A stretch of DNA of 64,000 bases. It comes from Hexactinellida sp. DTS-2022. Its lineage: Eukaryota > Porifera > Hexactinellida. Every line of letters begins with the position of its first letter. Positions within the stretch are counted from its first letter, which is position 1. Made by a program: the position numbers and the translations under genes. Below, piece after piece: positions 1 to 64,000 of the stretch. Where the stretch lies: the NCBI GenBank assembly GCA_028753945.1, contig JAPNXP010000003.1, positions 3,968,001 to 4,032,000 of the forward strand, read 5' to 3'. Under the pieces are notes generated by a model. The model was not told the DNA's origin. It did no database searches and worked only from the letters and a program-made list of their open reading frames with translations.

Positions 1-118
1 ATAGATAACTGATAGGAAGGAGCGCCCCCCCTGGGATATAAGCGCCCCCCCCCTAGCGAAATAAGTGGGGGGGCGCGCCCCCCCCGAGCCCCCCCCCCAA
101 ACATCACTGCCAGTAAGT
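1..118. repeat. G/C homopolymer block, probable end of a hAT-type element
   Basis: Runs of C and G (CCCCCC, GGGGGGG, GCGCGCCCC) end in a CATCACTGCC sequence. The complete hAT element at 44325-44668 ends in a very similar GC-homopolymer block followed by CCACTG. The left part lies outside the window, so neither a second terminus nor a target duplication can be checked. Confidence 0.4.
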
Positions 119-132
119 TAAGATGTGATTGA

Positions 133-303
133 GAGCAAATTATTCCTCTTTATCAGCGTGATGGCTTTAGGGATTTACAAATTGATTAGCAAATTTATTT
201 AGAAATAATCTGCCTAAAGGTAGAGACTTATTTATTCTCCAAATTTTGCTGAATAATCTGTCGATCCCTAAAGCCATTATACAGATAAAGAGAATAATTC
301 ATT
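133..303. mobile_element. Short palindromic MITE
   Basis: Two inverted arms of about 40 bp (around 136-176 and 266-303) share GGCTTTAGGGAT and TTATTC(C)TCTTTAT and flank an AT-rich core of about 90 bp. No coding capacity is seen. The target duplication is not clear, so the superfamily is open. Confidence 0.55.
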
Positions 304-430
304 GGGGAGCAATGCCCACTCGCGAATTAACCATAACCCACAGATCATTTCGTAAATCAGTACATAATAGAACTTTGTTCAATTTGTCAAAAAATTCATA
401 AACTAATTATAATTATTATAATATATAAAT

Positions 431-1884
431 TAGGGGCTGAATTTTCGCTGAAACGAATATACCGAATATTCGAAATTCGAATATTCGTTCGAAATGATTG
501 AACGAATATTAGATTCAAAGTTGAAACGGATATTCGTTGACTACTTTTGGACAACAGCATAACTTTTGTTTAGATTGGAGATATCGTAAATATATGTTAT
601 GTCGATTTTGTCAAATGTTGATTTTACAAAATCAACATGAATCAACATTCTCTGTCAAGGTGTGGAATGGGGGTAATAACAAGATAAAAGAACCAGGCTT
701 TAAACAAAGTGTCTTGCATGGTTATTTGAAACGTTCGGGCCATTTTAAGTGTGGGTTTACAAATTCAACAAATAAAATATGTCGATTTTATAAAATCAAC
801 ATATTTTATTAGTTGATTTTGTTAAATAGACATTCTGAAGTGTCGATTTTACTCAATCAACATTTCAGATTATCGATTTTACAAAATCAACTAATAAAAT
901 ATGTTGATTTTACAAAATCGACATTCGGAAAATAGTTGATTTCACAAAATCAACATATTTTATTAGTTGATTTTGTTAAATAGACATTCTGAAATGTCGA
1001 TTTTACTCAATCAACATTTCAGATTATCGATTTTATAAAATCAACTAATAAAATATGTTGATTTTACAAAATCGACATTCGGAAAATGGTTGATTTCACA
1101 AAATCAACATATTTTATCAGTTGGTTTTGTAAAATCGATTTTGTTAAACGTTGATTTTACAAAATAACTATTTCACAAATTAAAGTTCAGTTTGTATGTT
1201 GATTTTTAAAAATCGACATTTTGGATGTAGATTTTCTAAAATCGACATGTTGATTTTGTAAAATCAACATTTGACTAAATCGGCATAACATATACATTCC
1301 TACCTAAACTAGCTGAGTAATAACTAACTTGTGTCTAATACACTTTGTAACACTAAGGCCACTGTTAATGACAATATTGTTTCAGCTCCACACGAAGTCT
1401 ATCAGAGGATGCGGGCGGGCGGCATCTCATTGTCATTATCTGATTATTTGATGACGACATAGTTAATAATTATCTGAGCAAATATTCTAATTTGTGAGTG
1501 CTTATTGATAAAATATGCAATCGTTGGGTAATAATGCTTGTTATAGGTTCTGATTTTGTTACTAGCTAATTATGGCTATTTTATAGAGTGTGTCCTACAA
1601 TAATATTGGCAGCGAACAGTGGCCTTACTTGAAATGTAGGTGTAATAATGGAAATAATGACAATATTCGTGCGGGAGTGAAATCTGACGTGGGCGGTGGA
1701 GCTGAAACAAGATTCCAATAAACAGAGGCCTAAACTAATGCAACATTAATTTATAAAAACGATTTTCCACTGTATATTGATTGAGTCGTGAAATTGATTT
1801 AGTACTTAGTCATCAAAACGAACGAATATTCGTTGGTTTAGAAAAAGGTTCGTTCGTTACATTTCGAATATTCGTTTCAACCCT
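431..1884. mobile_element. hAT-like non-autonomous element with internal repeats
   Basis: The left end reads TAGGGGCTGAA followed by GAAACGAATA and a palindrome-rich CGAATATTCG stretch. The right end is the inverse (CGAATATTCGTTTCAACCCT). Flanks are ATATAAAT (423-430) and ATATAAAA (1885-1892), a 7-of-8 match that fits an aged 8-bp hAT target duplication. Inside are a tandem palindromic repeat (585-1290) and a second inverted pair, TTTCAGCTCCAC (from 1380) and GTGGAGCTGAAA (to 1708), which suggests a nested insertion. No transposase is visible. Confidence 0.5.
585..1290. repeat. Tandem/palindromic repeat with GATTTTACAAAATC core
   Basis: The unit GATTTTACAAAATCAACAT and its near-complement (GATTTTGTAAAATCGACAT) recur many times in both orientations, forming short hairpins throughout. 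A roughly 120-bp block is repeated nearly exactly (about 790-930 and 950-1085). The reading frame crossing part of it is a by-product of the repeat. Confidence 0.75.
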
Positions 1885-2704
1885 ATATAAAATGGTATAG
1901 GTAAATTGCATCAACATGTAACTAAGGTCAAAGTAGTAATTGAGGCTATAGGAAAAATTTCTGTGCGAAATTATCGATTTGTCAACATCTATTAAATAAA
2001 AATAGAATTACAGCTGAAATTCACAACTCACATCTGAGAACTGTTTGGGCATATAATATAATTCGATTTAGTTAGAGCAGTAGAGTAATAATTGTTAATG
2101 AGGAACTCCAGTATATAAATAAACTATAACGCAAATATATTTAATTCACGGCCATCATCACAATTTCACTGTAGATAAACCAATGGTGGAAGCAACATAT
2201 TGACGAAATAATTAGCACACTAAATAATCAATTGTATTCGTAATCATGGAGGAGAATACGGAAGTTGTAGTGTAGATAAACACAGCTGATACTTATACTA
2301 CAAACTAATCTTATCCCTCAAATGGAGCATTAATATTGTTAGAATAATAAAAACAGATGAGATTATAAATTATCATATGAGAACTCAGAATGTCCTGATA
2401 TTTAAATCAATTAGTTAGGAATAATGATTAATTATTTCATGTTACATGGTTATGTTAGTGTTCTATATCAAGAGGAATGCTAAATAATTCGAGGTTGAGG
2501 AATGTATTTAAAAGAATCGTCAAAAAAGTTGAGGAATTTTTGTTATAAGCAATATTTTCCATCATAGTGTAAATTATAAATCTCGCAATTGCATATTAAA
2601 ACAATTGGTCACTAAAAAAATATTTCTCAAAATATATATTCTCCTAAAATTTAGATTTTTGGAAAATACTGTATACGTATATGCCCTAACTCGTTACTAT
2701 TAAG

Positions 2705-3188
2705 TACAGTAAAACCTCCAATAACAACTCCAAAATATGAACACTTTTCTCGGTCTCAAATTTCTCCCATTGTTTTACACAGTGTTTACCCTCCAACTAC
2801 TGAACATCTCTGAAAAGTGAAATGTGAACACCTTATCTGGTCCCAATTGTCCTAATTGTATAGGAAATGATCTCTTAAAAGTGCATATATAATTTTTTGG
2901 AGGATTTTTAGCCATGTTGGATGGGGGGGGGGGGTGGGGTGTTATTTGATCTGCTTGAGTGGACATGGACTTTCCGGTGGCTAACTGACAGCTATGTTTC
3001 CACACATGTTGTGAAAGCACATATAATTCATAATGTGGCTTCATTAGACACTATGTGATAAGTTACTATTGGAGGTAAAATCTGGACAGGACAATATGAT
3101 AAATCATGAAAAGTGAATACGTACTACCCCTTAAAAATTAACATTTTATTGGTCCTCAGGGTATTCACTTTCTGAAGGTTTTAGTGTA
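2705..3188. mobile_element. pogo/Tc1-mariner-type MITE
   Basis: Terminal inverted repeats CAGTAAAACCTCC and GAAGGTTTTAGTG are flanked by TA on both sides (2705-2706 and 3187-3188), the target preference of the Tc1/mariner/pogo superfamily. The interior is about 480 bp with a G homopolymer run near 2925-2935 and no transposase frame. Confidence 0.75.
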
Positions 3189-3837
3189 ATAAAATTTAAT
3201 CGTCTGACGTAAGAGTATTTTAATATACTTAAGTAATATTTGGAAATTTAGTATATCAATGCAATGATGCGGGTAATTACATAAATGAACTTTGTTTGAT
3301 ATCTGCTTGGTTGACTCTCTACTAAGAAATAAGATAAAATTAACTATTGAAGTGTATAGAAAGCTTTGTAAAGTATTATCAGATCTGTAAACACGATTAA
3401 GGGAGGTCTTAAGAGAATATCAAAAAGAAGTCCGCAAAATAAGAGTGCGTAAAAACTAATAGTGCAGGTGTCTTTGTCATGGCGAGACAAAGGGTAGTTA
3501 ATTAATTTTTGTCATGTGAGTCAAACAAAAAACCCTGAAGGTACACATTTAATACATAAATAATATTAAAAATTAGTAATAATTTTCTAAATATATAAAT
3601 CGCTACAGTAAGATTAATTGTGCTACAATACGAAAAATAAAGTAAATGACATTCAAGTCTCAATCAATATTAAGAAAACCATAAGAGCTAGAAACTAGCT
3701 CTTTTTTGTAAATGATATCTAATCATTAAACTAAATAAATAACATTTACTAGAACCAATCGAATAATTCTAGAGGCCGGGAAAATTTAGCCTTAATCTCA
3801 TCTTACAAAACATTTTATAGCTAAATAATTCCGCTAT

Positions 3838-4095
3838 CAGGGCCGGGAATGAAAGGTTCACGAACGGATTGAATAAACTCAATTCAGTTCATCTCAAATT
3901 GATGCATGTTCAGTTTGTTCACCTTTACCTCCTAACTTCAATACCTGAGTGGGTGGTGGTTATTAGGTATGGCGAGCAGATGTGAGTAGTGATCTATTTT
4001 ATTTTACTTTTGTAGTGATGTATTTATATTTTGATGTATCTATATTTTATGTATTTATATTTCAATAAGTTCGTTCATGAACCTTTCATTCCCTG
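3838..4095. mobile_element. hAT MITE with near-perfect 8-bp target duplication
   Basis: The element begins CAGGGCCGGGAATGAAAGG and ends with the inverse CCTTTCATTCCCTG. The flanks are TCCGCTAT (3830-3837) and TCCACTAT (4096-4103), matching at 7 of 8 positions. The start CAGGG, end CCCTG and 8-bp duplication are hAT hallmarks. No coding capacity. Confidence 0.75.
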
Positions 4096-4427
4096 TCCAC
4101 TATTTATAAGCTAGGTCACGTTACACACGAAAGAGATTTGAAATAAAGGAATTTGGCATTATACAAACCTTGGGTACAGTAAAATTCGAATAAATTTTTT
4201 GTTTTTTGATTTTACACTTACTTTAAAACATTATAATAATAGAACAAAGCTAATGGAGTCTTTTGCTACGAATGACCCTGGGGACTCATAATAACAAATG
4301 CACAAATACATAATTTGGTCGCTAATGTTTGATCGACTAAAAAGTTATGAGTAACCAGAACATGACAGAAACACTAGTCTGGCCAACAGCTTTAACTATA
4401 AATCAATGAATACACTTACTAACTCAC

Positions 4428-5717
4428 CTCTGCATAGTCACAGCTCTGAGCAGCTACTAGTTCTACGGGCATCTCATTCAGGGCTCTCTCCGCCTCCTTC
4501 TGGTGCTGGATAGCCGGGACGGCGTCAGGAGCGTAGGTGCTCAGCTGGTCTATCAGCAGCTTGTTTGTAGCCTGTAGCTCCTTGTAGCGCTGGAGACGTC
4601 TGTCGTGCGACTTCCTAAGCTGGTCGGTTTCTATGCTCTTGCTCTCCAAAAGCTGAACAACAACCGTGGTCGAGTCGAGGGCCTGTGTCCCTGGGTTTGT
4701 CTGAGTGTAAGTTTCGTTGTGTTGCAGCTGGATTCTGTGTATTTTGGAACTCTCCAGTTCTTTCATATGTCCCTTGAGGTGTGATATTTCGCGTGCATCT
4801 TCTGATACCTTATTGCTTAGCATCTGGTTTAGAGAGTTAGCACGAGTCAGCTGTTCCTCTGTTTCCTTGAGATCAGACTGCAGACGATTACAAAGAGATC
4901 GGGTCTCGTTAGCACTCAGCTTGTGTCTCTCTCCCTCAGCAACGCACTCACTCAGTCTGCTACTTATATCCTCCGTGTCTCTCCGAGCCAACTCCAGGTC
5001 CCTCCCCTTCTGCTCCAGCTCTTCTCGCTTTGAGCTCAGCAGCTGATCGAGGCTACGGCTAGCCTCCACTCTATGATCGCATTCATCTCTAACTGCTCTC
5101 AGCTGCTGGCCGAACTCATTCAGCTTCTCCTGCACCTCTCTGCCTCTGGTCTCTGCCTGCACCGCGCGAGTCGACAGGCTCCTATTCTCCGCCGCGAGTT
5201 GGCGAGTCTTATCTGACATATCTGTCACTTGGCTCTTGAAAGCCAGCTCCTGAGCGCTGAGCTGCTGCTGTAGCACTTCTATCGCAGTCTCCATAGACCT
5301 GTGTTCCCTCTCCATCTCTTCGCAGCGAGCAGCCCTCTGGTTAGCAGCGCTCAGGGCACTCTGTAGAGCCGACAGCTCGTCGCACAGCTGCAGATTCTCA
5401 GACTGAGACAGTTTAAGTTTTTGACTCTCCTGCTCCAATCTACCGCTTAACTCCTGGGCTTCCTCGGACAGCTTGTTAAAATGAGTTTCTTTCTCCTGTC
5501 CATATGCCAGCAGCTGATCCAGTCTCTGCTGATGGCTGCTCTTCTCGCGGGCTACCACCATCTCTATAGCCGCGTTGAGATCAGGATTCGTTTTTTGAAG
5601 TTTCTTCCAAAGACCCCAAACAAACTCTTTGTCCGCCCTACACTTATCAAGCTCCTTCGTTATCCTCTGTAGCTCGTCACTTTGTTGTAGAATATGTGCT
5701 GCACTTGTTGGCTCCAT
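4428..5717 (-). CDS. CNTLN: Centlein, N-terminal coding exon
   Basis: This frame encodes about 430 residues of almost continuous coiled coil. Near its N-terminus (residues 28-47 counted from MEPTSA) it has ADKEFVWGLWKKLQKTNPDL followed by a VV-REK motif. From memory this closely matches the signature block at the start of vertebrate centlein. Centlein is a centriole/centrosome protein that helps link the paired centrioles, working with C-NAP1 and CEP68. I chose the ATG at 5717 (MEPTSA); another ATG 18 codons upstream would add a hydrophobic stretch with no coiled-coil character. The frame runs into GAG|GTGAGT at 4428/4427, a consensus splice donor, so the stop just beyond is intronic. Vertebrate centlein is about 1,400 residues; the remaining exons should lie at lower coordinates, but I see none in 1-4400. 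The exon is clearly richer in GC than its surroundings. Confidence 0.8.
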
Positions 5718-5771
5718 CCAGCTAGCATAATAATGAACTACTATTGAATTAGTAATTAGAACTGAGTTCAT

Positions 5772-7080
5772 TAATAGAACTTATGAAATGGATCATTGTG
5801 TTTTGTGGGTGAACTTTGTAGATTATTAAATTTTGAGTAAACTGTGTATAAATCAATTCTTATTAATTAACCACAAAGTTCTTAAAGGGGTTGGCTAGAC
5901 TGATCTTAATCCACCAGAATTCCCAATCACGAGAATACTTGCATATGATATGATTTGACTCTCTTAAATTTACCTTTATTTATTCAAAGGATTTCAAAAT
6001 TTCATTCTAATAATAAGGTGTGTTTCAGTAATTATGCCAACTACAAAGCAATATAACTAAACTTAACATTACAAGTATTTGTATTATATCAACACAGGTG
6101 ATCAATATACTAAAATATAAGATTTTGCTTGGCCGAAATAAAAAACTAAAAAACTATGAACTAGCTAACTAATTTACTAATAGTTACACTATTGCGGATA
6201 GGGACCGCATATTTTAATCAGTAGTGCATTGGTTTATTTGGTTTCTAACTATTTAATTAATGAAGGAATCAGGGTAATGGTATTGACAATCTGATTATTG
6301 ATCTACGTAATTATTATTATAGCCTGGTTGACCTGTCACGAAATATTCGGTCCGGCCGGACCAAAAACAACACGGACCGAATATTTCGTGACAGACCAAT
6401 TGAGTATATTTTGAGAATTGTTATTGTGCTTTAACTATACATATTATACTAGTGAATAGAAATTGTATATTCAACTTACAAAAAATATTGGAATATGTTA
6501 TAGTTCTAAGAAGATGATTTAATCATTTTCAGAAATGGATTGAAACAAAAGTATCTGAATTAAAGCATAAGTAAATTGTTATCGAGAATCTAAATCATAT
6601 TGTGGAAATAAGTTGTTGAGCAATAAATCAGCAATATTCTTACAAGGTCATGCATAAGAAGAGTACATTATTGTTTAAACATAACTATTTTCTACCACAA
6701 TACGTAAATTCCTATCTAATCGAAACAGGTGCAATTTATGTTAGCGAACAATAATTCCGCGTAGTAGAGATTGCACTGAAATACTATATTCAGTAGCAAT
6801 GTATAATACTAGCAGATTCGGTATATAGCCCTACCAAAAGTATTCTTACAAGATGTTTCTCTATTTAATCCAATTTATTGCACGGTAATCGATCTAAAAT
6901 CATGATAAATATTCCTGTAGCACAAATATTGGGTTAATAATATTATTTCTAAACTAACATACTTTACTAAGAACGTTGCCCACTGATTTACAAGAGCTCT
7001 CGCTTCTCAAAAATAGAGTACAGTGAGTTGACAAAATATTATTATTATTTTATTCAGGTTAAAAGTAAGTGTTCTTATCA
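5772..7080. other. AT-rich intergenic stretch upstream of centlein
   Basis: No coding frame, RNA gene or recognisable long element is seen, apart from the perfect hairpin at 6333-6394. The centlein promoter should lie in the first few hundred bases, but I see no distinctive core motif. Confidence 0.5.
6333..6394. mobile_element. Near-perfect hairpin, minimal copy of the CTGTCACGAAATATT family
   Basis: CTGTCACGAAATATTCGGTC is followed, after a short GGCCGGACC centre, by its inverse ending CGAATATTTCGTGACAG. The same termini bound the longer element at 37843-38447, so this is an end-to-end remnant of that family with nearly all of the interior deleted. Confidence 0.65.
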
Positions 7081-7191
7081 TCGGTATACAGTATAACTCG
7101 GTTATAACGTCCTGAATTAGTATGTACTTGGGCTTAGTACGTACTATACTAATGTAATTTAACCAAGTTTATAAAACTGTATGTAATTTAT

Positions 7192-8193
7192 CACGGACTA
7201 CTATAATACCGGACGCGACAAAGCCAAACCACAGTCAAAAATGCGTAGGCTGAAGAATGCATGACTGAAAATATGGTCAATTCTGATGTTTAGTTACTAA
7301 ATTTGATATCTAACACTATCTTTGGGCGCTGAATTCAAAAATGACAATTTCAAGGTTCAAAAACATACTCCCCGCCCGTGACCTTCGTTATATAAGGCCT
7401 TTACTACTACTCCGAACCATACATTTTCTAGGCCTAACTTCAATAATATTTGAGATAATGAGTGTATTAGCACTTAATTATTTATATGGTAATACACTCA
7501 TTATTTCAAAGATTTTTGAAGTTAGGCCTAGAAAATGTATTATCAATGAATAGGAAGTTACCAATTGCGGATAGATCAGTACTAGCATAGTTTACATAAA
7601 ATAGATAGTTTTTGAGTTATGGCTCATTTTAGGAAATATACACTTCCCTGGCAACCGAGGAATGTGTCAACATTCCATTTATAATTTCGATATATTTCAT
7701 TCAACTAGTTATGGACATCCTCATGTTCCAATTTTGAACAATTACAACGCGTTTAACTATGTTAAAAGCAGGCTATAAAACACGATAATTCCCACGAAAA
7801 ATAGCGATTACGTAATCAAATGGTGATATATCACAATTCTAAAGGGTGTTATGTATGTCTTGATATCATGTTCCTAACTTCCTATATAATTATAATGCAT
7901 TTCTGAGGTCTGTCATTACTATCTATTGAGATAAAGATATGTCGGATAATAATCAATGGCCTTTAAGTAATCCATGGTTCGGAGTAGTAGTAAGGCCTTA
8001 TATAACGAAGGTCACGGGCGGGGAGTGAGTTTTTGAACCTTTAAATTGTCATTTTTGAATTCAGCGCCCAAAGATTCTGTTAGATACCAAATTTAGTGAC
8101 TAAACATACAGAATTGACCATCATACAATGTTCAGCCTACGCATTTTTGACTGTGGTTTGGCTTTGTCGCGTCCGGTATTATAGTAGTCCGTG
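7192..8193. mobile_element. Element with about 225-bp inverted arms
   Basis: The left arm (7192-7420, starting CACGGACTACTATAATACCG) is repeated in inverse at 7974-8193 with only scattered differences. The unique centre contains an independent 121-bp hairpin at 7420-7540. Similar AACTCGGTTAT(A/T)ACGT sequences lie just outside both ends (near 7090 and 8208), so this may have inserted into an older pogo-like element. No transposase. Reading frames within are by-products of the palindromes. Confidence 0.6.
7420..7540. repeat. 121-bp hairpin inside the larger palindrome
   Basis: TACATTTTCTAGGCCTAAC and its inverse GTTAGGCCTAGAAAATGTA form the ends. A second pairing segment (GAGTGTATTA with TAATACACTC) continues toward a short loop. 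It sits at the inner edge of the left arm of the 7192-8193 element. Confidence 0.7.
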
Positions 8194-8423
8194 ATTTTAT
8201 GTAGGAACAACTCGGTTATTACGTACCTCGGATAGTACGAAGTTATTACTGTGCCGACTATACTATAGTATAGTGGCCCAGTATTGAAATCACTGCCTTG
8301 GTTTGTTTGCTTGTTTTTTTTAGTCCGTATCCGCTCTACAGACCAGAGTTAGATTGCTCCGGAGCTCAAAATTTTTAGCATCGGTGTCGCATATGCTACA
8401 GATGTGCATCTCGAGCCAAATTT

Positions 8424-8680
8424 TTGAAAACATTTTTTAATACCACTTTGACACCTTTGAAAATTTGTCTGGTCCATTACTCAAAAAATGTTATACTAAA
8501 CCCGCATTTTTTATTTTACCATTGGATTCACCATAAAATTCTGCGTCTAATAGGAGAGGAAAATTTCTATATTATAAAGCGTTCAATTCATGCCATAAAT
8601 GGGGGTTGAAATTTCTTTGTATACTCAACAGTAAAACTGTTAAATATAATTCTATTGTTTCAACTTGAAATAATTATATT
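8424..8680 (+). repeat. Dispersed repeat, copy 1 of 3
   Basis: This stretch (key pieces AATTTGTCTGGTCCAT, CATTGGATTCACCATAAA, CATAAATGGGGGTTGAAAT) occurs in inverse at about 59620-59860 and more distantly at 63790-63965. All three copies include an AACTGTTAAAT-type segment next to a CTATTGTTTCAACTTG segment. Superfamily unknown, and no coding capacity. Confidence 0.6.
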
Positions 8681-8684
8681 GATT

Positions 8685-9024
8685 TAACTAGTTAAATCTT
8701 ACTGTATTGTTTCAACTTGTTATAAATATATTGATTTAAATTATAAATTCCAGCTGGTTTCTATTTAATTAAAGTAATACTATACAATAGATAGAATAAA
8801 AAATCCAAAATTGCAGCTGTGCCGACGCATTTCCCTTACCGGTTGGGTAATTGATAGTGCCTCCAAGGAAAATACTCTAGGCTCAGCTGCAATTTTGGAT
8901 TTTTTTTAATTATATACATTGTATAGTAATACTATAATTAAATAGAAGCCAGCTGGAATGTATAAGTTAAATCAATATACATATTTATAGCAAGTTGAAA
9001 CAATAGAGTAAGATTTAACTAGTT
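8685..9024. mobile_element. Foldback element with about 140-bp arms
   Basis: The left arm (about 8685-8825) contains AACTAGTTAAATCTTACT, TTCCAGCTGG and CTATTTAATTA; the right arm (about 8885-9024) is its inverse. The centre is a conserved hairpin segment described separately at 8801-8908. Confidence 0.65.
8801..8908. repeat. Hairpin related to the one at 62152-62258
   Basis: The stem is AATCCAAAATTGCAGCTG paired with its inverse. The inner part carries TGTGCCGACGCAT and TTGATAGTGCCTCCAA, both found again in the second hairpin, although pairing in the middle of this copy has decayed. Confidence 0.55.
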
Positions 9025-9113
9025 CTTTCCCAAGGGAGTGCGTTAGAACCGATTTCTATTGTAATTTATACCGGATATTGGGTACACACAGATATCCGGA
9101 CCTCTCAAATACA

Positions 9114-9165
9114 GGGGAGTACGACAACTCGCATCACGACAATTCGCAACTAATCTGATTGGTCA
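9114..9165 (+). mobile_element. Solitary Mutator-like terminal repeat
   Basis: GGGGAGTACGACAACTCGC followed by ATCACGACAA and then CTGATTGGTCAATT matches the ends of the complete Mutator-like element at 27907-33201. It is probably the left end of the element whose transposase remnant lies at 9726-10417. I find no matching right end. Confidence 0.55.
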
Positions 9166-9725
9166 ATTACTGAACTCGTACAATGTTGGAACAACATTAG
9201 TATAGGAACAATAGATGTGCATCCCATACACCTCTATTGTTCCCATAAGAAAAATGCCATTTGTTGTCAACAGGAATTCTCGTATATAAATAGATCTTGC
9301 TAATTACAACATGTATTATTAACCATACAATTTTTGCATTCTTTACACTATGGCTGAACGATTACAGGTCAACCAAAACGGTCAACCAAAACGGCTACAA
9401 ACTGAAACAGCTACAGACTAAAACGGCTACAAAACCAAATATTGCCAATCGTTATAAAGAAAGAGTTGGTCGTTCGTTTGGGAAAAGAGATTTAGCAATT
9501 AGGAATTATGCAGATATATGTTGGATTATTTAATATACAAGTAAAGGACAATGATAAATAATTAGTAAACTACAAATAACAAAATAAAGAGATGTTTTAT
9601 TCTGACGTACTAAATTTGCGGTCCATTTAGCCTGGAGCAAGCCCACAACATATGGTTCACTGATGGTTCACTTCTCTGCCATCGTATTAACTTGTTCTGT
9701 GATACTAAATGTAATTTAAGTGAAA

Positions 9726-10417
9726 CTAATTTAGCTTCTTGATGTAACAGTTTGATGAGTAGATACAGTTCACTTGTCGTCGTCGTGCCCTAGTGTTGAT
9801 TCTCATATGCCAACCTTCCACATCGTTATTTGTACGGACGGATTGGTTAGAAACAGACCAGTCACAGTCTCTTGGCTGCCATTGTCCAGTGATACACGTA
9901 TTCCCTATGTAAGTTGTCAATTCCTCTTCAACATTATTGCTAGAGACTTCTTGGATGTTTCTGAATGCCATTTCTATGTGTTCAGCTGGCAAAAAAGGTA
10001 GAGCCATTAACTTTCTATAAAAGTCATGCGTTGAACTATTGTTGATATACTGTTGCAGTAACCCTAAAAGTTGAATTTTCCTCCAGACTGCCTGGGTCCA
10101 ATGAAATGAGCATCCTTTAAGTTTAAGGTTTACATTTGGGTAAACTTTTGGAATGGCTTTCCATAAACCCGATTCAAAGTCAACAATTGCACGTCTGACA
10201 GGTAGCACTGCGGGAAGGGCTTTTAATACCTCAATTAGTACTCGTCTGTAGTCCCTTTAATGTTTCCTGACATTAGAACAAATGTTAATGGTAATTGCTT
10301 TACAGTGCTTTCAGATTTCACAAATGCGTAAATAGAAAATAATTGGACAAACGGTTCTTTAACAATTTTGAAGGTTCCATCTAAATACCATGTTTTTGCT
10401 GAACAAATCGACGCCAC
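9726..10417 (-). pseudogene. MULE (Mutator-like) transposase fragment, frameshifted
   Basis: Read on the minus strand from 10417, the first part contains WYLDGTFKIVKEPFVQLF (first catalytic Asp in LDGTF). The second part begins VLPVRRAIVDFESGL (second Asp in VDFE), continues with GCSFHWTQAVWRK, and later has NNDVEGWH (third acidic residue, Glu). These are the DDE elements of MULE transposases. The two parts are in different frames: the first meets TAA just after TDEY near 10237, while the next frame reads on as RRVLIEVLKALP into the second part, so a single-base indel broke the gene. The 5' edge may be a splice acceptor (AAGCAG near 10420). The sequence is distinct from the intact transposases at 28-32 kb, so it represents another lineage. 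Inactive. Confidence 0.8.
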
Positions 10418-10740
10418 TGCTTATTAATATAAGTTAGTAATATTGATCCAAAAATAATATTGAGGCTCTAATCTATGCCATCAGAGTCAGGTGACCATAA
10501 ATAGAAATAATGGAATGAGGAATATGGAACTGTGCTTATGAATAAATTATCGAGAGATTAGTTTCAACGGGAAAACAACATAGCTAGTAGCACACTAGCA
10601 ATAGAGACGTCTGTAACAAGCTAGGAGTAAATATGTGTGGATTTCAATGTATAATAAATGGAAATTATACTTGCACACATATATGCAGAGTACTCCGTCT
10701 GGAATTGTATAATGACATTGATACACATAAATAACATAAT

Positions 10741-10949
10741 CAGGGCCGTGCCACTAATGCAAACTGACCAGGTCAAACCTGGGCAGATTTTTTCCAGACC
10801 AGGTTCTGACCAGGTTGACCTTGTCATTTAACAGGTCAACCTGTTCATTTAATCAGGGTAACCTGTTCATATAACTAGGTCAACCTGGTCACCCCCTGAA
10901 AAAATGGTTCCCCCCCCCGTTCGAAAAACCTGGCGCGTGGCGCCGCGCA
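10741..10949. mobile_element. Possible hAT-type element
   Basis: It starts CAGGGCCGTGCCAC and ends in GTGGCGCCGCGCATG, which is roughly inverse. Inside, ACCAGGTCAAACCTGG-type short palindromes and 'GGTCAACCTG' repeats recur. The target duplication is not recognisable. Confidence 0.4.
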
Positions 10950-13190
10950 TGACTATATAATGAGCTAATTAAATATAAAATTTCTGATCATTATGAGGCA
11001 ATTTTAATTTACAAATTATGGTTTACATTAGAATTCCCCATGGTCGAATTACTCTTGGTAAATAGTTTATAACCATTATGATTATTTTCTACTGAGATAC
11101 AGTCACATTACTTGTGCCTCAAATGGCACGTGGCAGAGACACTATACCACCTAATGGATATTGGTAAAATGACTTGAAATCACAAGGTTTTTTAATTTAT
11201 AACTATAGTAAGATATGTATAGTCAGTGTAGTTAAACAGCCATTAATAAGTTACAAGGCGAATATTGTGTCCGATGTATATTTTTGTTGTTCAAATACTT
11301 TTGGCTGGTTAGTATGTAACTTTTAACAGCTGTAGTAAATTGCATTTAAACAACTGAGCTAAATACAATGTTCTCGCACATACGAAACAATAACCTTACA
11401 ACATGTTACATATTTCTCTCAAAATATTACACAATATACTTTTACACGTAATATATTAGGAGAATTTGCCAACCGTAAATGTAGTACAAATGAACAACAA
11501 ATTAACATTAATAAGCATAAGTCTCAACTGATAGCCAGCTTTTCGAAGTCAATTGAGAATCGCATTGGTAGACAGTAGAACATAGATTCAACTGAGAGAA
11601 GAACAAAGGGACAGTTTAACCTGTTGTAAAGTAAGAAAATATTCTGAATATAACTAAGTTAGGCAGGCAAATAATATTACATGTAACACACCGCACAGGA
11701 GAGCACGGGTTCAGCTTTGAACTGAGGAAGAAACAAAGTTAAATTGGCACTATCTACCACCAACATTTAAAAATAAGAATTGAATTAAAGATAAGTGAAT
11801 TCAAACTGTGTAAGTAGTTAATATGAGAGAGATCATATTTCTGCTATTCAGGTGGCCAGCATAACGAGTCTCCACGGAAAGGGAGATTGTTTTAGTTAAT
11901 GTGATAGGAATGTACTTTTGTGATGCATTTGTATATTTGTATATTATGTACAGTAGGAGGATCTACATTGATTACTATATAGGAATAGCAAAAACAAGAG
12001 ATGGTCTCATTGGTCTGTAATCACTTATATAGAAATAATCTAATGTAGGCAAACAGAGAGGCTACTATAATAAATCAGTAAAGGTGGGATCAACCTATGG
12101 GAACTTATGTATTTTGATCTACAGTCAACTCCGCTTAATTTAACCCGATTAAGAGGACTTTAGCGGAGAATCCGATTAACCGAAACTATTTTGAGGGTAT
12201 AACAATTTATTATATACTAGTAGTCTACTAGATTATGAATAGATAAATGTGTATACTACAAGGGTGATATAAATACATTTTTACACTTAAATTGGAATAA
12301 TTGACAGAATATTAACCGAATTTTACCCAATTAAGCTAAATTTAACCAATTTAACCGAAAATATATTTTGTATTAGCTCCTAATGGCATGATTCTGTTCC
12401 TTGAAAAAATGACCCCATAAAGCGGAGTTGACTGTATACAAATCGGGAATTCTTGCAACAAATAATTATAACAATTCAACAGTAGAATGAGCCTACGACA
12501 CTAAAATTTTCTCCTATAGTGTCAGAGAATATAAATATCGAATAAGCTCTTTTGTTACAAATTCCATTCCATTAAGCATCATTATGCCACATTATGTGAT
12601 AAAATATTAAAAATGCAAAATTCAGCTGAAATAACCAAATATTTGAATATGCAAAACTACTATTAAAATGATTAGGAGTGGGTGGCTGATATTTGCAGTG
12701 GCATTCGATATCGGGTGTATTGTTTGAACTTCAAACTGATAGCTAATTAAAGGTAGAAGTCTACAACGGTATTTAACAGAGAATAGTTAGCTCAAATCAC
12801 ATGTGGGACACAAATAACTTTCTATCATCTTAGCTCCATATTAGTTATTATCACCGTAATGTAAAATATTAATGGTTTAGTACATAGTATTACAACATTT
12901 GCTTTTAAAATGCTTGTAAATCTAAATAGAATCAGAAGTTTAAATCTATTAAAACAGTTTTTGTGCCAACTACTATATTACTGGTAACCGGAATAAGTGC
13001 ATAAAAATATTGATACTATTTCCAACAAAAATTATCCATTGCTAGCCTAGTTAAGATCTTGTTTAAGGTTTTAATTAGGAATCTGTTCACTTAATTATAA
13101 TCTGTAATCACCAAATATTATCTCCACCTGTTTTCATAGGACGTAAGCTGCAATATATTACTATAATAAGGATTGTCTAAAGACGGGAAT
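10950..13190. other. Gene-poor AT-rich stretch
   Basis: Apart from the MITE at 12120-12436 I see no coding frame longer than noise, no RNA gene and no clear repeat structure. Confidence 0.5.
12120..12436. mobile_element. pogo/mariner-type MITE
   Basis: TACAGTCAACTCCGCTTAA at the left and AAAGCGGAGTTGACTGTA at the right are inverse, each ending in the TA target dinucleotide. The interior repeats CGATTAA and TTAACCGAA motifs. Non-coding. Confidence 0.8.
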
Positions 13191-13234
13191 ATAATAAATA
13201 TATACTATTAAAACACAATTAATCTTTATGTGTA

Positions 13235-13300
13235 TATATGTTACAGTTAAAACGTATAATCAGTTATTATGTATAATAACTGATTATACGTTTTAACTGT

Positions 13301-13307
<7 letters not shown>
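13235..13307. repeat. Perfect hairpin, probable minimal MITE
   Basis: TATATGTTACAGTTAAAACG with TATAATCAGTTATTA and the exact inverse on the other side of a very short loop give arms of more than 30 bp. TACAGTTAAAACG resembles pogo-type ends. It lies beside a (TA)n run that leads into the Helitron array. Confidence 0.7.
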
Positions 13308-13336
<29 letters not shown>

Positions 13337-13896
13337 GAGGAATTGTTGTGTGTTTGTTTGTGTGTTTGTTTGTGTGTTTGTTTGTCCAGAATTAATTGGA
13401 AAGACTACGAGTCCCAGAAAGCTGAAAATTTGTATACAGGGGTAATTTTGTACTGCGACAACGATCTATTGGTTTTTGAAGAGAAATATTCACATTTGAA
13501 GGTGACAAAATATGTTAGCCAATTAAATTCGAGGGTTTGTTAGTATGGATTAGCAGATTTCATCAATTAGTATAAATAGATTGTGCATAATAAAAATATT
13601 TTCTGAGGCTGCAATTTGATTGATTGAAAATAAATTCATTTAACCAATCAATCATTTGTCTATTCTATTGCCTGTTTTTCTTTTAGTATTATTTTGATTC
13701 GAGCTTTCTTATCGTGCAACTGAAATTTATTGAGCTATTAAAACTCATTATTAATGTGATTGCTTTTGGGGAGGGAAAGGCCGCGAAGCGGCCGCTAATT
13801 GTATCGCGTAGTGCCTAACACGAATGAACAAAAGTCGCAAAGCGACTTTTGTGAGAGAGTGATCCGTCGCGAAGCGACCGAGACCGAAGGGCTCGT
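13308..13896 (+). mobile_element. Helitron-like element, array copy 1
   Basis: The 5' part is an AT-rich start (TATATAAAAAGAGGAATTG) followed by TGTGTTTG repeats. The 3' part has three GCGAAGCG hairpins (GGCCGCGAAGCGGCC, GTCGCAAAGCGAC, GTCGCGAAGCGAC) and ends CCGAGACCGAAGGGCTCGT. Lack of terminal inverted repeats, 3' hairpins and a fixed 3' end are Helitron/HINE features; the final CTCGT differs from the usual CTAGT. Copy 2 begins at the next base. An uninterrupted frame of about 52 codons (13382-13540) is also open in the copies at 13.9 kb and 58.0 kb. Confidence 0.6.
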
Positions 13897-14461
13897 ATAT
13901 AAAAAGAGGAATTGTTGTGTGTTTGTTTGTGTGTGTGTTTGTTTGTTTGTCCAGAATTAATTGGAAAGACTACGAGTCCCAGAATGCTGAAAGTTTTTAT
14001 ACAGGGGTAATTTTATACTGCGACAACGATCTATTGGTTTTTGAAGAGAAATATTCACATTTGAAGGTGACAAAATATGTTAGCCAATTAAATTCGAGGG
14101 TTTGTTAGTATGGATTAGCAGATTTCATCAATTAGTATAAATAGATTGTGCATAATAGAAATATTTTCTGAGGCTGCAATTTGATTGATTGAAAATAAAT
14201 TCATTTAACCAATCAATCATTTGTCTATTCAATTGCCTGTTTTTCGTTTAGTATTATTTTGATTCGAGCTTTCTTATCGTGCAACTGAAATTTATTGAGC
14301 TATTAAAACTCATTATTAATGTGATTGCTTTTAGGGAGGGAAAGGCCGCGAAGCGGCCGATAATTGTAACGCGTAGTGCCTAACACGAACAAACAAAAGT
14401 CGCGAAGCGACTTTTGTGAGAGAGTGATCCGTCGCGAAGCGACCGAGACCGAAGGGCTCGT
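13897..14461 (+). mobile_element. Helitron-like element, array copy 2
   Basis: This is nearly identical to copy 1 over its whole length, with the same GT-rich start, the same conserved mid-section and the same hairpin-rich 3' end. It abuts copy 1 without spacer and is followed directly by a copy with a different interior. Confidence 0.6.
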
Positions 14462-15123
14462 ATTATTAAATCTCGATTGTTGTGTGTTTGTGTGTTTGTC
14501 CGGATTGTATTAAAGTGATGGGGGAATATAAACCGCATTTATATAGGAGATATAGACTAAGTTCCAAATGTTATATTGGGTAAACAAATGTTATAATAGG
14601 TAAACAAATGTTATAATCGGTAAACAAGTATGCCGAACACGAATTTCGCGTTTATAAATTTATAATGTGAATATTTGTTGTTGTTGTTTACACAAAATAG
14701 GTAAACAAATAAAATAAAATTCAAAATCAACCTAGAAGTTAGCTTCCAACGGGTATTATAGGTAAACAAGTATGCTGAACACGAATTTCGCATTTATAAA
14801 TTTATAATATGAAGATTTGTTGTTGTTGTTGCACAAAGTAGGTAAACAAATTAATGAAAATTCAAATCAACCTAGAAGTTAGCTTTCAACGGATATATAG
14901 GTTAACAAGTATGCTGAACACGAATTTCGCATTTATAAATTTACAATATGAATATTTGTTGTTGTTGTTGTTGTTTACACAAATTAATGAAAAATTCAAA
15001 ATTATAGCGTCCCTTTTACCATTTTCATGGTAGAAAATTTGAGGAGTAAGGCCGCACAGCGGCCGTTAACTTGAGGTGCGTAGCACCGATCTGTCGCAAA
15101 GCGACCGAGACCGAAGGGCTCGT
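14462..15123 (+). mobile_element. Helitron-like element with internal tandem repeats, array copy 3
   Basis: The 5' end TATTATTAAATCTCGATTG is followed by GTGT-rich sequence and TTTGTCCGGATT. The interior holds about three units of a roughly 140-bp tandem repeat (each with AGTATGCTGAACACGAATTT and a TTGTTGTTGTT run). The 3' end is the same CCGAGACCGAAGGGCTCGT as in copies 1 and 2. Confidence 0.6.
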
Positions 15124-15924
15124 ATATATATATTATTAAATCTCGATTGTTGTTTGTTTGTGTGTGTGTTTGTCCGGATTATATTAAAGTGATGGGGGAA
15201 TAGAAACAGCAATTAATATTGGGATATAAACTAACTTGCAAATGTTATAATAGGTAAACAAATGTTATAATAGGTAAACAAGTATGCTGAATTCGAATTT
15301 CGCGTTTATAAATTTATAATATTAACATTTGTTGTTGTTGTTTACACAAAATAGATAAACAAATTAATGAAAATTCAAAATCAACCTAGAAGTGAGCTTT
15401 CAACGAATATTATAGGTAAACAAGTTAGCTGAACACGATTTTCGCGGTTAAAATTTCTAATATGAATATTTGTTGTGGTTGTTTACACAAAATAGGTAAA
15501 CAAATTAATGAAAATTCAAAATCAACCTAGAAGTTAGCTTTCAACGGGTATTGTATGCTGAACACGAATTTCGCGTTATATTTTCTAATATGAATATTTG
15601 TTGTTGTTGTTTACTCAAAATAGCCAAACAATTTAATGAAAATTCAAAATCAAAAGAGAAGTTAGCTTTCAATGGGTATTATAAGTAAACAAGTGTGCTG
15701 AACACGAATTTCGCATTTATACAATTCTAATATGAGTATTTGTTGTTGTTGTTGTTGTTTACACAAATAGGTAAACAAATTAATCAAAATCAAAATCATA
15801 ACGTCCCTTTCTACGATTTCCATGGTAGAAAATGTGAGGAGTAAGGCCGCATAGGCATAGCGGCCGTTAACTTGAGGTGCGTAGCACCGATCTGTCGCAA
15901 AGCGACCGAGACCGAAGGGCTCGT
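15124..15924 (+). mobile_element. Helitron-like element with internal tandem repeats, array copy 4
   Basis: Same termini as copy 3, with about four internal tandem units. It ends at GGGCTCGT and is followed by a short (TA)n tract that separates it from the inverted copy 5. Confidence 0.6.
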
Positions 15925-15959
15925 ATATATATATATATATATATTTGCATATATATAAT

Positions 15960-17276
15960 ACGAGCCCTTCGGTCTCGGTCGCTTTGCGACAGATCGGTGC
16001 TACGCACCTCAAGTTAACGGCCGCTGTGCGGCCTTACTCCTCACATTTTCTACCATAGAAATGGTAGAAAGGGACGTTATGTTTTAGAATTTTCATAAAT
16101 TTGTTTACCTATTTGTGTAAACAACAACAACAACAAATACTCATATTATAATTTTATAAATGCGAAATTCGTGTTCAGCACACTTGTTTACTTATAATAC
16201 CCATTGAAAGCTAACTTCTAGGTTGATTTTGAATTTTCATTAATTTGTTTAGCTATTTTGTGTAAACAACAACAACAAATATTCATATTATAAATTTATA
16301 AACGCGAAAATCGTGTTCAGCATACTTGTTTACCTATAATACTCGTTGAAAGCTAACTTCTAGGTTGATTCTGAATTTTCATTAATTTGTTTACCTATTT
16401 TGTGTAAACAACAACAACAAATATTCATATTATAAATTTTTAACCGCGAAAATCGTGTTCAGCATACTTGTTTACCTATAATACCCGTTGAAAGCTAACT
16501 TCTAGGTTGATTTTGAATTTTCATTAATTTGTTTACCTATTTTGTGTAAACAACAACAACAAATATTCATATTATAAATTTTGACCGCGAAAATCGTGTT
16601 CAGCATACTTGTTTACCTATAATACTCGTTGAAAGCTAACTTCTAGGTTGATTCTGAATTTTCATTAATTTGTTTACCTATTTTGTGTAAACAACAACAA
16701 CAAATATTCATATTATAAATTTTTAACCGCGAAAATCGTGTTCAGCATACTTGTTTACCTATAATACCCGTTGAAAGCTAACTTCTAGGTTGATTTTGAA
16801 TTTTCATTAATTTGTTTACCTATTTTGTGTAAACAACAACAACAAATATTCATATTATAAATTTTTGACCGCGAAAATCGTGTTCAGCATACTTGTTTAC
16901 TTATAATACCCGTTGAAAGCTAACTTCTAGGTTGATTTTGAATTTTCATTAATTTGTTTACCTATTTTGTGTAAACAACAACAACAAATATTAATATTAT
17001 AAATTTTTAACCGCGAAAATCGTGTTCAGCATACTTGTTTACCTATAATACCCGTTGGAAGCTAACTTCTAGGTTGATTTTGAATTTTATTTTATTTGTT
17101 TACCTATTTTGTGTAAACAACAACAACAACAAATATTAATATGATAAATTTATAAACGCGAAATTCGTGTTCAGCATACTTGTTTACCTATTATAACATT
17201 TGGAACTTAGTCTCTATCTCAATAATAAATGCGGTTTCTAGTCCCCCATCACTTTAATACAATCCGGACAAACAAA

Positions 17277-17325
<49 letters not shown>

Positions 17326-17350
17326 AACAATCGAGATTTAATAATATAGA
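15960..17350 (-). mobile_element. Helitron-like element with eight tandem units, inverted array copy 5
   Basis: It begins (as read on +) with ACGAGCCCTTCGGTCTCGG, the inverse of the shared 3' end. It then has about eight units with a period near 142 bp (16080-17200), an (AC)n microsatellite at about 17278-17318, and ends with CGAGATTTAATAATATAGA, the inverse of the TC-starting 5' end. Copies 4 and 5 therefore face each other 3' end to 3' end. Confidence 0.65.
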
Positions 17351-17792
17351 TATATATTTGTTTGTATGTACAGAATTGATTGAAGAAACTACAATACCCA
17401 CAGGGCTGGTTTTTGGCATGAAGGAGTATTTTGGGTCTGGCGAGGACAAGTTCGAATCTTGAACGAAAATTCACACCTACCATGGAATTATGAAGTCATT
17501 GTCACATTTTTGAAAGTGTGAAAAATCGAGATAATTGCTTTAACTCAATCACCATGAGAGAGAAAGACGTGAAAATTTAATACAATATGTACATTAATAG
17601 TACCAATATATCCCCCACCAAAATCACAAATATGCTTACTCATTGTCAAAATTTACAAAATATTATTCACTGAAAAAATTAATAGTTTTCTTCTTTGCGA
17701 GGCACGAAGTGCGCACACATAACAACCGCGAAGCTGTTGTTGTGTGGGGTGCGACACGTCGCGAAGCGACCGAGCAAGCGTAGCGCGCTAAT
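17351..17792 (+). mobile_element. Helitron, second family
   Basis: The 5' region (TATATATTTGTTTGTATGTA, then GAATTGATTGAAGAAA) is shared with the element starting at 60030. The 3' region has CGAAGTGCG and CGCGAAGC hairpins and GTCGCGAAGCGAC, and ends AGCGTAGCGCGCTAAT, a good match to a Helitron hairpin plus CTRRT terminus. Confidence 0.65.
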
Positions 17793-18099
17793 ATGAAATA
17801 ATATTACAAGCAATATAATAGGAATTGGTATTAATTATTAGTTAAGAATTCGCTTTTTAATACTTACAGCGTGTTAACCAATAAATCAGCTAAACCAATT
17901 CTAGTTTATATTAAGTTGTGAACAATTAATAAAACAATACCTAGTTATAATTAAACTGATAACTACTTTGTTACGGTATTGTAACTAGGTGCATTCTTAG
18001 TATTCTTACTAAAGCACAATATTAAGACTCAATAATTAGTGTAATAATATAAAGTCAGAAATCTTCAACATCCAGACGCTGAGGAGGATGTAAATACTT

Positions 18100-18363
18100 C
18101 CAAGAGATAATCTTGCTGAAGATAATCCAGCATTTGGTGTGGATAATAAGAGAAGCTCTTAAATACGAGAAGCAGATCAGTTTAATGATCCAATCGATAA
18201 GGATTCGAATGAATCACTCAATAGACTCAATAGAGTAGTTCTCAGGTTCAACAGAAGGATTACAGAGACTAAGTCATTTGTTTTAATAGTTGATTGCAAG
18301 AAATCTGCGCCTAATACTGTGTACAAGCCGATTAGTAGGAATATTCAATCTAAAGATTTATGA
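18100..18363 (+). other. Coding-like fragment of unknown origin
   Basis: From 18163 a 66-codon open frame (starting IREADQFNDPIDKDSNESL and ending at TGA 18361-18363) has no ATG but looks protein-like. It is preceded in the same frame by DNLAEDNPAFGVDNK and one stop (TAA at 18160). I do not recognise the protein. It may be an internal exon or a decaying transposon gene, and could also be chance. Confidence 0.25.
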
Positions 18364-18745
18364 CAATAATAAAGCAAAATACTTTGAAATAAATAGTGGC
18401 TTCATATCGCCTGCTCAACACTGCTCCATTAATTGCATGCACAAATAAAAGTCAAATTATTAAAAGAGAATACCAGACCGTTTAGTAAATCAGCTGCATT
18501 TCGGTAATAGTAATAAGTTAACCGAATTCTATATAAATACAGCTGCTTATATATATACCATTCATTCCGACGAATCTACACGTTTGTGTGAAATATTATA
18601 CTAATAAAACCAGTTTCTCGATAGATAATATATATAGTATTGTAAATAGAGCGGTAATTCGTACTATGTTAATTCAAATAAAATCGTTTGAAATAAGTTT
18701 AGCACTACAGTATGAAATGTTCCAAAATGTATAATGAATATATTA

Positions 18746-18892
18746 CAAGCCGCCGCAAGCGGTCAGGTCAGTCACCCATGTCGTGACCAATTTTTATCAA
18801 GTGCTTAGGCCAATAGCCTGACCACTCATACGTCACTAGTTAGGTCAGTCACCCATGGCCTGACCACTTTATAACTGCTTCCGCCGGCCCTG
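18746..18892. mobile_element. Degenerate hAT MITE related to the 41428-43274 element
   Basis: It ends GCTTCCGCCGGCCCTG, the same terminus as the large hAT at 41428-43274. The start CAAGCCGCCGCAAGCGG is a mutated inverse. Inside, GGTCAGTCACCCATG appears twice. No target duplication remains. Confidence 0.5.
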
Positions 18893-21182
18893 TACTATGC
18901 AGGAGTCAATTAGAGATGTTTAAAAATTAATCTTCATATAATGTAAATGATGGACCTGATTACCAGTACAGTTCTGTTATTAACATAAATACAAAGTACC
19001 AAATCAACACAAAACAAAGCTCTCTGATAAAGTAATAGATGTAATATTGAATCATTTATCCAATAGCCCTGAATGTGATTTTATAGTCATAATAAACTCC
19101 CACTCTGATCCTTCACTCAAAAGGTTCATGTAGCCAGCAAGTCTGTGTGTGCCGCAATTAACATTAATAACATCATAATTAATTAAAAAGTAAGCACACA
19201 ATGTATTAATATATTGCATGCTGTGTCTAATGTAATATGTAGCAGATTTAAGAGAATATATTGTGAATAGAATAACATACGTAGTTAAATTAATATGTCA
19301 TGGAATAGCTTGTTTTCTCGAATAGTATTCTTCTGAAAAATCCAGAAATAATATTTAAGTGGATTCTAATGGTTCTCAGCGACAGTAAACAATTAAAAAT
19401 TTCCTAAATTAGACTTCACTTTTCAAATAAAATTTCAAATTTCTACAAAGTACAAACCACTCCAGAGGGGTAAAGTGTATCCCTGAGAATAACCATAAGA
19501 TAGAAGTCTAAAATAGTCAACGATATGATTATGTAAACAATAAATACATTCAGCATAGGACAAAATACGTTAATTACTATGCACTGAAACAAGTTCTTTG
19601 GCCATGTCAAAAGTGGCACGGTAGAACACCTGGTAACTCAATTAGCTATCCCTAATTAAAATTATTCTGCATGTCCAAATAGTATCAATGTCGGTCAATA
19701 AGTCTCCGTGACAGAGGCGGCGCGAGGATGGGGCCAGGTTGGGCCTGTGCTCCACCTAAAATGTAAGTGTGCCCCAGTTTAATAGCCTGTGCTCCGTGAT
19801 ATCCACACGAAAATTTCCTGAATTATCTTAAGTTAAGTAATTAGGACACACAGCATAGATTAAGTATTGGTGTACAACACTCATGTGGAGAAAGAGATGT
19901 ATCAGTGCTCACACGAATTACCAGTGTATTAAAATAAAATTTATAAGCGAGTCAAAATATCGTTTTGGAGAAACACAGATTAATTAGTTAATTTATTAGT
20001 TTATTTCAGGCAATATTAAACTGAGAATATCCTAAATAACTAGGTGAGTTATAGTAAAATACCTTGCAATATTCCAGTTCTAATTAACAAAAAACCATAA
20101 ATTAACCTAAATTCATAAGTGTCTGCTATTAGTCAGAATGATGTTAACTTAAGTGAAAGAATTGTGAATTTAGTAAACAAAATATTACGTAACTATTGCT
20201 ACGATTGCGATGCACATTAGCAAGTATAATTGCTAACTTCTAAAAACTGATAATTAATACTGATGGTATAACAGCAATAAATATGATACCAGGATTCTGT
20301 GAGAATTATTAATCACAGAGAACATAATTAATTATAGAATTGAACCATGATATATTAATGCAATGAGCTTATGGAAACAATCAATACGGAAACAAAATAT
20401 TTCCAAATTGTAAAGCACAAATTAATTAAAGTAATAGGAAAAACAGATGGTATGAGATAAGAAATCAAATAGTAAACTCAACTTCAGCTGACTGAGAAGT
20501 AATGACATATTACAGAACATAATATAATCGTTAAAGCGCACATGAAATGGGGAATAAAATCGCGGTATTTCACATCGGGCATTATAAGAATCATTGATAC
20601 AAACGTAATCTGTAATAGACACATAGCCGCGCTAATATATCACTGAATCAATCTAATCAGTAGCCTTAGACTGTTACAACTGATTATGTTGCAATAACAT
20701 ACACACTACACATTCAATAATATAATTTATAAGAATTCATTTGCTAAATAAATATTTCACTTTGTAGTCGAACAAAAAGTAAAATATTGTAAAGATTATT
20801 GTTTGAAATTATAGTAGGCCAACGCTAATCCGAACAACCCTGTACCACTGACAAAACTGTTGTTTGGAATAGTGATTATAATTGAGTATATTTAGATTAT
20901 ACACGGTACGGTCAGGTATTGTCAGATTATGAACATTCAAGGGATCAAAAAAATTTGTCCATAAAAGAGACTTAATATAATAAGCGAAATAAACTAAAAT
21001 ATGAACCTTATGCATGTTTCTAAATTGGGATCATAGGCCTTCTTCACAATAAAGTTTCCAAATTAAAAGAAGAAAATTAGTCATCAATACGCAGACCTGA
21101 CTTTAGTATGTAAAATGCATTGTTGTTAAGTACTACCTATCCAATGAGTACGCACTTATTAGGAACTCTAGTTAATTCAAAC

Positions 21183-21311
21183 ATTCGCTAATCCGACCCT
21201 AGGTAGGTAGTTGAAGTCAGTATTGATAAAAATGTGATGTCTGGCCGAAATACTGTTCGATTAGTGCGGGTACGAATTAACGAGGTTCAGATTAGCGAGG
21301 GTGTACTGTAA
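21183..21311. mobile_element. Truncated pogo-type MITE
   Basis: It begins near CGCTAATCCGACCCT and ends CAGATTAGCGAGGGTGTACTGTA, matching the ends of the complete element at 54630-55102. A related CGCTAATCCGAACA segment lies at about 20821, so the copy may be larger and interrupted. Confidence 0.5.
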
Positions 21312-21584
21312 TTCAAACAATAAGCAAACTCCTTCAAACATAATTACAACTTTGTACTATGCAAAGTAGACAACAGTGATTGTCAATTAAAAAGAAGTAT
21401 AACGTGAAGTGTTTCTTTCAATTGTTATACTATTCGTATTGGTAGTGCCACTTAAAGCTTTGTTCTTTGTGAATATACTTCTAAGAAAATATGTAATTGA
21501 TTTAGAATTAAGAAAATGTGAAGTTGCACGAGTTTTATAGTATCAGACGAACACAGCTGGCAATATTTATTTCAGTTAATACAT

Positions 21585-21664
21585 CGTTATAATGAAATAC
21601 CCGCTTATAACGAAATGGAGATTTAGGGTCTCAAGCACTTCGTTATAACGAGAGTTCACTGTAT
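21585..21664. mobile_element. Fragment of a pogo-type MITE
   Basis: CGTTATAATGAAATACCCG at the left and CGTTATAACGAGAGTTCACT followed by GTA at the right form short imperfect inverted repeats of the pogo type. Confidence 0.4.
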
Positions 21665-23773
21665 TGTAATCAAACCATTTCTCCTCTTGACTCAATAATT
21701 TCCCTTTAAAATGTGTAAAATACTGACGTCATGTCGATACAGTATTGTTGTAAAGTTGTAACTTTGTTTCCACATAATATTAATTGGTATTTTTAACACT
21801 AATTATATCGTGACGAGTCATTAATTAGGTTAGTAAGGTAACTACTACAGGGGCTAACTTGCCAATCCTCCATGCTCCAGGAATCCCTGGACTAGCCAAG
21901 GATTCAGTTGAAAATCCAAGGTATTTAGAGCATTATCTATGAATAATGACTTAAAGTTTTGTTTTAATAAATATTCGATACATCGGTGATAAAAAAATCC
22001 AAGAAAATAACTCGAGAAATGTGATATGTACACGTATATCCATTCCAGGTACATATTTAACAATTGAAATCCAAGTAAATCTACAAATCCATATAAAAAT
22101 CCAAATTTCTATGGAAATTTATTATTTTGACAATAATATCTGGGATTTTTTTGAGGTTTGGTAACTTGTAAGTACGAAAATAAAATTGATTAATTTGGAC
22201 ATGAGACGAGGCCATATTTACAGCAAAGTGAGAGAGTGGAGATATTAATAAGGTAACTAAGAGATTGACTCAGGTGCGCGAGGTATTACAAATATTTATT
22301 ACAAGTCATGTTACATAATCAGAGAGAATAGATAAGAACTATCTTATCTATATTTTAATTAGTAAAGTAATCCACAGCGAATATGGTAACTCAATAAGAA
22401 TTGCAATTTGAGGAGGACCTAACTATTCTAATTAGTATTACAATGTATGGAATTCTATTTAGATTTCAAATGAATCGAATTGCAATCGCACGTGAGTAAC
22501 ATTATTATACAGCTATTCCATCAGGATATTATTTATCCTCTATCAGTGATTCAGTATACATGTATATTACAATCTAGGTATTAACTCAAAAACAGAGGGT
22601 AATTAATAACTCCACCTCTGCTAATAAATATTACCCAATATAGAGTTACACAATTCTACAATTTTTCCAGTGATTACATTATATTCGTCATAACTATTAG
22701 ATAGACAAAGCAGGGATTGATTGTACCGGAAAAATTGGGGAAATAAAATTAATAGATGCGGGGAAATTAGTTCAAATTACGGCTCCATCTTTCTGAACAC
22801 ACATATCCTACTGCACTATCTATCTACTAAGCCATTAGAGTCGAGGAAACAATCGTCAAAGCATCCGTACAGTAGAATAGGTCCGTGAATAGTTTGGATG
22901 CCATACAAATATTAGGAACATTAACAAACTATCTCGTCATATCAGTTCCATAAGATATCAAACTTGTTATGTCATTACAATAGTTGTCTAGAGCTGTAGC
23001 ATGTAGATTCATGCAAATGGTAATCGTCTAAATCGAATAAATTAACATCATTATTTGTCTGGTAATTTGGTGATAATTAAATAATAATAATATATTATGA
23101 TTGAATTCTGGAGAGGAGCGATACGATTGCCCTCAGCATTACCGCTATTAACAGGTGTTACAGACAATTGACTGGAGTGTCGTGTAGGCAATTATATTTA
23201 ATACTTCTATATATATATATAATATTAAGTTATATTATATATATATATATATATAGGAAAGTAAATTGCGGTTAATAAAAAGAGATATTGCCTATGTTAC
23301 TAAATAAATTCGTGTTAATAGAAATATTAATTAAATATTAAAATGTAATAAATCACCCACAATAATTTTGCAACTAAATTCGAAGGATTAATTGAGTAGA
23401 AACCGTATGAGATTATAAATTAATTGTGAGAATCAATTAAGTTGAACTTTGTTCTCCAAGTGATTTGAATCTGAGTGTTCCATTGAGAGACTAATTATAC
23501 TAATGGGAGATTAACTCAAGTTGCGTAGAGGACAAAACTGAATTGATTTATTCTAAATCTTCAAAGCGAAATGAAAATTAATTAAAATGTAGGTAAAATG
23601 AAAATATATTTCCAACTGATAAAAGTATATTAGATAGCTACCTGGACACAAAGTCTATACTAATTTGGCTTCGAATATACTATAGTACTATATTACTATA
23701 GCATAGAACTAGCTAACATTATTAACCTATAGAGTGGCATATTAATATAACTCTAGTACACTGGCCTAACTAG

Positions 23774-23781
23774 TATAAATA
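23774..23781 (+). promoter_or_regulatory. Candidate TATA box
   Basis: TATAAATA lies 69 bp upstream of the ATG at 23850. In this AT-rich DNA such matches are common, so this rests only on its position. Confidence 0.25.
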
Positions 23782-23849
23782 GATTCAGAAATGCCAGAAA
23801 TAATATACTACTCAATTCAGCTTTAGAAATAAAATTATTATTGACAATA

Positions 23850-24326
23850 ATGGGTGCCGGATCCAGCAGCAAATCTAGCAGTGGCAGCAGTGTGCCTGAC
23901 TACGACTCGTACGAGTCTGGGAATGAATCATCAGCGATGGACGACCTCTGGGACCTGACAACTTGTATTATCCAGTTGGAAAGAAAATTAGAGGATATAG
24001 AGTTGGAAGCTTCGTTGAATCATGCAATGTACCCGGAGTGGTGCGGGACAGGAGTAAAAGACGAAAAGAGAGAGTTACATAAAAGATTGGAATTGCTCAA
24101 ATCAAGAGAACAGAAAGTATTCAAATTGATAGCGAGACCAAAGAAAATCGAGAGAAAACCTTCACCCGTGTTAATAATGCACAAGAAGAAACAAAAGCTT
24201 AGGAAGAAGGCTCACTACAGGTCTATGACAATCCATACTGAATGCAGACAACTCACAAGCCTGGAGGAAACATACAAAAAATACTCTCAACAGCCGATAC
24301 CCAAGTTTCCTATCACGGATTTGTAA
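23850..24326 (+). CDS. Orphan 158-aa protein, predicted N-myristoylated
   Basis: I do not recognise this protein. I start at the first in-frame ATG (23850); the frame is open slightly upstream, but only from a TTG. The N-terminus MGAGSSSKSSSG fits the myristoylation consensus (Gly2, Ser6) and is followed by a Ser-rich, acidic stretch (to about residue 33). The middle (about residues 35-95) is a charged helical region with coiled-coil character (QLERKLEDIELEASLNH, then KRELHKRLELLKSREQKV). The last third is strongly basic (KKKQKLRKKAHYR) and ends with a KYSQQPIPKFPI motif. No transmembrane segment. Codon use is less AT-rich than the flanks, and the frame ends in TAA with an ATTAAA about 130 bp downstream. 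A membrane-associated adaptor would fit, but function is not inferable. It may be single-exon or the only visible exon. Confidence 0.6.
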   Translation: MGAGSSSKSSSGSSVPDYDSYESGNESSAMDDLWDLTTCIIQLERKLEDIELEASLNHAMYPEWCGTGVKDEKRELHKRLELLKSREQKVFKLIARPKKIERKPSPVLIMHKKKQKLRKKAHYRSMTIHTECRQLTSLEETYKKYSQQPIPKFPITDL

Positions 24327-24329
24327 ACC

Positions 24330-26919
24330 AACACAAACTGAAAGAATTTAATACGCTTTTATGATTTTTATCATCAACAGATTCACTATTTGAAACAGGA
24401 ATTCGATTCTATGTATGTATTTGAATATGATAATATTGTACTAAATATGTACTATTTAAATTAAATGCATGCAAAGAACAACTGAATTGTAACAAAGAAG
24501 GAAATATTAACCATTTACTCAATGGTAAAATTAATTAATTATAAAATTGGTATAATTGCAGAAAATCAAGATATCACGAATTAATACATAAAATTAGATT
24601 CTCGGAAATAAATAAAATTGAATTGAATTATGAAACTGCCATACGAAGATCGTTACTAATAATTGATGGTTTAGCTAAGGCTACATCATAACTAAATAAT
24701 CGAAAACAATAAACAGTACGATTTAATGTGATATATTTGTGGTAGAAAAAATAATAAGAGTTCGGATTGAGAGGGGAAATTATTAATTCAAGTGAACAAC
24801 TAAGTTGTTTTCAATATTGTAGTACAGTAACTCTCGTTAGTATAAACACTAGGGGAATGCCGAAATGTGTATTAAACAGGTGTCAATAGTTTTTAAAAGC
24901 CTTTGAAACATATATGAAACAGTTTATGTATTAACCGCAATTCGTATTATGAGTCTAGGACCTGTTTGAACAAACGATTCTACTGTATGGTATATTTATA
25001 AACCATGGATATAGGGGCTGCAGTAACAATCTACCAAACAATCTTTTTAATTCATAAACAATAGCCCCAGATGTTGTCACATTAGTCACTAAATTAAATG
25101 CAATCTCATTAAATATTAAATCACAGCCGACTCTACTTAATTGGGGCACTTTGGTCCGATTAGTTAGCCCAACTTACGAAAATATTTGAAGCTAAACTGT
25201 AATTCAATTCCGTAAATTATGTGAAATTAAGCGGGAGCCCAATTAACCAGCGTATACTATATTTAATTGACAAACGTTAGAAGAATAATGCAACTTTTTA
25301 TTTCCAAAGCACAATGTTAGAATGAAAATTAAATTTGAAATTATGAAACTTTCGAAAGATTTGTACTGATGTATATAACAATGGAATATTCTCTGAACAG
25401 TCCATTTGATAATATACTACGCATATGTACTAATTCTTATAGCTTGATCAATTCATAAATGTAGATATTACAAAGTTCAAGAAATAAAGTTACCTTCTCT
25501 TAGCTAATAATATATAATTAACTAGAAACATGCAAGTATAAGATCATGAGTTAGTCTCAATTTAAACTTCCAACAATAACAACAACAACAACAACAACAA
25601 CAACAATAGGTTCCAGTAATATCGTTGAATAAAGATGAATTGTTATTAATTAAAAGTGACTGTCCTATAAACCTTAAATTCTAGGAATAATACACCCGAG
25701 GATAATGTTACTCAGTACTGATGTAACAATTAAATAATATACACAGACGATAAGCCAATAAACACATAACATACCCGAAATTAATGAGATGAATACATAG
25801 GTTAATAGGTTAATAAAATGTAGGTCAATTACATGTTACGACTTCTGCTCCAACGCCGCGCGATCATTTGAACATAAAATGCCCGAGCACGAATGGTTCG
25901 TATCGAATACAATCAAATGGAATTCTGAAAACAAATCGATTGGTCACAAATCAAATAGCTGCGGCTAAGTGTAATTAAAAAGATAAATTAACCAACCTTC
26001 TGGATTGAACAAATTGCTATAAACAATAATTACACAAGTAAGCCTTGTGGATAGTCCAACTGTTTCAAACATGGAGATTTCCTTATGGTGATTACATGCA
26101 TGGACAGATTGACACTATTTGTGGTAGAAATAGCTACTATAATAAATACAATTAGTTTAATTGAAGTATGTACAAAGAAGAGACGAGATGAAAGAGATAA
26201 ATTTACTTGAAGAAGGGAGGGACACCTGATAATTAGAGTGAGCTGACGCATTAACGGTAGGAAATTACAAAACGCTACATTGCTTTAATAATAGACTATG
26301 CCAACAGAGCAGGATATTGCAAAACATAATACGATATATGAAACGTGCCAGAATTATTTTGTGAAATTCGTACCTTATAATAAGTATAAATTGGAACGTA
26401 ATTAGCTATAATAGATGTATGTAGGTGTGTAGTTTAAATATGACACAATAGTTCATTAGAGTATGGCGTTATACAGTAAACTCAATAAGGAGCATATACA
26501 GAGCAATAGTGCGTTAGAACTATAGCTGTATGTGAATAATTAATCATATAATTAGTCTATAGTAACCATTAGGTAGCCGAATTACGAGTTAGAGGAAAAG
26601 TTAGAGCTGGCTTACTACATACTATTTGCCACAGTAAATAATTAAATATTTAGAAAAACAACTCCTTCTTCAATGATGTAATCAATGTAAATTATTCAAA
26701 ATAACATAAGAATGGAATGCAGATAAGATGGAAGGAATTTTCAGCAATTTCATAAAGAAAATAATATGACATAATTATAAATTAATTAAGGTGCAGGAAT
26801 AAGAATTTTATTAAACCAAAAGCAGATATTAGCTTGCACAAATTAGAATTATTATTATTAGTATAAAGGATAGAATTCAAAATTCAAATAATTTAATATA
26901 TGTGTGAGATCAATAGAGC
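24330..26919. other. Gene-poor AT-rich stretch
   Basis: I see no supportable gene. It holds an (AAC)n microsatellite at about 25573-25605 and a fragment resembling pogo-type MITE ends (CAGTAACTCTCGTTAGTATA, near 24826). Confidence 0.5.
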
Positions 26920-26927
26920 CTGCCAAG

Positions 26928-27110
26928 CAGTGTATTATACAGCCATTTGTAAATACGCTCCTATTCCTGGTCTGATGCAATTTCCATACGCCTAAATCAC
27001 AAATTAAAGTTACGGTATAGGAGAGGATTCCAAATTTTCGCGCTCCTAATTAAAATGTTCCAAAAATCATACTCCAAAAGGAGCGTCTCGCGCTCCTGGA
27101 TAATTCCTTG
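26928..27110 (+). mobile_element. hAT-like MITE, family with CAGTG...CCTTG ends, copy 1
   Basis: It starts CAGTGTATTATACAGCC and ends GGATAATTCCTTG. It is flanked by a perfect 8-bp duplication, CTGCCAAG (26920-26927 and 27111-27118). Internal GGAGCGTCTCGCGCTCC can fold. Copies at 53242-53423 and 55416-55597 are nearly identical. Terminal inverted repeats are only 5 bp and imperfect. Confidence 0.8.
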
Positions 27111-27118
27111 CTGCCAAG

Positions 27119-27897
27119 TTCGGTACTATACTACATCATATGACCTAAGTACGTTAATAGACGCGTTAAGATGTAAGAAGAATCACTCACTTATTGTATG
27201 ACAATCTAATAATATAATTATTATTCGACTGTGAGTTCTAAAACTCTTGCTATACCATTCGTAGCTGACACAAAACCACTTAAAAATACCTTAAGTAGTA
27301 TTTCGTAATTGGAGTCAGCTGAAATGGATAACCATTTATTACATCATAATACATGTTAATTATCATAAGCACGGTAATACACCTAACCTTGTATTGAGAC
27401 TCAAATGACGCAATTCGAGCCCACCAATTATAGAGTCTCCGAATAGCATACAAGTGTGAATGGATGATTGGCCTCATAAATATTATACTATTTATTGTCA
27501 CCCAATTAAACTAAAAAACAGGAATATAGCAATTAAAATAAGATACGTAATCCATTAACTCGAGTGTGAAATGATATTAATAAAAGCTGAAGCAAATTCT
27601 TTTAATTTAACGTCCCTACGAAAAATACCAAATAACTACGTATATGTGATTAATTAATGGATAAGTCAACTTTACCGTTCATTACCATAAGAAGATAAGT
27701 AAAGTAATTGATTAACAGTAATTAATTAATGGAAACAGTTAATATGTTAAAATCCGAACAGACGAACGGGTTATATTATATTTATTAATACGATAAAGCG
27801 CGATAATGTTATTTCAATAATTCGAATGGTATTAATAAAATGGGAGATATTACCGAGCTCCAATAATGAATATAAATGAGTAGATTGGAGCAAGATT
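27119..27897. other. AT-rich spacer before the Mutator-like element
   Basis: No gene or clear repeat is seen up to the target duplication of the next element. Confidence 0.5.
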
Positions 27898-27913
27898 GCA
27901 ATAAATGGAAGTC

Positions 27914-28018
27914 CGACAACTCGCATCACGACAACTGGCAACGGACAACTCGCATCACCGACAACTGGCATCACGACAACTGGCATCACGACAACTGGCA
28001 TCACGACAACTCGCATCT
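27914..28018. repeat. Subterminal tandem repeats, left arm
   Basis: About seven tandem units of the type ACAACT(C/G)GCATCACG lie directly inside the transposon end. Such subterminal arrays often bind transposase; here that is inference. Confidence 0.75.
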
Positions 28019-28269
28019 AATTTGATTGGTCAATTTAATTACATTAACTTTACATTAACTTAATTATCAAAAAGTTATTTAATATAATAAATTTAATTGA
28101 ATCAAATTAATTGACAGAAATATTAAACTGCAGAGCCCCCTAAGAAATAATTTATAATTCTATTTATAAAAGATTAAATCATTGTTTCTACTGATCAAAG
28201 TCCTAAATACTGACAGATGATTTTCTAATTTCGGGAAAGTAATTTTAATTTCAGAAAACAAATACTTAC

Positions 28270-28403
28270 ACCTTTATTGTTCCTATATCGTAATCGTCGG
28301 AACTTTTATCTTCTTCAACAGGATGCAAGCCACCTGTTCCAACTATTTGCCGTAATTCGTATAAAATAGATCCTGGCCAAATTGTATCAATTTCTTTATT
28401 TCT
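28270..28403 (-). other. Candidate antisense exon in the left arm
   Basis: This is the mirror copy of the frame at 32615-32748. On the minus strand it reads IDTIWPGSILYELRQIVG and ends in an acidic EEDKSSDDYD segment at a GTAAGT donor. It is nearly identical to the other arm, so its conservation is not independent evidence. It could be part of an accessory transposon gene. Confidence 0.3.
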
Positions 28404-28446
28404 TTAATAAATTTCTATTTTTTTATTTTGAGGTAACTTTTTTTTT

Positions 28447-29877
28447 ATGGCCCAACCTGATCAGCCGTTCCGGCTGATCAGGTCTCAGCGAGGTGCTGAG
28501 AAGTTGACAGAGGGGGGGTTTAGTTATGGGAAGCAGAGGAGAGTAGGAGGGATAACGCATTGGCTTTGTGAAAGGAGAGGATTATGTAAAGCGCTCATAC
28601 ATACCCAAGGCACGGAGATTGTGAAGCGGACGAATGAGCATCTCCATGCACCTGACGAGCAGGCTGTGAGTTGCTGTGAAGTGAAGGTAGGGATGAAGAG
28701 GAAAGCGAGGGACTCCCAAGATAGCTCGCACCATATAGTGGGCGATTGTCTTCAGACGGTAACCGAGGGCACTGCTGCTAAACTCCCAAAGCTGGACAGC
28801 CTCAAGCGCACCATACAGCGCCAGCGAGTGCGACAGCAAGCAGCCCAAGTGCAACCCGCCACTCTGGAGCAGCTAACTCTACCGGAAGAGTACAAGCGGT
28901 CTTCCAAAGGCGAGCAGTTCCTCCTGTACGACTCGGGTCCGGAGTCTCAGAGGATCCTCATCTTCGGAACTCAGCGGAACCTGGAGATGCTGCAGCTGTC
29001 CAGTGTCTGGTTGGCAGACGGCACTTTCAAGACAGCTCCTTCACTCTTCACGCAGGTCTACGTGATACACGCACTGCGCGGAGGTCCTGACCTGATGCAG
29101 GACGGTCACCTGTTGCCAAGTCTATTCGTGCTCCTGCCCAACAAGACCGAGGCTACGTACACGAGAATGTGGGAACAGGTCCAGCTACTGTGTCCGCAAG
29201 CAGACCCCGCCAAGATGCTGATGGACTTTGAGTTGGCAGCAATTAACAGCTTTGAGCGAACGTGGCCTAGTGCTGTGGTGAAGGGCTGCTTCTTTCACCT
29301 CACCCAGAACCTGTGGCGCAAGGTACAGGCTGCCGGACTGCAGACTGAGTACTGCCAGGACCAGGAGCTCGCTATGCGCATCCGGCTGATACCAGCTCTG
29401 GCGTTTGCTGCTCCCCACGAAGTGCCCGCCCTGTTGAATGAAGTGGCAGCGCAGCTTCCCTCGCCCGCAGCAGACAGTCTCATTGAGTACTTCGAGAGGA
29501 CCTATGTCGGACGGACACTCCCAGGTGGCACGTACCAACAGCCACTGTTCCCTGTAGCGATGTGGAGCCACCACTTCGACACGGTTTTCTGTCTACCTCG
29601 TACAACCAACGCAGTAGAAGCTTGGCATCGCAGCTTCAACGCGACAGTAGGGTGTCATCATCCCAACATATGGAAGTTCATCTCTGCACTCAAGCGCGAG
29701 CAGGGTCTGGTCGAACTCAGGCAGGCCAAGTACATCGCTGGAGCTCGACCCACCAAGCGCAAGGCTGCGCAAGCTAATGAGCTGGCTTTGAGGGATCTGG
29801 TCAGGAGCTATCTGCATCGCCCCCGAATGGAATTCTTAAGAGGTGTCGCACACCGCTTTAGCATCGGCACTGACTGA
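28447..29877 (+). CDS. FLYWCH/MULE transposase, left copy
   Basis: A 476-residue intact DDE transposase. Residues 25-67 form a FLYWCH-type zinc finger (HW at 38-39, C41, C47, then a HLHAP end at 65-69), which would bind the transposon ends. A basic linker (about 83-130) follows. The MULE domain gives the catalytic acids: D191 in WLADGTF, D260 in LMDFELA, and E391 in TTNAVEAWH; GCFFHLTQNLWRK between the second and third is the family's C-x2-H-like motif. The frame uses a true ATG after an A/T-rich leader and has no stops or frameshifts. Its GC content is far above the flanks. It is identical to the right copy up to about residue 448, then differs (RDLVRSYLHRPRMEFLRG here). It is likely active or recently active, and acts on its own termini. 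Confidence 0.9.
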   Translation: MAQPDQPFRLIRSQRGAEKLTEGGFSYGKQRRVGGITHWLCERRGLCKALIHTQGTEIVKRTNEHLHAPDEQAVSCCEVKVGMKRKARDSQDSSHHIVGDCLQTVTEGTAAKLPKLDSLKRTIQRQRVRQQAAQVQPATLEQLTLPEEYKRSSKGEQFLLYDSGPESQRILIFGTQRNLEMLQLSSVWLADGTFKTAPSLFTQVYVIHALRGGPDLMQDGHLLPSLFVLLPNKTEATYTRMWEQVQLLCPQADPAKMLMDFELAAINSFERTWPSAVVKGCFFHLTQNLWRKVQAAGLQTEYCQDQELAMRIRLIPALAFAAPHEVPALLNEVAAQLPSPAADSLIEYFERTYVGRTLPGGTYQQPLFPVAMWSHHFDTVFCLPRTTNAVEAWHRSFNATVGCHHPNIWKFISALKREQGLVELRQAKYIAGARPTKRKAAQANELALRDLVRSYLHRPRMEFLRGVAHRFSIGTD

Positions 29878-29929
29878 TTACCTCTTATTATGGTGAGTAT
29901 GTTATTACATTATTAACTAAGCTGTTTAC

Positions 29930-30066
29930 TACAGTCGAACCTCGTTAGTACGAACACCAGAGATGCCAAAATCTGTTCGCCTTGTCTGTAATTAATTATA
30001 TCTTAATTGTATGGAAACGGCTATCAAGGGAACGAAATAATGTTCGTGTTAACCTGTTCTACTGTA
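29930..30066. mobile_element. pogo-type MITE in the transposon core
   Basis: TACAGTCGAACCTCGTTAGT at the left and an imperfect inverse ending CCTGTTCTACTGTA at the right, each with a TA. The same family occurs at 34001-34142. Confidence 0.7.
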
Positions 30067-30149
30067 CATTAATTCTTGCGTATAACGCATAATTTCATGG
30101 CTGATAGGAACCTGTTAACAGTTCATTTTAGACAAAATATTTAAGGATT

Positions 30150-30495
30150 AGCTTGTGTAGCCAGCCATTGGAGTGAAATTTGTTGCATAGAAATAGAAAA
30201 GTGTTCTATTTTAATGCATAATTGCTGCATCGTGTATGGTCGGCTTAAGTTAATCTTTTTGTTATTAACAATATTTTAATCTATATTTGAGTATTTTAAC
30301 TGACGTCCGTATAGCCCACCATACACGATGCAACTTTGTTGCATCCCACTGTTGCACGCAACGAAGTTGCATGCAACAAGGTAATATATAGGTGCAACAC
30401 AATTTTCATGCATAAATATTGCGCAACAATCACCATACACGGTGTAACTTTGTTGTATGCAACATTTCAAACATCGTGTATGTTGGGCTTATGGT
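30150..30495. mobile_element. Cluster of small MITEs with GCCCACCATACACGATG ends
   Basis: The sequence CACCATACACGATGCAAC or its inverse occurs four times (near 30225, 30311, 30430 and 30471), bounding at least one element of about 180 bp (30311-30493). GTTGCATGCAAC-type palindromes are internal. A similar end occurs at 38756-38829. Confidence 0.55.
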
Positions 30496-30499
30496 TATC

Positions 30500-31188
30500 A
30501 CATAAAAAACTATATAGTTTGCCTGCTTTTGCTTAGCCTTAGTTGTTGGTAGCTGTAAACAGCAGTTGGTGTTACGAGCTCACACATAAGACTGAAAATA
30601 TCAAATTAAAGGTTAATTATTTTATCCATGTCGGGGGAAAATATTTAACATTAATATAGTATATGTTAGCTGTTATAATAAATCTATAATTTAAATTATT
30701 AATGACACCAATATATTTGTTTGTCCGGACTGTAACAAAGTGTAGGGTTCTATTACAGACTAAATTTTAAATGTTATTTGTAATTAGAATAAAAGTACGT
30801 AGTAGGCTAAGTAGGAAGTTATTGTTGAATATTAGCAAATAAGATACCGAAGTACGTATGCTGTTTTTGTTAACTTTAAATAAGTAAGAAAATTGAGTCC
30901 TTATAGTAGTCGGGCGATTTATCGAGAAGCTACCTAGAATTAAGTGCTCATAAATCTTCTGTAAGAAAGATTATACTTTTGGTAATACGTGAAGCAGCCT
31001 CACGTATTACGTACACAGTTAACACTCTCTATTATATACACCTCAGGGACCAGAGTTATTGTTCATTATGTCGAGGTGTTCATAGCCAGTGTACACTATA
31101 AGGGATTCGATTGTAATAAGGTTATTACATTATACATGTATTACGCAACTTAACTTCCTCTATTAATATTGTTGCAATTCTTAAGGTT
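30500..31188. other. Core of the Mutator-like element, no gene seen
   Basis: This is AT-rich, with a short Helitron 5'-like fragment near 30712 (TATATTTGTTTGTCCGGAC). A possible palindrome (AATACGTGAAGC with CACGTATTACG) lies near 30985. No coding frame. Confidence 0.4.
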
Positions 31189-32571
31189 TCATGACGGGGC
31201 GATGTAGAAAAGCCTGGCCAGATTCACCAGAGCCAGCTCATTAGCTTGCGCAGCCTTGCGCTTGGTGGGTCGAGCTCCAGCGATGTACTTGGCCTGCCTG
31301 AGTTCGACCAGACCCTGCTCGCGCTTGAGTGCAGAGATGAACTTCCATATGTTGGGATGATGACACCCTACTGTCGCGTTGAAGCTGCGATGCCAAGCTT
31401 CTACTGCGTTGGTTGTACGAGGTAGACAGAAAACCGTGTCGAAGTGGTGGCTCCACATCGCTACAGGGAACAGTGGCTGTTGGTACGTGCCACCTGGGAG
31501 TGTCCGTCCGACATAGGTCCTCTCGAAGTACTCAATGAGACTGTCTGCTGCGGGCGAGGGAAGCTGCGCTGCCACTTCATTCAACAGGGCGGGCACTTCG
31601 TGGGGAGCAGCAAACGCCAGAGCTGGTATCAGCCGGATGCGCATAGCGAGCTCCTGGTCCTGGCAGTACTCAGTCTGCAGTCCGGCAGCCTGTACCTTGC
31701 GCCACAGGTTCTGGGTGAGGTGAAAGAAGCAGCCCTTCACCACAGCACTAGGCCACGTTCGCTCAAAGCTGTTAATTGCTGCCAACTCAAAGTCCATCAG
31801 CATCTTGGCGGGGTCTGCTTGCGGACACAGTAGCTGGACCTGTTCCCACATTCTCGTGTACGTAGCCTCGGTCTTGTTGGGCAGGAGCACGAATAGACTT
31901 GGCAACAGGTGACCGTCCTGCATCAGGTCAGGACCTCCGCGCAGTGCGTGTATCACGTAGACCTGCGTGAAGAGTGAAGGAGCTGTCTTGAAAGTGCCGT
32001 CTGCCAACCAGACACTGGACAGCTGCAGCATCTCCAGGTTCCGCTGAGTTCCGAAGATGAGGATCCTCTGAGACTCCGGACCCGAGTCGTACAGGAGGAA
32101 CTGCTCGCCTTTGGAAGACCGCTTGTACTCTTCCGGTAGAGTTAGCTGCTCCAGAGTGGCGGGTTGCACTTGGGCTGCTTGCTGTCGCACTCGCTGGCGC
32201 TGTATGGTGCGCTTGAGGCTGTCCAGCTTTGGGAGTTTAGCAGCAGTGCCCTCGGTTACCGTCTGAAGACAATCGCCCACTATATGGTGCGAGCTATCTT
32301 GGGAGTCCCTCGCTTTCCTCTTCATCCCTACCTTCACTTCACAGCAACTCACAGCCTGCTCGTCAGGTGCATGGAGATGCTCATTCGTCCGCTTCACAAT
32401 CTCCGTGCCTTGGGTATGTATGAGCGCTTTACATAATCCTCTCCTTTCACAAAGCCAATGCGTTATCCCTCCTACTCTCCTCTGCTTCCCATAACTAAAC
32501 CCCCCCTCTGTCAACTTCTCAGCACCTCGCTGAGACCTGATCAGCCGGAACGGCTGATCAGGTTGGGCCAT
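31189..32571 (-). CDS. FLYWCH/MULE transposase, right copy
   Basis: A 460-residue frame in inverted orientation to the left copy and identical to it through residue 448: same FLYWCH finger, same catalytic D191, D260 and E391. The last 12 residues (VNLARLFYIAPS) differ and end the protein 16 residues earlier than the left copy. Alignment of the nucleotides shows that the difference is substitution-type divergence (about 70 percent identity) rather than an insertion, so the two genes were separate before most of their length was homogenised. The start ATG at 32571 is in the same leader context. It is probably functional, unless the C-terminus matters. Several apparent frames on the opposite strand are by-products. 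Confidence 0.9.
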   Translation of the reverse strand: MAQPDQPFRLIRSQRGAEKLTEGGFSYGKQRRVGGITHWLCERRGLCKALIHTQGTEIVKRTNEHLHAPDEQAVSCCEVKVGMKRKARDSQDSSHHIVGDCLQTVTEGTAAKLPKLDSLKRTIQRQRVRQQAAQVQPATLEQLTLPEEYKRSSKGEQFLLYDSGPESQRILIFGTQRNLEMLQLSSVWLADGTFKTAPSLFTQVYVIHALRGGPDLMQDGHLLPSLFVLLPNKTEATYTRMWEQVQLLCPQADPAKMLMDFELAAINSFERTWPSAVVKGCFFHLTQNLWRKVQAAGLQTEYCQDQELAMRIRLIPALAFAAPHEVPALLNEVAAQLPSPAADSLIEYFERTYVGRTLPGGTYQQPLFPVAMWSHHFDTVFCLPRTTNAVEAWHRSFNATVGCHHPNIWKFISALKREQGLVELRQAKYIAGARPTKRKAAQANELALVNLARLFYIAPS

Positions 32572-32614
32572 AAAAAAAAAGTTACCTCAAAATAAAAAAA
32601 TAGAAATTTATTAA

Positions 32615-32748
32615 AGAAATAAAGAAATTGATACAATTTGGCCAGGATCTATTTTATACGAATTACGGCAAATAGTTGGAACAGGTGGCTTGCATCCTGT
32701 TGAAGAAGATAAAAGTTCCGACGATTACGATATAGGAACAATAAAGGT
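32615..32748 (+). other. Candidate antisense exon in the right arm
   Basis: Upstream of and divergent from the transposase, an open stretch reads IDTIWPGSILYELRQIVG and then an acidic EEDKSSDDYD segment, and meets GTAAGT at 32749. There is no ATG in the open part, so it would need an upstream exon. It may be a remnant of a second transposon gene; evidence is weak. Confidence 0.3.
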
Positions 32749-33000
32749 GTAAGTATTTGTTTTCTGAAATTAAAATTACTTTCCAGAAATTAGAAAATCA
32801 TCTGTCAGTATTTAGGACTTTGATCAGTAGAAACAATGATTTAATCTTTTATAAATAGAATTATAAATTATTTCTTAGGGGGCTCTGCAGTTTAATATTT
32901 CTGTCAATTAATTTGATTCAATTAAATTTATTATATTAAATAACTTTTTGATAATTAAGTTAATGTAAAGTTAATGTAATTAAATTGACCAATCAAATTA

Positions 33001-33195
33001 GATGCGAGTTGTCGTGATGCGAGTTGTCGTGATGCGAGTTGTCGTGATGCCAGTTGTCGTGATGCCAGTTGTCGGTGATGCGAGTTGTCCGTTGCCAGTT
33101 GTCGTGATGCGAGTTGTCGTGATGCCAGTTGTCGGTGATGCGAGTTGTCCGTTGCCAGTTGTCGTGATGCGAGTTGTCGTGATGCGAGTTGTCGG
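33001..33195. repeat. Subterminal tandem repeats, right arm
   Basis: About 13 units of GATGC(G/C)AGTTGTCGT, the inverse of the left array but with more copies. Within it a block of about 63 bp is itself duplicated. Open frames on both strands here are products of the repeat. Confidence 0.8.
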
Positions 33196-33781
33196 TATCC
33201 GGCAATAAATATGTTAGCATTCATAATCCACTGATTTGTATCAAGTATTGAAGTACGTTCAATGGTTGGTAGTATGATACTGCACTATAATGGAATATGC
33301 GGGAGCATTACAATTACTCAACATGTGGAATTCCGCTTGGACATGCCATGCCTGTGGACAAGAAGAGATCTAATGATCGATCGGAATAAACTGAGTCAAT
33401 AATGCACCACTGTATGGCGTGTTGGTGATATAGTACAGTTTACCACACAAAGGGAGACAAATATAATTTCAGACAGCACTCGTATGCGCATAGATCTGTT
33501 CAAGTGTAGATTGCTTTCCGAAGAAAATTTGGTTTTAAAACAATTCTACATTTCATCCATATTCTTTAAAATTAGTGTGAAAACCATAACAGCTCTAATT
33601 GTCAAATATGCATACTTCTCAACATATCCTAGTTAGGGATTCTAACCCAAGATTTTGGGATTGAACAGGGTTAATATATTTTGAATTTACTAGTATATCA
33701 TGTAGGAATACTTTATTGTTAGACTAAATATATTTGGATGACAAATCTTTTAATAATGTGTTAGTAGCATATAGCATAGAG

Positions 33782-33889
33782 CAGTGGCTCCCAAACTTGG
33801 GTCCATAAGATGTAATACGGATAATGGTCCACAGAATGTATAATACTTACTATAGGGGGTCTACGGTTGAAAAAGGTTGGGAATCGCTG
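33782..33889. mobile_element. hAT MITE with perfect 8-bp target duplication
   Basis: It starts CAGTGGCTCCCAAACTTGG and ends AAGGTTGGGAATCGCTG, with GCATAGAG at 33774-33781 and 33890-33897. The ends resemble the widespread CAGTGGTTCCCAA class of hAT elements. 108 bp, non-coding. Confidence 0.9.
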
Positions 33890-34000
33890 GCATAGAGAGC
33901 AAAACGTGGAAATAAAGAATAATAACATAAAGTATACCATTACAGTAGAAATGTCACGTCTGGGCATAAAACCAGTTTTGACTCCGACTAATTTTGGTGT

Positions 34001-34142
34001 GACAGAACCTCGTTAGTACGAACACTAAATCAATCCCCTTCAAAGCTTTTTCAATTCAAATGAAAGCGGTTAATACGAATTCAGGATAAGGCGAACGCAT
34101 ATTGACGGCCCTGGCGTTCGTACTAACGAGGTTCTACTATAC
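34001..34142. mobile_element. pogo-type MITE
   Basis: AGAACCTCGTTAGTACGAAC and its inverse GTTCGTACTAACGAGGTTCT bound 142 bp. It belongs to the family at 29930-30066. Confidence 0.75.
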
Positions 34143-36830
34143 TATATATTAATAATATTTTTAAATATTATATATAAGGAAACATAGCGTATCAGTAGTT
34201 TCATCACAGAAACTGATTCTAAAACTACTGCATAGATACGCTGCTGAGGAGAATATTCTATTGAGTTTGCTGAAATAACACAATGGAGTGTGGTCAAATA
34301 ATTTGTTGGAGTATACTTAATGAATCCCGTAAATTAATCCCGGCAGCCTCGGCATGCTTGGGCTGGCCATAGTGCCATTCTGCCATGGCACATCGCCCCG
34401 ATTGATGCGTAATTGTGAGCTGTGCTGTGCCCAATCTATAACTATGGGGGGTATTGCGAATGCCGTTCCCAGAAATTTTAAAACGATACTTAGTCTTCAT
34501 AGCCAGAGCCATACTTAGTCTTCATGGGATCTGTGCAATTTTGCTTTTGAATCCCGTCTATTTAAAAGTATGGGAGCGCCCCCACAGCATGACATCACCG
34601 GTTATTGTGTAATCTATTTTGACACTGCGCCCCTCGAGGGACGCAGTTAACAAATCATATTACACTTAATGTCAGCGCCGCAATCAGAGGCCAGTCCAAC
34701 ACTGACTCCCGGGATTGGAACACTATAGTTAGTAAATTAGTTTGGAATAAGTTAGAAGAAAATCTGTACAATTTTGCGTAGATACTCAACACTATATAAG
34801 GCTGTGTAGCTCATTGGAAATCACATAATTTATAAAGTGAAGAAATCCGTCATAAATCGAATGAGTAAATATTTATTTTGGTCTAATTAGTACTATGAAT
34901 GAATATATACTTATCTTAATAAGAGATAAATCAAACAGAATGTGTTAGTGCAATAAATATAAGATTTGGCAAGCAAGCAGTGATCACTGAGTATTAATTG
35001 TCTGGAATTAATAGTTTGTAATATCAGTTGCAGTTCTAATAAGGAGCAGCAAAAGTTATTCACTAACTAGTACAATTTAAGAAATTGATAATTTATTCAA
35101 AAAAATGTCCGTTTTTGCAAAAAATAGACAGATTTTTGGACTATAGACTACAATATATTACGTATAAAACTGTACAAATAGACTAATTCCAAATTATAAA
35201 ATAAGCGTAATTACTTGGAAAAGAAAAGCTGACTTACCCGTAACCGAATATGAATTTTAAATTTCTTGAGAGTGGCAACCTGTTACAATGATTAAATTAA
35301 TACAAGTACATTCTAATGGCTCAAGATAAGATTAACCGAGAGAGACTGCTTATTAGCCTGGTAGTGGTTGGATAATGTAAAGTTTTCTTTCATGTTATTA
35401 ACAGCTAAACTAAATAGTTTATATAACTAGATTAGTTAACATAATGTGCAACGTGATTACGTGAAGGAGGATAAAAGAAATAATGTTGATAATATTTCAC
35501 AACTAAAGGTAAAGACAAATATAATATTAGTTGTCTTGTTGGCGAAATAATATAAAGTATTTTAACTATATATTGCTCTAGCATATGATTCTGCGGCCCT
35601 CGCTTGTATTTCAAGCATATTTTTCTTTCAAACTAAATACCGGTTGTATATTAATACAGCATATAGTAACACTATAATTATAGTGCATGGAATGCCAAAT
35701 TTGGAGCTGTGGACCTCCAGCTTTATATTTATATAGGAACAAAGTAAATAAATTATTAATCCAGTCATCGCCGGTGTTGTTAAATATTTATGATATAGTA
35801 GACAATTTCTGGATAATTTTCCATGTATACATAGACTTGTTTGTACAGTATTCCCCACCCCTCACAAAATTAAAGTCTAACTTTTACCAGTGCGATAGAA
35901 TATACGTATAAGGGTAAGTACTTGTATTTTATAAAATAATGGTGTGATCGCAACCTGACAGACAGACAAGAATTTGTTCTATACTTAAAAGGTAGCAACT
36001 AGCAAACAAGGTTGATGTTGGATAACCTTTTGTTGAAATTAACCGAAATATATAGTTTAAGTTAACTAATTACAATTATCTAAAATTCTGACGTATAGAT
36101 TAGTTACATAAAGTAATACATAATGTTATTTGCAGAACAGAATTAAACATATTGGAACAGGCCACAGAGGTGTCACAGCTGGTGCGAGTTTGTGATAATG
36201 GAAATAATTTGTCAATGGTAATAAGACATGAATAAATAAGAAATAATCATGTTATTGGTTATATAAATTATGTGAACATGGCAATGGGATACTCACCTTT
36301 ACAGATTACAATATTTGCTATCAGCTACGGGCTACCTTGGTATGTGGTTCTGATTCATAAATAATTCTTTAGGATTTATTCTAAATAAAAATAAAGAAAA
36401 TTGGGCATGCATTAGTAAAATTAAATTGTTAAAATACAATGGATAACAATAAATTAGTTGTTGTGTTTTTTATTAAAAATTCTTCTTTAAATACGGTTTT
36501 GTAAATTTTCCCCCATCGGGCACAGTATATGAATGATCTATTCATATTAAAATTGAGAGAACATAGCAGGGAACGACAGGGCTAATGGGATAGGACTTGC
36601 AGTAACAGTCAAAAAAGTTTTCGTATTAATAAGCATTTTCTGTGGAGATGAATATGTCTGTAACCAGAACAATCTCTTTAATTTAATCCTTCCAGAATAA
36701 AATTATTTATTATAACAATCAGTAAGTAAGTAAATGAAATAATTGCTTCAGTAGCCAATTAGTTCTGAGTCGCACCAGTCAATAACATAATTAATACTGT
36801 ATCTGTTTAGTTGTACGAATGTAAATGAAA
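34143..36830. other. Intergenic stretch before the F-box gene
   Basis: No gene is supported. A hairpin (AGCGTATCAGTAGTTT with its imperfect inverse) lies at about 34187-34242. A GC-richer patch at 34330-34720 has no coding or tRNA-like structure that I can recognise; it might be a SINE or an old element. An AATAAA-type signal for the F-box gene may be the TAATAAATAA (minus strand) near 36705. Confidence 0.45.
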
Positions 36831-37706
36831 CTATCGATCCACCTTTCTGAGGTATGCAATGAAATCCTTAGCTGTGATTTCTATGAAGATAGAGCCGCGA
36901 CAGACCTGTGCGTGTAAGTACCCAGGAGAGCTCTGGAACGCCCAGAAGAATATCCCACACAACACACATCTCTTCAGCAGCACCTGGTGCTCCTTAACAT
37001 ACTTACGCTTGTAGCGCTCGTGGTAGAACTTTATGACGTAGCATACCACGCTGTAGTTGTCCACCACGATGCCGATGGGCAGCTGGGGCCGGTAGTCCGG
37101 GTCGAGCGGGGAGTGCGCGCGTAGGACCTCCTCCCAGAGAGAGCGGTCGAACACCAGCGTGAAGAAGGAGTGGTTTGTGAGCGCCAGGGAGAGCAGGTCG
37201 TGCGGACGGAAGAGGAAGTTCCGGACGAGGTACCGGAAGCAGTCGCCGGGGAGCCGACGGAACTTATCGGAGGAGAGTTTGTCCGGCCACGGCGCGGAAC
37301 TGTCCACCTGCGAAATGAGGCTGCGGCGGAGGCTGGCGATGCGCTCGACGCAGAAAGTGACGTAGCCGCGGGAGCAGTCGGCCGGCAGCAGCGCGCGCAG
37401 GTTATCCGAGACGGCCTTTAGCGCGGGCAGCAGCAGCGCGTAGCTGGCGAAAGAGAAGTCCTCTGTTGTCACTCCGGTGGCCAACGCCAGGAGCCGCACA
37501 AGCAGCTCGAGGCGGGAGCTCTTGCCGCCCCAGGGGGAGGCGGTGGCCGCGCGGCAGAGCTGCAGCAGCGCCGGCAGCAGAGCGCGGATCTGTATGGCGT
37601 GCTCCAGCTTGAGGTCTCGGAAGGAGTCCTCCAGACTCCGGAGGTGCAGGCCCTGCACGCGCCGCAGCACCTCCTGCGGCTCCTCGCGGGGACACCCCGA
37701 GGTCAT
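36831..37706 (-). CDS. Intronless F-box-like protein
   Basis: A 291-residue single-exon frame from a true ATG at 37706 to TAG. Residues 150-196 look like an F-box: RRLPGDCFRYLVRNFLF, then DLLSLALTNHSFF and a W-containing LWEEVLRAH. F-box proteins bind SKP1 and recruit substrates to SCF ubiquitin ligases; that role here is inferred from this motif only. The N-terminal 145 residues are helical and Leu/Ala-rich with no repeat I recognise. The C-terminal region (about 205-290) has VVDNYSVVCYVIKFYHERYKRKY and a CVLCGIFFW segment but no WD40 or LRR repeats, so the substrate module is unknown. GC content is very high for this window, and antisense frames over it are by-products. PDCD10 lies about 2 kb away on the same strand. 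Confidence 0.6.
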   Translation of the reverse strand: MTSGCPREEPQEVLRRVQGLHLRSLEDSFRDLKLEHAIQIRALLPALLQLCRAATASPWGGKSSRLELLVRLLALATGVTTEDFSFASYALLLPALKAVSDNLRALLPADCSRGYVTFCVERIASLRRSLISQVDSSAPWPDKLSSDKFRRLPGDCFRYLVRNFLFRPHDLLSLALTNHSFFTLVFDRSLWEEVLRAHSPLDPDYRPQLPIGIVVDNYSVVCYVIKFYHERYKRKYVKEHQVLLKRCVLCGIFFWAFQSSPGYLHAQVCRGSIFIEITAKDFIAYLRKVDR

Positions 37707-37842
37707 TGCAGACGGGATACGGCTAGCTATCTTGCCATGTATAATAACTTATGCATAAAGTATCTCGCAACTATAACTACGTATAATGGTGTTCTCCTAA
37801 TAGCAAGATGGCTCTATTAGAAAATTACAATAATACTTAGTC

Positions 37843-38447
37843 CTATCACGAAATATTTGGTCCGTGTTGTTTTTGGTCTGACCGGACAAAATATTTCAGA
37901 CATTTTTGGTCCGGCTATACATTTTCAACATTGAGATTTGGCATATTTGTGTGACCGTCGTGCCAATAGCATACCAATTAGTCTCGAGGGAAGACATCCA
38001 GTGAAACCACATTTTTAAAAATAGTTGCAATGCGTGTTCCCCAAAGGGATCCAAACAAAATAAGTACACTAATGCAGGTTTTTTTTTAAGGCCGATCTTG
38101 GTGTAAAATTTGCACCAAGATTTTTGGGAGTTACACCACGATTCGGGTCGGCAGCGGCCGATGCAGTGTTGAGTTACACCAAGGCCGCGCTGAGTTGCAC
38201 CAAGGTCTGAACCTTAAAAAAACCCCTGCACTAATGGTTGTTAAATTAACTCTATAATTATCTGTTTAAGAAAATGCATGTTTATTATAAATATTGCTCT
38301 CATAATCTAGAATATATGACCTATTGAACAGAATAATATACAATCGGACCAAAACTTATAAATATTTCGGGGGGGGACCAAAATGTCTGAAATATTTGGT
38401 CCGGCCGGACCAAAAACAAACAATACGTACCGAATATTTCGTGACAG
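37843..38447. mobile_element. TIR element with CTATCACGAAATATT ends
   Basis: The left end CTATCACGAAATATTTGGTC and right end CGAATATTTCGTGACAG are inverse. A second inner pair (AAATATTTCAGACATTTTGG type, near 37888 and 38383) lies inside. A younger hAT MITE (38075-38228) sits within. The minimal copy of this family is at 6333-6394. Target duplication unclear. Confidence 0.65.
38075..38228. mobile_element. hAT MITE nested in the previous element
   Basis: It starts CAGGTTTTTTTTAAGG and ends CCTTAAAAAAACCCCTG, with a perfect 8-bp duplication CACTAATG at 38067-38074 and 38229-38236. Internal repeats of GTTACACCA/TTGCACCAAG. Confidence 0.9.
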
Positions 38448-38755
38448 GCCTGTCATCTAATTAATGTAAATGCTAATTTTGTTCTGCAATAATTGGTCTT
38501 TTATAATGCAAGTTCGCATATTAGCAAGCAAATTTCGTGCAAAATGCGACTTGCTATTATGCGAGCATTATACGCAGTATATTGTTGATAACTACAGTAG
38601 TCTCAGCCGGCATTATATCCGTGTCTCTCGAATCAAACTATTCCGAGAGTATTGTTACTTACGTTAATTAATCTAGTTCAGAGCTTTATCAAGTAACAAC
38701 TAAAAACCAGGGATAAGAATGGAAACGAGTACACTAATTAAAACAGACGGTTGAC

Positions 38756-38829
38756 TAAAGCACATGATACAAGATGCAACATTATTATTGCAAATCTGTT
38801 TGTTGCATTGTGAAAGTATGGTGGGCTTA
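38756..38829. mobile_element. Small MITE, GCCCACCATAC family
   Basis: A 74-bp palindrome with TACAAGATGCAACA at the left and an imperfect inverse ending GTATGGTGGGCTTA at the right, related to the cluster at 30150-30495. Confidence 0.5.
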
Positions 38830-39187
38830 AGAGGATGAATTTTTTAAACCCAGAAAATTAACAGAATTTTTTTCCAATTTTACTTCTTTTATAATTCTAT
38901 ACAGAAAACTCCCGTTATAACGAAAAAACAACGAGAACAGTGAATTCTCCTTATAATTATGTAGGATTTGAGAAACTGTTTAATAATAGGGTTAATGTTT
39001 CATGTATATTCGATGGTTGTTAGTATTAACACTTACAGTTGGTGTCGCTCTTCCATTAATGACTTAATGTGCAAGTAGCAAATCATGGAGTTCCATAAGT
39101 CGATAGATTGGTTCTTTGGAAACTGGAATTGTAAATCTCCAATTATTAAATAAATTCGGGCCTTATTATAAATTGGCTTATTGGGTA

Positions 39188-39393
39188 TATACCGATTATA
39201 CTCTAATAGTAGCCCCCTCGAATAATCGCCCCCCAAAGTAGCAAATAAAAATCTATTACCGTTGCCAGGAGTAAACATGTTTGTCTAATTTAAGTCTCAA
39301 AGAGATTATCTATCAACCTACTATAATAAATACATGTGATATTTTCAAAAATTTAGTCACCTAGGGTACTTACTATTCGAGTAAATACGGTAT
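39188..39393. mobile_element. MITE with TACCGTATTTA ends, deleted copy
   Basis: The right end reads ACTATTCGAGTAAATACGGTA; the left end (ATACCGATTATACTCTAATA then GTAGCCCCCTCGAATAATCG) matches the family rearranged. Complete copies are at 53812-54075 and 60453-60715. Confidence 0.55.
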
Positions 39394-39619
39394 TTGAAGG
39401 AATACCACACATCATAATGTTGAAAAAAAAAACAGTAAAACATTACAATTGGTTCACAACCCATTCATAACTAAGGCAGTTAGTTTAGATTATATTAATA
39501 TTATAATTATAATTAGTAAATATCAGTAAAAGACAACAATATTAGAAATAGAAATGAGGTAGTTTGTCGATGTAATTAATAATAACTAATTATACTTTAA
39601 CCACATAATTGAATTGAGA

Positions 39620-40303
39620 CTAAGCTGATTTGAATGACCGCATTAGTTCGTTGGTTTGGTTGATGAGTCTGTTGGCGCTCTCAAACACACGGTCAGCTCG
39701 CCCGTCCTTGAAATACGCCTTCAGAGTATCTGAAAAACTCTTGGAGTGTTTTATGAAAATCTTTTTGTTCTGGTCGATATGTCGCTTCGTCCCGTGTATG
39801 TTAGTTAGCATGGGGTACTTCCTACAGGTGTCATTAACCGCGTCTAGCACGTCCTTAATGGCGGCTGCGATGTCCTTGATTGTCTGCAGGAACCTGGACC
39901 TGTCCTGTATCTGCTCGGGAATGCGACTGAGGGTCGTCCGCAGGGCTTTCGAGCGCTGGTTCAGATAGCGGAACTCGGCTTCTGTGCGCGTGAGTATAAA
40001 CTCCGGACAGTCAATGGAGGCCAGCTTTAGAAGAATCTCTGAAATGTTATTATTTAGAGATTCGGCTTCCAGGATGCACTCAATGAAGCTCTGAGTGATC
40101 CCGGTGTTCTCCTTCTCAGCGCTGCAGAAAGCGGTGCGCAGGGTCTGAATGGCGGAGAGGTTCTTCTCGCCCTGCGACTCCAGCTCCTCGAAGAGAGGCA
40201 GCATCACCACGTGCAGCGCCAGCGCCAGCTGCTGCTTCTCCTCCGGCGGGGGGGGCGTGGCTATCTCCATCTGATAGTATGGTTTGTTATTAACTCTATT
40301 CAT
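39620..40303 (-). CDS. PDCD10: PDCD10 / CCM3, complete and intronless
   Basis: About 227 residues from the ATG at 40303. The frame is open three codons further only through a TTG. The N-terminal half has NLSAIQTLRTAF and AEKENTG, and the C-terminal half has RFLQTIKDIAAAIKDVLDAV, KHSKSFSDTLKAYFKDG and SANRLINQTNELM; these match vertebrate PDCD10 closely as I remember it. PDCD10 dimerises through its N-terminal helices, binds GCKIII kinases (MST4, STK24/25) and links them to striatin-PP2A (STRIPAK) and to CCM2/KRIT1. Its C-terminal four-helix domain resembles the FAK FAT domain; the Lys residues of that surface (KHSKSF, YFKDGR) are present. Usual length is about 212, so this has a short N-terminal extension (a second Met follows YYQ) with a PPPP tract. 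Vertebrate PDCD10 has many introns; this copy has none, with no disabling changes. Confidence 0.95.
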   Translation of the reverse strand: MNRVNNKPYYQMEIATPPPPEEKQQLALALHVVMLPLFEELESQGEKNLSAIQTLRTAFCSAEKENTGITQSFIECILEAESLNNNISEILLKLASIDCPEFILTRTEAEFRYLNQRSKALRTTLSRIPEQIQDRSRFLQTIKDIAAAIKDVLDAVNDTCRKYPMLTNIHGTKRHIDQNKKIFIKHSKSFSDTLKAYFKDGRADRVFESANRLINQTNELMRSFKSA

Positions 40304-40493
40304 TGTACTCAATTCAAATCAAGCCACAGTAGCTATTAGGTTGCCAATAGCAATTCGAGTTTTCCACAGTTCAACCTCGATTATCAGAACATGATTGACG
40401 GTCCCAACAAGTTCGAATAATATAGGTTGCAACGTAAATACCAGTGTGTAACGAAGGAGCCGGGGGCCCCCTCGGCGATCTAAAGGATGGGGG

Positions 40494-41419
40494 ACAGGGT
40501 TGCCAACTTTTGTAAGCACAAAGCGTGATATTTTGTCCTTTTTTTTGAAAAAAAGCGTGAGATTTTGACTAAAAAGCGTGGAAAACAATTTTTCACCTCA
40601 AAAAGCAGTATATTGAGGGTTTTGTTTAGCGTCCACCCATGGCCTACTTAATACAGATTACTTATATTAAATGGAGCTGAGTTACTGGTAAGTTGTAACT
40701 GACTTCAGTTACCAGTAACTGAACTAGCAAATATATGATATGACTTAAATTTCATTTTCTTCCTACTTTCTAATAATTTTATAATAGGAATACTCCATAG
40801 AGATATATTTCATACCCCAAAGGCTACTAAATCACAAAATGGCGACATTCTAAAAATTGTTAAAAATTATAAAACAACCACATGCTAAATTACAAGTAGT
40901 ATCCGAGTTACAACTTACTATTTTCGTCCATAAAATGTATATAATTGCTGTTTATACATATTCATACACATAATATATTCGGAAAATGTAAACTAAGTAT
41001 ATTAGCAAATTATCTTCATTTTCTCGTAGTTCTTTAGACTCGAATTGTAAATTTTGTATATTTGTGGTGTCATCATTAAATGGCACCTAAACAGCTTAAC
41101 CACAAATCTGAGATTCTCAAAAGTGGTTCCATTGGACTCGCAATGGGTGATTACCCCATACACAACCCAAATAATAACAATAAGGGGGCATAGTTTATCC
41201 TATAATGAAATATAAACTGGCCTTCTATTTTTTTGGCCTCCTCGGTGCATACACGGCCGTATATTAAGTAGGCCATGGTCCACCCCTTAATTTTATGATA
41301 CTTTCTCAGGAGCGGGACGTCCTTTCTAACGTGAGGTTTTGAATGTAAGCGTGAGATCGTGAGATTTAAAAAAAGCGTGAGATTCACGCCTAAAGAGTGC
41401 TAGTTGGCAACCCTGTCCT
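40494..41419. mobile_element. hAT-like element inserted beside a second hAT at the same target
   Basis: Ends ACAGGGTTGCCAACT and AGTTGGCAACCCTGTCCT are inverse apart from two extra bases. GATGGGGG lies at 40486-40493 and 41420-41427, an 8-bp duplication, and a third copy (43275-43282) closes the next element. The interior repeats AAAGCGTGAGATT motifs and carries a nested element (40639-41277). No transposase. Confidence 0.65.
40639..41277. mobile_element. Nested TIR element with 8-bp target duplication
   Basis: ATGGCCTACTTAATA and its inverse TATTAAGTAGGCCAT bound about 639 bp, flanked by GTCCACCC at 40631-40638 and 41278-41285. It contains GTTACTGGTAAGTTGTAACTG and TTCAGTTACCAGTAACTGAA, related to the palindromic MITE at 54754-54895. 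Confidence 0.75.
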
Positions 41420-41657
41420 GATGGGGGCAGGGCCGGCGGAAGAGGGGCGGCTGGGGCGGCCTGGGCCGCCCCACTTTTTCTGTCATAATACAAGGCCTAG
41501 GCCCGGATTTACCATACGGCAGATGCGGCATATGCCGGAGGCCCCGCGCTTTTGGGGCCCGCGCTTGGGTCCCTCCAGTGGGTAGATTCTTTATTGAGAA
41601 AAAATGTTCAAATTCGATGTACGTACCTACTTTATGTGCCATAGTTTGAGTATTACT

Positions 41658-42154
41658 CAGGGTTGCCAATCCAATCCAATCGAGAATATTTTCGATTGCC
41701 GATTGCTGCATTTTTCATCGATTGGATTGTCGATTGGATTGCTTCATTTTTCATCGATTGGATTGTCGATTGGATTGCTGCATTTTTCATCGATTGGATT
41801 ATCGATTGGATTGCAATCGATGAATTTCATCGATTTTTTGAGATTGTTTGTTTTTTCAATATCTAAATAATGCCAAAATTTAAAATGCTCAATTGCTCGT
41901 CAATTAAACCCAATAATATATGTTTTAAGTTTGAATATATGATGAAACATAACTCTTTTTGATATAATACTGAGCAGTAAACGATCGAAAAAAATCGGAG
42001 AAACAATCCAAAAGAATCGATGATATTTTGGATTGTCGATTGCGATTGGATTGTCATCCGAATAATCGATTGTCCAAATTTGGATTGCCGATTGTCCAAA
42101 TTTGGCTCGATTGGATTGGATTGTCGATTGGATTGGATTGGATTGGCAACCCTG
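41658..42154. mobile_element. Innermost hAT-like element made of ATTGG/CGATT repeats
   Basis: It starts CAGGGTTGCCAATCCAATCC and ends GGATTGGCAACCCTG, with perfect GTATTACT duplications at 41650-41657 and 42155-42162. The interior is dominated by tandem TCGATTGGATTG repeats on both sides. Overlapping open frames in it are repeat by-products. Confidence 0.9.
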
Positions 42155-42479
42155 GTATTACTATATAGTCTCTTTGTCCCGCGCAATGAATCAATTACCA
42201 CACCAACGTGACCTAATTATTTGAATTTTCGACTAAATGAACCCGGGTCTTATTTACTAATATCAATCATTAATCCAAATTCTACTAATTGTCCTGAGAA
42301 TTTAACAAGTATTAAGTTAAAAAAATTCGGGGGGCAAGCCCTCAGATAGCCAAAACAATCACTCGCTACGCTCGCTCTGAAACCCCTTGCAATGCAGGAT
42401 CCAATCCCGTGCCTCGGATCTGCAATCGTATTGAATTTCAGACTAAATTCAGATGTATATTTCCTTATTCGTGAATAGG

Positions 42480-42955
42480 TGCCCTTCGGTCTCGGTAGCT
42501 TTGCGACTGCTCGGTTCTACACAATCAACTTAAAGGCCGCTACGCTGCCTTACCCCTCCTTAAAACCAATTATTAAATGACTCCATAATTTAAATTTCAC
42601 CCATTTTTTACATATTTTGTCAACAACAACAATAAATATTAATTTTGAATTTTTTACTTGTGAGAATCGGAATCAGCATACTCACACGTTCACCTATCAC
42701 ACCAACTGGAAGCCAGTCTCCTGGTTCATTTTGAATTTTCAGCAATTTGTTTACTTTATTAATCACAACAACAATAAATATAGATATTTGAAATTTCAAA
42801 ATGCGAAATTCGGAATCAGCATACTTGTTCACCTATATGACTATTTGGTAGCTAGCCTCTATCTCAATTATAAGTGCGGTTTCTATTCTCCTATCACATT
42901 AAATACAAGCCGGACAAACAAACCCACATACTACAATCGAGTTTTAATTTCGTAA
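42480..42955 (-). mobile_element. Degenerate Helitron-like element
   Basis: It shows the inverse of the shared 3' end (GCCCTTCGGTCTCGG) at the left, two diverged tandem units with GAATCAGCATACT, and the 5' end (CGGACAAACAAACCC then ACAATCGAGTTTTAAT) at the right. It is clearly older than the copies at 15-17 kb and 62-63 kb. Confidence 0.6.
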
Positions 42956-43297
42956 ACACACATGTGAATTGTTAATGGCATGTGGGACAGAAGGAACTGC
43001 GAGTAATCTTAAATATTTTATGAGTAGGCAATATTTTCCCTAGCACTCCATGATCGATCCAACCAAAAATCAGTTTTCCGTGGGCCAAAAGAAGCCAATT
43101 TTAATCGTTTGCAATGGGATCAAGGGGCCCCGCGCAGTAAAATATGCCGCGGGCCCCGCGAAACCCTAATCCGGCCCTGACAAGGCCAGAAAGTGGGGCC
43201 TAGCCCTGGGCCGCCCCACTTGTTCTGTCATAATACAAGGCCGCCCCACCTCTCACGAGCTTCCGCCGGCCCTGGATGGGGGACCTTAAGAGCGAAC

Positions 43298-43379
43298 CAG
43301 AGTGGACCATGGGTCAGATGGGTCACTTAAATTGATGGGTCATGGGTCACCAATGTTGGCCCATGCATGGTTCACTCTG
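43298..43379. mobile_element. 82-bp hAT mini-element
   Basis: CAGAGTGGACCATGGGTC and GGTTCACTCTG-type inverse ends, flanked by GAGCGAAC (43290-43297) and GTGCGAAC (43380-43387), 7 of 8 identical. ATGGGTCA is repeated inside. Confidence 0.7.
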
Positions 43380-43824
43380 GTGCGAACTGCGAATACAAAG
43401 CGTATTTACTAAATCCGCTTTGTATTATTTCCTATTGCGAAGTGACTCTGTGAGTTACTTCGCAATACAATTTGACAATAAGTTATCCTGGGAAGTAAAG
43501 TCCCTGCTACAAGAGCAACCAACCAGCTGCAAAATGTATAAGGACATAGTGAGCTTATCCATTAATTATGTTAGCACAAGGGTGGGGTTGGTTAACCGAT
43601 CTGAGGATACGGTTACAATTCGATTTATAGCCACGGTTAACCGGTTAACCGCCCATCCTACACAATACAATAAATCCTTCATTAAAATTTGATTATACTA
43701 CACTCAGCTGTATAAAGTATAACCGCATAAGTATATTAAGAGAATACAGTGGTTAATAACAAATATGGTAATTTGAATCGCAAAAATAAAGTGAAGATCA
43801 AAAAGCGAGGTATAAAAAAGTCCT

Positions 43825-43862
43825 GTGCGCATGCGCATTAACCCCAGTGCGCATGCGCATTA
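43825..43862. promoter_or_regulatory. Two direct copies of TGCGCATGCGCATTA
   Basis: The palindrome TGCGCATGCGCA, which equals the consensus of the NRF-1 transcription factor site, occurs twice 21 bp apart. A related GCGCATGTGCGC/GCGCATGCGC pair is at 59393-59418. No gene start is visible nearby, so it may be part of a repeat. Confidence 0.3.
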
Positions 43863-44324
43863 GGTTCAACACGCGTCTACTGCACATTCCATTTGGTTTA
43901 GCACGTACTAACCGCTATTAGTTATATGAATAGTTTTGAAAACATTTTGAAAACAACATTTTGAACATTTATTCGGACATCAATACAGTAACTTAAGAAC
44001 TTGCATGCTCACAATATTCTTTTCCTAACTTTTTGGCGAGCAAATTTTTATATGATGTCATAATGGGTGCAAATCCTAAAGGAATATTCTAGAACAACAT
44101 AGAGATATTAAAGCCAACACCATCGGAAGCTCCTAAAAGTTGGGCTGCAGAGGCCTCCCCTCTCCGATGACCTTGACAGCAATTGAGGGAGCAACTTGTG
44201 AGGCCCAAAACTTGCTAAGGCCCCCCAGCTATAGTTTAGTTAGCTTATGCCCTGGTTGTATGACGGTTTACTTAACGTCTTTGCAATGACTCGCACTTTA
44301 TACTTCCTATTACACACCTACACT

Positions 44325-44668
44325 CAGGGGCGGCGCCAGACAGCCCCATTGGGGGGGCGAAAGGGGGGCGGACCAATGCACTAGAGGGGCAAACCCAATA
44401 GTTGTAAACATTCCAAAGTTAACATTCAAACCAAAATCGATATTTTTAATGACAAACTTAGTTAAATAATATGTCCTATAATAGTGTACGGTGGGGCATC
44501 TCAGCAAAACAGCTAATTATGAACTCCCTGTCCAGGGCATTTAGCATTTTCGCATTAACATTAAGTACTCCTATAACAGACAAGCGAGTTCCCGCCCCCC
44601 ACAGGGGGGGCGGATCTAAATCCCGGGGGGGCGACGCCCCCCCGGGCCCCCCCCTCGCGCCGCCACTG
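44325..44668. mobile_element. hAT element, CAGGGGCGGCGCC family, perfect target duplication
   Basis: Starts CAGGGGCGGCGCCAGAC and ends CTCGCGCCGCCACTG, flanked by CCTACACT at 44317-44324 and 44669-44676. Both subterminal regions are G/C homopolymers (GGGGGGGCG...CCCCCCC). 344 bp, non-coding. Confidence 0.95.
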
Positions 44669-44825
44669 CCTACACTTATAAGGAATCGTTTCTCAAATTC
44701 TAAATGGATATGTCATTATGGTCCAAATATCCATGTTAATTAATATGCAAATGATTATGATATGCTGCTGATGCAAAAACAAAATATGATAGTAAACTGT
44801 AGTACCCTGAATAAGCGTCGGCCCG

Positions 44826-45435
44826 CAGGGATTTACACGCCTTAATTTTTTTACTCGCCATAAGCCTTGATTTATTTTAGTTTTAAGAAAAAATAGTATG
44901 GCAAGTATGATAAATTATAAAAGCGAAATATAAAAATTAAGGCGAGTAAAATTATTAATGGGTGCCAGAAAAGAAATTAAGGCTAGTAAATAAATTATTA
45001 GATGGAAAATAAATTAAGGCGTGTAAAACTTAAGAAAAATAAATTAAGGCGCGTGTAGATATTTGTTGAACAATAGATATTCGAAACAAGTGCTTTTTTT
45101 GAAGTCTTAATTAATTTAACCCAATTAGTGGCAAAGGTGTAATATATCAATAAAAATCTCTAATATCGAAAAAGCTAATTATGGTGTTTTAGTTTTACAT
45201 ATAGTAAACAGTGATTGTGCAAAGTATAATTTGAAAAATTGTGGTTAATCAACATTTATTTATACTTAACTGGATTAAAGGTTGTTATATGTCGAGTATA
45301 CCAATTGGGGTATGACCGAAAGAAAAACTAAGGCGAGTAAACCAATGAGAGCAGGACGAAAAAAAAATATGGCGAGTAGATATGAGTGACAAAATTAAGG
45401 CGCCTTAATTTTTAAACTCATTTTTTAGAACCCTG
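44826..45435. mobile_element. Probable TIR element with clustered AATTAAGGCGAGTAAA motifs
   Basis: The left end is CAGGGATTTACACGCCTTAA and the right end ends in TTTTTAGAACCCTG. AAATTAAGGCG(A/T)GTAAA or its inverse occurs about eight times, mostly within 200 bp of each end. Such clustering resembles transposase-binding subterminal arrays. The target duplication is not clear. Confidence 0.5.
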
Positions 45436-46159
45436 GCGCCGGGTCAATAAAAATGACATCGGTATGAAAAATTTAAACACATTTGTTGATCACTGGAGTG
45501 TAATTCCATTGCTTTTGGCAACTTTGGTATTAAGAACCATTACAAGGGACCTAAATATTATTTTTTTGATTTTTCAAAAAAAATTCAGGTCAAAAATTGG
45601 TCCACGAAAACAATAAGCACTAGGGCGCTTATTCGAAGCAATACTGTAATTAGATTTGAGTTGTGAATCATTTTAAGTGTAGATGTGCGATAGGAAGTGT
45701 TAAGTGTGAAGTCATTACAAAGGCAGAGGGAATATATACAAATAAATATAATTAGAGCTTCCTTATAGGTAGCGGTCAATAATAATAGCACACTTACGGG
45801 GGAAATAAATTTGGTAGAATCAGCGAATGTTCGAATTAAAGAGTATTCTAATTAAATGGATGTTGACTATGCATAGACTTAGTACAAGTGACTCCGGTAA
45901 TACGAATTTCTGGAGAATACGAACAAATTTAGACGGTTGTTTGCATTACGAGAGTCTAGTCTACTGTATTGTATAACTATATTATATCATTAAACCTCTC
46001 TGCTGCATAGGGATAAAAGGAATAAATTGAAAAACCCCATTCTCACTTTCAATTTGAATTGAATTAACTTAACTTCCGGTTGACTTTCACATCTATGGGC
46101 ATTGTTAATAGGAAATATGGCTTATAATGTGTATCCACTATTTACTGGGAGTTAGAGAG
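45436..46159. other. Intergenic stretch, no gene seen
   Basis: AT-rich. A fragment of a pogo-type MITE lies at about 45885-45970 (GTAATACGAATTTCTGGAG to CTACTGTA). Nothing else stands out. Confidence 0.4.
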
Positions 46160-46345
46160 TTATAGCCTGTGAATGCTCTCATCTGCGGGAGAGGGACCCT
46201 CTGAGTCCGTATCTCCCCTCTCTTCATCAGTGTCCCTACAGTACTCCATATAACCCATTCTGAATGTGTCATATAATGCCCGCTTCTTCTCGGGAGAGAA
46301 AGTCTCTGGCTTTATGAAATGTATCAGACGGAAATGAGATATCAT
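46160..46345 (-). CDS. Possible terminal exon of an unrecognised gene
   Basis: An open stretch on the minus strand, GC-richer than its surroundings, encodes FIKPETFSPEKKRALYDTF then YMEYCRDTDEERGDTDSEG and ends SIHRL-stop. The acidic, hydrophilic C-terminus looks protein-like rather than random. An ATG exists at 46345, but the frame could equally start at an acceptor-like AAAAATAG at about 46356. I cannot match it to a family, and no preceding exon is identified. Confidence 0.35.
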   Translation of the reverse strand: MISHFRLIHFIKPETFSPEKKRALYDTFRMGYMEYCRDTDEERGDTDSEGPSPADESIHRL

Positions 46346-46876
46346 TTGCGCCTATTTTTAGAACAAGTCCTTCGCACCTGATGCATTCGAATGTTTTTCG
46401 GTGTCGACGCATTTAAGTGAACTGTTTGCTAACACAGAATAATACAGTCAGGGTTTGCTTATTGTGAACAATAATTCGTCTACTTAATATGAGCACATTT
46501 TATTTATTTATGAACAAGCCTATGGTCCCAATGTAAAACTTACTGGTGATTGAGTTGAGTTCGCTTATTAGGAAGTCTCTCTATATGAACACAATTATTG
46601 GCTAATGTTCATAATAAAAGAACCTGACTGAAATAAAAATTAATTCATATTTGTATAACAACAAGTGAAGTTAAATGGATTCCACTAGATTCCACCATTA
46701 TGTCAACCTCTAGATTATCTATATCTGCTGCTGTTAATTCGAGTTAAAAAAAATTAAATCACTAGATCAATAAAATAGTATTACGAATGCTAAACCTTAT
46801 TAAAATACAGTTTACCGTTTGACTATTAGCATAGAGAGACTCTTAGATTACTAAATTAATGAAGGGCTATTTTATA

Positions 46877-46962
46877 TGAGCCCTTCTTTAATACTATCCG
46901 GACAAACAAATACACAAATAAACAAACAACGATCGAGTTTTAATAATATAGATATAGGCCTG
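46877..46962 (-). mobile_element. Helitron-like element reduced to its two ends
   Basis: The inverse 3' end (GAGCCCTTC) is joined within a few bases to the inverse 5' region (CCGGACAAACAAATACAC to CGATCGAGTTTTAATAATA). The whole interior is deleted. Confidence 0.5.
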
Positions 46963-47064
46963 CTGTATCTACACGAGACCCACTCAGCGCCATTAAAATC
47001 TGTGCAATTTTTGTATTATTACATTTCAGATATAATTTCATGTCACCAACCAATTACTCGATAC

Positions 47065-47425
47065 CAGAGATGGAACCGGTCGGGATTTTCATGACCCGAC
47101 CCGACCGGTGCAGTTGGGAATTTGACCCGACCCGACCGGCCGGTCGACCGGTCAATCATAGCTAGTAATAATTTATAAATAATAGAATTAGAATCTATTG
47201 TAGTGTCATGTCATATAATTTAGGAATAAATATTATGGCCATAGACCATTTAAGGAAGCCTCCTTTAAGATTACTAAGCTCTCAAGGGCTATTGGAGCCA
47301 GATTTAATCAAAACTAATTATTACATTATGATATCGAATAGATGATATAGAGATCTCGACCGGCCGGTCAAGATTCCGACCGGTACCCGACCCGACCAGA
47401 CTCGACCCGACCGGTTCAGTCTCTG
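47065..47425. mobile_element. hAT element with CCCGACCCGACCGG repeats
   Basis: Starts CAGAGATGGAACCGG and ends CCGGTTCAGTCTCTG, flanked by CTCGATAC at 47057-47064 and 47426-47433. Both subterminal regions are made of GACCCGACCGG repeats. 361 bp, non-coding. Confidence 0.9.
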
Positions 47426-47853
47426 CTCGATACCTTCCAGTTACCAATTCATGAAAAAAAAGATTATTCCTAATAGTGTAACCCAGTAGAACTACAAGCT
47501 GTCAACATTCAGGATCATTTCCAAATATGGTTAGTAATTATTGTGTATTCATTGAATATTTGTTACCCAGTTTTACTTAATAGGATAAGTTTTACAAAGG
47601 TAAATACTAAGCAATAATCGCAATAACTACTATCTACCGGGTATCGAGTCAAAAAAGGACAAGCAGAAACATTCTCTAGCTATATTCCAATTTTTTTAAT
47701 CCGACTTTTCAATCCTTTCAATATTTTCAACAACTTTTCAATCCGAACACTGTATTTGAAATCAACAAGCTACTTTTCAATCTTTTCAACCTGAAGACCA
47801 TTTCGCAATAAGGTGAGTAATTTACTTTAAATTTATTGTGCAATTCCTAGATA

Positions 47854-48375
47854 TCTATATATATAAAGTAGTAGGTTTGTCTGTCTGCCCTTACATCTCC
47901 TCCGAGAGTTCACAACAGATCTGAACCAAAATTTATATGCCATCTAGGAGTTACCCCACCACCCTGAATAGGGAGTTTTTAAGAGATATTTACATTCCTC
48001 GCGAAGTTAACTCAAAATAAGTGATTTTTTGGCACCTTCCCATACATTTCAATGGGAATTATCAAAAGTTCACAGTGCTGCTAGAAAAACATTTCAAACG
48101 TGCAATCTAGGTTTTAGTGTATGAGAAATCCAAATATGATATTTTAAAGTCAATAGAATGCATAATTTTCAATTTACCAAATGCATATTTTTCACACTTT
48201 GCGAGGGTACCGACCTTGATCTATCAGATTGCAGAGTTTTCACATTATTCTGACTCGAGTTTTATTGGTCTATAATTCAATGGGTCAATTGTGTATGAAA
48301 GAAAACAACAATTGAATGTCCTGGAGAGGAAAACTGAATTTGAATACCGCGGCGAAGCGCGGGAACCCGGCTAGT
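47854..48375 (+). mobile_element. Non-autonomous Helitron
   Basis: The 5' end is TCTATATATATAAAGTAGTA. The 3' end is ACCGCGGCGAAGCGCGGG (hairpin) followed by AACCCGGCTAGT, the textbook Helitron terminus, with no terminal inverted repeat. The 5' 480 bp are shared with the longer Helitron at 60447-62006. Confidence 0.85.
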
Positions 48376-48496
48376 AAGATATACGTAGCCGGATAGCCCG
48401 AGAATTAGATTTAACTTTGTTGCTAATTCTCATTCAAATTAATCTATGTGTAAGGAACGAGTGTGAAGTTAGCAGCGAGTTCCAGCAGCGAAATAT

Positions 48497-48890
48497 GAGC
48501 ACAACATAACACTTAATAAATAAGTCAATTGCCATTCAATTCACCTGATATTTCTTGAGGACCTTAATCTAGGTTGGGGCTTTTGCTCTTTCCAAAAGCT
48601 AACCCATATCACAACTATATTTGCCACAATGACATTGCAAATTTTATAATACAAAATCTCCATAGAGGATTTCGAACACAGCTTAACACTTACAGAATCA
48701 GTCACTTTTCATTCAATTAACATGACATTTCTTGAGGACCTTAATCTAGGTTGGGGCTTTTGCTAATACCAATAACTAACCCATATCACACCTGTATTTA
48801 CCACAATGACATTGCAAATTTTGTAATACAAAATCTCCATAGAGGATTTTGAGCACAACTTAACACTTAATAAATAAGTCAATGAATTTG
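48497..48890. repeat. About 177-bp subterminal tandem repeat, left end
   Basis: The block beginning GAGCACAACATAACACTTA and containing AGGACCTTAATCTAGGTTGG repeats at about 48497, 48675 and 48851 (last one partial). One copy exists in inverse at the right end of the element (around 50970-51105). Confidence 0.75.
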
Positions 48891-49079
48891 TTGAATTGTT
48901 GAGATGAATAAGTAATATAATGTTATAGCAATGAACAAGCATGAAAACAATGAAGCTATGAGTATACGCTTCCTGATCAATCCAGGATTATTATATTATG
49001 ATCATGAAAGTGACTAAGATCCTAAGTAAACTGTCATCACTCTATAGTAGAGTCATCGCTTACGAGTTTTGAATGTGTA

Positions 49080-51057
49080 GCTGAATCTACTTTAACAACA
49101 GGCTGGTAATGATCTTAATGCAATCTACAAAATATTCTTTTATCGGTCAACTTGTGTGAATCATGTCTATCGACGAATCCATGACCTGAGAATTATTCCA
49201 ACTTTTTTGACATTCTATATAGATGAATATGTCGGTTTGTAGTATCAGAGCTGCTAGAAACAATTCTAGATCTGTACCCCATGAACCACTACTCTCCATT
49301 CTACTCTTTGCTAAATAGTCCTCAATAGAATGACATCGGTTTTCTGGAAGTAATTCGTAGTGCGCAAGACAATATTTTGTACATACGTCTCGATACCCGC
49401 ATTTATATTTTCAACCAAAAAGTCCCTGATATCTTTGTGGAATCTGTCAGTTCCTGTGATCACGAAAGATAGTGAGCTAAACAGACAGTTCCCATCAGGA
49501 GAAATCCTTCGTTCTTTAGATGGTACTAGTTGACGAAGGTCTGCTCTTTTCTCGGAAGATTGATTTTCAAAGATTATTCCAGAGACAAATGTTAATTGCA
49601 ACAATTTACATTTCGATTTCTGCCATGACCCATCAACTGGAATAAACTCTACAAATGGATAAAATGTGATATTATCACTGCTTTTGACACCGTTGTTCTC
49701 ATCTGGGAATGGAAGACTGGTCCTGTGCACATTATCGTTAGAAGATACATTATTTGCTTTCTTATCACTGTGGTGATCACTTAGCATGGTTTTTAGGTCA
49801 TTCACTTGCGTGGATCTTACCTGTTTTGATGATTTTGTAACGTTTGTAATAATTTCTAGATCAACACGCTTTATTCTTGACATTGAATATGGTTGAAAGT
49901 AACCTTTCTTGGGGTTTTTTCGCCTTTGCCACACTTCAACAACTAGATTTTCATTTTTTTTGGAAGTACAGTCGAAATCGGGTTTTTTTGAGCCCAAATG
50001 CACGACAAAGGAGGAAAAAAAAACCCAATAAGCAAAAATACCCGATGGAAAACACATTAAGATATCACATTTATGCACGACAAAAGGAGGCAAAAAAACC
50101 CAATAAGCAAAAAAACCCGTGGCAAAAAAACCCGATTTCGACTGTAATTCTTTTATGCTGCTTAAGAATTCTTGAACTAATTGGCTCAAATGCAAATTCA
50201 AATGCCTTTTGTCTTCCTTGAATACCTTGATGAACCTTTCTTATGAAGTCTGCCGGTCTTAATTTCACTTCTTTGGATAATATGTTGTTTTTAAGAATTC
50301 TCATCCAGTTTTCCACAGTAGCATTTGAGTATCAGGAATATGTTTGAAGTGGTGGTGATAAATGAGTAAGAATGCAACCAGTCCACAGTGGACAAATGGG
50401 CATATAGTGAGTAGCGAGGAATTGCGGTAATTCTGGGCAAAAGAAAATGTTATTCTCCTAAAAATGTGGAGTATCTGAATATTTGTTTTCTAGACTGGTC
50501 ACAAAAATCTTAGAATTGTCGAGTATACTCTTAAAATGTCTTCCATATGGTGACTTTGACTTGTAAGTTATACTATCTCCCAGATTGTTAGGAAGTTCTT
50601 CGTCTAGTTCTGCAAGGTAGTCAATATCTAGATCGACATGTTCTTGGTCGCAAGTTATTAATTTGTGGAGTTTTGCAATGTACTCTTGTATTTCAGGGTA
50701 TATCTTTCTTGCAAAGCAAGAAATGCTTAAAGAGACAAAGATTTGGTGTATTTCTTCGAAAGAGTTTGAATCAATCAGCCGTGCCATCACAAAAAGGAGC
50801 TTATTTTTAGTCTTTTTTGATGTTTTCATCATGCGTTCGAGTTTGTAGCTAAATCGATGAATAACATGAGCTGAACATATATGTATTATAGTTCTGTTCT
50901 CTGTATTTGCAATATTTTGTGTTGTATCCATTTGCCAACAGTTTGAAAGGTATTTCTCAAGGCTCTCCTTGTTAAAACTATAACAAATACTGAGCAGCAT
51001 TGCCCAGCTAAAGTAAAAAAAGCCCCAACCTAGATTAAGGTCCTTAAGAAATGTCAT
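49080..51057 (-). pseudogene. Transposase plus OTU domain, disrupted
   Basis: On the minus strand from 51057 the frame reads FSWAMLLSICYSFNKE, ICSAHVIHRFSYKLERM and KSPYGRHFKSIL up to TAG (50458-50460). The same frame continues as FFCPELPQFLATHYMPICPL, has a second stop near 50338, then VENWMRILKNNIL and LRPADFIRKVHQGIQ; the Glu in VENWMR is the likely last catalytic residue. A 180-bp MITE follows, then EVWQRRKNPKKG. The C-terminal part is an OTU cysteine-protease domain with SPDGNCLFSSLS (catalytic Cys). After a frameshift near 49320 it continues in another frame as DYLAKSRM and GSWGTDLELFLAAL; a DHYQPVV (likely catalytic His) follows near 49100, again out of frame. The first 13 residues are encoded by the terminal repeat itself, and the upstream catalytic Asp region is missing. 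Not functional. Confidence 0.75.
49967..50146. mobile_element. 180-bp mariner-type MITE inside the transposase
   Basis: TACAGTCGAAATCGGG and CCCGATTTCGACTGTA are inverse, with TA at each side. The interior contains two copies of AACCCAATAAGCAAAAA. Its net length is not a multiple of three, so it also shifts the host frame. Confidence 0.9.
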
Positions 51058-51242
51058 GTTAATTGAATGAAAAGTGACTGATTCTTTAAGTGTTAAGTTG
51101 TGCTCATATTTCGCTGCTGGAACTCGCTGCTAACTTCACACTCGTGTGTAACGATCTAAAACATATAATATAGAATTCATCTGAAACAATGTAATATAAT
51201 ACGAAAAATACTAATGATGTCCATAAAATGGAAACAATAAAT

Positions 51243-51895
51243 TCAACCAGCAAAGGCCCTATCCCTGCCACCAGCATAGGCCCTAGCCCTACTATCAACA
51301 CAAGCCCTAACACTGCCACCAATACAAGCCATAACCGTTGCCATCAACACAAGCCCTAACACTGCCACCAATACAAGCCATAACGCTGCCACCAACACAA
51401 GCCCTAGCCCTGCCAATACAAGCCCTAACGCTGCCATCAACACAAGCCCTAACGCTGCCATCAACACAAGCCCTAACACTGCCACCAATACAAGCCCTAA
51501 CACTGCCACCAATACAAGCCATAACGCTGCCATCAACACAAGCCCTAGCCCTGCCAATACAAGCCCTAACGCTGCCATCAACACAAGCCCTAACGCTGCC
51601 ATCAACACAAGCCCTAACACTGCCACCAATACAAGCCATAACGCTGCCACCAACACAAGCCCTAGCCCTGCCAATACAAGCCCTAACGCTGCCATCAACA
51701 CAAGCCCTAACGCTGCCATCAACACAAGCCCTAACGCTGCCATCAATACAAGCCCTAACGCTGCCATGCCACCAACCAAGCCCTAACGCTGCCACCAACA
51801 CAAGCCCTAACGCTGCCATCAATACAAATCCTAACGCTGCCATCAATACAAGCCCTAAGGCTGCCACCAATACAGGCCCTAGCGCTGCCACCAAT
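51243..51895. repeat. 24-bp minisatellite with higher-order structure
   Basis: The unit AACACAAGCCCTAACGCTGC + CATC is repeated about 27 times with CAC/CAT and AAC/AAT variants. A shortened unit (CCTAGCCCTGCCAATACAAG) appears at about 51404, 51545 and 51661, giving higher-order blocks of about 141 and 117 bp. Because 24 is divisible by three, long frames are open on both strands. Confidence 0.9.
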
Positions 51896-52116
51896 ATAAA
51901 TAATTAAATCAGTATAATGAAATTTGCATAATTATAAGTTTTAGATTAGAGGGAATAGTAATAGAGCATAATAAATTAAGGCTTCAACAGGTACATAATT
52001 TTTGCATATATTACTAACCAACTTTTTATCTTTATTCAAGCCAAATCTCCTAAACAACTAACCTACTGCGTATAAAATTAGCAAATACACATTCAGCAGC
52101 ACTCTATACTAAGTTC
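51896..52116. other. Short AT-rich spacer
   Basis: Nothing recognisable. Confidence 0.4.
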
Positions 52117-52313
52117 CTATCTACGGGGGATCGAGTCCACTGAAGCACAATAAGCAACAACTTCCATATCCAGTCGAAGGGGGAAGGGCCTGCGCCTGGT
52201 AACACGAGTGGCGCGCAGTATACGCTTAGTAATTTTGCTGTGTAAATCCTCCAGGGGATTGGAAGTACAATTGTGTAAACAATTATAGTTTTGATTCAAG
52301 TGGTATCCATGTT
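52117..52313 (-). CDS. Possible terminal exon ending in a SOCS-box-like motif
   Basis: On the minus strand, following an acceptor-like TATATAATAG (52314-52323), the frame reads HGYHLNQNYNCLHNCTS, then NPLEDLHSKITKRIL and RPFPLRLDMEVVAYC, ending SIPRR-stop. The spacing L-x2-L-H-x-K-I-x-K-x-I followed by F-P-L-x-L-x3-V-x-Y resembles a SOCS box, which recruits elongin B/C and cullin-5 ubiquitin ligase in ASB, SPSB and SOCS proteins. There is no in-frame ATG before codon 50 or so, hence the exon interpretation. GC content is above the flanks. No upstream exon could be linked; the next region on that side is a transposable element. Confidence 0.4.
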
Positions 52314-53241
52314 CTATTATATAATGTTTCAATCATGTACCATCTATTTAATAAATACTCTGATTAATTTACTTTCAGTGGTTATACTGGGATAGCCAAA
52401 TATGCTAATTACAAAGTGCCTTACAAACTATAAATCTCGGGGTAAATATCGTGTAAGCTAAGCACCATTTATGTTGAGCAAACTCAATCATTTCCGAAGG
52501 TCATACAGGTAGAATTCAACCCATATATTTACTAACTAATTAGCGTTCAGTTAGAATTAGAATTTTGTTTTGTAAATTATTAATAAGGTATCAATAGATC
52601 CTTGAGTCAATGGATATTATAGTTGGGGAATTCCATGTCAAGTCAACCAGTCATTTCACCACTACCAATCGATTTGTCTGTAAATTGCTGTGTAACAAGC
52701 TACTAGCAAGTCTATACTTTCCTCAAAATTTTAGACTAATCGGTAGAGTGGTTTTTGATTTATGACGTCACAGATTTTCATTTTTTTGTTGATTATCCAA
52801 ACATTTTTCAAAATGTTGAAGCACCATCTCACTTCAAACTCGTACAACTTTTGATATAATTATCCAATTCTTTTAAAAATTGCTATACTTATGTTTTTAT
52901 ATATGGAGAATTCAAATCAGATGGATATATTAAGTTATCAGTTGTTCTTATTAGTGAAAATTAGAACTGAAACCAATACCGGAAGTAGAACCGGAACCAT
53001 GACGTAGCAAAAATGTATATTTTCGGATCTCTTTCATTTTTTGGTAATTTATTCTATGTAGTCTTAAGTCATTGTGTAGAAAATTTCATTATGGTTTCCA
53101 TATCTTCCCATTGAGTTATTCACATTTTTGTCCTCTAAACGCTATTTATGTGATGCTACAACTTATTAATGTTCTTTATAAAAATAGAATACTTGGCTAG
53201 AACCTTACTCTATTTCTATCATATTGAATAATTATTATCAC

Positions 53242-53423
53242 CAGTGTATTATACAGCCATTTGTAAATCCGCTCCTAATCCTGGTCTGAAGCAATTTCAT
53301 ACGCCTAAATCACAAATTATTGTTACCGTATAGGAAAGGATTCCAAATTTTCGCGCTCCTAAATTCCAATTTCCAAAAATCATACTCCAAAAGGAGCGTC
53401 TCGCGCTCCTGGATAATTCCTTG
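53242..53423 (+). mobile_element. hAT-like MITE, CAGTG...CCTTG family, copy 2 (left arm)
   Basis: Flanked by ATTATCAC at 53234-53241 and 53424-53431. Same family as 26928-27110. Confidence 0.85.
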
Positions 53424-53811
53424 ATTATCACTCATTCCAACACCATTATACAATTGATATACGTATGTATCAGAAATTTGTGGTTTGTGGTATGTTTGAC
53501 CTCCGATACACTACCATGTAAATTATAATGCATTAGTATTGTTGCTATGTTTAATAAGAATGCAATTTATTAAACTATTGAGCTGTGAAGTTAATATTAC
53601 AGCATAAAAGTTGTGAAACTTTATTATTATCTATTGATTCTATTTATTTGCATCACTTCGAATCTGAATTTTGAAATCAATTTTTTTTGTTACCTCCCAC
53701 TGAAAATTAACTTGTGATGACATTGGAGGTACAGTAAAAAGAGTTACCGCCCGAGCAAGTTTACAGCGACCAAAAGAAGATAATATATATCACTTATTCA
53801 AATGTTTAATA

Positions 53812-54075
53812 TACCGTATTTACTCGAATAGTAGCCTAGGCGATTATTGTTTTTTACCCCATTTTTTGACCAATAATTTTGAGCAATTTTCTAGAATATC
53901 ACATTTTATTACAATTTATTTATGATAATCGGTTGATAATCGTATTGGGAGTTATATTAGATATAAATGTTTACTCCGGGTAGCAGTAATAAATTTTTAT
54001 TTGATACTTTAGGGGGGCGATTATTGGAGGTAGGCGATTATTCGAATAGAGGCTACTATTCGAATAAATACGGTA
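53812..54075. mobile_element. MITE with TACCGTATTTACTCG ends
   Basis: TACCGTATTTACTCGAATAG and CTATTCGAATAAATACGGTA are inverse, with TA on each side. GGCGATTATT is repeated near both ends. Complete relative at 60453-60715. Confidence 0.8.
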
Positions 54076-54284
54076 CGTAGAGCTCTTAGATTATTTTGTA
54101 GTACACTTAATTATGTTTTAGATATGATAACATCAAAACTATACCAGTGACACGTACTTACCATAAATACACTCCAATAAGTGCAAAATTTATGGGAGGA
54201 AAGCGAATTAGTGACCAATTAGATTACACAATAACATATGAATTTAAATGAAATCGTGTGACAAACTCTAAATATTCTACACAG

Positions 54285-54581
54285 CTGCCATACTTAACTA
54301 TAGGTAATTATGTCGTATGTATGTATGACAAAGATTGGTATATTTGTGTGATTAAAGAAGTCTGTGAGGAAAAAGGTGATATAGAAGTCAGCTTTATGCA
54401 TCCAAAAGGACCAGGGCGTCCTGAAAATAGTTTCTATTGGCACTCAACAGAAGACGTTTGTTATGTCGCTCAAAATGATGTAATAGGCTATATATCCACT
54501 CCAAAAACTTCTTCAAAACGTGCAAGGAAGTTCAAAATCTCATCGATGGACATGAAGCTAATTACTGATTTTCAAATGTAG
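54285..54581 (+). CDS. Terminal exon of a transposon-type gene, Tudor-like fold suspected
   Basis: Ninety-eight residues open from an acceptor (TATTCTACACAG, ending 54284) to TAG; no ATG lies near the start. The frame is also open from a GTG slightly upstream, which I do not accept as a start. The sequence begins LPYLTIGNYVVCMYDKDWY and continues VSFMHPKG and NSFYWHSTEDVCYV. Similar C-terminal modules (short beta strands around conserved aromatic residues, then F-x-W-P/H-x2-EDV) end many cnidarian and insect transposon-derived proteins; Tudor/chromo-barrel-like is my inference. It lies in the core of the long-armed element, so it probably belonged to that transposon. Upstream exons are not seen, and the element looks non-autonomous. 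Confidence 0.45.
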   Translation: MPYLTIGNYVVCMYDKDWYICVIKEVCEEKGDIEVSFMHPKGPGRPENSFYWHSTEDVCYVAQNDVIGYISTPKTSSKRARKFKISSMDMKLITDFQM

Positions 54582-54629
54582 CAAGAGATTAAATTGTAAA
54601 TATATAAACGTACGGAATCCATTTGGAAA

Positions 54630-55102
54630 TACAGTATACCCTCGCTAATCCGAACCGTCGCTAGTCCGAACAGGAGATACCAAAATATTTTTCATATAAA
54701 AGAGGGTAAATCATAAATATTTGTATATATATAATACATTGAAATTACAAAATACTTATATGGAGCAGAGTTACTGGTAACTGAAGTAGGTTTTTATTTA
54801 CGTATAAATTTCATTTCTGAGCTTATGGGTTTTTTAGAATTGAAACACCTCCTTATATGGCAGTTCAGTTACCAGTAACTGAGCTCCATATAAGTAATCT
54901 GTTGAACTTATACAAAAATAAGTATCAGGTAGTGTACTATATGATTTGTATGGATTAAAAAGAGTGGGTCGGATTATTGGGGTCTCATTTTATAGATGCC
55001 TATAGAAAATGTATTACATCCCTACCCAGAACGAATTCACTAATCGGAAGAGATTTTAGTTGAATCGGAACACCTATGTTAGGATTAGCAGGGGGTACTG
55101 TA
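54630..55102. mobile_element. pogo-type MITE, ends CAGTATACCCTCGCTAATCC
   Basis: TACAGTATACCCTCGCTAAT at the left and GGATTAGCAGGGGGTACTGTA at the right, each with TA. A second palindromic MITE (54754-54895) is nested inside. Truncated relative at 21183-21311. Confidence 0.8.
54754..54895. mobile_element. Palindromic MITE, ACTTATATGGAGC family
   Basis: ACTTATATGGAGCAGAGTTA and its inverse TAACTGAGCTCCATATAAGT bound 142 bp, with CAGTTACCAGTAACTG internal. Related sequence lies inside 40639-41277. Confidence 0.75.
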
Positions 55103-55415
55103 TATATGAATATTACATCAAAGACAATTATCAAATCATGAATTATAAGCAATCTTAATTATTTGAATAATAATGTAAATAACAAATACATTGGTATTAA
55201 TTAGGCCCAAATAACAGTGTGATAACGACCATTAGTTAACGTAAGTAAGTTCACAGTTAATTTGTTCAATCAATTGCATTCCAATTATACATTGCAACAA
55301 TACTAATGCATTATAATTTACATGGTAGTGTATCGGAGGTCAAACATACCACAAACCACAAATTTCTGATACATACGTATATCAATTGTATAATGGTGTT
55401 GGAATGAGTGATAAT

Positions 55416-55597
55416 CAAGGAATTATCCAGGAGCGCGAGACGCTCCTTTTGGAGTATGATTTTTGGAAATTGGAATTTAGGAGCGCGAAAATTTGGAATC
55501 CTCTCCTATACGGTAACAATAATTTGTGATTTAGGCGTATGAAATTGCTTCAGACCAGGATTAGGAGCGGATTTACAAATGGCTGTATAATACACTG
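55416..55597 (-). mobile_element. hAT-like MITE, CAGTG...CCTTG family, copy 3 (right arm)
   Basis: Inverse of copy 2, with the inverse of the same flanking duplication (GTGATAAT at 55408-55415 and 55598-55605). Confidence 0.85.
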
Positions 55598-56232
55598 GTG
55601 ATAATAATTATTTAAATATGAAATATTTATCAATATGATAGAAATAGAGTAAGGTTCTAGCCAAGTATTCTATTTTTATAAAGAACATTAATAAGTTGTA
55701 GCATCACATAAATAGCGTTTAGAGGACAAAAATGTGAATAACTCAATGGGAAGATATGGAAACCATAATGAAATTTTCTACACAATGACTTAAGACTACA
55801 TACAATAAATTACCAAAAAATGAAAGAGATCCGAAAATATACATTTTTGCTACGTCATGGTTCCGGTTCTACTTCCGGTATTGGTTTCAGTTCTAATTTT
55901 CACTAATAAAAACAACTGATAACTTAATATATCCATCTGATTTGAATTCTCCATATATAAAAACATAAGTATAGCAATTTTTAAAAGAATTGGATAATTA
56001 TATCAAAAGTTGTACGAGTTTGAAGTGAGATGGTGCTTCAACATTTTGAAAAATGTTTGGATAATCAACAAAAAAATGAAAATCTGTGACGTCATAAATC
56101 AAAAACCACTCAACCGATTAGTCTAAAATTTTGAGGAAAGTATAGACTTGCTTGTAGCTTGTTACACAGCAATTTACAGACAAATCGATTGATAGTGGTG
56201 AAATGACTGGTTGACTTGACATGGAATTCCCC

Positions 56233-56615
56233 AGTTACTATTTGACAAAATGAGCTACCATGACAGTCTCGATTCTAAAATTCCAAAGTTAATAGTTTAT
56301 TTACTGTCAAATGAGTTATTTAAACACTAAACACTATTAACCTTAAAAATTTAACGGATCATACAATCATTTTGCATTTAGCCTAAATAATAATAGTAAT
56401 AAATTTGGGATTCATTTACTCAGGGTGTGTACTTGGTGGGGATCATTATGATATAGTAACAATTGTTTCTCAAATTGGATGTTTGATAAAGAATTGTATG
56501 TGAAAATTTTAGGAGGCGTGAGCAGTGGTGTAGAAGATGGGGTGCGCAAGGGGGCAGAGCCCCCCTTGGTAAAATATAATAGACTCCTTTAATAATACAT
56601 GTTATTGGGAATTAG
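56233..56615. other. Spacer upstream of the candidate micro-exon gene
   Basis: AT-rich. A hAT-type end, CAGTGGTGTAGAAGATGGGG followed by a GGGGGC/GCCCCC hairpin, is at about 56524-56570; its partner was not found. Confidence 0.4.
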
Positions 56616-57149
56616 ATGCATAATGAAACTTTATCACGGGCTACAGTTCTTGGCCTCATGAAACAGTTGGTAGGTGTTTATAATAGTGAAATTTGGTTAA
56701 GAAATTATCTAAATTGTTAAACACAATTATTTTAGACTCAGATGCTGACAGAGGAAAATTTTCGGTAAGTATATTGTTTGCAAGCAGAGACTTTGGTTTA
56801 CTTACTGTCTGGTATAGAAACCTAGAACGAAGAGGGTCAATAAGCCCATCCCGGCGGCGGAATAATAATCAATTCCAGTGAGTATATTGTTTCAAGCAGA
56901 TACTTTGGTTTACTTAATTAATGAATTATTTAGTAACAATAAACGAAGCAGTCTCCTAGAGAGAAAAAGGGAGAAGGAAAGCCCGTGAGTTATTCTTTTG
57001 CAAGCTGAGAATTTGGTTTACTTAATGTCTGATATATAAACTTTATAAGCACAGAGCTCCGAATGGGCAAAAGGGAGAAATTCCTATTTTTATTTTATAT
57101 TCATCTACTAAAATTATATACTCGCCTTAACTGTAGACTGCCTAACTGA
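56616..57149 (+). CDS. Candidate spliced gene with tandem-duplicated micro-exons
   Basis: Proposed exons: 56616-56669 (ATG), 56736-56764, 56818-56877, 56934-56984 and 57050-57149 (TGA). Donors are GTAGGT, GTAAGT, GTGAGT and GTGAGT; acceptors are TTTTAG, TATAG, TTTAG and ATAAG. Intron lengths are 66, 53, 56 and 65 bp. Introns 2-4 are clearly related to each other (GTRAGT, TTGTTT-CAAGC, ACTTTGGTTTACTTA), whereas the exons are not, so the unit arose by tandem duplication. Exons 3 and 4 are 60 and 51 bp, multiples of three, so they can be added or skipped without frameshift. The joined frame is open (MHNETLSRATVLGLMKQL, then a Ser/Arg/Lys-rich basic middle with ERRGSISPSRRRNNNQF and ERKREKESP). 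An alternative last acceptor at 57054 gives a stop at 57128-57130. No family recognised. Splicing is inferred only from motifs. Confidence 0.4.
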
Positions 57150-57931
57150 TACACGTTGTAACAAGGAGAAAACAGGTCGATCAAATAATTCAAATTTCAA
57201 TAAATTCGGATTTAGACATGGTTTTGTACTCTCTATCGATTTCATTCAAAAAATCAAAAAATTTCAGAAATTGTTATGATGACGTAGCATAAAGGTGAAC
57301 TGCTCCACTTGCCTGCCACTTACTCTTGTAAATTCTAAATGTTATAATTTCACCGTAGAAATACCCGAAAGAAGACATTAGACTAAATAATATCTATTTA
57401 GTATATTTGGATTGACTAATACAGAGTTGTGATAGATATTACTCAAATATTTGTATTTTTTCGTAATCCATGGTTCATCAAAAACAAATTTGTCGATTTT
57501 TATAAAATGATGTAACTTTCGTTTAGTGAATCGGATTGGTTCAATTTTTGAGATCTGATAACTAATAAGTTAGTCGTCATTGTTCAAGTTTAGAAACAAA
57601 GGATTACTTACAAGTTAACGGCATTATATAAATTTAAAGAGAAAGTATGTGTCATTACTTTTTGTCGAAATCCTCTAGTAAATTTTTTCAAAAATTCTAG
57701 CATGTTGATATATTATTGTGCTCTTGTTGGATTTCAAATTAAAGAAAAAGCATATTTAGGTGCGATTGAAAACATTGAGTATTGACTCAGGTATAATATA
57801 TAATTGACATGTTTCGCGCTAAAAACTAACATAAATTTTTTTTGTCATTTCTTGGCTAGTATGGATTAGAACTATATTAACATTGTCTTAGTTCAATATC
57901 AACAGTCTGACATATTGATCAATTGTAGGTA
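57150..57931. other. AT-rich intergenic stretch
   Basis: Nothing recognisable; no coding frame. Confidence 0.4.
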
Positions 57932-58505
57932 TCTTTATATTAAAAGCGCAATTGTTGTGTGTTTGTTTGTGTGTTTGTGTGTTTGTTTGTTTGTCCAGAA
58001 TTAATAGGAAAGACTACGAGTCCGAGAAAGCTGAAAATTTGTATACAGGGGTAATTTTGTACTGCGACAACGATCTATTGGTTTTTGAAGAGAAATATTT
58101 ACATTTGAAGGTGACAAAATTTGTTAGCCAATTAAATTCGAGGGTTTGTTAGTATGGATTAGCAGATTCCATCAATTAGTATAAATAGATTGTGCATAAT
58201 AGAAATATTTTATGAGGCTCCAATTTGATTGATTGAAATAAATTCGTTTAACCAACCAATCATTTGTCTATTCTATTGCCTGTTTTTCTTTTAGTATCAT
58301 TTTGATTGGAGCTTTCTTATCGTGCAACTGAAATTTATTGAGCTACTAAAACTCATTATTAATGTGATTGCTTTTTGGGGAGGGAAAGGCCGCGAAGCGG
58401 CCGTTAATTGTATTGCGTAGTGCCTAACACGAACGAACAAAAGTCGCGAAGCGACTTTTGTGAGGGAGTGATCCGTCGCGAAGCGACCGAGACCGAAGGG
58501 CTCGT
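57932..58505 (+). mobile_element. Helitron-like element, same family as the 13.3-14.5 kb copies
   Basis: The 5' end is TCTTTATATTAAAAGCGCAA, then GTGTTTG repeats and the conserved mid-section. The 3' end has GGCCGCGAAGCGGCC, GTCGCGAAGCGAC hairpins and finishes CCGAAGGGCTCGT. The about 52-codon frame of the 13-kb copies is open here too (57997-58149), with several amino-acid changes. Confidence 0.65.
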
Positions 58506-58576
58506 TTAATTAATTTCTAATTCTGAGAAGCACTGACCTACGGGAAAACGTCATATAAAAATAACAAAATCCTTGA

Positions 58577-58821
58577 ATTGGTAAATTATTACCTGATCCT
58601 GACCAAGTTGATATATCTGATTCTAACAGTGTAAATTGTTCACCTTCTGATAGACATACTTTGTCGATGTCAAATGTCATTAAGCTGATATCTTCTTTAT
58701 CAGATATTTTTCGTTTTTTGGGAACATATTAACCGACTCAGTTGAAGAAGTTAGTTTTTCTGTCACTTCCTCAGATAGATTGATAAAACTACATAATGGT
58801 AGGTATATCTCTTTAATTTAG
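58577..58821 (+). other. Coding-like fragment with a frameshift
   Basis: The first part reads LPDPDQVDISDSNSVNCSP and continues to a stop at 58730-58732. A second frame reads LTDSVEEVSFSVTSSDRL up to TAG at 58819. Neither has an ATG near the start. It may be a decayed exon of a host or transposon gene. Confidence 0.2.
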
Positions 58822-58969
58822 AGCATATATGCGTAAATTAATTAACTACTTGCATTCCAAAGGAACTTATCAAAATGTGGTGAGCAAGCTTCACTAAATT
58901 ACATTCCAATCAACGTATTGGTTAACTATGTTTAATTATTAGGAAATACACTTAGATATAATATGGCTT

Positions 58970-59395
58970 ATCTCATAGCATTACTATGTAGTAAAAGTAT
59001 TACTATGTAGCTATAGCATTACTAATAGTATTACAGTGGAAGCCGCTTAATCGGGACGCCTCGGGAGTAGGCATTTAGTCCCGTTTATCCGGTTCTCCCG
59101 ATTAACCGATATGCATTGTACAATTTGATACGAATTAGTTTCCAAAGCCTCGTCCCGATTAACCGAATTTCCCGATTAACCGTCTCCCGATTAAGCGGCT
59201 TCCACTGTACTATGTAGCTATAGCATTACTAATAATATTACTATGTAGCTATAGCATTACTAATAGTATCACTATGTAGCTATAGCATTACTATGTAGTA
59301 ATTGTATTACTTATACTATTACTATGCTATAGCTACACATAGTAATACTACTACATAGTAATGCTATAGCTACATAGTAATACAGCGCATGTGCG
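58970..59395. repeat. Palindromic tandem array of TACTATGTAGCTATAGCAT
   Basis: Direct copies (with ATTACTAATAGTAT links) run to about 59330, then inverse copies (ATGCTATAGCTACATAGTA) run to about 59390. A MITE (59032-59209) interrupts the left half. Confidence 0.8.
59032..59209. mobile_element. pogo-type MITE in the tandem array
   Basis: TACAGTGGAAGCCGCTTAAT and ATTAAGCGGCTTCCACTGTA are exact inverses with TA at both sides. The interior repeats CCCGATTAACCG. 178 bp. Confidence 0.9.
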
Positions 59396-59619
59396 CCACT
59401 TGTAATGCAGCGCATGCGCTACTCATTTTTAAATAGCTCGTCATTTAGTTCCATATTCACATAACTGACTGTAACTCGGAATGTATATGAGCTAGAGAGT
59501 AAACTTTGTTTTAAATGATAGATAATAAAGAGAGTAAATAGAATACAAGCTAAGGAAGATAATTAGGCTTTTCAATTCCAGAAGAAGTTTAGCCTTAAAA
59601 GTAAATCAATATAATTATT

Positions 59620-59860
59620 ACAAGTTGAAAGTTGGAACAATAGAATTAGATTTAACAGTTTTACTAAAATTGAAGTGTGAGTAAACAGATAAATTTCAAC
59701 CCCCATTTATGGCACAAATTAAACCCATTATTAAAAATTTTCTTTTCCCCATTAGACGCAAAGTTTATGGTGAATCCAATGGTGAAATAAAAATTGGGGG
59801 TTTAGTAAAACATTTTTGATTTATGGGCCAGACAAATTTTGAAAGGTATTAAAAATGTGT
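59620..59860 (-). repeat. Dispersed repeat, copy 2 of 3
   Basis: Inverse of 8424-8680 with moderate divergence (for example TTTATGGTGAATCCAATGG and ATTTCAACCCCCATTTATGG). Confidence 0.6.
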
Positions 59861-60452
59861 CCAAAACGTCTTACCGTAAACTGGGGCGACTTTGTCCCAT
59901 TATTCCACGTTTATCAATGTATTTCTTTAAATAATATCTGGGAATATTTTATTTGTCAATTAATTTTATTGGTAGCACATAACATGTTCAAATAATGAGA
60001 TAGCTAAACTTTGGGGTACTTCTAACCAATCTATACTATATTAAAACACAAGGGTGTATGTGTGTATGTGTGTACATATATATATATTTGTTTGTATGTT
60101 CCGAGTTGATTGAAGAAAGTGGACGGTTTCCAAATGAGATTTTTGGCATATAGGGGTAACTTTTGGCACCCGCCAACAAGTTGAGGTTTCCACTCAAAAT
60201 TTCTCAAACCTCGACAAGTTATGACGTCATTGTCACATTTTGATAACCCTGAAAATTCACTTAACCGCACATAATTCCCGCCCTCTAAGAGATAAAAATT
60301 TGAAAATTTAATAGAACATGGACATTAATGATGCGGACACGTTGCTCACACCAGATTGCCAATATGCTTACTCATTATCGCATGATGACGTAATCACTAA
60401 ATTTTCACATTGTTAAATTTGACTATTTAGGCCTATTTACGCTGTATCTATA

Positions 60453-60715
60453 TACCGTATTTATTCGAATAGTAGCCCAGGCGATTATTGTTTTTTAGGC
60501 CATTTTCTGACCAATAGTTTTTGTGACTTTTCGAGAATATCACATGTTGATACAATTTATTTAGTATAATCGGTTGATAATCGTGTTGCGACTAATATTA
60601 TATGAAGAAATTTACTCCGGGTACCGGTAGTAAATTTGTATTTGCTAATTTGGGGGGCTATTATTGGAGGTAGGCGATTATTCAAATAGGGGCTACTATT
60701 CGAGTATATACGGTA
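60453..60715. mobile_element. MITE with TACCGTATTTATTCG ends, inside a Helitron end
   Basis: TATACCGTATTTATTCGAAT and the inverse ending ATACGGTATA; closely related to 53812-54075. Confidence 0.8.
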
Positions 60716-61343
60716 TATATAGTTGTTTGTCTGTGTGTGTGTGTATGTCCTCACATCTCCTCTGAGAGCTCTCAACAGATCTGAACCAAATTTTGTATGT
60801 CACTTAGGAGTTACCCCACCACCCTGAATAAGGAATTTTTAAGAGATATTTACATTCCTCGCGAAGTTAACTCAAAATATGTGATATTTTGGCACCTTCC
60901 CATACATTTCAATAGGAATTATCAAAAGTTCACAGTACTGCTAGAAAAAAATTTCAACGTGCAATCTAGGTTTTAGTGTATGAGGAATCCAAATATGATA
61001 TTTTAAAGTCAATAGAATGCATAATTTGCAATTTACCACATGCATATTTTCACACTTTTCGATTGTACCGACCTTGACCTATCAGATTGCAGAGTTTTCA
61101 CATTATTCTGACTCGAGTTTTATTGGTCTATAATTCAATGGGTCAATTGTGTATGAAAGAAAACAACAATTGAATGTCCCATGCTATAGCTGACATGATT
61201 TAACCAATAAAATTTCAGCTTGCATTGAGTTGTCAATAGTCTCATTCCTATGTTCCCGTAATATTAATACAACTGTTTACAATATTTTTAACATATTTCA
61301 CATTTCACATATTTCACATCCGTCATATTTCAAATCATAAAAA

Positions 61344-61505
61344 ATGCCACTCAAGAAACGTTCGCATGTGTCCAACGATTCCAAAACAAGATGCAATACA
61401 GCAGGAAAGCGACTAAAACGAGACAACGAATGCGAGGAGCAGAGACACCTGCGCCTCGAAAGAGATAGAACAGCTATTGCAGCTATTCGTAGCAACGAAT
61501 GCTAA
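61344..61505 (+). CDS. Short N-terminal remnant of a Helitron Rep/helicase protein
   Basis: A 53-codon frame from ATG (61344) to TAA (61503-61505): it begins MPLKKRSHVSNDSKTR and continues KRLKRDNECEEQRHLRLERD. The N-E-x-EEQR-x-LRLERDR pattern is characteristic of the repeated basic N-terminal region of animal Helitron helicases, where it recurs several times before the Rep domain. Here it stops after about one and a half repeats (next AIRSNEC-stop). The ATG follows AT-rich leader sequence (CACATATTTCACAT repeats). No Rep (HUH) or helicase motifs are seen before the 3' end, so the parent was internally deleted and this peptide is probably non-functional. Confidence 0.6.
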   Translation: MPLKKRSHVSNDSKTRCNTAGKRLKRDNECEEQRHLRLERDRTAIAAIRSNEC

Positions 61506-62151
61506 CTAACCCACTGGAATTCACTTTCTATATCTGATTCATCAGAGATCGTAATCCATGCCAGGACTAGGACACCATGACATAATACAGAGGCAAACAT
61601 AACAACATACTAACCAACTGGAATTCACAGCTTACAAATAATCTAACTATACAGGACAGATTAATTTTCCCTGCACAATTCTGGGTACTGTCAGGTCAGG
61701 AAGCACGTAAATTTCAAGTTTCATTTTTACAACACTCTAAGCCCCAATACTGACAAATGATACTTCGAATATACAGTTATCTTCTGTACTTCCCAAGTGG
61801 TAATACCACTAAAGAAGTCAGATATAACAAGTTCGTTGGAACATAATGATATTTTGCAGGAACCACCAAGAAGCCTTTTTGTGGCGGAGGGCGGCACTTC
61901 GGCTATAAGTAATACTATCAATAACATATGTAAATATGATTATTTACTCATTATAAGACATCCCGTGAATTTGAATACCGCGGCGAAGCGCGGGTACTCG
62001 GCCAGTAATCAATATTAGGAATTTATAAACCTCAGACGAACCTCGAAGCGGTTGGTGTGTGGTTGTGTTCTGTCGCGAAGCGACCTAGCAAGCGAAGCGC
62101 GCTAGTAAACTATAAAGCTCTGGCAAGGGCACCGTCTACGGAGAAATAACA

Positions 62152-62258
62152 AATTGCAGCCTGTGCCGACGCATGTTCCTTTGGTGGCACTATATTTTGT
62201 TGGTGGTTTATTGATAGTGCCTCCAATGGAACATGCTGTCGACACAGGCTGTAATTTT
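62152..62258. repeat. Long imperfect hairpin, pre-miRNA-like in shape
   Basis: AAATTGCAGCCTGTGCCGAC then GCATGTTCC and TGGCACTAT pair with ATAGTGCC, GGAACATGC and GTCGACACAGGCTGTAATTT, with small bulges and a loop of about 20 nt. A decayed copy is at 8801-8908. Confidence 0.6.
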
Positions 62259-62397
62259 GAGTTTTTTTCGCTTTGTCATCATCACTATGAAGGTGTTAAA
62301 CCATTTCAGAAAGGTGTTTCGGAAGGTAACAAGCCTTAGTGAGTTAAAAGTTTCGTTGTAGCTTACTTTATTTTAGAGATATTCAAGTTTCAGTAAA

Positions 62398-63239
62398 ACG
62401 AGCCCTTCGGTCTCGGTCGCTTTGCAACAGATCGGTGCTACGCACCTCAAGTTAACGGCCGCTGTGCGGCCTTACTCCTCACACTTTCTACCATGGAAAT
62501 GGTAGAAAGGGACGTTATGATTTTGAATTTTCATTAATTTGTTTACCTATTTGTGTAAACAACAACAACAACAACAAATACTCATATTATAATTTTATAA
62601 ATGCGAAATTCGTGTTCAGCACACTTTTTTACTTATAATACCCGTTGAAAGCTAACTTCTAGGTTGATTTTGAATTTTCATTAATTTGTTTACCTATTTT
62701 GTGTAAACAACAACAACAAATATTAATATGAGAAATTTTTAAACGCGAAATTCGTGTTCAGCACCTTGTTTACCTATAATATCCGTTGAAAGCTTACTTC
62801 TAGGTTGATTTTGAATTTTCATTAATTTGTTTACCTATTTTGTGTAAACAACAACAACAAATATTCATATTAGAAAATTTTAAACGCGAAAATCGTGTTC
62901 AGCATACTTGTTTACCTATAATACCCGGTGAAAGCTAACTTCTAGGTTGATTTTGAATTTTCATTAATTTGTTTACCGATTTTGTGTAAACAACAACAAC
63001 AAATATTCATATGAGAAATTTGTAAATTCGAAAATCGTGTTCAGCATACTTGTTTACCTATTATAACAATTGTTTAAATAATATAACATTTGGAAGTTAG
63101 TTTCTATCAAAATTATAAATGCGGTTTCTTATCCCCCATCACTTTAATACAATCCGGACAAACAAACAAACACACACACACACACCACACACACACACAC
63201 ACACACAAACAAACAACAATCGAGATTTAATAATATAGA
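62398..63239 (-). mobile_element. Helitron-like element with internal tandem repeats
   Basis: Same family and orientation as 15960-17350, with about four units of the 140-bp repeat and an (AC)n tract at about 63171-63208. The left boundary is ACGAGCCCTTCGG and the right is CGAGATTTAATAATATAGA. Confidence 0.65.
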
Positions 63240-64000
63240 TATAATCTGTGATGACTCAGCAATTTTTAAGCGCGTGTTGGGTGTTCACCCAACACCAACC
63301 AACCCATTCGGAATATAGAATTCACAAAATTGTAAAACACATTTTTTTGACGATGTCATCATCACCTCAAAGTGTCAAGATCCATTTGTAGAGGTGTTAT
63401 GGGGTATAAGGATCAATTGATAAATTGGAAGTTTGTTACTATCTTCTATAATATCTGAGATTTATGATATTTAATTAATTAGTATAAATAATTATTAATA
63501 TTATTTTAATATAACACCAATTTCAATGTCAACTTACAGTTATTAAGTTAAATTATTTTGTCATAAATAATAAATTAATTAATTTGGCTATAAAATTTCA
63601 ATTCCGCACACTCGATAACCCCTAATAAACAAATTGGAAGCATCTATATAAGTCATATACTGACTGAATTAATTATAATTAATTACGTCAGTATATTAAC
63701 AGTGCAATAATATTCTCGCAGAAGGAAATATAATCACATAATCTGTCGTTGTTATGAAATATATAATCTTAGTTTTCAATTAGAAAATAGGAGCCTACTC
63801 GATCTCACAAGTTGAACCAATATAATAATAACGAGTTGAAACAATGGAATTAGATTTAACACTTTTAATAGAATTGAAGTGTTAATAAACAAAGGAAATT
63901 TGCAACTCAATTGTGGCACAAACGAAGCCCAATTTGAAAATTTGTGCACTGTGAAAAGGTGTATAATTTAATTCTCTATCGAATGCAAATAAATTAAATA
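63240..64000. other. AT-rich stretch with dispersed repeat copy 3
   Basis: Copy 3 of the 8424/59620 family is at about 63790-63965 (AAGTTGAA, CAATGGAATTAGATTTAACA). A GTTGGGTG/CACCCAAC palindrome is near 63275-63289. No gene is seen. Confidence 0.45.

Follow-up and report, generated by a model that had tools for sequence, protein, structure and literature searches.

Can a single cut-and-paste transposon carry two inverted transposase genes and, if so, is this a peculiarity of one copy or the regular layout of a family? The question is raised by a Mutator-like element (MULE), hereafter the window copy, found in the 64,000-nt stretch of DNA that was analysed (the window). Cut-and-paste transposons usually have one transposase gene, and their copies decay independently.

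One insertion with two facing transposase genes

The window copy is one insertion of 5295 bp (27907-33201), bounded at 27898-27906 and 33202-33210 by a perfect 9-bp target-site duplication, GCAATAAAT. This 9-mer occurs five times on the forward strand of the window, and only two of the occurrences adjoin element ends. The preliminary description of the locus had proposed a single insertion with its own 9-bp duplication, and the perfect copies abutting the element ends bear this out. The features are listed below by position and strand; A-type and B-type refer to the two sides of the element, which are defined in the next section.

27898-27906: left target-site duplication, GCAATAAAT
27907-28017, + strand: left terminal repeat, with the end GGAAGTCC and then 15-bp tandem units from 27914
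27959-29805, + strand: left inverted arm, 1847 nt
28018-28446, + strand: A-type 5' region of the left gene, aligning to the A side of elements L009 and L010
28447-29877, + strand: left gene, 476 aa, FLYWCH and MULE domains, A-type C-terminus
28456-28482, + strand: short inverted repeat CCTGATCAGCCG-TTC-CGGCTGATCAGG within the opening codons of the left gene; its mirror copy is at 32536-32562
29878-31188: spacer between the two stop codons, 1311 nt, also present in L009 and L010
31189-32571, - strand: right gene, 460 aa, FLYWCH and MULE domains, A-type start, B-type C-terminus
31213-33059, - strand: right inverted arm, 1847 nt
32572-33000, - strand: A-type 5' region preceding the right gene; the corresponding part of L009 and L010 is B-type and has a hairpin
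33001-33201, - strand: right terminal repeat, with 15-bp tandem units and the end CGGATACC
33202-33210: right target-site duplication, GCAATAAAT

The two arms match at 1839 of their 1847 positions (99.6% identity), with the eight mismatches at 27982, 27997, 28233, 29788, 29791, 29792, 29794 and 29801. The ends had been taken to match, but the terminal arrays of a 15-bp unit are unequal (6.9 copies at 27914-28017, 12.9 copies at 33001-33194) and the outermost bases differ, the left end having GGAAGTCC and the right end CGGATACC. Two hallmarks of MULEs are found: terminal inverted repeats, here in the form of inverted arms plus terminal tandem arrays, and a target-site duplication in the range of 8-11 bp, here matching at 9/9 positions. 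The long terminal inverted repeats of short tandem units that mark Foldback-type elements are also present, the units lying inside the longer arms.

The genes are convergent and, as was first described, are FLYWCH/MULE genes in near-identical arms. Both contain the MULE transposase domain (PF10551; 37.6 and 37.7 bits, against a cut-off of 27.6), and both score above the Pfam cut-off for an N-terminal FLYWCH finger (PF04500), a trait of the Phantom/Muta clade; the finger spans residues 11-67 of the 476-aa protein. Judged by domain content, the window copy is a MULE. Residues D191, D260 and E391 of the 476-aa protein are invariant in nine aligned transposases. By alignment position they form a putative DDE catalytic triad, corresponding to D214, D283 and E419 of the 504-residue Muta1 transposase of Aedes aegypti, whose FLYWCH finger spans residues 24-92 (PMC5225508). 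A profile search against solved structures gave a match only to the FLYWCH finger of FLYWCH1 (2rpr). The view that each arm contains the whole transposase stands for the first ~448 residues, over which the two proteins agree. The C-termini then differ, however, and the arms therefore do not carry the same whole transposase.

The two-gene layout is a family trait

The 112.4-Mb assembly (18 contigs), animal-like to judge by a PDCD10 gene, was searched with the left gene of the window as query. DNA comparison gave at least 58 matches, with 40 of the 152 first-look candidates scored, and protein comparison at least 93, with 89 of 2361 scored. Convergent pairs were frequent among the DNA matches, and matched stretches of the genome were examined in batches of 20, 6 and 4. 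At least 12 insertions on nine contigs have a convergent pair in long inverted arms: the window copy, L009, L010, L017, L019, L020, L021, L022, L023, L024, L027 and L028. The two-gene inverted-repeat layout is a family trait of this genome and not a one-off, and the window copy is a real, unusual layout of a known kind of transposon. Its earlier portrayal as a foldback version of a MULE is apt as regards the long inverted arms and the tandem-repeat ends, but the arrangement belongs to a family in which the usual pair is asymmetric. Three further loci, L033, L034 and L038, resemble older, partly deleted pairs, their arm stretches measuring 299 nt (90% identity), 567 nt (96%) and 329 nt (91%), respectively, and L035-L037 have one gene match apiece, at 51-66% protein identity. 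No long convergent pair was seen when L011-L015, L018 and L025 were searched for arms, and these loci are outside all counts; element ends were not found for L016 and L026, which entered the trees as single genes.

The two sides, A and B, differ in 10 of the 12 dual elements. Gene A has both FLYWCH and MULE domains, and its full-length start lies ~0.5-0.6 kb from the element end. Gene B has only the catalytic part in common with A. The match begins at about nt 88, except in L023, where a deletion of about nt 88-468 moves its start to about nt 468. Before that point gene B has a 5' region of its own, ~0.7 kb long in L009 and L010 and ~1.6-3.3 kb in L017 and L019-L024; in L028 it would measure ~4.5 kb, provided that the end assigned to this element is its own. 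Its C-terminus is likewise its own, save for swaps in L022 and L023 and for L024, where the B end is deleted. Pfam models scored above cut-off for MULE in four of four B genes and for FLYWCH in none, the frames of L009 and L017 being scored from the first ATG, which lies inside or past the finger; the A genes of L009, L019 and L021 all have both domains. Part of a FLYWCH finger is still readable upstream of the scored frame in gene B of L009. A stop interrupts the start region of gene B in L010, L017, L024 and L028.

The elements form two subfamilies, also designated A and B, that differ by ~24%, against 0.6-4% between insertions of one subfamily. Among three subfamily-A copies, dN/dS is 0.03-0.07 (2-3 non-synonymous and 13-18 synonymous differences); it is 0.28-0.35 in four subfamily-B pairs, and 0.14 between the window copy and L019. 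These ratios are in keeping with a catalytic region that functioned recently, the case being weaker for subfamily B. They do not tell the two genes apart, which have the tract in common.

A hairpin, GGTGCAGCTACC ... GGTAGCTGCACC, typically lies just upstream of gene B. A genome scan located 10 sites for it, against zero for the backward control, and all 10 adjoin a gene match from the DNA or protein search: seven in dual elements (L009, L010, L019, L020, L021, L022 and L024), one in L038, and two outside the examined stretches. L017 retains half of the hairpin, the halves are 556 nt apart in L028, and it is absent from L023, L027 and the window copy. The 58 bp around it are 85-88% alike between L009 and each of five subfamily-B elements, while the coding cores are ~75% alike.

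For 11 family elements with both ends (L028, whose far end is beyond the examined stretch, was left out), the target-site duplication is exact at 9/9 in six and matches at 7/9 in two. The remaining three, L020, L022 and L027, have none (at most 4/9, the value for L027); the maximum among 110 mismatched flank pairs, used as a control, was 6/9. Ten of the 11 have one CGGATACC-type end (CGCATACC in L009) and one GGAAGTCC-type end, and both ends of L020 are CGGATACC-type. The two end patterns have 40 and 29 exact matches genome-wide, and within a distance of 12 kb these make 12 facing pairs (11 mixed, one alike), with 45 of the 69 ends unpaired. Gene A is at the CGGATACC-type end in L009, L010, L017, L023 and L024, and at the other end in L019, L021 and L022.

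Compact single-gene relatives with terminal repeats, L029-L032, also occur; a genome-wide search for such relatives had been proposed with the preliminary description. By eye, L029, L030 and L032 are complete and have their own duplications, and none was seen for L031; the ends are GGGATACC-like on both sides in the former three, and L031 has GGAATACC. The existence of such elements lends some plausibility to the idea that the window copy is a pair of neighbouring single-gene MULEs that inserted separately and face opposite ways. The relatives, however, have ends different from those of the window copy and only 68-71% core identity to its gene, and the window copy has one outer duplication only, not two complete elements each flanked by its own; we regard this origin as extremely improbable. 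Side-by-side insertions were rejected: no terminal-repeat unit was found between the arms of the window copy, and its spacer recurs in L009 and L010.

Concerted evolution of the two arms

The arms of one element have a tract of ~1.1 kb over which they are 99-100% identical. In all 11 A/B elements compared, such blocks as are present in nt 200-1300 show 99.0-100% identity from arm to arm. Over nt 180-1230 in ten elements, after leaving out L023 (gene B deletion) and L027 (left arm deleted inside), 74 element-unique states are found in both arms, versus eight sites where the arms differ. The near edge of the tract falls at nt 110-173 in nine of 11 elements (the window copy is without such an edge, and L023 is deleted there), and the far edge at nt 1334-1342 in nine of 11 (the tract reaches 1390 in L022, and L024 is deleted from 1242). 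Isolated arm differences occur further inside the tract in L017, L019, L023, L024 and L028.

In the right flank of subfamily B, genes A and B of one element are 68.4% identical, versus 94.2% for B genes and 97.1% for A genes compared between elements. The left-flank pattern is less clear than this. There, the values for A-B within an element, B-B and A-A are 69.2%, 72.1% and 87.5% in subfamily B, and 91.8%, 86.6% and 96.8% in subfamily A, in which A-B exceeds B-B because the window copy and L009 are wholly or partly A-type in that region. Trees were built from five subfamily-B elements together with two single-gene relatives. The flank tree unites the B genes in one clade (100/99.9), whereas the tract rejects that clade (AU p 4.7e-13, lnL 235 lower, with two sets of identical rows left free). 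Since the arms are alike within an element, and the B genes form a clade in the flanks yet are denied one in the tract, the pattern bears the signature of gene conversion between arms. The tract clearly evolves in concert in the two inverted transposase genes.

Frame breaks lie at identical places in both arms of L027 and of L028, and the arms therefore stay alike without a working frame. The C-termini exchanged between A and B in L022 and L023 imply inversion of the middle of the element, as expected from crossovers between arms. As to when the copying takes place, the data fit either steady chromosomal conversion or homogenization at each transposition.

Two other explanations of the identical arms were weighed. 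Near-perfect palindromes are a known difficulty for assemblers and polishers, so that one gene might have been copied into an inverted arm in assembly, or diverged arms might have been equalized by short-read correction. It is very unlikely that an artefact of either kind is the explanation, given 12 loci on nine contigs, exact target duplications at six of 11, element-specific differences present in both arms, and window arms that differ at their edges, in their terminal arrays and in their outermost bases. Consensus polishing of two near-identical arms may be a contributor to the 100% figures. The alternative that each palindrome was made afresh by inverted duplication of its own gene, through aborted gap repair or template switching, with arms alike because they are young, would account for arms identical within and different between elements, and for the extension of the window and L027 arms into the terminal repeats. 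We nevertheless judge it improbable, because in both subfamilies the start of gene B lies near nt 88 of A and is preceded by a 5' side of its own, the C-terminal flanks of B are 94.2% and 98.3% identical across insertions against 68-70% for A-B within an element, the flank clade of B genes is fully supported, and the hairpin by gene B gives the five 58-bp matches between subfamilies described above.

Origin of the window form

Ahead of the right gene, the window copy has a 5' region that can be aligned to the A side of L009 and L010 but not to the B-type 5' region found in both of these elements. As L009 and L010 are on different contigs and have the B-type side in common, the window form is most simply viewed as derived; the B-type 5' region is absent from the window copy, and A-type sequence stands in its place as far as the terminal repeat. 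L027 is built like the window copy, with arms at 3206-4621 and 5247-6662 that are 99.93% identical, and with an A-type start on each side. Arm-to-arm homogenization seems to have reached an extreme in the window copy.

Taken together, the observations are quite probably explained by a two-gene inverted-repeat MULE family, its arms homogenized by gene conversion, with the window copy a case of extended conversion. The usual layout runs from one end through a 5' region, gene A (FLYWCH plus DDE-type catalytic domain), a spacer and an inverted gene B to the other end, with the gene B side having the same catalytic region, its own 5' region, usually with the hairpin, and its own C-terminus. The two catalytic regions are inverted repeats that would be held identical through gene conversion between arms, while crossovers between arms or terminal repeats would occasionally flip the middle or the ends. 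Conversion would usually halt where A and B diverge, which in gene A is at about nt 110-173 on one side and nt 1334-1342 on the other. Conversion in the window copy, or break repair with the other arm as template, may have continued through the 5' region into the tandem repeats, which would replace the B-type 5' region with an A-type one and yield a near-perfect palindrome with two FLYWCH genes. We infer that the process is gene conversion, that gene A encodes the functional transposase, and that copying went from A to B.

In a DNA tree, the single-gene L016, L029 and L030 join subfamily A, and L031 and L032 join subfamily B, each grouping with support of 100/99. A protein tree with outgroups rejects a single clade of dual elements (AU p 0.0018, for a group picked once the first tree was known). 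Both subfamilies have the hairpin, a shared block that starts near nt 88, and both types of end, so either the pair may be old and lost in the single-gene lineages, or the B side may have been exchanged between lineages.

Comparison with known systems

One scan for relatives outside this genome gave 68 pattern matches and no relatives in viral_contigs, and one gave 79 pattern matches and no relatives in genome_contigs, records near this genome possibly being excluded from both. In the open-licence literature, outside whose scope many papers lie, we found no MULE with two inverted transposase genes, nor any such element in work on conversion in transposon palindromes or on links between Foldback and Mutator. 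The mudrA and mudrB genes of maize MuDR are convergent. MuDR and the fungal Mutyl, whose second ORF, MutB, is antisense, are two-gene MULEs like the elements here; unlike gene B, mudrB and MutB are not described as transposase copies in the passages cited (PMC6446971). Phantom/Muta-type animal MULEs have FLYWCH followed by a DDE-type MULE domain, as the window genes do, and 9-bp (8-10 bp) duplications with terminal inverted repeats, as here (PMC5225508, PMC6446971). Phantom is tabulated with "1 or 2" ORFs, and the relevant passages of that source do not describe a second, inverted transposase copy (PMC6446971). Tm1, of the Mutator/Foldback family in root-knot nematodes, has the same composite Foldback-like terminal repeats and 9-bp duplications, and a FLYWCH + MULE transposase of 496 aa, close in size to the window proteins; its autonomous element, as presented in the cited passages, has one transposase gene, unlike the two here (PMC3169594).

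The Mu killer locus of maize is an inverted duplication of MULE transposase sequence with terminal repeats, as here, and its hairpin RNA is proposed to silence MuDR. Mu killer is, however, one locus with a partial inverted duplication, described as a silencer, whereas the present case is a dispersed family layout with open frames (PMC3440606). Galileo belongs to the P superfamily, not to the MULEs, and the copies with the longest repeats are, in the cited passages, never the nearly complete ones, whereas here the arms contain the transposase (PMC3573991). Palindromes of sex chromosomes have inverted arms kept alike through conversion, as here, but they are large and chromosomal, and not part of a mobile element (PMC7023750, PMC9636151).

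Transcripts and possible roles

Five subfamily-B elements (L017, L019, L021, L022 and L024) were scanned; their two stop codons are 9-17 nt apart, and the first AATAAA or ATTAAA is at least 1,472 nt past either stop. By this crude hexamer measure, transcription of a subfamily-B gene would continue across the opposite gene and give an RNA that folds back on itself. Absence of the hexamers from GC-rich coding DNA is unsurprising by itself. For the window copy, L009 and L010, the first hexamer after gene A is in the spacer, at 618-728 nt; the first after gene B is at 908 nt in the window copy and L009, and at 62 nt in L010. Because poly(A)-type hexamers stand in the window spacer ahead of the other arm, the inverted-repeat transcript that was first suggested as a possible trigger of silencing is not obligatory there. 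For the single-gene relatives, a hexamer occurs at most 111 nt past the stop in L029-L031, and 706 nt past it in L032.

The inverted pair might also be an evolved device, in which A is a full transposase, B a FLYWCH-less partner or regulator with the same catalytic domain, conversion a proofreading of the catalytic domain, and the read-through hairpin a means of tuning the family, the window copy being a regulator reverted to full transposase; we consider this doubtful. What is observed is that each dual insertion examined has its catalytic region twice, apparently kept alike by copying between the arms. Such copying is able to repair damage, yet it spreads damage too, as in the frame breaks of L027 and L028. 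If confirmed, about a dozen palindromes in one small genome would be a natural system in which to measure gene conversion in short palindromes, and would offer a chance to ask how a transposon tolerates an arrangement that, as Mu killer, silences a whole family in maize.

Other features of the window

Besides the Mutator-like element at 27907-33201, the window contains one open frame that on visual inspection resembles a fragment of a MULE transposase, a PDCD10-like gene, and several tandem arrays, as follows.

9726-10256, minus strand: open frame of 176 codons, putative MULE transposase fragment
14612-17195 and 62518-63065, some in opposite orientation: arrays with a unit of about 140 bp, on both sides of the window
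39620-40318, minus strand: PDCD10-like gene, with two Pfam domains, both above the cut-off
51256-51894: 24-bp unit repeated about 27 times, with several frames open

A Pfam search of the 176-codon frame at a threshold of 0.001 returned no match. The same part of the window has, at 9122, a 15-bp unit resembling the terminal repeat of the element. The PDCD10-like gene suggests that the host is an animal or a near relative of animals.

Within the element's spacer, short inverted and direct repeats surround CATACACGATG at 30214-30490, and this stretch is possibly a small nested element. The alignment of the window element to L010, another insertion with a convergent gene pair, is interrupted across 30345-30430.

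Relatives elsewhere in the genome

Three family copies (L020, L022, and L027) have flanks without a matching target-site duplication, including L020, whose two ends are of like type. These copies could be marks of recombination between copies; if so, they would resemble the chimeric copies reported for the Foldback-like element Galileo (PMC3573991).

The compact single-gene elements L029 and L030 are 99.8% identical to each other. A separate MULE group, at 50-52% protein identity, occupies twelve places among the matches listed for the window's own assembly, ten of them stop-free, with a frame of about 580 codons in most places. The group is possibly another recently active family.
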